The position numbers were made by a program, and so were the translations under genes. From contig JACCTY010000077.1 in assembly GCA_013812145.1 (NCBI GenBank), positions 1 through 32,829 on the forward strand: 32,829 nucleotides of DNA, given 5' to 3'. This stretch comes from Geodermatophilaceae bacterium (lineage in GTDB: Bacteria; Actinomycetota; Actinomycetes; Mycobacteriales; Geodermatophilaceae). Shown in pieces: positions 1 to 32,829 of the stretch (position 1 is its first letter; the number at the start of each line of letters is the position of its first letter). Under the pieces are notes generated by a model. That model saw only the letters and a list, made by a program, of their open reading frames with translations, ran no database searches and had not been told where the DNA came from.

Positions 1-429
1 GTTCCAACGGATGCTGCGCTTGTTCGTTCGGCTGGCAGCAGCCAGATCGGGCCACTCACCAAGAGCCGCGTCCGTCTTCGCACGTTCATCGATCCACGTC
101 GAGAATGAGACGTCAACGTCTGCAGCGGTGCAGTCGATGTCATCTTCCGCGCCGTCCTCGTATCCCCCCCATACCCAATGGAAGTCAGGGTCATCTCCCA
201 GCGGCCACGAGCCATAAGCGCGCTCCATCTCCGCCATGTGTCGCACCAGGCCCAGCAGGGACAGGTGAGACGGATCAGCGGAACGGTCGACAAGTTGCTG
301 CGGCGTCAGGCCGTCACAGTTTGCGCGCAAGGCATCTCGGTGAAAAGCTACCCAGCCACGGATGATGCTGTGCTCGTCCCCATCTCCTGGCTGCTCAACT
401 CGGCTGGTTCGGGTCTCTGTCATCGTCAC
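1..429 (-). CDS. DinB / DUF664 family protein (3' end cut by window)
   Basis: Reading the complement from 429 to base 1 gives 143 uninterrupted codons, with the C-terminus beyond the window. The segment SHLSLLGLVRHMAEMERAY followed by a W-rich acidic stretch (DFHWVWGGYEDG) is typical of the DUF664 branch of the DinB superfamily. These are four-helix-bundle proteins that often bind a metal through His residues and are mostly uncharacterised thiol- or stress-related enzymes in actinobacteria. I start at GTG 429 because GGAGAA lies a good distance upstream; ATG 423 is two codons further in and equally open. The neighbourhood to the right is a scar with an att-like site, so this gene may be cargo of an element lying left of the window. 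Family assignment is good; the substrate is unknown. Confidence 0.75.
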   Translation of the reverse strand, partial: MTMTETRTSRVEQPGDGDEHSIIRGWVAFHRDALRANCDGLTPQQLVDRSADPSHLSLLGLVRHMAEMERAYGSWPLGDDPDFHWVWGGYEDGAEDDIDCTAADVDVSFSTWIDERAKTDAALGEWPDLAAASRTNKRSIRWN

Positions 430-606
430 GATGCTTCTCCATCACGCTGGAGGACGTCTAGAGAGACGCACGCTCATGGCGCCGTGCGAGCGCGTTACGC
501 GGCGCCACCCCTTGTGTCTGCACACGACGATCCCGACGCTGGCGCGACGCGGTGCCACCGGCCGGATGGTGGTCACTCGGCAGCGGCCTCCGCGGGAGCC
601 GGCACA

Positions 607-626
607 GCCCCACTACAGCCCCACTA
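607..626 (+). repeat. Paired GCCCCACT repeat, left of tRNA-Lys remnant
   Basis: GCCCCACT occurs at 607-614 and again at 618-625, 11 bp apart centre to centre. The same pair with the same spacing recurs at 843-861 on the other side of the tRNA fragment. One helical turn between units is what is expected of arm-type binding sites for the N-terminal domain of a tyrosine integrase. No integrase that would use them is visible in this window. Confidence 0.5.
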
Positions 627-731
627 ACCATGCCCAACGACCCCCGACGAGAGCAGACTCCTAGGCCAGGTCGAGGCGAAAACCCTTACGGGGCTGGACT
701 TTCACGACCTGCAGCTGACGTTGGCGGCCGT

Positions 732-776
732 CTCTTAATCAGCGGGTTCGGGGTTCGAGTCCCTGGCGGCGCACCA
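732..776 (+). pseudogene. tRNA-Lys(CTT) 3' half (attachment-site remnant)
   Basis: The sequence holds the anticodon loop CTCTTAA (anticodon CTT), the anticodon-stem 3' strand TCAGC, a T-arm with loop TTCGAGT, the acceptor 3' strand GCGGCGC, discriminator A and an encoded CCA at 774-776. The matching acceptor 5' strand and D-arm are absent upstream, so this is not a working tRNA. CAGCTGAC, which normally precedes the anticodon loop of tRNA-Lys, is found at 711-718 but separated by about 13 foreign bases; that may be chance. Fragments like this are the duplicated half left when an element integrates into a tRNA gene. Confidence 0.75.
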
Positions 777-842
777 CGAAAGGCCTGGTCAGCGGCTGGT
801 CGAGCTGACTGGGAAAGGGCAAACGAGTTTGTTAAAGTCTTG

Positions 843-862
843 GCCCCACTGTTGCCCCACTA
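843..862 (+). repeat. Paired GCCCCACT repeat, right of tRNA-Lys remnant
   Basis: GCCCCACT is present at 843-850 and 854-861, again 11 bp apart and followed by A, as in the left pair (607-625). Having the same doublet on both sides of the tRNA core resembles a phage attP (arm, core, arm) rather than a simple attL or attR. Confidence 0.5.
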
Positions 863-922
863 TCGCTCTTGGCCCAGCTCGCCCGTGAGGTCCGTACTGG
901 GCCACATCAACCCGATACCGGC

Positions 923-1380
923 GCGACCATCAGCGTCACGTCCGACGCGACCGAGGCAGCTGAGCAAGGCCGTAGCCCGCTGTTGGCCGAACTCGCCGCC
1001 CAGCACCGTTGACACCGCAGGACGTGGCGCGGGCGGCCGAGCACGGGGACCCCGTCGCGCTCGAACTGCTGGCCCGGTCCGGCCGGCTCGTCGGCGGCAT
1101 CGTGGCAACCGTAGTGAACGTGTTCAACCCTGAGCTGATCGTTGTCGGCGGAGGGGCTCCGGCCGCCGGCGACGTCGTGCTGGCGAACATCCGCCAGCCG
1201 TCTATACCCGCTCGCTGCCGCTTGCGACGCGTGACTTGCGAATCGTCCGGTCTCCCCAGCCGAATCTTTCCGGGCTCAACCGGCGCGGCGTACATCGACG
1301 AACTGTTCTCCCGCGACGTCCTGAAAGCCTGGCTGCCATTCGGATCCCCCGTGGCCCGCCCGGACGTGGTCAACGCCTGA
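923..1380 (+). pseudogene. ROK-family sugar kinase/repressor, truncated and frameshifted
   Basis: This is the C-terminal half of a ROK-family protein (NagC/XylR-type repressor or glucokinase) spread over several frames. EAAEQGRSPLLAELAAQHR ends at a TGA at 1010. The frame then shifts to LTPQDVARAAEHGDP...VNVFNPELIVVGGG, the conserved ROK C-terminal motif. Near 1200 the expected VYTRSLPLATRDLRIVRSP continues in another frame, and near 1270 the reading returns to TGAAYIDELFSR. At least three frame changes plus loss of the whole N-terminal half (helix-turn-helix or ATP/sugar-binding part) mean that no functional product is made. The truncation point lies next to the tRNA-Lys att-like scar, suggesting that integration or excision cut the gene. 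Confidence 0.8.
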
Positions 1381-1382
1381 GG

Positions 1383-1546
1383 TCAGCTGCTGGGGCGCAG
1401 TTCCAGCAGCGTTCCCTGGTCGAGGGTGGCGAGCCAGCGGCCGGACTCGAAGATGTATGACACAACGGTGTGTGCCCGCTGGTAATAGCCGAACTCCGGG
1501 ATCTCGTACGCGGTCTCGTACTTGATGGGAGCACCCTCGTGAAGCG
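1383..1546 (-). pseudogene. Orphan C-terminal coding fragment, family not recognised
   Basis: The complement reads about 52 residues, HEGAPIKYETAYEIPEFG then YYQRAHTVVSYIFESGRW and ending LLELRPSS before TGA. The composition looks like a genuine folded beta-rich C-terminus, but no start codon precedes it in frame. The frame upstream runs into the opposite-strand methyltransferase gene, whose start at 1539 overlaps it. It is most simply the surviving 3' end of a gene cut off by a rearrangement. I do not recognise the family. Confidence 0.4.
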
Positions 1547-2711
1547 CAGCGACGATCGGATCCTCACCACCCACGCCGGCAGCCTCCCGCGCCCGGAGGA
1601 CCTGGCCGCGCTGCTGTTGGAAGAGCCTGGGGCACAGAACGGTGCCGGCCGCGCCCGCCGGGAGCGGGTAACCAGCGCGACCGCCGAACTCGTCGACGAC
1701 CAGATCGCCGCGGGCGTCGACGTCGTCGGCGATGGCGAGGCGGGCAAGTCCAGCTACATCGGCTACGTACCGGAACGGCTCGACGGTTTCGGCGGCCACG
1801 CGGACGACCTGACGATCGGATACCTGGCCGACTATCCCGAGGCCGCCGCGCTCATCCCGATGACCCCGACCGGTCAGCGGAGCACGTTCACCCTGCCCGC
1901 CTGCACCGGCCCGGTGTCCCTGCGAGATCCCGACGCCGTGTTTCACGACATCAGCAACCTGACCGCCGCGCTCGCCGGCCGCAACTACGTCGAGGCCTTC
2001 ATGACCGCGGTCTCACCCGGCAACATTGCGATGTACATGACCAACCGCTACTACCGCACCGAGGAGGAGTACCTCTACGCCGTCGCCGATGCCATGCGAC
2101 ACGAGTACCGGGCCGTCGTCGATGCCGGCTTCATCCTCCAGATCGACTGCCCCGACCTGAGCCGACGCTACGACCGGTCCCCGGACCTGCCGCTGTCAGA
2201 AGTGATCCGGGACACCGAACGAAACGTCGAGGTCCTCAACCACGCCCTCGCCGACCTCCCGCCCGATCGGATGCGAATCCACATCTGCTGGGGCAACGGG
2301 GAGGGCCCCCACCACCGCGACACGGAACTGCGTCACATCCTGCCCGCCGTTCTCGGTGCGCGACCTTGCGGGCTGCTCGTCGAAGGAGCCAACCCGCGCC
2401 ACGCGCACGAGTGGAAGGTCTTCGACGAGGTGGACCTGCCCGACGGCAAGCTGGTGATCCCGGGTGTGGTCGACACGACGAGCAATTACATCGAGCACCC
2501 CGAGCTCGTCGCCCAGCGCATCGCTCAGTACGCCTCGGTCGTCGGCCGGGAGAACGTGATCGCCGGAACCGACTGTGGCTTCGCCACGGCCGTCGACTAC
2601 ACCCGCGTCCTCCCCCGCATCGCCTGGGCCAAGCTCCGGTCGGTCGCCGAGGGGGCCCGGCTCGCCTCCGAGGAGCTGTGGGGACGCTCCCGGTGGACAC
2701 CCGGAGCCTGA
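1539..2711 (+). CDS. MetE-like cobalamin-independent methyltransferase (390 aa)
   Basis: The protein has only the C-terminal catalytic barrel of the cobalamin-independent methionine synthase (MetE) / UROD superfamily. It opens with ILTTHAGSLPRPEDL, typical of short MetE-like proteins. Likely zinc ligands are H and C in RIHICWGNGEG, E in LLVEGANPRH and C in GTDCGFAT, the HxC...E...C pattern of thiol methyltransferases. At 390 aa it lacks the N-terminal half of true MetE (about 750 aa), so it probably transfers a methyl or alkyl group between a small thiol and an unknown donor rather than making bulk methionine. GTG 1539 is chosen because GGGAG lies 7 bases upstream and the similarity begins immediately. 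It converges with fbiC, 20 bp away. Confidence 0.8.
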   Translation: MKRSDDRILTTHAGSLPRPEDLAALLLEEPGAQNGAGRARRERVTSATAELVDDQIAAGVDVVGDGEAGKSSYIGYVPERLDGFGGHADDLTIGYLADYPEAAALIPMTPTGQRSTFTLPACTGPVSLRDPDAVFHDISNLTAALAGRNYVEAFMTAVSPGNIAMYMTNRYYRTEEEYLYAVADAMRHEYRAVVDAGFILQIDCPDLSRRYDRSPDLPLSEVIRDTERNVEVLNHALADLPPDRMRIHICWGNGEGPHHRDTELRHILPAVLGARPCGLLVEGANPRHAHEWKVFDEVDLPDGKLVIPGVVDTTSNYIEHPELVAQRIAQYASVVGRENVIAGTDCGFATAVDYTRVLPRIAWAKLRSVAEGARLASEELWGRSRWTPGA

Positions 2712-2731
2712 GCACGGGTCCGGACCGAGGG

Positions 2732-5149
2732 CTATCGGCGCGAGCCCTCCAGTACGTCGTACAGCGTGGTCCGCTCGACCAGCCGCCGGCCCAGCGGTTC
2801 GGCGATCGCCGCGAAGTCGTCGTGCTCCAAGGCCTGGCCGTGCGCGGCGCCGGCGGCTCGGCTGATGTTCTCGTCCATCAGGGTGCCGCCAAGATCGTTG
2901 ACCCCGGCCAGCAGCAATTGACGGGCGCCGGCCGCGCCGAGCTTGACCCAGGACGCCTGGATGTTGTCGATCAGGCCGTGGTAGGCGATCCGTGCGATCG
3001 CGTGCATCAGCACGACCTCCCGCCAGGTCGGACCGCGCCGGGCCGCGCGCTTGAGGTAGATCGGGGCGGCCATGTGCACGAACGGCAGGCCGACGAACTC
3101 GGTGAAGCCGCCGGTCTCCCGCTGCAGGTCCCGCGTGCGGATGAGGTGCCTGGCCCAGTGCACCGGCTGCTCGACCGCCCCGAACATGATCGTGATGTTC
3201 GAGCGCAACCCGACCGAGTGCGCCACCCGGTGACATTCGAGCCATTCCTCGGTGTTGATCTTGTCCGGGCAGAGCACCGCTCGGATCTCGTCGTCGAGGA
3301 TCTCCGCCGCCGTCCCTGGCAGCGACCGCAGCCCGGCCGCCATCAGCCGCCGCAGATACACCGCTAGTGGCTCCCCGAGCCGCCGCGCGCCCTCGGTGAC
3401 CTCCAGCGCGGTGAACCCGTGCACGTGGATGTCCGGCGCCGCTTCCTTGACCGCCCGTGCCACGTCGACGTAGAAGTCGCCGTCGAAGCTGGGGTGGATA
3501 CCCCCTTGCAGGCACACCTCAGTCGCACCGAGATCCCAGGCCTCCCGCACCCGCCCGGCGATGTCGTCCAGCGTAAGCAGGTACGGCGCTCCCCGCAGGT
3601 TCAGCGACAGCGGCCCCTTCGAGAAGCCGCAGAACCTGCACCGATAGGTGCATACGTTGGTGTAGTTGATGTTGCGGTTGCGGACGAACGTCACCACGTC
3701 CCCGACGGTGGCCGCCCGCAGCTTGTCGGCGACACCGGCCACGGCTGCCACCTCGGGGCCGCGAGCGGAGAGCAGCGTCACGAGTTCCGCCTCGCCGGGG
3801 ACCTGCCCCACCCGTACGCCGTCGAGCACCTCCGCCACCGCACCGCCCGCACGAGGACTTCCCGGCACGAGGTGGATCGGGTCGACGGTCCCGGAACCGG
3901 AGTACCACGCCGTCGAGCGACGGCCGATCTGGACGACCTCCGCCCCGGTTCCGACGTTCGTGGCGGCCGCGTGCCGCTCCGGCCACGTTGCGCCCGGATC
4001 GTCCCGCCCCAGCCCCTCGGCATCACTTCGATCCTGTACGGCGAACCGCAGCCCCTCGTCCAGCCACCGCGTCGGGTCGAGGGCGAACGACGGATAGACG
4101 GTCAGCCGGGGCGCAAGCGCGCAACCGCGAGCTTCGGTGGCCGCCCGCAGCACGTCCAGCGCCGGCCACGGCCGCTCGGGGTTGACGTGATCAGCCGTCA
4201 CCGGCGAGACGCCGCCCCAGTCGTCGATGCCGGCGTCGAGCAACGGCCCGAGGTCGTCGGACAGGTTCGGCGGCGCCTGGAGGTGCACGTCGGATGGGAG
4301 CACGAGCCGGGCCAGCGCGATCGCCTGCACGAAGTCCGGTTCGGGGCAGGCCGGGACATGCCGCATTCCCGTGCCCGGCTTGGGAAGGAAGTTCTGCACG
4401 ATGACTTCCTGCACGTGCCCGTGCCGGTGGTGAGACGCAGCGATCGCCCGCAGCGCCTCGAGCCGATCGGCTGGAGTTTCGCCGATTCCCACGAGGATCC
4501 CGGTGGTGAACGGGATCGCCAGCTCGCCGGCAGTCTCGAGCGTGGCCAGCCGCCGGGCCGGCACCTTGTCCGGAGCGCCGCGGTGTGCGGCCAGCGAGGG
4601 GTTGAGCGACTCGACCATCATTCCCTGGCTCGGCGCGACCGTTCGGAGCAGCGCCAGCTCGTCGCGGCCGATCGCCCCGGCGTTGGCATGCGGCAGCAGC
4701 CCGGTCTCGGTCACCACCAGGCGGCACATCTCGCTCAGGTAGTGCACCGTCGAGTCGTAGCCGTGCTCGTCCAGCCAGCTGCGCGCTGCGGCGTACCGGT
4801 CCTCCGGCTGCTCGCCGAGGGTGAACAGGGCCTCGTGACACCCCGCCTCGGCCCCGCGATGGGCGATCGCCAACACCTCGTCCGGCGTGAGGTACGGCGC
4901 GGGAACGTGAGCCGGGGCGGTGGCGAACGTGCAGTAGGCGCAGCGGTCCCGGCACAGTCGGGTCAGCGGGATGAAGACCTTCGGCGAGTAGGTGATGCGG
5001 GTGCCGTGTGCGGCATCCCGGGCTGCTCGAGCCCGCTTGGTCAACTCGCCCAAGGGCAGCGACAGCAGAGGATGCTGCAACCCCGATCGCCTCCGTCCAG
5101 TCCGCTCCTGTGGTGTGCTCCCGGCCAGAGGCGATCTCATCGAGCTCAC
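2732..5149 (-). CDS. fbiC: FO synthase FbiC (fused CofG-CofH radical SAM enzyme)
   Basis: FbiC makes 7,8-didemethyl-8-hydroxy-5-deazariboflavin (FO), the chromophore of coenzyme F420, from tyrosine and a pyrimidine intermediate. At 805 aa it is the full bifunctional actinobacterial form. The N-terminal CofG-like half carries the radical-SAM cluster motif CRDRCAYC (C66, C70, C73), and the C-terminal CofH-like half carries CTYRCRFC (C500, C504, C507). Conserved CofH segments such as LQGGIHPSFDGDFYVD and GLRSLPGTAAEILDDEIR are intact. GTG 5149 is the first start; ATG 5140 is three codons inside, and neither has a strong ribosome-binding site. The F420-dependent dehydrogenase fgd lies upstream on the same strand, separated by two kinase genes. 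Confidence 0.95.
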   Translation of the reverse strand: MSSMRSPLAGSTPQERTGRRRSGLQHPLLSLPLGELTKRARAARDAAHGTRITYSPKVFIPLTRLCRDRCAYCTFATAPAHVPAPYLTPDEVLAIAHRGAEAGCHEALFTLGEQPEDRYAAARSWLDEHGYDSTVHYLSEMCRLVVTETGLLPHANAGAIGRDELALLRTVAPSQGMMVESLNPSLAAHRGAPDKVPARRLATLETAGELAIPFTTGILVGIGETPADRLEALRAIAASHHRHGHVQEVIVQNFLPKPGTGMRHVPACPEPDFVQAIALARLVLPSDVHLQAPPNLSDDLGPLLDAGIDDWGGVSPVTADHVNPERPWPALDVLRAATEARGCALAPRLTVYPSFALDPTRWLDEGLRFAVQDRSDAEGLGRDDPGATWPERHAAATNVGTGAEVVQIGRRSTAWYSGSGTVDPIHLVPGSPRAGGAVAEVLDGVRVGQVPGEAELVTLLSARGPEVAAVAGVADKLRAATVGDVVTFVRNRNINYTNVCTYRCRFCGFSKGPLSLNLRGAPYLLTLDDIAGRVREAWDLGATEVCLQGGIHPSFDGDFYVDVARAVKEAAPDIHVHGFTALEVTEGARRLGEPLAVYLRRLMAAGLRSLPGTAAEILDDEIRAVLCPDKINTEEWLECHRVAHSVGLRSNITIMFGAVEQPVHWARHLIRTRDLQRETGGFTEFVGLPFVHMAAPIYLKRAARRGPTWREVVLMHAIARIAYHGLIDNIQASWVKLGAAGARQLLLAGVNDLGGTLMDENISRAAGAAHGQALEHDDFAAIAEPLGRRLVERTTLYDVLEGSRR

Positions 5150-5192
5150 CGGTCCGAGGCTAACAACCCGGGCCGACCTCGCAGGACCGCCA

Positions 5193-6950
5193 TTACGGCG
5201 CCGGCTGGAAGGTCTCCGCGAACGTCTCGAAAACCGGCAGGCTCTCCTCCCACCGCTCGTCCGGTGTGTTCCAGTACAGCGCGTACGCCTGGTCCGGGCC
5301 GGTGATCAGGTTGCGGTTCAGGACATGCAGCGGTTGACCCTCCTCCGGGTCCCAGGTGAACTCCCAGTCCGCCGCGTCGTAGTCGCGATACGCGACCGAC
5401 TCGATCCCGATCAGCTCGTAGCCGGGGAGCCGCTGCGACACCGATGCCTCCTGGTTCTCCCAGTCCGCAACCGGGTCCGGCTGCGGATCCTGCGTCTGGT
5501 CGACGCGGAGGAACCGCCCGGTGTCCGGTTCGGTGAAGTCGGTCCGCGGTCCTTCCTTGGTCACTTCCCAGTTCGTGGGGATGGCGACGGAGAAGCCGGT
5601 TTCGTCCGTGTAGAGCTCGAAGCCTTCTGGCAGGCCGGCCTCCTCGCTTTCGGTCGGCTCGGCGGAGGCGCTGCTGGATTCGGTTGCCGGGTCCGACTCG
5701 GCAGGGTCGGTGGCGGGATCAGAGGCGGGATCAGCGGCGCTGGTCGCTGCCGATGTCTGGTCCCCTGGCGCGGCGGTCTGGTCGTCCTGTCCATCGCCGG
5801 CATTCCTGAGCAGGCCGGCAACGATGATGGCCACCAGTCCCAGCACCGCGGCAGCGAGCGCGGCGGCAAGAGCCTTGGAACCGCGGCGGGAGCGCGGCCG
5901 CGCCGGGACCGGTGCGGCCGGCCGCGGAGAACGCGGCGGGGCGGTCGCCCGGGCCGGTGGAGTCACCGACGGGGCGGGCGCAGTCTGCGGCGGGGCGGGC
6001 GCAGCCTGTGGCGGCCCATCCTGGTAACCGGCTGGCATCACCGGAAGCACCGCCGCCCGGCCGCCGGACAGCGGCGGTTGATGCCGTTGGGTCTCCTCAC
6101 GCATCGGCGTCGTGGCCGGCTCGGCGGGTACGGCGGTCACCGCCCGCAGCATTCGTTCGGTGTCCCCGGCGGATATCCGCAGCCGGGGATCCTTGCGCAG
6201 CAGCCCCTCGAGCACGGAGGCCAGCGGACCCGCCGACGGTGCGGGCAACGGATCCTCGCTGATGACCGCGGTCAGCGTGGCCATCGACGTGCCCCGATCG
6301 AATGGCGGCCGGCCCTCGAGGGCAGCGAACATGGTGCAGCCGAGCGACCACAGATCGCTGGCCGGGCTGGCGGGCTCGCCGTGGGCTCGCTCGGGGGCGA
6401 TGTACGCCGGTGAGCCGATGAGCATCCCGGTCGTGGTCAGGGACGGATCACCGTCCAGCGCCGCGATACCGAAGTCTGTCAGGACGGCCCGCCCGTCGTC
6501 GGCGATCATCACGTTGGACGGCTTGACGTCGCGGTGCAGCACCCCCTTCGAATGCGCGGCGATCAACGCATCCAGGATCTGACCGGCGATGCTGGCTACC
6601 TGCGCGGGCGGGAGTGGCCCCTGTGTGTTGATGATGTCGGACAGCGGCCGGGCATCGAGGAGTTCCATCACGATCCACGGTCGGCCGTCTTCCTCGACGA
6701 CGTCGTACACGTTCACCGCCGAGCGCGACGTGATGCGCGCGGCGGCTCGGGCTTCACGCATGCTCCGCGTGCGCGTCAACTCCGCCTGCTCGGCGGTCAG
6801 GCCGGGCGGCGGGATGACCTCCTTGACCGCGACGTCCCGGCCGAGCAACTCGTCGGTGGCCGCCCAGACGACGCCCATGCCACCTCTACCCAGCGGTTCG
6901 TGGAGCCGGTACCGGTTCCCGATCCGCCGAACACCCCGATCGGCAGTCAT
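5193..6950 (-). CDS. Receptor Ser/Thr protein kinase, PknB-type (585 aa)
   Basis: A transmembrane eukaryotic-type kinase. The kinase domain (about 14-270) has the glycine loop GRGGMGVVW, catalytic K43 (VAVKEV), HRDVKPSN with D141, and DFG at 159-161, followed by SPAYIAPERA, so all catalytic residues are present. A Pro/Ala-rich juxtamembrane linker (270-355) leads to one membrane segment (about 359-382), a Ser/Thr/Asp-rich stalk and an extracytoplasmic domain of about 145 residues (439-585; LPEGFELYTDETGFSVAIP...WENQE). That domain is shared with the next kinase and replaces the PASTA repeats of PknB. ATG 6950 starts the conserved N-terminus; TTG 6956 fits a GAGGG site slightly better. The ligand and substrates are unknown. 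Confidence 0.9.
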   Translation of the reverse strand: MTADRGVRRIGNRYRLHEPLGRGGMGVVWAATDELLGRDVAVKEVIPPPGLTAEQAELTRTRSMREARAAARITSRSAVNVYDVVEEDGRPWIVMELLDARPLSDIINTQGPLPPAQVASIAGQILDALIAAHSKGVLHRDVKPSNVMIADDGRAVLTDFGIAALDGDPSLTTTGMLIGSPAYIAPERAHGEPASPASDLWSLGCTMFAALEGRPPFDRGTSMATLTAVISEDPLPAPSAGPLASVLEGLLRKDPRLRISAGDTERMLRAVTAVPAEPATTPMREETQRHQPPLSGGRAAVLPVMPAGYQDGPPQAAPAPPQTAPAPSVTPPARATAPPRSPRPAAPVPARPRSRRGSKALAAALAAAVLGLVAIIVAGLLRNAGDGQDDQTAAPGDQTSAATSAADPASDPATDPAESDPATESSSASAEPTESEEAGLPEGFELYTDETGFSVAIPTNWEVTKEGPRTDFTEPDTGRFLRVDQTQDPQPDPVADWENQEASVSQRLPGYELIGIESVAYRDYDAADWEFTWDPEEGQPLHVLNRNLITGPDQAYALYWNTPDERWEESLPVFETFAETFQPAP

Positions 6951-6997
6951 GCGCAACGTCTTACCCTCTTCCGGCCCGGAACGCACGCGGGGGTCGG

Positions 6998-8608
6998 CTA
7001 CGGGGCGGGCGAGAACGTCTCGGCGAAGGTTTCGAACAGCTGCAGACTGCCCTCCCATTGCTGCTCCGGAGTGGACCAGTACAACGCATAGGCCCGGTCC
7101 GGACCGGTGATGGTGTTGCGGTTGAGCACGTGCAGCGAGCCGCTGTCGGCCTGCCAGGTGAACTCCCAATCGGCCGCGTCGTAGTCGCGGTAGACCACCG
7201 GCTCGATCATGATCCGCGAGTAGCCGCCGAGACGCTGCGAGACGCCGACCTCCTGGTTCTCCCAGTCGGCTACCGGGTCCGGCTTGGGCGTCTGCGTCTG
7301 GTCGATCCGCAGGAACCGGTCGCCACCCGGCTCCACGAAGTCCGTTATGGAGCCGTCCTTGGACACCGACCAGTCCGCGGGAACCGCCACAGCGAAGCCG
7401 GTCTCGTCCACGTGCAGCCGGAAACCCGCCGGCAGCTGGTCGCTCGGGCCGGCCGGGTCATCCGCGGCGGGATCCGTCCGCGGGGTTGCCGGTTCGGCCC
7501 GATGTTCGAGCGCTCCGCCGAAACCGGACGACAAGGGTTCATCCGCGTCGCCGACGTTGACAGCACTGACATCTGAGTGGCCCTGATCGTTGCTGCCGGC
7601 GACAGCGACGGCCCCGGCGGTGAGCGTCGCTACCGCGACGAATGCGGCAAGCGCGAGCGGCCGCCACCGGCGGCGATGGCGCCGGTCCGGCCGGGGCTTG
7701 GCAGGCCAGGATGCCGCGGGCGGAGGCGGTCGGGTGACAGCCTGAGCGGCCGGTCGGGCCGGTGCCCTCGGGCCGGCGGGAGCACGCATCAACTCGGGGG
7801 CGGCGGCCGCGGCGCACAGCATCAGCCGCGTCGTCTCGGCGGACAGTCGGAGGGCGGTTCTCTTGGCCAGCAGACCGCGCAGCACAGGTGCGAGTGGGCC
7901 GGACGGAAGCGCTGGGTCTTCGTTGACGACCGCATCCAAAGTCGACACCGTGTTTGATCTGGCGAACGGCGACCAACCCTCGACCGCGGTGAAGATCAGA
8001 CAACCGAGCGACCAGAGGTCCGTTGCCGGAGTGGCCCCGTGGCCCGCGACCCGCTCGGGGGCGAGGTAGTCGGGAGATCCGACGACCTGACCAGTCGCCG
8101 TTATCTCCGAGTCGCCGTCCATCGCGGCGATCCCGAAGTCGGTGAGGACCGCCGTACCGTCCAGCCGGAGCAACACGTTGGACGGCTTCACGTCGCGGTG
8201 CAGGACGCCACTGGCGTGCGCTGCCGTCAGCGCCTCGAGCACCTGCAGCGCGATCTGGATGACCTGTGCGGCCGGCAACCTGCCCTGCTGGCTTATCACC
8301 TGGGACAGCGGGCGACCGAGCATCCGCTCCATCACGATCCACGGCTGCCCGTCCTCGTCGACGACATCGAACACCTTGACCGCATGCGGGCAGCTGATGC
8401 GGGCCGCCGCCCGGGCCTCCCGCAGGCTGCGCTCGCGGAGGTCGTCGCGGCGCTCGGGGGTAAGCGCAGCCGGGAACACGATCTGCTTGACTGCGACGTC
8501 GCGGCCGAGAACCTCGTCCCGGGCGGCCCACACCGAGCCCATCCCGCCGTGTCCGATCGTCTCCTGCAGCCGGTACCGATTCCCCACGCGTCGATGAGTG
8601 GCGTCCAT
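6998..8608 (-). CDS. Receptor Ser/Thr protein kinase, paralogue (536 aa)
   Basis: A tandem paralogue of the downstream kinase gene, 47 bp from it. The kinase domain keeps GHGGMGSVW, K41, HRDVKPSN (D139), DFG (157-159) and SPDYLAPERV, so it should be active. A basic cluster (RRHRRRWR, about 309-316) precedes one membrane helix (about 317-338). The extracytoplasmic C-terminal domain (about 391-536; LPAGFRLHVDETGFAVAVP...ADWENQEVGVSQRLGGY) aligns closely with that of its neighbour, while the linkers are unlike. The pattern indicates an old duplication with the sensor conserved and the tether free to drift. ATG 8608 is the only start that fits the kinase N-terminus; its ribosome-binding site is poor. 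Confidence 0.9.
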   Translation of the reverse strand: MDATHRRVGNRYRLQETIGHGGMGSVWAARDEVLGRDVAVKQIVFPAALTPERRDDLRERSLREARAAARISCPHAVKVFDVVDEDGQPWIVMERMLGRPLSQVISQQGRLPAAQVIQIALQVLEALTAAHASGVLHRDVKPSNVLLRLDGTAVLTDFGIAAMDGDSEITATGQVVGSPDYLAPERVAGHGATPATDLWSLGCLIFTAVEGWSPFARSNTVSTLDAVVNEDPALPSGPLAPVLRGLLAKRTALRLSAETTRLMLCAAAAAPELMRAPAGPRAPARPAAQAVTRPPPPAASWPAKPRPDRRHRRRWRPLALAAFVAVATLTAGAVAVAGSNDQGHSDVSAVNVGDADEPLSSGFGGALEHRAEPATPRTDPAADDPAGPSDQLPAGFRLHVDETGFAVAVPADWSVSKDGSITDFVEPGGDRFLRIDQTQTPKPDPVADWENQEVGVSQRLGGYSRIMIEPVVYRDYDAADWEFTWQADSGSLHVLNRNTITGPDRAYALYWSTPEQQWEGSLQLFETFAETFSPAP

Positions 8609-8663
8609 GCCGTTGTATACGACGCGGTACCCGCCCGCGCTCACCCAACCGCCGGAAAAGTCG

Positions 8664-9662
8664 TCAGTCGAGGTCGCGCAGCAGGGGCAGGACGTGCTCG
8701 CCGAACTGGGACAGGAAGCGGCTCTGGTCGTCACCCGGACCGTGGAAGACGAGATGGCTGAAGCCCGCGTCGACGTACGGCCGGATCGCCTCGACCGCCT
8801 GCTGCGGATCGGAGGCGACGATCCATCGGCTCGCGACCTGCTCGATCGGCAGGGCGTCGCCGGCCTGCTGCATCTCGATCGGATCCTGCAGGCCCGACTT
8901 CTGCTCCGCGGTCAGCGCGAGGGGCGCCCAGAACCGGGTGTTCTGCATCGCCCGGTCGGGATCGAGATCGAAGGACAGCTTGATCTCGATCATCCGGTCG
9001 ATCGAGTCCTCCGCGCGGTTCGTGGCGGCCAACCCCTCGGCCACGGCCGGCAGGAGCCTGTCCGTGTAGAGGTCCATGCCCTTGCCGCTCGTGCAGATGA
9101 ACCCGTCTCCGGCGCGGCCGGCGTACCGGGCAACGACTGGTCCACCGGCCGCGATATAGATCGGGATCGGCTGATCCGGCCGGTCATAGACGGTTGCATC
9201 GACGGTGGTGTAGTAATCGCCGTCGAAGCTGACCCGCTGCGAGGTCCAGAGCGCTCGGATCAGGTCCACCGCCTCACCCAACCGCGCCAGCCGCTCCTTG
9301 AAGGCCGGCCAGGCCATCCCCGTCACGGCCACCTCGTTCATGGCCTCGCCGGTGCCGATGCCCAACATGACGCGGCCGGGGAACAGACAACCCATGGTCG
9401 CAAACGCCTGGGCGATCACGGCCGGTTGGTAGCGGAACGTGGGGGTCAGCACGCTGGTCCCCAGCATGACCCGGGACGTCCGCTCGCCTACGGCGCTCAT
9501 CCACGCGATGGAAAACGGCGCGTGCCCACCGTCGTGTCGCCATGGCTGGTAGTGGTCGCTGATGAGAACGCTGTCCAGCCCGATGTCCTCGGCCTGTACG
9601 GCGTACTCCAGCAGCGGGCGCGGACCGAACTGCTCGGCCGACGCCTTGTAGCCAACCTTCAT
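8664..9662 (-). CDS. fgd: F420-dependent glucose-6-phosphate dehydrogenase
   Basis: FGD oxidises glucose-6-phosphate to 6-phosphogluconolactone using coenzyme F420, supplying F420H2 to reductases of the cytosol. The 332-aa protein matches the mycobacterial enzyme along its whole length: start ([11 protein letters not shown]), [17 protein letters not shown] (H and W of the F420/active-site region), [52 protein letters not shown] and [17 protein letters not shown]. It is therefore a true FGD rather than a generic luciferase-like monooxygenase. ATG 9662 starts the conserved N-terminus. It lies 12 bp downstream of the copA pseudogene and upstream of two kinases and fbiC on the same strand. A gene for 6-phosphogluconate dehydrogenase (gnd), the next oxidative step, is at 19519. 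Confidence 0.93.
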
Positions 9663-9674
9663 GCCAGCTCACTT

Positions 9675-10745
9675 CTAGGCGAAGTTGCGTAACCGCAGGC
9701 TATTCGTCACGACGAAAAGAGAGGACATCGCCATCGCCGCACCCGCCAGCAACGGGTTGAGCAGGCCCGCCGCGGCCACCGGGATCAGCACGATGTTGTA
9801 TGCGAAGGCCCAGAACAGTTTGCCCTTGATGATGCCCAGGGTTCGCCGGGCGAGCCGGATGGCGTCGACAGCGACGTTCAGATCCCCGCGGACGACGGTC
9901 AGGTCACTTGCCTCGATCGCCACGTCCGTCCCGGTCCCCATCGCCAGCCCGAGGTCGGCCTGGGCGAGTGCGGCGGCGTCGCTGACGCCGTCGCAGACCA
10001 TGGCGACGACCGCACCGCCGGCTTGCAGTCGGCGTACCGCCTCCACCTTGCCCTGCGGCAGCACGTCGGCGATCACGTCGCCGATGCCGACCTCGGCGGC
10101 CACCGCACCGGCCGCACCGGCATTGTCGCCGGTGAGCAGTACGGGGCGCAGCCCGAGTTCGCGCAGCCGACGTACCGCCTCGGCGCTGGTTGGCTTGACG
10201 GTGTCCGAGACGGTGAGTACGCCGCGCACTCGATCGTCCCACCCTTCACGGTTGGCGAATCCGGTGATGCCGGGCAGCGGTGCGTCGGCGGCGGCCGCGA
10301 TGGCCTGGGCGATCGGATGCTCGGAGCCGGCCTTGAGCGCGCCCGCCAGTCGCAGTGTCTCGGGGTCTCCGTCAACACGGACCAGGGACATTCGGCCCTG
10401 CGTGATGGTGCCGGTCTTGTCCAGCACGATCGTGTCAACCGCGCGGCTGGACTCCAGCACCTCGGGTCCCTTGAGCAGGATGCCGAGTTACGCACCGCGA
10501 CCGGTGCCGACCATCAGCGCCGCCGCCGGCAGAGTCAGGACAAGGCTGACCAGCAAGTCGCTGGCGCAACGCCCGATCGGTCGTCCACAGTGGACGGTTC
10601 GGCGTCGACCTCGCGGACGGGGAGTACGGCGGAGTAGCCGGCGGCGGTCACCGTGTCGAGCAACGCGGCGGTGGACACCCGCTCTGGGTCGTAGCTCACC
10701 GACGCCCTTTTCGGTCGCGTAGTTGACCGAGGCAGCTCGGCGTCG
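9675..10745 (-). pseudogene. copA: Copper-translocating P-type ATPase, decayed
   Basis: Pieces of a CopA-type Cu+ efflux pump remain. They are a heavy-metal-domain tail (about 10610-10740), one membrane-helix start (DLLVSLVLTLP), then a jump straight to AALMVGTGRGA and the phosphorylation domain with DKTGTITQG, GDN and the last two helices. Lesions seen: loss of the N-terminus next to copZ; an extra base at AAAAGGGCG (about 10697) that shifts the frame; further shifts near 10555-10580; deletion of most membrane segments; a TAA replacing the Gln of GRGAQLGIL (about 10489); and the hinge motif GDGVNDAPAL changed to CDGVSDAAAL. Changes of several kinds argue for true loss of selection rather than a single sequencing error. 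The open 3' part (9675-10460) is long but cannot make a pump. Confidence 0.9.
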
Positions 10746-10755
10746 ACCGTTGTCG

Positions 10756-10977
10756 TCATGTCCGGGCTGCGGTGTAGCCGGCCTCGGTTACCGCTGCCAG
10801 TACCGAATAGTCGGACACGCCGTGGCTGCGCACGACCATGCGGCCGGACGTCAGGTCGACGTCGACGTCGATGACCCCGGCCACGTCACCGACCTCCTCG
10901 GACACCGATGCCACGCAGTGTCCGCAGGTCATACCGGACACCGTGTACTCGCGCTGGATGGCCTTCTGGTCGCTCAT
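10756..10977 (-). CDS. copZ: Copper chaperone CopZ (heavy-metal-associated domain)
   Basis: A 73-aa single HMA-domain protein that would bind Cu+ through the Cys pair of GMTCGHC (C18, C21) and hand it to the efflux ATPase and the CsoR repressor. The rest of the ferredoxin-like fold (VDVDLTSGRMVV, AAVTEAGYTA) is intact. Its ATG overlaps the TGA of csoR (ATGA), so it is translationally coupled to that broken gene. Its own stop codon abuts the copA remains. It is the only open gene left in the csoR-copZ-copA operon. It may still be expressed, although premature termination in csoR could reduce coupling. Confidence 0.9.
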   Translation of the reverse strand: MSDQKAIQREYTVSGMTCGHCVASVSEEVGDVAGVIDVDVDLTSGRMVVRSHGVSDYSVLAAVTEAGYTAART

Positions 10978-11264
10978 GACCGCACCAGCCGAGCGATCGC
11001 GGCGGAGGCCTCGTGCAGCTTGGTGTCGGCCTCGTCGCCGCCTTGGGCCACAGCCTCGCGTACGCAGTGGTCCAGGTGCTGGTCGAGCAGTCCAAGGGAC
11101 ACCGACTACAGAGCCTTGGTGGCCGCGGACACCTGGGTCAGGACATCGATGCAGTACTGATCCGCCTCGACCATCCGCTGCAGACCGCGGACCTGTCCCT
11201 CGACCCGGCGCAGCCGAGTCAACAGTTGATCCTTGGTGGGGATGTATCCGGGCTGGTCGGCCAT
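10974..11264 (-). pseudogene. csoR: Copper-sensing repressor CsoR with in-frame amber stop
   Basis: The frame from ATG 11264 gives a normal CsoR N-terminus ([21 protein letters not shown], first Cu ligand C38 in QYCIDVL). It then meets TAG at 11106-11108, exactly where other CsoR proteins have Gln (ATKAL-Q-SVSLGLL). Reading through the stop restores an intact C-terminus in the same frame to TGA 10974, with the other two Cu ligands H63 and C67 (DQHLDHC). A single C-to-T change explains the break. As it stands, the product is 52 aa without the Cu site and should not form the repressor tetramer. Readthrough or a base-calling error are the alternatives. Confidence 0.85.
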
Positions 11265-11299
11265 CGCGCGTTGCTCCCGTCGTCCTTGACGGCAACCCA

Positions 11300-11818
11300 C
11301 TATACCCCCCCGGGGTAGTTACAGCCGAGCGTCTCCGGCTCCCCCTTGAACGGGCCTACTATGTCTGCGGTGATCCAGCCGCCGTAGAAGCCACCGGCCT
11401 GCGGCTTGACCGCCTCGCCGTCGAGCAGTACCACGTCCATCCGGCCCGGGTACACCGCCACCGCCCCGCGCAGTGCGTGGAACGCGGCGGTCGGATCCTG
11501 ATAGGACCAGCCGGCGTTGTCCCGGCGTACGCCGCCGCCCGAAAGGTGCCAGTAGGTGGCGGCTCCCTTGAACTCACAGAAGCTGGCGCCTGCGCCGAAA
11601 TCGAGCGACCCGGGCGCGAAGTCCTCCGGGGCGGCGTAGTAGACCGGTGGATGGCTCGTCTCGCAGACCCGCCAGCTGCGCCGGGTGTCCAGGATCGTCT
11701 CCTGGCCGAGGCGGATCTCGATGTGCCGGTCGGAGCGCTGCACGGAGGGCGGACGCGGATACTCCCAGACCGACTCCTGGCCGGGTCGCGGCTCGACCCG
11801 TCGAGCGCGGCCGGTCAC
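11300..11818 (-). CDS. DUF427 domain protein
   Basis: A 172-aa cytosolic protein of the DUF427 family. Family landmarks are [20 protein letters not shown] at the start, the [15 protein letters not shown] motif, and [15 protein letters not shown]. The biochemical role of the family is unknown. GTG 11818 overlaps the TGA of the DUF3618 gene (GTGA), so the two are translationally coupled. Its 3' end contains the csoR operator. Confidence 0.85.
11301..11318. promoter_or_regulatory. Probable CsoR operator
   Basis: TACCCCCCCGGGGTA (11303-11317) has TACCCC/GGGGTA arms around a short C-rich centre. This is the G/C-tract palindrome bound by CsoR-family repressors. It lies 37 bp upstream of the csoR start and overlaps the stop codon of the DUF427 gene. 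It would have autoregulated the csoR-copZ-copA operon. Confidence 0.65.
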
Positions 11819-12057
11819 CCGGCTCGGCGGTTGCGTAGCCGGTTGATGACGACCACGGCGGTCACCGCGGCGGCCGTGCCACCGATGATCATCTTGCCCT
11901 TCGTCGAGGTGACGAACTCGCGGACCGAGGCCTTGCCGACCTCAGCCAGCCGTTTGGGGCTCGTGCGCTCGACCAGCTGATCGAGTGTCGAGCCGAGTTC
12001 CTCGCGGGCGTGCTCGATCTCGCGCTGAATGGTCTCGGGGTCGCGATTCACGCCCAT
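11815..12057 (-). CDS. DUF3618 small membrane protein
   Basis: An 80-aa protein with a charged amphipathic N-terminal half (RDPETIQREIEHAREELGST) and one predicted membrane segment (about 54-71, MIIGGTAAAVTAVVVI) followed by an Arg-rich tail. The RDPETIQREIE...REEL pattern marks the DUF3618 family of actinobacterial envelope-associated proteins of unknown function. It is the first gene of the minus-strand run and is divergent from bcp, with 66 bp between the two starts. Confidence 0.85.
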   Translation of the reverse strand: MGVNRDPETIQREIEHAREELGSTLDQLVERTSPKRLAEVGKASVREFVTSTKGKMIIGGTAAAVTAVVVINRLRNRRAG

Positions 12058-12123
12058 AGACTGCCACGTCGCCCCCCGGACGTCCCAACGACGTGATCAA
12101 GACGCCCAGGTAGGTTGCCGGCC

Positions 12124-12597
12124 ATGACCGAAACCACTCGACTCGAGCCCGGTGACCAGGCGCCCGAGTTCACCCTGCCCGACGCGGACGGCACCCCGGT
12201 GTCCCTGTCCGCGTACCGGGGCCGGCGGGTGATCGTCTACTTCTACCCGGCGGCGTCCACCCCGGGCTGCACCAAACAAGCCTGCGACTTCACCACCGCC
12301 CGCGAGGAGCTGCACGGTGACGGGGTGGACGTCATCGGGATCTCACCCGACTCCCCGGCCAAGCTGGCTCGCTTCCGCGACTCGGAGAACCTGACCATCA
12401 CGCTGCTGTCGGATGTGGACAGAGCCGTCATGACGGCGTACGGGACGTACGGGACGAAGAAGCTCTACGGCAAGGAGGTCACCGGCGTGATCCGCTCGAC
12501 GTTCGTGCTCGACGTGAACGGCCGGGTCGAGCTGGCGCAGTACAACGTCAAGGCCACCGGGCACGTGGACAAGCTGCGCCGCGAACTGGCGATCTAG
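12124..12597 (+). CDS. bcp: Thioredoxin-dependent peroxiredoxin, Bcp/PrxQ
   Basis: A 157-aa thiol peroxidase that reduces hydrogen and organic peroxides. Peroxidatic C49 and resolving C54 lie in STPGCTKQACDF, the CX4C arrangement of atypical two-Cys PrxQ enzymes. The GDQAPEFTLPDADG opening, VIVYFYPAA and VIRSTFVLDVNGRV are all typical. ATG 12124 is preferred over the TTG three codons upstream because it matches the usual family length. The gene is followed 14 bp later by tRNA-Leu. Confidence 0.93.
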   Translation: MTETTRLEPGDQAPEFTLPDADGTPVSLSAYRGRRVIVYFYPAASTPGCTKQACDFTTAREELHGDGVDVIGISPDSPAKLARFRDSENLTITLLSDVDRAVMTAYGTYGTKKLYGKEVTGVIRSTFVLDVNGRVELAQYNVKATGHVDKLRRELAI

Positions 12598-12610
12598 AAT
12601 TCCGCCGTAC

Positions 12611-12691
12611 GCGGGAGTGGTGTAACGGCAGCCACGCCAGGTTTAGGTCCTGGTGCCTTCGGGCGTGGGGGTTCGACTCCCCCCTCCCGCA
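12611..12691 (+). tRNA. tRNA-Leu (anticodon TAG)
   Basis: The acceptor stem GCGGGAG pairs with CTCCCGC. The anticodon stem CCAGG/CCTGG encloses the loop TTTAGGT (anticodon TAG). A class II variable arm (GCC-TTC-GGGC) and a T-arm GGGGG-TTCGACT-CCCCC follow, with discriminator A at 12691. CCA is not encoded; CCG follows. The 3' end is the attachment site of the element that follows, and the element supplies an identical 3' end, so the tRNA stays whole. Confidence 0.95.
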
Positions 12692-12692
12692 C
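12667..12692 (+). repeat. attL (26-bp direct repeat, tRNA-Leu 3' end)
   Basis: The repeat begins GGGGGTTCGACTCCCCCC and runs to the CCCGCAC end of the tRNA. It is identical to 16953-16978. It covers the T-arm and acceptor 3' strand, a common crossover region for tyrosine integrases. Confidence 0.92.
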
Positions 12693-12739
12693 CGCAAGAG
12701 TGCAGGTCAGAGCGGGTATCGCGGCTCGCTGGGAGGCCG

Positions 12740-12761
12740 TCTGCTAACAGACTGCTAACGG
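12740..12761 (+). repeat. Left integrase arm-type repeat
   Basis: Two TGCTAAC heptads 11 bp apart overlap the 3' end of the integrase gene. The whole 22-bp block recurs identically at 16817-16838 near the other end of the element. Paired heptads one helical turn apart suit the arm-binding domain of the integrase. Confidence 0.75.
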
Positions 12762-13756
12762 GCGGTTCCGAACACGAGCGCGGCGACGGTCTCGGCTGCC
12801 TCGCCGTGCAGCGCCGGGGACACGTGCGAGTAGGTGTCCAGGGTGATGCTGATCGAGGCGTGCCCGAGCCGTTCCTGTACGACCTTCGGGTGTACGCCGG
12901 CCGCTAGGGCCATCGTCGCCCAGCCGTGCCGCGGATCGTGCAGCCGGATCGGTGGCAGCCCGAGCCGCGCGAGTCGGCGGGTGAACTCGCGGGAGAACCG
13001 CTCCGGGTGCAGCGGCGTCCCGTCGACCTTGGCGAACACGAGGTCGTGGTCTCGCCAGCCCGCGCCGATGAGCAGCCGCTCTGCCGTTTGCGCCTTCCGG
13101 TGCTCCCGCAACGCCGCGACGGTCACCGCGTCGAGGGTGACCGTACGGCGGCCCTTCGCGGTCTTGGGGGTGCCGAACCGCACTTCGTGGTTGACCGTGA
13201 CGACGGTCTGCCTGATCGCGGCCCTGCAGGCGGCCAGGTCAAGGTCGGCCCAACGGAGGCCGAGGGCTTCACCCCGGCGCATCCCGGTCGTTGCCAGCAA
13301 CAGGTACGCGGCCCAATGCCGATCCGTCGTGCGGGCGCCGTCGAGGAACCGAGCTAACTCCTGCGCGCTCCACGTCACCATGTTCGGGCTCCCTGAGGAC
13401 GTGCCTCGCGGCGGGTCTGCGGCGTCGGCTGGATTGCGTGCCAGCCTCCCCCAGCGCACCGCGTCCTTGAACAGTCGGTGGGCGATCGTGTGCACGTAGC
13501 GGACCGATCGCGGGGCCAGTCCACCGCCCTCGGCGTCCTTACGCCCCCCGGCTAGCAGGACGGCGTACAGGCCGTTGAGTGCGCCCGCGTCGACCCCCGC
13601 CAGCGGAGTCGTCCCGAGGTACGGGAGCACGTGCAGACGCAGATTGCGGGCGTAGCTGTAGTGCGTGGCCGGTCGCAGGGTCGGCTCGATCGCCGCCAGC
13701 CAATCCGTAGCGAACTCGGCGAGGGTCTGGCGCGACTTGGGGACGTACGCGCCCGC
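12755..13756 (-). pseudogene. int: Tyrosine recombinase (integrase), 5'-truncated
   Basis: A phage-type tyrosine integrase of the actinobacterial tRNA-integrating group. The frame is open from about 13756 (GAYVPKSRQTLAEFATDWL, core-binding domain) through the catalytic domain. Catalytic residues seen: the first Arg in TTGMRRGEALGLRW, a Lys-bearing hairpin TPKTAKGRRTV, HDPRHGW (H-x-x-R; the usual Leu is Pro here), GHASISITLDTYSHV with the His and the Tyr nucleophile. No start codon precedes the core-binding domain. The expected 60-80 residue N-terminal arm-binding domain is missing, replaced by the 5' end of the opposite-strand terminase gene. A GTG at 13630 could give a shorter protein lacking part of the core-binding domain. 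Recombination activity is doubtful. Confidence 0.85.
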
Positions 13757-13767
13757 TGGATCTCGAT

Positions 13768-15198
13768 GTGCTGCCGGACTCTGGTGGGGATCGGGTGATC
13801 GCCTTCATCGAGGAGTTCTGCAGGCTCCCGAAGGGCGGTTTCGGTGCCACCGCTGGTGCGCCGATCCGGCTTCGGCCGTGGCAGCGGCAGCGGCAGCGGC
13901 AGATCGTGCATGGCATCTACAGCGCTGACCGGCGCCCGCGTCAGGGGGTTGTGTCGGTGGCCCGCAAGAACGGCAAGAGCCTTCTGGCGGCGTGCCTGGC
14001 GCTGTACCACCTGCTGGCTGATGGGGTGGAGTCCGCCGAGGTGGTCATCGTCTCTTCGGATGAGCGGACAGCGAAGGTGATCTTCAGCTTGTGTCGGCGC
14101 ATGGTGGAGTTGGATCCGCGGCTGTCCGGGGTGTTGCAGACCTACGCGGACAAGCTGGTGCATCCGGCGTCGGATTCGGTGCTCGAGGCGTTGCCTGGGG
14201 AGTGGTCCCGCTTACAAGGGCGAAATCCAGTTTTTACGGTGGCCGACGAATTGCACGTGATGAGCCCCGATGTGTGGGACGCGTTGACGATGGCCGGCGG
14301 CACCAGGTCCGCGCCGTTGACGCTGGGGATCTCCACCGAGTGCGACGACGACGACCAGAACCTGCTGGCCCGGCTGGTCGAGCACGGCCGGGATGGGGAG
14401 GACGAGGACTTCTTCTTCATCGAGTTCACCGCCCCGCCGGACTGTGCGGTTGATGACCGGGCGGTGTGGGCCGCGGCTAACCCGCAGTTGGGTCACACGT
14501 TGGACCCGGACCACCTGGCGGCGATGGCGAGGACGAGCCGGGAGTCACGCTTCCGCAGGTACCACCTGAATCAGCGGGTCAGCATCGACGGCGCATGGTT
14601 GCCGGCCGGCGCCTGGGAGTCGTGCGCGGACCCGACAGTGTCTATCCCTGACGGCGCCGAGGTGGTGCTCGGGTTGGACGGCTCTTTCTCCCAGGACTGC
14701 ACCGCGCTGGCCGTGGTCGCCTGCGGCGGGGTGCCGCATGTGGACCTGGTGGAGTTGTGGGAGGCCTCGGAGGGGCACCCCGAATACCGGGTGCCGATCG
14801 CCGACGTCGAGGAGGCGGTGCGGCAGGCGTGCAAGAGGTGGAAGGTGCGGGAGGTCGAGGCCGACCCGTTCCGCTGGCAGCGGACCCTGCAGGCCCTCGA
14901 CGCCGAGGGGATCCCGGTGATCGAGTACCCGCAGAGCCCGGCGCGGATGAGCCCTGCGACCTCCCGTTTCTACACGGCCGTGACCAACGGCGGCCTGACG
15001 CATTCGGGGGATCTGCGGCTGGCCCGGCACGTGCGCAACTGTGTTCTGCGGGAGGACGCCCGCGGGGCCAGGTTGTCGAAGGCGTCGAAGGACTCCCACC
15101 GGCGGATCGACGCCGCCGTGTCGTGTCTGATGGCCTTCGACCGGGCGACAGTGGCGCCCCCCGCAGCTCCGAAGGTCTACCACGTGTACGAGTTCTGA
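13768..15198 (+). CDS. Phage terminase large subunit (ATPase-nuclease)
   Basis: TerL drives DNA into phage heads and cuts the concatemer. The 476-aa product has the ATPase Walker A-like ARKNGKS (65-71), Walker B VADE (D160, E161), and an RNase H-like nuclease with acidic residues at D304 (GLDGSFSQDCTAL), D366 (EADPFRW) and D448 (RRIDAAVS), so both domains look complete. Only a short N-terminal piece could be missing. The frame is open upstream of GTG 13768 and the real start is unclear because the gene meets the truncated integrase head to head. A CAGCGG triplication at 13882-13902 makes QRQRQRQ where related proteins usually have one QRQ. No packaging partners are present. Confidence 0.9.
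   Translation: MLPDSGGDRVIAFIEEFCRLPKGGFGATAGAPIRLRPWQRQRQRQIVHGIYSADRRPRQGVVSVARKNGKSLLAACLALYHLLADGVESAEVVIVSSDERTAKVIFSLCRRMVELDPRLSGVLQTYADKLVHPASDSVLEALPGEWSRLQGRNPVFTVADELHVMSPDVWDALTMAGGTRSAPLTLGISTECDDDDQNLLARLVEHGRDGEDEDFFFIEFTAPPDCAVDDRAVWAAANPQLGHTLDPDHLAAMARTSRESRFRRYHLNQRVSIDGAWLPAGAWESCADPTVSIPDGAEVVLGLDGSFSQDCTALAVVACGGVPHVDLVELWEASEGHPEYRVPIADVEEAVRQACKRWKVREVEADPFRWQRTLQALDAEGIPVIEYPQSPARMSPATSRFYTAVTNGGLTHSGDLRLARHVRNCVLREDARGARLSKASKDSHRRIDAAVSCLMAFDRATVAPPAAPKVYHVYEF
13882..13902 (+). repeat. In-frame hexanucleotide repeat (CAGCGG)3CAG in terL
   Basis: Three and a half CAGCGG units encode QRQRQRQ (residues 39-45) directly before the IVHGIY segment. Relatives usually show LRPWQRQIV, so two extra units appear to have been added by slippage without breaking the frame. 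Confidence 0.6.
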
Positions 15199-15265
15199 GG
15201 CGGATCGATCCTACGACGTGACGAGCGAGACCTAGTTTCCGCCGTTGCCCCGCCTGCCTGCTTGG

Positions 15266-15835
15266 TTAGGGAGAACCGATTTCTGAGTCGAGGAACGCGC
15301 AGAAGTCGAAGTCCTCTTCGTACGTCGGGTGCGGGCCTTTCACGCTCAGCAATTTGTCGAGGAGAATGGTGCCGCCTGGCGTGGAGTCGTTCTCGGTGTC
15401 GAACACGTAGCCGATTCTGACAGTTCCGTACTCTCTCAGGATTACCTCGCCTGACGAGTCTCGGAAGGTGACGGTTCCGGTTTCCTGCCCCACGTAGGCG
15501 ACGATGCCATTGCCCAGGTAGTGGGGCTGCACCTCTCTGAAAAAGAGCTTGCCGGTGACGGTTATGTACTCGCCCGTTTCGGGGTTCGTGATGGTGTCGG
15601 TGAACTGGAGCACTTGCGCGAACGGGAAGAACTGGCCATCGGTGGCCGGGTCCGCGTCTCTAATCACGTAAGCGCCCGAGAACGTGCTTTCGACGACGTA
15701 GGCCCCATCACAGTCCGTGAAGGTCTCCGTCCCGCTGAACGTCCCTGCGTCCTCCACCGCCTGTGCTGGTGCTGCCGTGACCATTAGCCCGGCCGCCGCC
15801 AAGGCGAACGCGGCAAGGGTTGCCCGAATCTTCAC
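15266..15835 (-). CDS. Small secreted protein of unknown function (189 aa)
   Basis: A clear Sec signal peptide (start KIRATLAAFALAAAG, then LMVTAAPAQA, with cleavage probably after AQA at residue 26) precedes about 160 residues rich in Thr, Gly, Tyr and Phe. The mature part has short beta-like strands (TFSGTETFTDCDGAYVV, GTVTFRDSSGEVIL) and two Cys that could form a disulfide. I know no named domain in it. GTG 15835 fits the signal peptide; the longer upstream frame adds a non-signal-like tail. It lies inside the integrated element, convergent with the terminase, and its base composition looks less GC-rich than its neighbours. It is probably accessory cargo. Confidence 0.7.
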   Translation of the reverse strand: MKIRATLAAFALAAAGLMVTAAPAQAVEDAGTFSGTETFTDCDGAYVVESTFSGAYVIRDADPATDGQFFPFAQVLQFTDTITNPETGEYITVTGKLFFREVQPHYLGNGIVAYVGQETGTVTFRDSSGEVILREYGTVRIGYVFDTENDSTPGGTILLDKLLSVKGPHPTYEEDFDFCAFLDSEIGSP

Positions 15836-16036
15836 CTGAGTCTCATCTCGTCGAGGGGCTCCCAAACTTACTCAAAGTAGGCCGGACACAACAGCCCCCC
15901 TTGACGAGAGGCCGACCAGCTGTGCCGACGTGGCGGCTGTACCTGCGAGACGGGGTCGGTGCGCGATGTCGCGGCCCCGAGTCGAGTAGGGACTGGTAGC
16001 CAAGGGACGCTCGGACAGTCGCGTGTCCCCGCCGAT

Positions 16037-16729
16037 CTACAACACCGGTGGTGGTGAGCCGGTCGACAGCCACCGCTTGGCACGCGGTCCCAGAACGCCA
16101 TGCTGGGCGGCGCGGTAGTAAAGCTCCCACCAACGAATAAGCGAGCTGCGCAGCACAAGGTTGCCCTGGGCGAGAGCTGCATCGAAGGCTGGCTGATCCT
16201 TGCCGAGCTGCCCGCCGAGACCCTCTCGCTTCCAGATCTCCAACTCGAGGGTCTCGAACAGCACGCGTGGCGACGGATGATCCGGCGGGCCGTCGGCGAG
16301 CGTGTCGAGGTTGTGGAACCGGCCCTGACGGGCGTAATGGTTGACCGCTTCGAGTAGATCGCGGATCACCTGGTCGTCATCAACCGCGGCCAGCAGACCG
16401 CCGATGTAGCCGCTGCTGGTTGCGGTGTGCAGCCGATCGCGTATGTGGCCGCGGCACAGAGCGTCCAAGTCGAGGATTGCGTGGCTGTACGTCGTGGACA
16501 TGCTGGCCTTACTCGGCCACTGTCCCTGCTCGTCCTCGACGACCAAGCCGTGCACGATCTTGAGAAGCTTCTCAGCGCCAGTGGCGAGGCAGGCAAAAAG
16601 CGGGTCGTAGTCCTCGGTCACAACCCGGAGATCCCGGAGCATCCGCTCGGATTGACCAAGCAGCGACCAGGTGCCTTCGAGTTCATACTCTAGAGCCGAC
16701 CACACTGCCGGTGAATCAAGGTCGGTCAT
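16037..16729 (-). CDS. Helical HEPN-like protein at element edge (230 aa)
   Basis: An all-helical cytosolic protein without recognised named domains. Features seen: GAEKLLKIVHGL followed by an insert and YSHAILDLDALCR, a layout reminiscent of HEPN/AbiV-type proteins, and R134-QGRF-H139, which fits the R-x4-6-H motif of HEPN ribonucleases. This resemblance is weak and is my inference. ATG 16729 is chosen because upstream codons are non-conserved-looking and cross into the att region. The gene sits immediately inside the right arm-type repeats, the place where tRNA-integrated elements often carry phage-defence or abortive-infection cargo. Confidence 0.55.
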   Translation of the reverse strand: MTDLDSPAVWSALEYELEGTWSLLGQSERMLRDLRVVTEDYDPLFACLATGAEKLLKIVHGLVVEDEQGQWPSKASMSTTYSHAILDLDALCRGHIRDRLHTATSSGYIGGLLAAVDDDQVIRDLLEAVNHYARQGRFHNLDTLADGPPDHPSPRVLFETLELEIWKREGLGGQLGKDQPAFDAALAQGNLVLRSSLIRWWELYYRAAQHGVLGPRAKRWLSTGSPPPVL

Positions 16730-16816
16730 GCGATCCACGCTAGCCCGCGGCCGTCCCAATCTGGCGTTCGGCGTGGTCGGACGTTGACCGTGCACACTCT
16801 GTCCACTGTGGACGCT

Positions 16817-16850
16817 TCTGCTAACAGACTGCTAACGGACTTGTTAGCAG
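16817..16850 (+). repeat. Right integrase arm-type repeats
   Basis: The 22-bp block at 16817-16838 is identical to 12740-12761 (two TGCTAAC heptads 11 bp apart). It is followed at 16841-16850 by an inverted copy, TTGTTAGCAG. Together they form the right-hand integrase-binding arm of the element. Confidence 0.75.
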
Positions 16851-16952
16851 AAGGCCGTACAGGGCATGACGGCCGCTCGGCCGGAAACCGTAAACGTGCA
16901 GGTCGAAGGCCATATTCGCGGACAGGGCATGACTGGCCCATACGCCCATGGC

Positions 16953-16978
16953 GGGGGTTCGACTCCCCCCTCCCGCAC
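16953..16978 (+). repeat. attR (26-bp direct repeat)
   Basis: Identical to the 3' end of tRNA-Leu at 12667-12692. The preceding bases do not form the rest of a tRNA, so this is the displaced copy marking the right boundary of the element. The chromosome resumes with the DUF5701 gene. Confidence 0.92.
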
Positions 16979-16996
16979 GGGAGCGGCCAGCTCGGC

Positions 16997-17629
16997 TCAG
17001 GTATGCCGATCGCGTGCGGAGGCGAGTCCGAGCCAGCTGTGTGGCACACCGGCGAAGCACCAGCCCAGATGCGGGGCTCCCTTGCTGATCCACAGTGCCG
17101 GGACACGCCGGTCACCCTTGCGTGAGCCGGCGAGGGAGAAGCAGTGGTTCTTTTCCAGCACCTCAGGGTGCAAGGTGACCAGCGCGATCCCCTCCGCCAC
17201 AGTCAGCGGCGTACGACCCCGATCGGCCAGGACGGCCTCCGCCGCCTCGGGCGGGGTGCCACAGAACTCTGATCCACGTTCGACGTCGACCAGCAGGTAA
17301 GCGGCGGTTGCGGGCACCCCGAATCCAGGCGCGGCCGTGAACTCGTCGATGTCCCCCGCGTGCTGGTTGACCGTGCCCGGCTTGCCCCGGAGCGCGATGC
17401 GTGCCAGCGCCTCGGTCGCGGGACGTGCCGCCGACGGGACGACGAGGACGAACGGCACGCACTCCCGGGTCGGCTCGACCGGCGAGAGTTGGGCGAGAAA
17501 TCCCTGGAGGCTCTGGAGGGTCGCGTCAGACACGGGATACCCGAGGTCGGCCCAGGTCTTGGCCTGCTGGGCGAATTCGGCGGACGGCTGATAGGTGGTC
17601 GGCGCTGTGCTCGTGACGGCAGTCGGCAT
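16997..17629 (-). CDS. DUF5701 family protein
   Basis: A 210-aa cytosolic protein matching the DUF5701 family: start EFAQQAKTWADLGYP, central PFVLVVPS, VPATAAYLLVDVERGSEF, PLTVAEGIALVTLHPEVL and the C-terminal NHCFSLAGSRKGDRRVPALW. The function is unknown. ATG 17629 is preceded by a strong GGAGAGG at ideal spacing; the GTG two codons upstream touches that site and is unlikely. It ends 19 bp from attR and is the first chromosomal gene beyond the element. Confidence 0.85.
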   Translation of the reverse strand: MPTAVTSTAPTTYQPSAEFAQQAKTWADLGYPVSDATLQSLQGFLAQLSPVEPTRECVPFVLVVPSAARPATEALARIALRGKPGTVNQHAGDIDEFTAAPGFGVPATAAYLLVDVERGSEFCGTPPEAAEAVLADRGRTPLTVAEGIALVTLHPEVLEKNHCFSLAGSRKGDRRVPALWISKGAPHLGWCFAGVPHSWLGLASARDRHT

Positions 17630-17707
17630 GGGCACCTCTCCAAACGGCGGCGGGATGGACCCAGCATCGAGGCGGCGGCGAATATTCCCGGCAGCGCTGA
17701 CCTTCCG

Positions 17708-18310
17708 TCAGAGGACGCGCAGGATGACCGGTGCGAGCAGGCAAAAGGCTCTGCCGCGGTGGCTGATCGCGTCCTTGTCCGCATCAAGAAGTTCGGCCGA
17801 GGTGACGTCCAAGCCCTCCGGAACGAAGATCGGATCGTAGCCGAATCCGTTGTCCCCCTTGGGTTCTCGCACCAGCCGTCCCCGCATCGTCCCGTGGACG
17901 ACGTGCTCTGCACCCTTCGGCGTCACCAGGGCGGCCGCGCAGACGAATGCGGCGCCGAGCCGGTCGTCGGGAACGTCGGCCAACTGGCCCAGCAACAGTT
18001 CCAGGTTCGCCAGGTCGTCGCCGTGCCGGCCCGCCCACCGCGCGCTGAAGATCCCCGGCATCTCATTGAGGGCGTTCACCGTCAAGCCGGAATCGTCGCC
18101 GACCGCCGCCAGCCCGGTGTGCCGGACCGCCTCGCGAGCCTTGAGCAACGCGTTGTCGGCGAACGTGGCCCCGGTCTCCGGCACCTCGTCGTACGGCGTC
18201 ACGTCGTCGAGCCCGAGCACCCGCAGGCCGGGCAGCAGCGCGCCCGCGACCCGGCGGAGTTCGAGCAGCTTCTTCGGGTTGCGGCTGGCCAGGAGCAGCT
18301 CTGCCGTCAC
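17708..18310 (-). CDS. rdgB: XTP/dITP diphosphatase RdgB (HAM1 family)
   Basis: Hydrolyses non-canonical purine nucleotides (dITP, XTP) to monophosphates, keeping them out of DNA and RNA. The 200-aa protein has the substrate-binding SRNPKK near the N-terminus, [36 protein letters not shown] and the C-terminal SHRGRAF, all expected of the family. GTG 18310 overlaps the rph stop (GTGA), so it is translationally coupled to rph, the usual actinobacterial pairing. Confidence 0.95.
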
Positions 18311-19038
18311 TGCGCCAGCGACTCCTGCTGCAGGCGGGTCAGCTCCGCGCAGCCGGCCACGCCGAGATCGAGCAACGCGTCCAATGTGGACCGATCGAAG
18401 GCCAGCCCCTCGGCGGTGCCCTGCACCTCGATGAAGTCCGCGCCGCCGGTGCAGACGATGTTCATGTCGGTTCCGGCCGAGACGTCTTCGGAGTAGCAGA
18501 GGTCGAGCATCGGCGTACCGCCGACGACACCGACGCTGACGGCGGCCACCGACGTGTGCAGGGGCTGTGCCTTGGCCAGCGAACCGCGCTGCCGCAGCCA
18601 GGACACCGCGTCAGCGAGTGCGACGTACGCCCCGGTGATCGCCGCGGTCCGGGTGCCGCCGTCGGCTTGCAGGACGTCACAGTCCAGCGCGATCGTGTTC
18701 TCCCCGAGTGCCGCCAGGTCGATGCAGCCACGCAGCGACCGCCCGATCAGCCTGCTGATCTCGTGGGTGCGCCCGCCGATCCGGCCGCGTACCGACTCAC
18801 GGTCGCTTCGGGTGTGCGTCGATCGGGGCAGCATCGCGTATTCGGACGTGACCCAGCCCAGGCCGCTCCCCTTGCGCCAGCGCGGGACTCCCACGGTCAC
18901 GCTCGCGGCGCAGAGCACCCGAGTCTTGCCGAACTCGACCAGGATCGAGCCCTCGGCGTGGTCCAGCCAGTGGCGGGTCAGCGTGACGTGACGCAGTTCG
19001 TCAGACGCTCGGCCGTCTGTTCTCCCGGGCGAAGTCAT
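18307..19038 (-). CDS. rph: Ribonuclease PH
   Basis: A phosphorolytic 3'-5' exoribonuclease that trims tRNA 3' ends. At 243 aa it is family length. It shows [18 protein letters not shown], the [20 protein letters not shown] block that binds RNA and phosphate, [19 protein letters not shown], and the GTAEG motif near the end. It forms a two-gene operon with rdgB and is divergent from the yjbQ-like gene (44 bp between starts). Confidence 0.95.
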
Positions 19039-19082
19039 CAGCGGAGACTGTCAGACCGCAGCCGTTGGCTCAGACTGGGGGC

Positions 19083-19487
19083 ATGCGAACCGTCGTCCTG
19101 TCCGTCCACACCGGAGGCTCGCCTACCGTCCATGACCTGACAGCGGAGTGTCGAAGCTTCGTCGCCGAACAGCAGGACGGCCTACTGCACGTGTTCGTCC
19201 CGCACGCCACGGCCGGACTGGCTGTCCTGGAGACCGGCGCAGGCAGCGACGACGATCTGCTCGCTGCCCTGGACGAACTGCTGCCGGCGGACCGCCGCTG
19301 GCGACACCGGCACGGCAGTACGGGGCACGGCCGCGATCACGTCATGCCGGCGATCGTTGCGCCGTACGCGACCGTCCCGGTGCTGGCCGGTCGGCTGGCA
19401 CTCGGAACCTGGCAGAGCATCTGCCTCGTGGACCTGAACGGTGACAACCCCGACCGTGAGGTGCGCTTGACGTTCCTGCCAGGCTGA
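19083..19487 (+). CDS. YjbQ/UPF0047 family protein
   Basis: A 134-aa protein of the YjbQ (UPF0047) family, a small beta-rich trimer reported to have weak thiamine-phosphate synthase activity; its real role is uncertain. Signature motifs: LLHVFVPHATAGL and ETG in the first half, HGRDHVMPAIVAP with the metal-binding His, and GTWQSICLVDLNGDNPDREV at the end. ATG 19083 is used; a TTG six codons earlier is less likely. The gene is 31 bp upstream of gnd. Confidence 0.9.
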   Translation: MRTVVLSVHTGGSPTVHDLTAECRSFVAEQQDGLLHVFVPHATAGLAVLETGAGSDDDLLAALDELLPADRRWRHRHGSTGHGRDHVMPAIVAPYATVPVLAGRLALGTWQSICLVDLNGDNPDREVRLTFLPG

Positions 19488-19518
19488 CCACGGCCGTCGT
19501 CGTACCGGAGGAGCTGCC

Positions 19519-20949
19519 ATGAACGAGCAGATCGCGGTAACCGGACTGGCCGTGATGGGCAGCAACCTGGCGCGCAACTTCGCCCGGAACGGGGCGCAAG
19601 TCGTCGTCCACAACCGCACCACGGCAAAGACGGATGCGCTCGTGCAGCTGCACGGCAGCGAGGGTGACTTCGTCCACGCGCCGTCGACGCAGGACATGAT
19701 CGACGCCTTGGAGCGGCCCCGGCGGATCCTGATCATGGTCCAGGCCGGGAGGCCGACAGACCTCGTGATCGACGACATCGCCCCGCGGCTGGACCCCGGC
19801 GACGTTCTCATCGACGGTGGCAATTCCCGCTACACCGACACCCGGCGGCGGGAGGCTGCCCTACGCAAGATCGGCGTGCACTTCGTCGGCGCGGGCGTCA
19901 GCGGCGGCGAGGACGGCGCGCTCAACGGTCCCAGCATCATGCCGGGCGGATCACCGGAGTCCTATGCGGCTGTTGGGCCGCTCCTGGAGCGGATCGCGGC
20001 CCAGGTCGACGGGACGCCGTGCTGCGCCTATGTCGGGCCGGACGGTGCGGGACACTTCGTGAAGATGGTGCACAACGGCATCGAGTACGCCGACATGCAG
20101 TTGATCGCCGAGGCCTACGACCTGCTACGTCGCGTGCTGGGAGCAACGCCGGCCGAGATCGCAGCAATATTCGCCGAGTGGAACTCCGGTGACCTGGACT
20201 CCTACCTGGTCGAGATCACCGCCGAGGTGCTCGGCCACACCGACGCCGCAACCGGGTTGCCGTTCGTGGACGTCGTGCTCGACCAGGCCGAGCAGAAGGG
20301 CACCGGGCGGTGGACTGTGCAGTCCGCGCTGGACCTCGGCGTACCGGTGAGCGGGATCGCCGAGGCGGTCTTCGCCCGGGCGCTGTCGGGACATCCCGAG
20401 CAGCGGGCGGCGGCCGCCGGCCTTCCCGGTCCGTCGACGCCGGCGGCGGCGGTGGACGACCGCGCCGGCTTCGTCGAAGACGTCCGCAAGGCGCTGTATG
20501 CCTCCAAGGTGGTCGCCTACGCGCAGGGATTCGACCAGATCGCCGCCGCCAGCGCCGAGTACGGCTGGGACATCGACCGGGCCGCCATGGCGACCATCTG
20601 GCGCGGCGGCTGCATCATCCGCGCCAAGTTCCTGGACCGGATCAAGCAGGCGTACGACGATGACCGGGAGTTGCCGAGCCTGCTGGTGGCGCCATACTTC
20701 GCCGACCAGGTCGGGGCCGCCCAGGAGGGCTGGCGGCGGGTGGTCACCGCGGCGGTGCAACGCGGCATCCCCGCACCGGGTTTCGCCACGGCGTTGGCCT
20801 ACTACGACGGCCTGCGCGCTGAGCGGCTGTCGGCGTCGTTGATCCAGGGGCTGCGAGACTTCTTCGGATCCCACACCTACCGTCGGGTCGACCGAGCCGG
20901 CAGCTTCCACACGCTCTGGTCGGCCGACCGCGCCGAGGTCACGCCGTGA
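19519..20949 (+). CDS. gnd: 6-phosphogluconate dehydrogenase, decarboxylating (long form)
   Basis: Converts 6-phosphogluconate to ribulose-5-phosphate in the pentose phosphate pathway, normally with NADP+. The 476-aa length and the sequence fit the long GndA type: dinucleotide-binding GLAVMGSNLARNFARNG, NRT at the 2'-phosphate site, DGGNSRYTDT, GAGVSGGEDGAL, FVKMVHNGIEYADMQLIAE with the catalytic Lys, EQKGTGRW, and the C-terminal helix region ending in SADRAEV. GGAGG lies 8 bases before ATG 19519. With fgd at 8664 it would complete glucose-6-phosphate oxidation. It appears inserted, with yjbQ, into an otherwise mycobacteria-like minus-strand gene order. Confidence 0.95.
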   Translation: MNEQIAVTGLAVMGSNLARNFARNGAQVVVHNRTTAKTDALVQLHGSEGDFVHAPSTQDMIDALERPRRILIMVQAGRPTDLVIDDIAPRLDPGDVLIDGGNSRYTDTRRREAALRKIGVHFVGAGVSGGEDGALNGPSIMPGGSPESYAAVGPLLERIAAQVDGTPCCAYVGPDGAGHFVKMVHNGIEYADMQLIAEAYDLLRRVLGATPAEIAAIFAEWNSGDLDSYLVEITAEVLGHTDAATGLPFVDVVLDQAEQKGTGRWTVQSALDLGVPVSGIAEAVFARALSGHPEQRAAAAGLPGPSTPAAAVDDRAGFVEDVRKALYASKVVAYAQGFDQIAAASAEYGWDIDRAAMATIWRGGCIIRAKFLDRIKQAYDDDRELPSLLVAPYFADQVGAAQEGWRRVVTAAVQRGIPAPGFATALAYYDGLRAERLSASLIQGLRDFFGSHTYRRVDRAGSFHTLWSADRAEVTP

Positions 20950-20992
20950 CCGTCATGGGAGATCATCCACGCGCTTGACCACCTGGCCTTAC

Positions 20993-21029
20993 AGGTAGCA
21001 GACGTCGAAGCCGCCCTGTGCTGCTACCT
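20993..21029. terminator. Probable bidirectional terminator hairpin
   Basis: AGGTAGCAG (20993-21001) and CTGCTACCT (21021-21029) are perfect 9-bp inverted repeats around a 19-base loop, lying between the convergent gnd and membrane-protein genes. There is no U-tract, as is common in high-GC actinobacteria. Confidence 0.5.
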
Positions 21030-21036
21030 CCGTGTT

Positions 21037-21972
21037 CTAGCGTGCCCGCGGGGTCAGCTCAGGCCTGGCAGGCTCCGATTGGGGCGCCGTGGCTTGTGGC
21101 TGCGCTGGTTCCACGGATGCTGGCAGGACGACGTCGGAGCTGGCGAGGAACTCCTCCATCGTGCGCTCCCGGCCGTAGTGGCGCTTCATCCAGAGGTAGG
21201 CGACGAAGGCGACCGGGCCGAACACGGTCTGGGCCGGCACGATGATGTCGGTCCGGGCGTCGGTAAACGTGTCGAATACCAGCCCGGCCAGGCTCGGGGC
21301 GGCGGCACCGAACACGGCGACCAGCACCAGGCAGATGCGCGCGGCCTGCCGACCGTAGGCCTTGTAGGCGGCGATGGTGACAGGCCGTAGACGAGCAGGT
21401 CACCGATGCCGATGGTGGCGTTGTAGATGCCCAGCCGCATGCCGAACGACGGGTTCAGCGGGTAGCCGAGGAAGCCCTGCACCAGCGTGTTCGTCCAACG
21501 GGACGAACAGGATGAATAAGGCGTCGTACAGCGCCAGGGTGAAGGCGAACCAGGCGACGTGCTGCAGCCGCATCCCGCCCTGGACGTAGAGGTTGACCAC
21601 CGCCACGGCGGCCAGGGCCACGATGATGTTGTTCTCGATCCACATCAGCTGCCAACCGCTGACGGTCCCCAGCAAGTTGAGGTTGATCCAGAGGTTCGCG
21701 CCGAGCAGCAGGCCGATGCCGATCCACAGCTGGGTCGGGGTGAACAGCGGCTTGAAGCCGATGGCCAGGGCCCCGGCGAACGTGAGGACCAGCAAGCAGG
21801 TCGTCAGCCAGATGGGGAAGGTCAGGTACGCCACCGGGAGCAGGATCACGAACCCGAAGATGCTCACGATGTCGCGCCGGTTGAACGTGCCGATGGCCGG
21901 TCGCTCCAGCCGGACCCGCCGGAGATATGCCAAGGCCCCGAGGCACACCGCCATCGCGCCGGCCAGGCCCAC
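21037..21972 (-). pseudogene. Multi-spanning membrane protein with two frameshifts
   Basis: The fragments join into one integral membrane protein of about 310 aa with roughly seven helices, including IVSIFGFVILLPVAYLTFP, LWIGIGLLLGANLWINL, NIIVALAAVAVVNLYV, HVAWFAFTLALYDALFILF and TVFGPVAFVAYLWM. The frame breaks near 21490 (between ALFILFVPLDE and QGFLGYPLNPSFGMRLG) and again near 21380 (after DLLVYGL, where one T seems lost before TIAAYKAYGRQA). The N-terminus is also unsure: GTG 21972 is the first start, but similar-looking hydrophobic sequence continues upstream with no start before the MBL stop codon. The family is not recognised. It would have been in the operon downstream of the MBL hydrolase. 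Confidence 0.75.
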
Positions 21973-22035
21973 GACCAGCGCGTAGACCGCGCCCGCCCGC
22001 AGCTCCGATGCCTCATCCTCGCGAGGGGCGGAGCA

Positions 22036-22788
22036 CTAGACGTCGTACGCCGAACCGCTGCGGACGAGCTCGCTACGGTCGAACACTTCGGTGGCCTCGG
22101 CCAGCGTGCGGGCCGGGTCGTACCAGAGCGGGATGTGGGTCAGCAGCAGTCCGCCGACTCCGGCGGCGGTCGCGTGCTCGGCCGCACCGCGGCCGGTCAG
22201 GTGCAGGTCCGGCGGGTTGGTCGGCCGGCCGGGGTCCGGCTCCTGGAACGAGGCCTCACACAACAGCAGGTCACTGCCCCGGGCCAGCTCGACGAGGGCG
22301 GCGCAGGGCCCGGTGTCCGCGCTGTAGGTCAGGCTGCGACCGCCTGCCTCGATCCGCACGGCGTACGTCTCCACCGGATGGTTCGTCCTGGCCAGCCGCA
22401 GCTGGAAGGGACCCAGCGGGCGACTGCCGGCCGTCAGCTCGGTCACCGAGAAGACGTCCGACAGCGAGCTCCACCCAGGATCGGCGGCGGCGAGCAGTCG
22501 CTGCGTCGTACCGGATGGCCCGGCCAGCGGGATCGGCCCGGGCCGCGGACCCGGGTGGTGGCGGTGCACCACCATGAGCGAGCAGGCGTCCAGGCAGTGG
22601 TCGGCGTGCAGGTGCGAGAGCAGCACCATGTCGACGGCACGGGGGTCGACGTACCGGCTGAGCTGGCCGAGTGAACCGTTCCCAAGGTCGAGGACGAGCC
22701 GGAAGCCGTCGTGCTCGACGAGATAGCACGACGCGGGGCTGTCCGGACCGGGACCGCTACCGGAGCAGCCGACGACGGTGAGCCTCAC
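22036..22788 (-). CDS. MBL-fold hydrolase, Rv1339-like cAMP phosphodiesterase candidate
   Basis: A 250-aa metallo-beta-lactamase-fold enzyme. The metal site HLHADHCLD (H59, H61, D63, H64) is intact, as are TYSADTGP and the late LLLTHIPLW His. In mycobacteria the gene in this position, directly downstream of murI, is Rv1339, described as an atypical class II cAMP phosphodiesterase. Position and sequence both suggest the same role here; an RNase Z-like activity is the alternative. GTG 22788 overlaps the murI stop (GTGA), giving translational coupling. Confidence 0.85.
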
Positions 22789-23582
22789 CTGTCCGCCCCG
22801 ACTGCGGTCAGCTCGGGGCCGAGGAAGCGCCCCCCGAGCCGGGCGAACGGCTCGGGGTCGCCGGTCGCGCGAAAGACGTGCGCCGGCGGACCGGCGGTCT
22901 CCGGGCGCAGCAGGTCGGTGTTCGTCAGCACGCGGTACACGTCCTTTGCGGTCTCCTCGGCGCTGGACACCAGGGTCACGCCGTCGCCCATGACCAGGCC
23001 GAGCACTCCGGTGAGCAGCGGGTAGTGCGTGCACCCGAGCACGAGGGTGTCCACCTGCGCTTCGAGCAGCGGCGACAGATAGGCCTCGGCCAGTCCGAGC
23101 AGCTGCCGGCCGCTGGTCACGCCCCGCTCGACGAAGTCGACGAACCGCGGGCACGCCACTGAGCACAACTGCACCTGCGGCGCGGCGGCGAAGGCGTCGT
23201 CGTACGCCCGGCTGGTCACCGTCGCCGTCGTACCGATCACGCCGACACGACCGGTGCGGGTGGCAGCGACGGCTCGGCGCACGGCCGGGAGCACCACCTC
23301 GACGACCGGGACGGCGTACCGCTCCCGGGCGTCGCGCAGGCAAGCCGCGCTGGCGGTGTTGCAGGCGATCACCAGCAGCTTCACGCCGGATTCGACCAGA
23401 TCGTCCATGACGGCCAGGGCGTGCTGTCGAACTGCCGCGATCGGTTGTGGGCCGTACGGACCGCGGGCGGTGTCGCCGACATACAGGACGGACTCGTGGG
23501 GCAGCTGGTCGAGTACCGCTCGGGCGACCGTCAGCCCGCCGACACCGGAGTCGAAGATTCCGATCGGCGAAGTCGAGTTCAT
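22785..23582 (-). CDS. murI: Glutamate racemase
   Basis: Makes D-glutamate for peptidoglycan from L-glutamate, cofactor-free, with two catalytic Cys. Both are present: C74 in [10 protein letters not shown] and C184 in LGCTHYPLL. The N-terminus [15 protein letters not shown] and [12 protein letters not shown] are standard. ATG 23582 gives a 265-aa protein of family length; the longer upstream frame is not conserved. It lies between the glutamate-cysteine ligase-like gene (19 bp gap) and the MBL hydrolase. Confidence 0.95.
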
Positions 23583-23601
23583 CGGGTCCGCAGACTGTGG
23601 C

Positions 23602-24669
23602 TCATGTCGCGATGGTCGCATCGACGGCGTCGGACAAGACGTCCTCCACCCGGCCACGACGGGAGTACGCCGCCCGCTGGGCCGCCGCGCCGTTACCGCG
23701 GGCCAGCAGCGCGGTGACCAGCTCATGGACCTCGGTCAGGTCACCGAGGCCGTCGAGGGCACGAGCGATGTGCTCGACGAGCTCGCCGACGGCGACCGGT
23801 GCGGGCACCGGCCGCAGCGTGAGTGGACTCAACAGGTCCGCTGACAAGCCGGATCGACTGGCCCGCCAGGTGGCTACCTGCAACAACTCGGTGCGCACCT
23901 CCGGCGGCGAGAGGTTGGCTCGCCACTCGTGCACCGCCGTCTCCACCAGTCCCCGGCTCAGCGCAGCGAGCAGGACTGCGTCATCGACGTGCAGGCAGAC
24001 GTCGGCGATTCGGACCTCGACCGTGGGGTAGGAGCCGGACAACCGGGCATCGAAGTAGATCATCCCGTCGTCCAGCAGCGTCTCGGAGGACGTCAGCGCC
24101 CGCACCGCAGCGTGATAGCTGCCCGCCGTCCCGAAGATGTCGGTCGGGCCGGCACCTGGCCATCTGTTCCAGGCCTGGTTGCGGAAGCTGGCGTAGCGGG
24201 TGTCCGTGCCCTGCCAGAACGGGGAGTTCGCGCTCAGCGCCAGCAGTACCGGCAGCCAGATCCGGATCCGGTCGAGAACCGCGACGCCCTCCTCGTCGTC
24301 TTCGACCTCGACATGGACGTGGCACCCGCAGGTCAGCTGATCCTCGGCGATGACGGCGAAGCGCTCGATCATCCGGTGGTATCGCGCCTTGTCCGTGGTG
24401 GTCGCCTCGACCGGACCCGGCGCGGTCCCGACCGCTGCGACCGCGGCTCCCACCGACGCCGCCTGCTGGGCAGCCGACCGCCGAAGAGCTCGCAACTCCG
24501 TACGGAGCTCGGCAAGACCCTTCACCGGAGAACTGCCGATCTCGATCTGCTCGCGCTGCAGTTCGGGCTCGAGCTCGGTTGCCCCGGACAGCCGCGGGGC
24601 CGCCGCCGCGGGCTCGCCGGAGCCGGTGTCGACGAGCAGCAGCTCCTCCTCGACCCCGACTGTCCGCAC
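23602..24669 (-). CDS. Carboxylate-amine ligase, YbdK/GCS2-type glutamate-cysteine ligase
   Basis: A 355-aa member of the GCS2 family, ATP-grasp-like glutamine-synthetase-fold enzymes that join glutamate to cysteine or another amine. Seen: [11 protein letters not shown] at the start, [12 protein letters not shown], the metal-binding [33 protein letters not shown], and [18 protein letters not shown] 24669 starts 3 bases after the cysM stop and the protein begins at once with the conserved motif. It sits directly downstream of cysM, so gamma-glutamylcysteine formation from newly made cysteine is an attractive role. In mycobacteria this position is held by a rhomboid protease gene. The substrate is inferred, not proved. 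Confidence 0.88.
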
Positions 24670-24672
24670 AGC

Positions 24673-25906
<1,234 letters not shown>

Positions 25907-25974
25907 GGTCTTCAAACTCCTCTTTGCCGGGGTGTGTTGGCTCGAACGCCGACGACCCGGCGCGAGATTCCTGG

Positions 25975-26397
25975 TCAGGCGGACACGGCGGCGTCGACGA
26001 CCGTGACGTGTTCCTCGGTCACGGTCCCGTCGACGATGCGGAAGGAGCGGAACTCGGTGTCCACCGCGTCGCGGGTCGACACGAGCACGAAGTGGGCGCC
26101 TGCCTCGCCTGCATTGGCAATGTCGGTGCGTGAGGGGTACGCCTCGGTGGCGGTGTGCGAGTGGTAGACCACGACGACTTCCTCGTCGCGGTCGTCCAGC
26201 TCGCGATACAGCTGCAGCTTCTCGCCGGTCTCGAACTCGTAGAACGTCGGCGAGCGAGCGGCGTTGAGCATTGGGATGAAACGTTCCGGGCGGTCCCGTC
26301 CGGCCGGGCCGGCAACGACTCCGCACGCCTCGTCCGGATGGTCGCGCCGGGCATGCGCCACGATCGCGTCGTACGTCGAACGATCGAGGCTCAGCAC
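25975..26397 (-). CDS. mec: Mec, JAMM-type peptidase releasing cysteine from CysO
   Basis: A zinc peptidase that cuts the CysO-cysteine adduct to free cysteine and regenerate the Gly-Gly tail. The JAMM motif HSHTATEAYPSRTD (H79, H81, S89, D92) and the catalytic Glu in PDEACGVVAG (E23) are present. The 140-aa length is typical. GTG 26397 is chosen because LSLDRSTYDAIVAHA is the usual N-terminus; an upstream frame extends 16 codons without conservation. It precedes cysO by 68 bp. Confidence 0.93.
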   Translation of the reverse strand: MLSLDRSTYDAIVAHARRDHPDEACGVVAGPAGRDRPERFIPMLNAARSPTFYEFETGEKLQLYRELDDRDEEVVVVYHSHTATEAYPSRTDIANAGEAGAHFVLVSTRDAVDTEFRSFRIVDGTVTEEHVTVVDAAVSA

Positions 26398-26411
26398 AGT
26401 CCGAAGCGTAC

Positions 26412-26879
26412 CTACCCGGCGGAGAGCACGGCCTCGACCAGGCAATCCTGTACGGCGGTGAGCCAGAAGTACACCGACAGCTGCAGGTCACGCTGGTCGC
26501 GCACCCGCCGCGGTGGTTCGGCGTCTTCGGTGATGCCCAGCTGCACCCCCAGCATGAGCCGGACGTCGTTCAGGGCACGCAGCCACGCATCAGGGTCGAC
26601 AAGTTCGGCTTTTCCCTCGCCGGCAGGCAGTGCAGCCAGCACCGCGTCGATATCGGCCCGCTTGTCCTGCCGCAGCGAGGCCTCGGTCAACTCGCGGTGC
26701 GCCACGGCAACCTCAGGGTCGTCGCGGTGGGCGTCCGGGAGGAGCCGGGCAAGCACCGGATTGTCGTCGGTTTCGGACAGCAGGGACGCCACCCGGTCGA
26801 GGAGATCGCCCAGCACGGCGGCCTCGGCGTCGGCGAAGTCCAGCTGCAGCCGACCGTCGACCTCGGTGAGGATAGCCAT
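26412..26879 (-). CDS. DUF2017 family protein
   Basis: A 155-aa cytosolic, largely helical acidic protein of the actinobacterial DUF2017 family, always found near clpS and mec (Rv1332 in M. tuberculosis). Landmarks: LDFADAEAAVLGDLLDRVASLL at the start, DNPVLARLLPDAHRDDP, and the C-terminal SVYFWLTAVQDCLVEAV. The function is unknown; the link with the N-end-rule adaptor ClpS is positional only. ATG 26879 is used with GGGAGG about 12 bases upstream. Confidence 0.88.
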   Translation of the reverse strand: MAILTEVDGRLQLDFADAEAAVLGDLLDRVASLLSETDDNPVLARLLPDAHRDDPEVAVAHRELTEASLRQDKRADIDAVLAALPAGEGKAELVDPDAWLRALNDVRLMLGVQLGITEDAEPPRRVRDQRDLQLSVYFWLTAVQDCLVEAVLSAG

Positions 26880-26956
26880 TACCCCAGCGACCTCCCCCCA
26901 CTGCGCTCCAGTCGTGTGCTCGTGAGTCGAGGCCGCCTCATAACAACCCGGAAGCC

Positions 26957-27253
26957 TCAGCGGTCGCGCTGCAGCGTCGCCCACAGCCCGGAGGCGTGGA
27001 GCCGGGCGACGTCATGCTCCATCCGTTCCCGGCTTCCGTGCGATACCACGGCCTTGCCCTTGTGGTGGACGTCGAGCATCAGGGTGGTCGCCTTGGCCCG
27101 GTCGTAGCCGAAGAGCTTCTGGAAGACGTACGTGACGTAGGACATGAGGTTCACCGGGTCGTTCCAGACGATGGTGATCCACGGCAGCACCGCCTCGACG
27201 TTCTCGTCCACATCCGGATCGGCGACCCGTTCCGGCGCCAGTGTGCTGTCCAC
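26957..27253 (-). CDS. clpS: ATP-dependent Clp protease adaptor ClpS
   Basis: A 98-aa adaptor that delivers N-degron substrates to ClpC/ClpP. The N-degron pocket motif [15 protein letters not shown] and the downstream METxx-like VHHKGKAVV, then [17 protein letters not shown], are characteristic. GTG 27253 follows the usual disordered acidic N-terminus. It is divergent from pncB with only 26 bp between starts, so the two share a promoter region. Confidence 0.93.
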
Positions 27254-27279
27254 GTTCTCAGTGTCCCACCGTCCGTATC

Positions 27280-28614
27280 GTGCTCGATGTGCTGGCCACC
27301 GGACTGCTCACCGACCACTACGAGCTGACGATGCTCGCGGCCGCCTTGCACGACGGGACGGCCGAGCGACCGTGCGTCTTTGAGGTGTTCGCCCGGCACC
27401 TGCCCCCCGGCCGGCGTTACGGCGTCGTCGCCGGGACCGGCCGGCTCCTGGAAGCGGTGAGCCGCTTTCGCTTCGACGAGGCTGCGCTGGCGTTTCTGGC
27501 CGAGCACAAGGTCGTGGACGCACAGACGCTTGACTGGCTGGCGGCGTACCGGTTCACCGGAGACATCGAGGGGTACGCCGAAGGCGACCTGTACTTTCCC
27601 GGCTCCCCCGTTCTCACCGTTTCGGCCGGCTTCGGACAGGCCGTTCTCCTCGAGACCCTCGCGCTCTCGATCCTCAACCACGACAGCGCGGTCGCCTCCG
27701 CGGCCGCCCGGATGGTGACCGCCGCGGGCGAGCGGCCGTGCCTGGAGATGGGCTCCCGGCGTACACACGAGGAATCGGCGGTGGCCGCAGCGCGCGCGGC
27801 CTACCTCGCCGGCTTCACGGCTACGTCCAACCTGGAGGCGGGTCGCCGCTACGGCGTGCCGACGACCGGGACCAGCGCCCACGCATTCACGCTGGTGCAC
27901 GACAGCGAGGCGGACGCGTTCGCCGCGCAGGTGGACGCCCTCGGGGTTGCCACGACCCTGCTCGTCGACACCTACGACGTGGACGAGGGCATCCGCGCCG
28001 CCGTGGCGGCAGCCGGCCCCGAGTTGGGCGCGATCCGGCTGGACTCGGGGGACCTCGCTGGCCTCGCCCGGCATGCCCGGGAACTGCTCGACGCACTGGG
28101 GGCGACCGGCACCCGCATCGTCGTCACCAGTGACCTCGATGAGTACGCGATCGCCGCGCTGGCCGTCGCACCGATCGACGGGTACGGCGTCGGCACCTCG
28201 GTGGTCACCGGCTCCGGGGCCCCGACCGCCGGTTTCGTCTACAAGCTGGTCGAGCGCGCCGGCGTGCCGGTCGCGAAGACATCCGTCGGCAAGCCGTCCA
28301 CCGGTGGACGCAAAGTGGCCGTACGGCGCCACGACCAGCACGGGACCATGACGGCCGAGGTCGTCCGGGCCGACGGTGAGCCTGCCGCTCGGACCGGCGA
28401 TCGACGCCTCTCGGTGCCGCTGCTGCGTTCGGGTGAACCGGTACCTGGATCGGCCGGGCTGGCGCAGGCGCGGGCGGTTCACCGTGCCATGATCGCCGCG
28501 TTGCCTCCGCGTGGGCGCACCCTCTCGCGCGGCGATGCTGTCATCGACACCGTGCACGAGGAGGATCATGAAGCGGGCACTGGTGATCGTCGACGTCCAG
28601 AACGACTTCTGTGA
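27280..28614 (+). CDS. pncB: Nicotinate phosphoribosyltransferase
   Basis: Makes nicotinate mononucleotide from nicotinate and PRPP in NAD salvage. The 444-aa protein shows [15 protein letters not shown], the conserved [51 protein letters not shown] and [13 protein letters not shown] (phosphoribosyl-binding). GTG 27280 is chosen close to the conserved start; GTG 27289 is also possible. Its 3' end overlaps pncA by 47 bp in another frame, so the last residues (from about DTVHEED) are constrained by the next gene. Confidence 0.94.
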
Positions 28615-29131
28615 AGGCGGCAGCCTGGCCGTCCGCGGAGGCGCCGGCGTCGCGTCGGCCATCTCCGCCCGCCTCGACAACCCGCAGGACTTCGACCACG
28701 TGGTCGCCACCCGCGACTACCACGTGGACCCCGGCTCGCACTTCTCCGCCGAGCCGGACTTCATCGACTCGTGGCCGCCACACTGCGTCGTCGGCACCGA
28801 GGGAGCGGAGCTGCACGCGAACCTGGACCAGAGCCGGATCGAGGCGGTGTTCGACAAGGGCGAGTACGCCGCCGCGTACTCCGGTTTCGAGGGCAGCCAC
28901 GACGGCGTGTCGCTGGAGGCGTGGCTCAAGCAGCGTTCCGTGGACGAGGTGCACGTCGTCGGCCTGGCCACCGACCACTGCGTACGCGCGACGGCCATGG
29001 ATGCCGCGCTGCACGGGTTCTCGACCACTGTCCTGCTTGGCCTGACCGCCGGCGTTGCTCACCGCAGCACCGAGCACGCGCTCATCCAGCTGCGCAGCGC
29101 CGGTGTCACCCTGGCGGGCGAGAGCGGCTAG
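28568..29131 (+). CDS. pncA: Nicotinamidase
   Basis: Hydrolyses nicotinamide to nicotinate, feeding PncB. In mycobacteria this enzyme also activates pyrazinamide. The catalytic triad is D9 (VIVDVQNDF), K97 (FDKGEY) and C138 (ATDHCVRATAMDA); metal ligands D50 and H52 (TRDYHV) and H72 are present. At 187 aa it is of family length. GAGGAGG lies at good spacing before ATG 28568. The 47-bp overlap with pncB makes a tight salvage operon: pncA supplies the substrate of pncB. Confidence 0.95.
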   Translation: MKRALVIVDVQNDFCEGGSLAVRGGAGVASAISARLDNPQDFDHVVATRDYHVDPGSHFSAEPDFIDSWPPHCVVGTEGAELHANLDQSRIEAVFDKGEYAAAYSGFEGSHDGVSLEAWLKQRSVDEVHVVGLATDHCVRATAMDAALHGFSTTVLLGLTAGVAHRSTEHALIQLRSAGVTLAGESG

Positions 29132-29184
29132 GGCGCCTCCTGCGGCTCAGGTGTCAAGCACCCAAGCGTCACTAGGGTGCGGCC

Positions 29185-29997
29185 ATGGGCATTCGGGTCG
29201 CAGTGCTGTCTGACGTGCACGGCAACCCCTGGGCGCTGCGTGCCGCGCTCGAGGACGTCCGCCGGGTTTCGGTGGACCTGGTTGTGAACTGCGGCGACCT
29301 TGTAGCAGGGCCATGGCCGACCGAGGTCGTCGAGGAGCTGCTCGGTTGCGGTCTGCCGGTTCTGTCCGTGCGAGGCAACGGCGATCGGATGGTTGCCGAC
29401 GCCAGTGATGGCCGCTGGGACGACGTCCCACCCCCCGCGCGTCCCACCGTCGCCTGGGCAGCGGCTCGGCTGCGACCCGAAGAACGACGCCTGGTCGGCG
29501 CAATGCCGCTGACCGCTGAGGTCGACGTGCAGGGTCTCGGGGCTGTTGCCTGCTTTCACGCAACGCCGGGTAGTGATGAAGAAATCCTGCTGCCCACCTC
29601 CGAGGAGGAGCGCGTGCGCGAGCTGCTCGCGCCGCTTCTGTCCGACGTTGCGGTCCACGGGCACAGCCACCTCCAAGACGATCGGTTCGTCGCGGGCCGA
29701 CGCCTGGTCAACGCCGGGAGTGTCGGCAAGCCCTTCGACAGCCGCGGCGCGGCGTGGTTGCTGCTCGGCCCCGGGGTAGAGCTGCGCCGCACGGACTATG
29801 ACATCGCAGCTGCGGTGGATGCAGCGCGCCGCGAGCTGTCCGGTAGCACCGAGGGACAGGCCGTCGCCGAGGACTTCGCTGAGGCAGTCCAGCAGCCGCC
29901 CGGCCGCGAGCAGACACTCGAGCTCTTCGGCCGGTGGGAGAGCGCACAGGTTGGCCACCTCGCAGCGCGCTCACGGTTGTCTAGGCTCGACGGCTGA
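29185..29997 (+). CDS. Calcineurin-like metallophosphoesterase (YfcE-type)
   Basis: A 270-aa cytosolic phosphoesterase with all metal-binding blocks: SDVHGN (D10, H12), NCGDLVAGP, RGNGDR, CFHATPGS and VHGHSHL, followed by NAGSVGKPF as in YfcE-type phosphodiesterases. The C-terminal 60 residues are helical and less conserved. The substrate is unknown. ATG 29185 begins the conserved fold immediately. It follows pncA by 53 bp on the same strand. Confidence 0.9.
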   Translation: MGIRVAVLSDVHGNPWALRAALEDVRRVSVDLVVNCGDLVAGPWPTEVVEELLGCGLPVLSVRGNGDRMVADASDGRWDDVPPPARPTVAWAAARLRPEERRLVGAMPLTAEVDVQGLGAVACFHATPGSDEEILLPTSEEERVRELLAPLLSDVAVHGHSHLQDDRFVAGRRLVNAGSVGKPFDSRGAAWLLLGPGVELRRTDYDIAAAVDAARRELSGSTEGQAVAEDFAEAVQQPPGREQTLELFGRWESAQVGHLAARSRLSRLDG

Positions 29998-30062
29998 CAC
30001 CTTGATCGCCGCCCACGACCTGCTCTCACCCGCTTTCGCCGTCGCCGAGGCCCGGTGAGCCC

Positions 30063-30153
30063 GTCTGCAGGGTGTTCGCCGCGGTGGCACCTTTTGGTTC
30101 ACTGCTGCGGCCCAGATCCCAAGCTATTGGGCCGAAAAGTGCCACCCGCAGAC
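30063..30153. repeat. Large interrupted inverted repeat
   Basis: GTCTGC (30063) and GGTGGCAC-C-TTTT (30083-30094) on the left are mirrored by GAAAAGTGCCACC (30134-30146) and GCAGAC (30148-30153) on the right. In the centre lies a perfect small hairpin, CCCAA-GCTA-TTGGG (30118-30131). The 91-bp figure lies in the 250-bp gene-free gap between the phosphoesterase and serB. It could terminate transcription from both sides, or be a remnant of a palindromic mobile repeat. Confidence 0.6.
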
Positions 30154-30177
30154 GCCCTCGACTGCGCCGCCGGCCTT

Positions 30178-30194
30178 CACACACACACACACAC
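30178..30194. repeat. (CA)8 dinucleotide tract
   Basis: An uninterrupted run of eight CA units lies between the inverted repeat and the 3' end of serB. Such tracts are rare in high-GC bacterial genomes and prone to slippage. Confidence 0.85.
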
Positions 30195-30247
30195 CTCAGT
30201 GACGACCAAGCTTGACCCAGCCCCCGACGAACTGACGGTCCTGACGA

Positions 30248-31465
30248 CTAGTCACGTTCGGCCAGCAGATCGGCCTCCTCGGTATCGGCGGATTCGACGT
30301 CGTACCGGCTGATCCCGAGGAAGAACAGGATCGCATCGAGGAACGGCTGGTTCAGCGAGGTGTGCGCCTGTTCGCGAACCGCCGGCTTGGCATTGAAGGC
30401 AATGCCAAGTCCGGCTCTCTTCAGCATGTCGAGGTCGTTCGCGCCGTCGCCGACGGCCACCGTCTGGCTCATCGGGACCCCCGCCGCGGCCGCGAACCGG
30501 GTCAGGGCGTGCGCCTTGCCGGCCCGGTCGAGGACCTCGCCGACAAGTCGACCTGTCAGTCGGCCGTCCCGCACCTCCAGGGTGTTCGCGGCGGCGAAGT
30601 CCAGGCCGAGCGAGGCTGCCAGCGGATCGGTGAACTGGGTGAACCCACCGCTGACAATTCCGCAGTGGTAGCCCATCCGCTTGAGGGTCCGGACCAGCGT
30701 GCGAGCTCCGGCCGTGAGCGGGACGGCCGCTCGGGCCTGGTCGAGTTCCTCGGTGGACAGCCCCCGCAGCAGCGACACCCGGGTACGCAGGGACTCGGCG
30801 AAGTCGAGTTCTCCCCGCATCGCGGCGGCTGTGATGGCTGCGACCTGCTCGCCGCAGCCGGCCAGCGCGGCGAGCACGTCGATGAACTCGCCCTGGACAA
30901 GCGTCGAGTCGACGTCCATCACGATGAGTCGCTTGCCGCGGCGGTGCAGGCCAGCCTTTTCCACCGCGATGTCCACGCCGGTGTCGGTAGCGGCAGCGGT
31001 CAGCGCGGTCCGGAGCGGGCCGGACCTCGCGCCGGAGACCATCAGCTCCAGACTCGTGACCGGGTGGTCGGACAGCCGTGAGATGGAGTCGATGTTGCCG
31101 CCGATCTCGGCGATGGCGGTGGCCACCCCGCCGACCGCGCCGGCTCGGAGCGGTCGCCCCAGCATGATCACGTGATGCCGGCTCTTGCGGTGCTCGGTCA
31201 GATCACGCGCGGCAGTTCCGAACGAGACGTCGACCTGCATACCGGTGTCGGCGCCGACTTGCGCCGCGAGGGCTCGGAGCCGGTCGCTGCCCACGCCGGA
31301 CCGCAGCAGTACGCCGAGCACGAGCCGGTCACGGATGACCACCTGCTCGACATCGAGGATCTCGATGGCGGACTCGTCGCCGACCTCCGCGAGCGCCGTG
31401 AACAGCGCCGACGTCAGCCCCGGCCGGTCGCGGCCAGTCAGAGTTACCAAGACGCTCGGAGCCAT
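30248..31465 (-). CDS. serB: Phosphoserine phosphatase SerB with tandem ACT domains
   Basis: Final step of serine synthesis: phosphoserine to serine. The 405-aa protein has two ACT-like regulatory domains (about 3-80 and 98-170), which in the mycobacterial SerB2 bind serine and control assembly. A HAD phosphatase domain follows with the nucleophile and acid in VMDVDSTLVQGEF (D184, D186), SGGFTQF, a catalytic Lys in GKAHAL and GDGANDLDMLKRAGLG. ATG 31465 matches the ACT-domain start (APSVLVTLTGRDRPG). It is 21 bp downstream of ctaD on the same strand, the same pairing as in M. tuberculosis. Confidence 0.95.
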   Translation of the reverse strand: MAPSVLVTLTGRDRPGLTSALFTALAEVGDESAIEILDVEQVVIRDRLVLGVLLRSGVGSDRLRALAAQVGADTGMQVDVSFGTAARDLTEHRKSRHHVIMLGRPLRAGAVGGVATAIAEIGGNIDSISRLSDHPVTSLELMVSGARSGPLRTALTAAATDTGVDIAVEKAGLHRRGKRLIVMDVDSTLVQGEFIDVLAALAGCGEQVAAITAAAMRGELDFAESLRTRVSLLRGLSTEELDQARAAVPLTAGARTLVRTLKRMGYHCGIVSGGFTQFTDPLAASLGLDFAAANTLEVRDGRLTGRLVGEVLDRAGKAHALTRFAAAAGVPMSQTVAVGDGANDLDMLKRAGLGIAFNAKPAVREQAHTSLNQPFLDAILFFLGISRYDVESADTEEADLLAERD

Positions 31466-31486
31466 TACCCGGCTGGCTCCCAAGGG

Positions 31487-32829
31487 TCAGGTGAAGTCAG
31501 GATCGTTCGGGCCCTGTCGTTTCCCGGTGCCGTTGAGCGTCTCGCTGACGTAGGGCTCGCGCCGCTTGCCCGCGTGCGCCTCCATCTGCAGCCGCTCCCG
31601 GTATTGCGGATAGTGCAGGTCGAAGGCCGGCCGCTCGGAACGGATCCGCGGCAGCTCCACGAAATTGTGCCGGGGCGGCGGGCAGGAGGTCGCCCACTCC
31701 AGCGAGTTCGCGTGGCCCCACGGGTCGTCCTTGGTCGCGACCTCGCCGTACAGGTAGGACTTGTAGATGTTCCACAGGAACGGGAGCATCGATGCACCGA
31801 GCAAGAAAGCACCGATGGACGACACCGTGTTCAAGACGGTGAATCCGTCGCTGGCCAGGTAGTCACCGTAACGCCGGGGCATGCCCTCGTTGCCCAGCCA
31901 GTGCTGCACCAGAAATGTGGTGTGGAAACCGATGAACGTCATCCAGAAGTGCAGCTTGCCCAGGTTCTCGTCGAGGAACCGGCCGACTATCTTCGGGAAC
32001 CAGAAGTAGATGCCGGCGTACGCGGCGAACACGATCGTTCCGAACAGCACGTAGTGGAAGTGGGCGACGACGAAGTAGCTGTCGGCGACGTGCCAGTCGA
32101 TCGGCGGGCTGGCCAGCAGGACACCGGTGAGACCACCGAACAGGAACGTCACCAGGAAGCCGATCGAGAACAGCATGGGGCTCTCGAACGTGATCGATCC
32201 CTTCCACATCGTGCCGATCCAGTTGAAGAACTTGATCCCGGTCGGTACGGCGATGAGGAACGTCATGAACGAGAAGAACGGCAGCAGCACCGCGCCGGTG
32301 GCGAACATGTGGTGCGCCCACACGGTCATCGACAGGCCCGCGATCGAGATGGTGGCGAAGACCAGGCCCTTGTAGCCGAAGACCGGCTTGCGGCTGAACA
32401 CCGGGAAGATCTCCGAGACGATGCCGAAGAACGGCAGCGCCACGATGTAGACCTCGGGGTGGCCGAAGAACCAGAACAGATGCTGCCAGAGCAGACTTCC
32501 GCCGTTGGTGGCGTCGAAGACGTGCGCACCTAATGTTCGGTCCGCCTCCAGCGCGAACAGCGCGGCGGAGAGCACCGGGAAGGCCAGCAGGACGAGCACG
32601 CTGGTCATCAGGATGTTCCACGTGAAGATCGGCATCCGGAACATCGTCATGCCGGGGGCGCGCATGCAGACGATCGTGGTGATGAAGTTGACCGATCCCA
32701 AGATGGTGCCGAGCCCGCTGAGCGCGAGGCCCATGATCCACATGTCGGCGCCGGCGCCAGGCGACCGCACCGCGTCGTTGAGCGGCGCGTAGGCGGTCCA
32801 ACCAAATGAAGCAGCACCATCTGGGGTGA
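31487..32829 (-). CDS. ctaD: Cytochrome c oxidase subunit I (5' end cut by window)
   Basis: The catalytic subunit of the aa3-type terminal oxidase in the cytoplasmic membrane; it carries heme a, heme a3 and CuB. The 447 codons seen cover most of the protein; the N-terminus lies outside. Conserved parts: [15 protein letters not shown] with the CuB ligand His cross-linked to Tyr, the HH pair in [11 protein letters not shown], the K-channel region, [11 protein letters not shown] with both heme ligands, and an actinobacterial C-terminal tail ([14 protein letters not shown]). Many membrane helices are evident. The frame stays open to the right edge. Confidence 0.97.

Follow-up and report, generated by a model that had tools for sequence, protein, structure and literature searches.

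The element at positions 12667 to 16978 of the window (the entire 32,829-nucleotide stretch of the Geodermatophilaceae contig JACCTY010000077.1 that was analysed) is best explained as the decayed remnant of a ~10-kb, capsid-encoding, tail-less satellite of the cf-PICI-like type rather than as a working satellite equipped with a terminase alone; we assign this reading a probability of roughly 0.73. On this reading, the puzzling terminase without a virion has a mundane origin, a deletion being the most likely one. The element is 4.3 kb long, is bounded by exact 26-bp direct repeats and contains an integrase gene on the minus strand, a large terminase (TerL) gene on the plus strand and two open reading frames on the minus strand. 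Its features are as follows.

12611-12693, plus strand: intact tRNA-Leu gene, the attachment target (ARAGORN)
12667-12692, plus strand: attL core, copy 1 of the 26-bp repeat
12740-12761, plus strand: putative arm-type site, left copy, with CTGCTAAC twice
12755-13754, minus strand: tyrosine integrase remnant, catalytic part kept, start codon and first ~54 residues absent
13749-13754: junction where integrase homology stops and TerL homology starts with zero spacer, read as a deletion
13753-15198, plus strand: TerL remnant with both the ATPase and the nuclease domain, lacking the start codon and the first ~12 residues
15199-15265: the spot where the portal gene comes next in 62 of 65 relatives
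15266-15865, minus strand: secreted-protein gene, cargo, likely start GTG at ~15835
16037-16729, minus strand: helical protein of an unnamed family, cargo adjoining attR
16801-16952, plus strand: right-end block kept in sister genomes, containing the right arm-type sites
16817-16838, plus strand: putative arm-type site, right copy
16953-16978, plus strand: attR core, copy 2 of the 26-bp repeat, equal to the tRNA 3' end

The ends of the element hold up well. The 26-bp att repeats noticed in the first-pass annotation are exact, have only these two matches at up to three mismatches in the whole window and were never obtained in 100 shuffles; the left copy sits within the intact tRNA-Leu gene, whose equivalent in the related loci L189-L194 has the anticodon TAG. 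The duplicated arm-type sites described there likewise proved to be an exact 22-bp repeat (0 in 100 shuffles), which we take as candidate arm sites. The motif CTGCTAAC occurs five times in the window, every time within the element, against an expectation of 0.23, and the copies include an inverted one at 16843-16850, beyond the right arm-type site. In tyrosine integrases, the N-terminal domain binds the arm sites and recombination takes place at the core. As for the contents, the originally reported set of an integrase, a terminase and two genes of unassigned function is borne out by Pfam and PHROGs, which assign names to the first two alone; among the four proteins, these databases yielded no regulator or replication protein, no HNH protein and no small terminase (TerS).

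The two recognizable genes both lack their 5' parts, which are present in relatives, so that the TerL can no longer be called complete-looking, as it was at first. Homology between the integrase and a full-length integrase of genome G012 (386 amino acids, 85.5% identity) stops at 13753-13754, and the same boundary is seen with a second integrase copy in that genome; an intact integrase is ruled out by comparison with the locus L185. In a scan of both frames for ATG, GTG and TTG, the first start codon is GTG at 13630 for the integrase and GTG at 13768 for TerL, the homology of which begins at 13753. Among the 54 TerL loci whose match begins within the first 20 residues, 53 have GPK or GAK (GPK in 46) ahead of the PLDL-like column where the window homology begins. 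The HxLR motif and the N-terminal arm-binding region are marks of a functional tyrosine integrase; here, the N-terminal ~54 residues are absent and the motif reads HDPR, with HDPRH in place of the HDLRH of the 85%-identical relative (P for L). The TerL_ATPase and TerL_nuclease domains exceed their curated cut-offs (66.2 bits for PF20441, cut-off 24, and 60.5 bits for PF03354, cut-off 23.7), and the protein matches phrog_9 at 1.9e-99. Given the open frame and the presence of both domains, the decay could be recent, or terL could still be constrained. The integrase and terL genes are fused head-to-head such that a single junction takes away both gene starts, and this arrangement would most simply be explained by a deletion.

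The nearest relatives of the terminase belong to a family of capsid-encoding elements. TerL is 56% identical to that of L109 and 36-56% identical to those of 57 loci of this set, which was retrieved from IMG/VR with the capsid protein of G003, a genome of the same genus. Among the 65 loci that this capsid leads to, TerL, portal and capsid occur in that order in 62, a portal in 64 and a connector in 50; L098, L100 and L111 have no TerL match, L111 also has no portal match, and all three were kept in the denominators. The tblastn matches of TerL and portal are separated by 30-179 bp, and where both the integrase and TerL were detected, the integrase lies to the left of TerL on the opposite strand, as it does in the window, in 20 of 31 loci. 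Most of these loci are small (35 at 9-11 kb, 22 shorter and 8 longer than 11 kb). In the one locus inspected gene by gene, L078 (9.7 kb), the ten open reading frames gave matches to families with integrase, replication and head/packaging functions and none to a tail family; no small terminase was recognized there. Among 112 sequenced genomes, the G003 capsid was found in 12, all but G003 having it at 28-39% identity, and among 96 the window TerL was found in 8 (its own genome and seven at 24-33%); the latter search detected no TerL in the three sister genomes, and of 86 pattern matches in genome contigs none was confirmed.

The right end ties the element to capsid genes in a sister genome. The right-end block with its arm site is kept in G001 and G003 at 82-83% identity and is followed by the tRNA 3' end. 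In G003, scaffold-like, major-capsid and connector genes precede the same block and att site; after the connector gene there are no further genes, tail genes included, up to attR, the contig C133 starts inside the scaffold-like gene and C216 stops at the tRNA. The contents behind this shared right end differ from those of the window in both G001 and G003, and for the right-hand open reading frame of the G001 element, the loci compared contain relatives in G001 alone. The case that would have spoken against a mobile element, with the same four genes at this place in all relatives and no empty site, was therefore not encountered; the empty site that had been proposed as a check is represented in G032 by an unoccupied tRNA-Leu(TAG), ~75 bp from an rdgB match. 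Similar remnants exist elsewhere: in G002, the C-terminal half of an integrase adjoins a sulfatase-like gene, and the genome under study contains a lone right end. No complete parent was seen at the window's tRNA-Leu among the same-genus genomes, which are fragmented. The findings suggest that two tRNA-Leu genes serve as integration sites, where several elements have left remnants, and place a capsid-encoding type of satellite in a genus, very likely of the Geodermatophilaceae, with fragmented genomes. The gene names bcp, rdgB, SseB-like, GGDEF-like, sulfatase-like, dihydrolipoamide dehydrogenase and transposase, as well as those of the G008 neighbours, were given by eye from translations.

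By description, the relatives of the element resemble the cf-PICIs and the candidate Mycobacterium PICIs, including phiRv1 and phiRv2, going by excerpts of the two reports (PMC10690885, PMC10654092): they encode an integrase, HNH, TerL, portal, protease-like, scaffold, capsid and connector proteins and are mostly up to ~11 kb in size. The window element, in contrast, consists of a broken integrase gene and terL plus cargo alone. It shares with cf-PICIs the tyrosine integrase and the att repeats at a tRNA gene, although the integrase is truncated and only remotely similar to the integrases of the satellite relatives; packaging genes of its own are reduced to a 5'-truncated terL with HNH and TerS missing, and the small size and lack of a tail are trivially true of 4.3 kb of DNA. 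Capsid, portal and connector genes were not found in the element by Pfam, PHROGs or blastn against the relatives, and it can only be a remnant of a cf-PICI-like satellite. When the segment 15190-16960 was searched for portal or capsid remnants, blastn against the relatives matched the right-end block alone; the scattered short tblastx matches in this segment, obtained with pooled E-values and a GC-rich query, were not counted. MulchRoom and MiniFlayer, Streptomyces satellites with direct terminal repeats and virulent helpers, resemble the relatives in being satellites of Actinomycetota with packaging and capsid genes of their own, as far as the excerpted account goes (PMC10690885); they do not appear among the best 20 phage matches of TerL or the best 40 of 160 phage matches of the G003 capsid.

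The sequence of events that we propose begins with a parent satellite of ~10 kb that would have carried genes for an integrase, a replication protein, HNH, TerL, portal, protease, scaffold, capsid and connector. As the integrase is closer to prophage-type integrases than to those of the satellites, the integrase and terL may have had different parents, and the parent element may have been mixed. A tyrosine integrase would have integrated the satellite at the tRNA-Leu 3' end, presumably binding the CTGCTAAC arm sites through its N-terminal domain and recombining at the 26-bp core. One deletion would then have joined integrase codon ~55 head-to-head with terL codon ~13, erasing both starts and the intervening DNA; the order of this event relative to the others is conjectural. 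The genes from portal to connector would have been lost, and the unrelated genes for the secreted and helical proteins, whose origin is likewise conjectural, now lie between terL and attR. Such a remnant would not be expected to integrate, excise or package by itself, and perhaps could still be mobilized in trans by a related integrase, given that the core and arm sites are intact.

The strongest competitor, which we consider unlikely, is that the element derives from a complete tailed prophage whose packaging module was phiC31-like, or from a hybrid between such a prophage and a satellite. Indeed, the best-ranked phage records among the TerL matches listed are TG1, phiBT1 and phiC31 (39-40.5% identity over 94% of the length), and the terminases of phiC31 and TG1 (Lomovskayavirus) belong to the same TerL family. 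Furthermore, the integrase is only ~27-29% identical to the integrases detected by tblastn in the satellite relatives, and 28 of its 31 relatives in IMG/VR are on contigs of prophage size (22-70 kb), the best three being on contigs of 6-9 kb; by sequence, it is nearer to prophage-type integrases than to those of the satellites themselves. However, phiC31 and TG1 are tailed phages of ~41 kb and the window TerL is closer to L109, a locus of the capsid-encoding set; no tail genes lie between the connector and attR in G003; and the identity of the G003 capsid to phage proteins reaches only 28.3% among the best 40 of 160 records. The earlier suggestion of a prophage reduced to its cargo is retained in part, as a reduced element, with the tail-less satellite a likelier parent than a full prophage.

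It is still less probable that the junction is an artefact, in which a chimeric or collapsed contig joined the integrase gene to terL and dropped the remainder. The junction is known from a single assembly, its 32-mer has no exact match in IMG/VR, and the source genome is in 186 contigs; moreover, in four genomes contigs break off right at a tRNA-Leu 3' end or a single base beyond it, suggesting that these sites are hard to assemble, and the contig of the element also has a P-type-ATPase-like gene that is ~0.9 kb short relative to G006. Against this, the genes on both flanks match relatives, the junction has no spacer and falls at the homology boundary of the integrase and TerL, and further remnants of the same family are present in the same genome and in a sister genome.

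The remaining alternative, a minimal satellite that keeps TerL to package its DNA in a helper capsid or to disturb the helper, is very improbable: the ATPase and nuclease domains are kept without a stop codon and the core and arm sites are intact, but TerL has no start codon or first ~12 residues, the integrase has neither its start nor its N-terminal region and carries P for L in HxLR, and Pfam and PHROGs recognize neither a regulator nor a replication protein among the four. We reject such a TerL-only satellite, and with it the idea of a helper-dependent one raised initially, because one junction strips the starts of both genes; more generally, gene starts need close checking before an element is called a minimal satellite.

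The two cargo genes of the element are open reading frames that carry a codon signature other than that of the integrase and terL genes, with GC3 of 0.765 for the secreted-protein gene and 0.758 for the helical-protein gene vs 0.87-0.88. The signal peptide predicted for the secreted protein ends in AQA as read by eye. This protein has no convincing match in PADLOC, Pfam, NCBIfam or PHROGs, no homolog was found in phages, and among the genomes of the family it is present in 4 of 108, including the source genome; over 387 bp, the gene is 92.5% identical in DNA sequence to the end of contig C230 of G008.

The helical protein, previously described as HEPN-like, has no convincing match in Pfam, NCBIfam, PADLOC or PHROGs and was found in no phage and in two plasmid records. 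Its model is all-helical (pLDDT 90), a trait shared with HEPN proteins, among them AbiV (9bj6) and 4nqf, and one homolog, on a plasmid, has an AbiV-family gene four genes away. The comparisons gave Z 6.4 with 4nqf (142 aligned residues, rmsd 4.4) and Z 4.9 with AbiV (141 aligned, rmsd 5.0), in both cases amid unrelated helical proteins of similar Z, the HEPN chains being interspersed with GPCRs and designed bundles. There was no Foldseek match at E<=0.001 and no match up to E 1 when solved structures were searched with the alignment of the family. The Rx4-6H motif of HEPN proteins is not conserved, being RQGRFH in the window with H replaced by Y in most relatives. The model weakly suggests an HEPN-like family. 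We would only tentatively, and with considerable doubt, view 16037-16729 as a member of a family of helical, perhaps HEPN-type, anti-phage proteins that is undescribed, is widespread in actinomycetes and has settled time and again at integration sites next to tRNA genes, with the carrier satellite decayed and the defense gene left behind att sites movable by a related integrase. In the tRNA-adjacent homolog loci L203, L207, L211 and L215, no 14-bp repeat of the tRNA 3' end was found elsewhere, which disfavors intact elements there. The family, which has a homolog in Modestobacter muralis, is a testable candidate for phage defense. The alignment used for the model covers 20 of 26 loci (L205, L209 and L221 were dropped as short frames and L213, L215 and L219 were omitted by choice). 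The invariant polar residues of the family are E53, K54, K57, H83, R137 and D142.

The element at 12667-16978 is most likely a decayed satellite of the capsid-encoding, tail-less type that carries two cargo genes, that is, a degenerate member of an already known kind of satellite. Its features are:

12667, start of the left 26-bp att repeat
13749-13754, junction of the int remnant (- strand, left) and the terL remnant (+ strand, right)
15266-15865, - strand, secreted-protein gene
16037-16729, - strand, helical-protein gene
16801-16952, right-end block with the right arm-type sites
16953-16978, attR core

The boundaries stand as the first-pass annotation drew them: the 26-bp repeats at 12667 and 16953 are identical, are the sole matches in the window at up to 3 mismatches and had no occurrence in 100 shuffles, and the left copy forms the 3' end of an intact tRNA-Leu. 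Inside each end lies one copy of a 22-bp repeat that holds two CTGCTAAC. A bcp-like gene is located left of the tRNA, and an SseB-like gene and rdgB follow attR (names read from translations). An empty tRNA-Leu site, sought in relatives, was found in G032, a genome of another family with the same gene order, where a tRNA-Leu(TAG) lies ~1.2 kb past the bcp match and ~75 bp ahead of the rdgB match; because a single att-like copy was matched in the 5-kb stretch, the site is, to judge from its sequence, unoccupied. The final ~180 bp of the element, which hold the arm site and one att copy, recur in the sister genomes G001 and G003 at 82-83% identity and lead into the rdgB region there; in the third sister genome, G002, the contig continues for 1.1 kb past the tRNA, with a GGDEF-like gene and a single att copy, and then ends. 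Contigs of four genomes (C64 of the own genome, which comprises 3.08 Mb in 186 contigs, G003:C216, G008:C363 and G012:C424) break off at, or a single base beyond, the 3' end of a tRNA-Leu gene, which suggests that occupancy of these sites is variable in the populations sampled.

The right end and the wider family point to the probable parent of the element. The G003 stretch ahead of attR, which starts at the contig end with the left part of that element unassembled, encodes a scaffold-like protein (labelled by similarity to a gene of the IMG/VR satellite relative L078 that matches phrog_4708), a 131-aa protein, a major capsid protein (phrog_10, 1e-46) and a connector (phrog_442, 7.8e-7). Used as a query, the capsid protein retrieved 65 IMG/VR loci with identity up to 94%; as retrieved, 22 are shorter than 9 kb, 35 span 9-11 kb and eight are longer. 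Scored by tblastn (E 1e-4), these loci encode TerL (62/65), portal (64/65), scaffold (64/65), connector (50/65), HNH (50/65) and integrase (32/65), and in 62 of the 65 the order is TerL-portal-capsid, the TerL and portal matches being 30-179 bp apart. The integrase gene lies left of terL on the opposite strand in 20 of the 31 loci where both were found, the same arrangement as in the window. In L078 (9.7 kb), ten ORFs other than that of the portal were annotated, with matches to integrase, replication initiation, TerL, protease, scaffold, capsid and connector, along with two unknowns and one ORF without a match. Neither a tail family nor a small terminase was found among these ten ORFs, which were the scope of the tail-gene annotation. 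TerL of the window shares 56% identity with that of L109, another IMG/VR satellite relative, and 36-56% across 57 loci of the capsid set; the best-ranked phage record shows 40.5% identity, and all 2477 matching phage records are below 60%.

Set beside the published description alone, the satellite relatives share the layout described for capsid-forming PICIs except for the small terminase (PMC10690885); compared, again, with the description only, their layout fits the candidate PICIs of Mycobacterium, including phiRv1/2 (PMC10654092).

Among these relatives, direct terminal repeats at the stretch ends of L107 (77 bp; 9.9 kb) and L088 (93 bp; 12.0 kb) suggest circular forms of related satellites. 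In L068, on a 26-kb IMG/VR contig, two capsid-connector segments (1-908 and 10353-11266) are 88% identical and 10.35 kb apart, apparently two different satellites in tandem.

The TerL that looked complete to the first-pass annotation of this minimal element does not prove to be so: the start of terL is missing and the gene is fused to int at 13749-13754. The full-length integrase of G012 (386 aa, at tRNA-Leu(GAG)) is 85.5% identical to the window int, with the alignment stopping at 13753, and at 13754 for a second G012 copy. The window int is without the first ~54 residues, and the N-terminal region of tyrosine integrases binds arm-type sites; the earliest ATG, GTG or TTG in the frame is a GTG at 13630, and the box-II motif reads HDPRH versus HDLRH in a relative. 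For TerL, GPK or GAK is present in 53 of the 54 relatives with the N-terminus in view (GPK in 46), in most cases 8-9 residues ahead of the PLDL-like column; in the window TerL, unrelated residues stand before the PLDL at 13753, and the earliest ATG, GTG or TTG in its frame is a GTG at 13768. Codon ~55 of int is joined head-to-head to codon ~13 of terL, the homologies meeting within 13749-13754 in the one assembly from which the junction is known. With both genes broken at one point, a single deletion that would have removed both starts and everything between is the most economical explanation.

The window int counts against a satellite parent, sharing only ~27-29% identity with the integrases found in satellite relatives. 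Its own IMG/VR relatives lie on contigs of 22-70 kb in 28 of 31 cases, the three best being on contigs of 6-9 kb, and some match is present in 105 of 108 family genomes. Given this distance and these long contigs, int and terL may have been joined from different parents.

The two cargo genes lie between terL and the right-end block on the strand opposite to terL, and their GC3 is ~0.76 versus 0.87-0.88 in int and terL. The secreted-protein gene with its upstream region (15510-15896) shows 92.5% DNA identity to the end of G008:C230, where its neighbours are ordinary-looking chromosomal genes; as G008 belongs to another genus of the family and its best rdgB-region match is 70% identical, the similarity fits either a transfer in the recent past or a contaminated bin in one of the two genomes. 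The helical-protein gene has two relatives besides the own copy among 112 family genomes and 26, including these two, in named actinomycete contigs; two relatives are on plasmids. Across 21 aligned sequences, E53, K54, K57, H83, R137 and D142 are among the invariant residues, and the predicted, all-helical model has high confidence (pLDDT 90). For this gene, previously called HEPN-like, HEPN structures rank with the best second-look matches, but their Z values are such as chance alone gives for helical bundles. In four of the 26 loci, L203, L207, L211 and L215, the gene, with starts as chosen by script, begins 25-130 bp past a same-strand tRNA (Met, Pro, Gln and Pro, respectively), against 0.045 cases expected for randomly placed genes (8 tRNAs, 300 kb), although the four need not be independent. 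The homologue is followed by an integrase-like frame in L207 and by a similar ~211-aa gene in L211 and L215; a repeat of the tRNA 3' end was sought in these four loci and not found.

The window also contains a P-type (copper) ATPase-like gene (9675-11295) that is without ~0.9 kb compared to G006, the gap separating metal-binding-like and hydrolase parts in different frames; this may be a deletion pseudogene, reflecting genome decay, or an assembly loss. In G012:C262 (L186:1464-3252), the N-terminal part of a window-related integrase stops beside a gene that, read by eye, is transposase-like. The C-terminal half of a window-type int (88% identical) in G002:C275 (L187:27-601), which adjoins the left arm region ~100 bp from a sulfatase-like gene, is a further remnant. 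A second right-end block in the own genome (G000:C115:5824-5996, L232; 82% identical, with an arm site) is followed by 22 bp common to the 3' end of the own tRNA-Leu(GAG) and is flanked on the inner side, at less than 400 bp, by genes of ordinary chromosomal appearance, which marks it as a lone right end. A right-end block similar to that of C115 is present at G002:C207:644-816.
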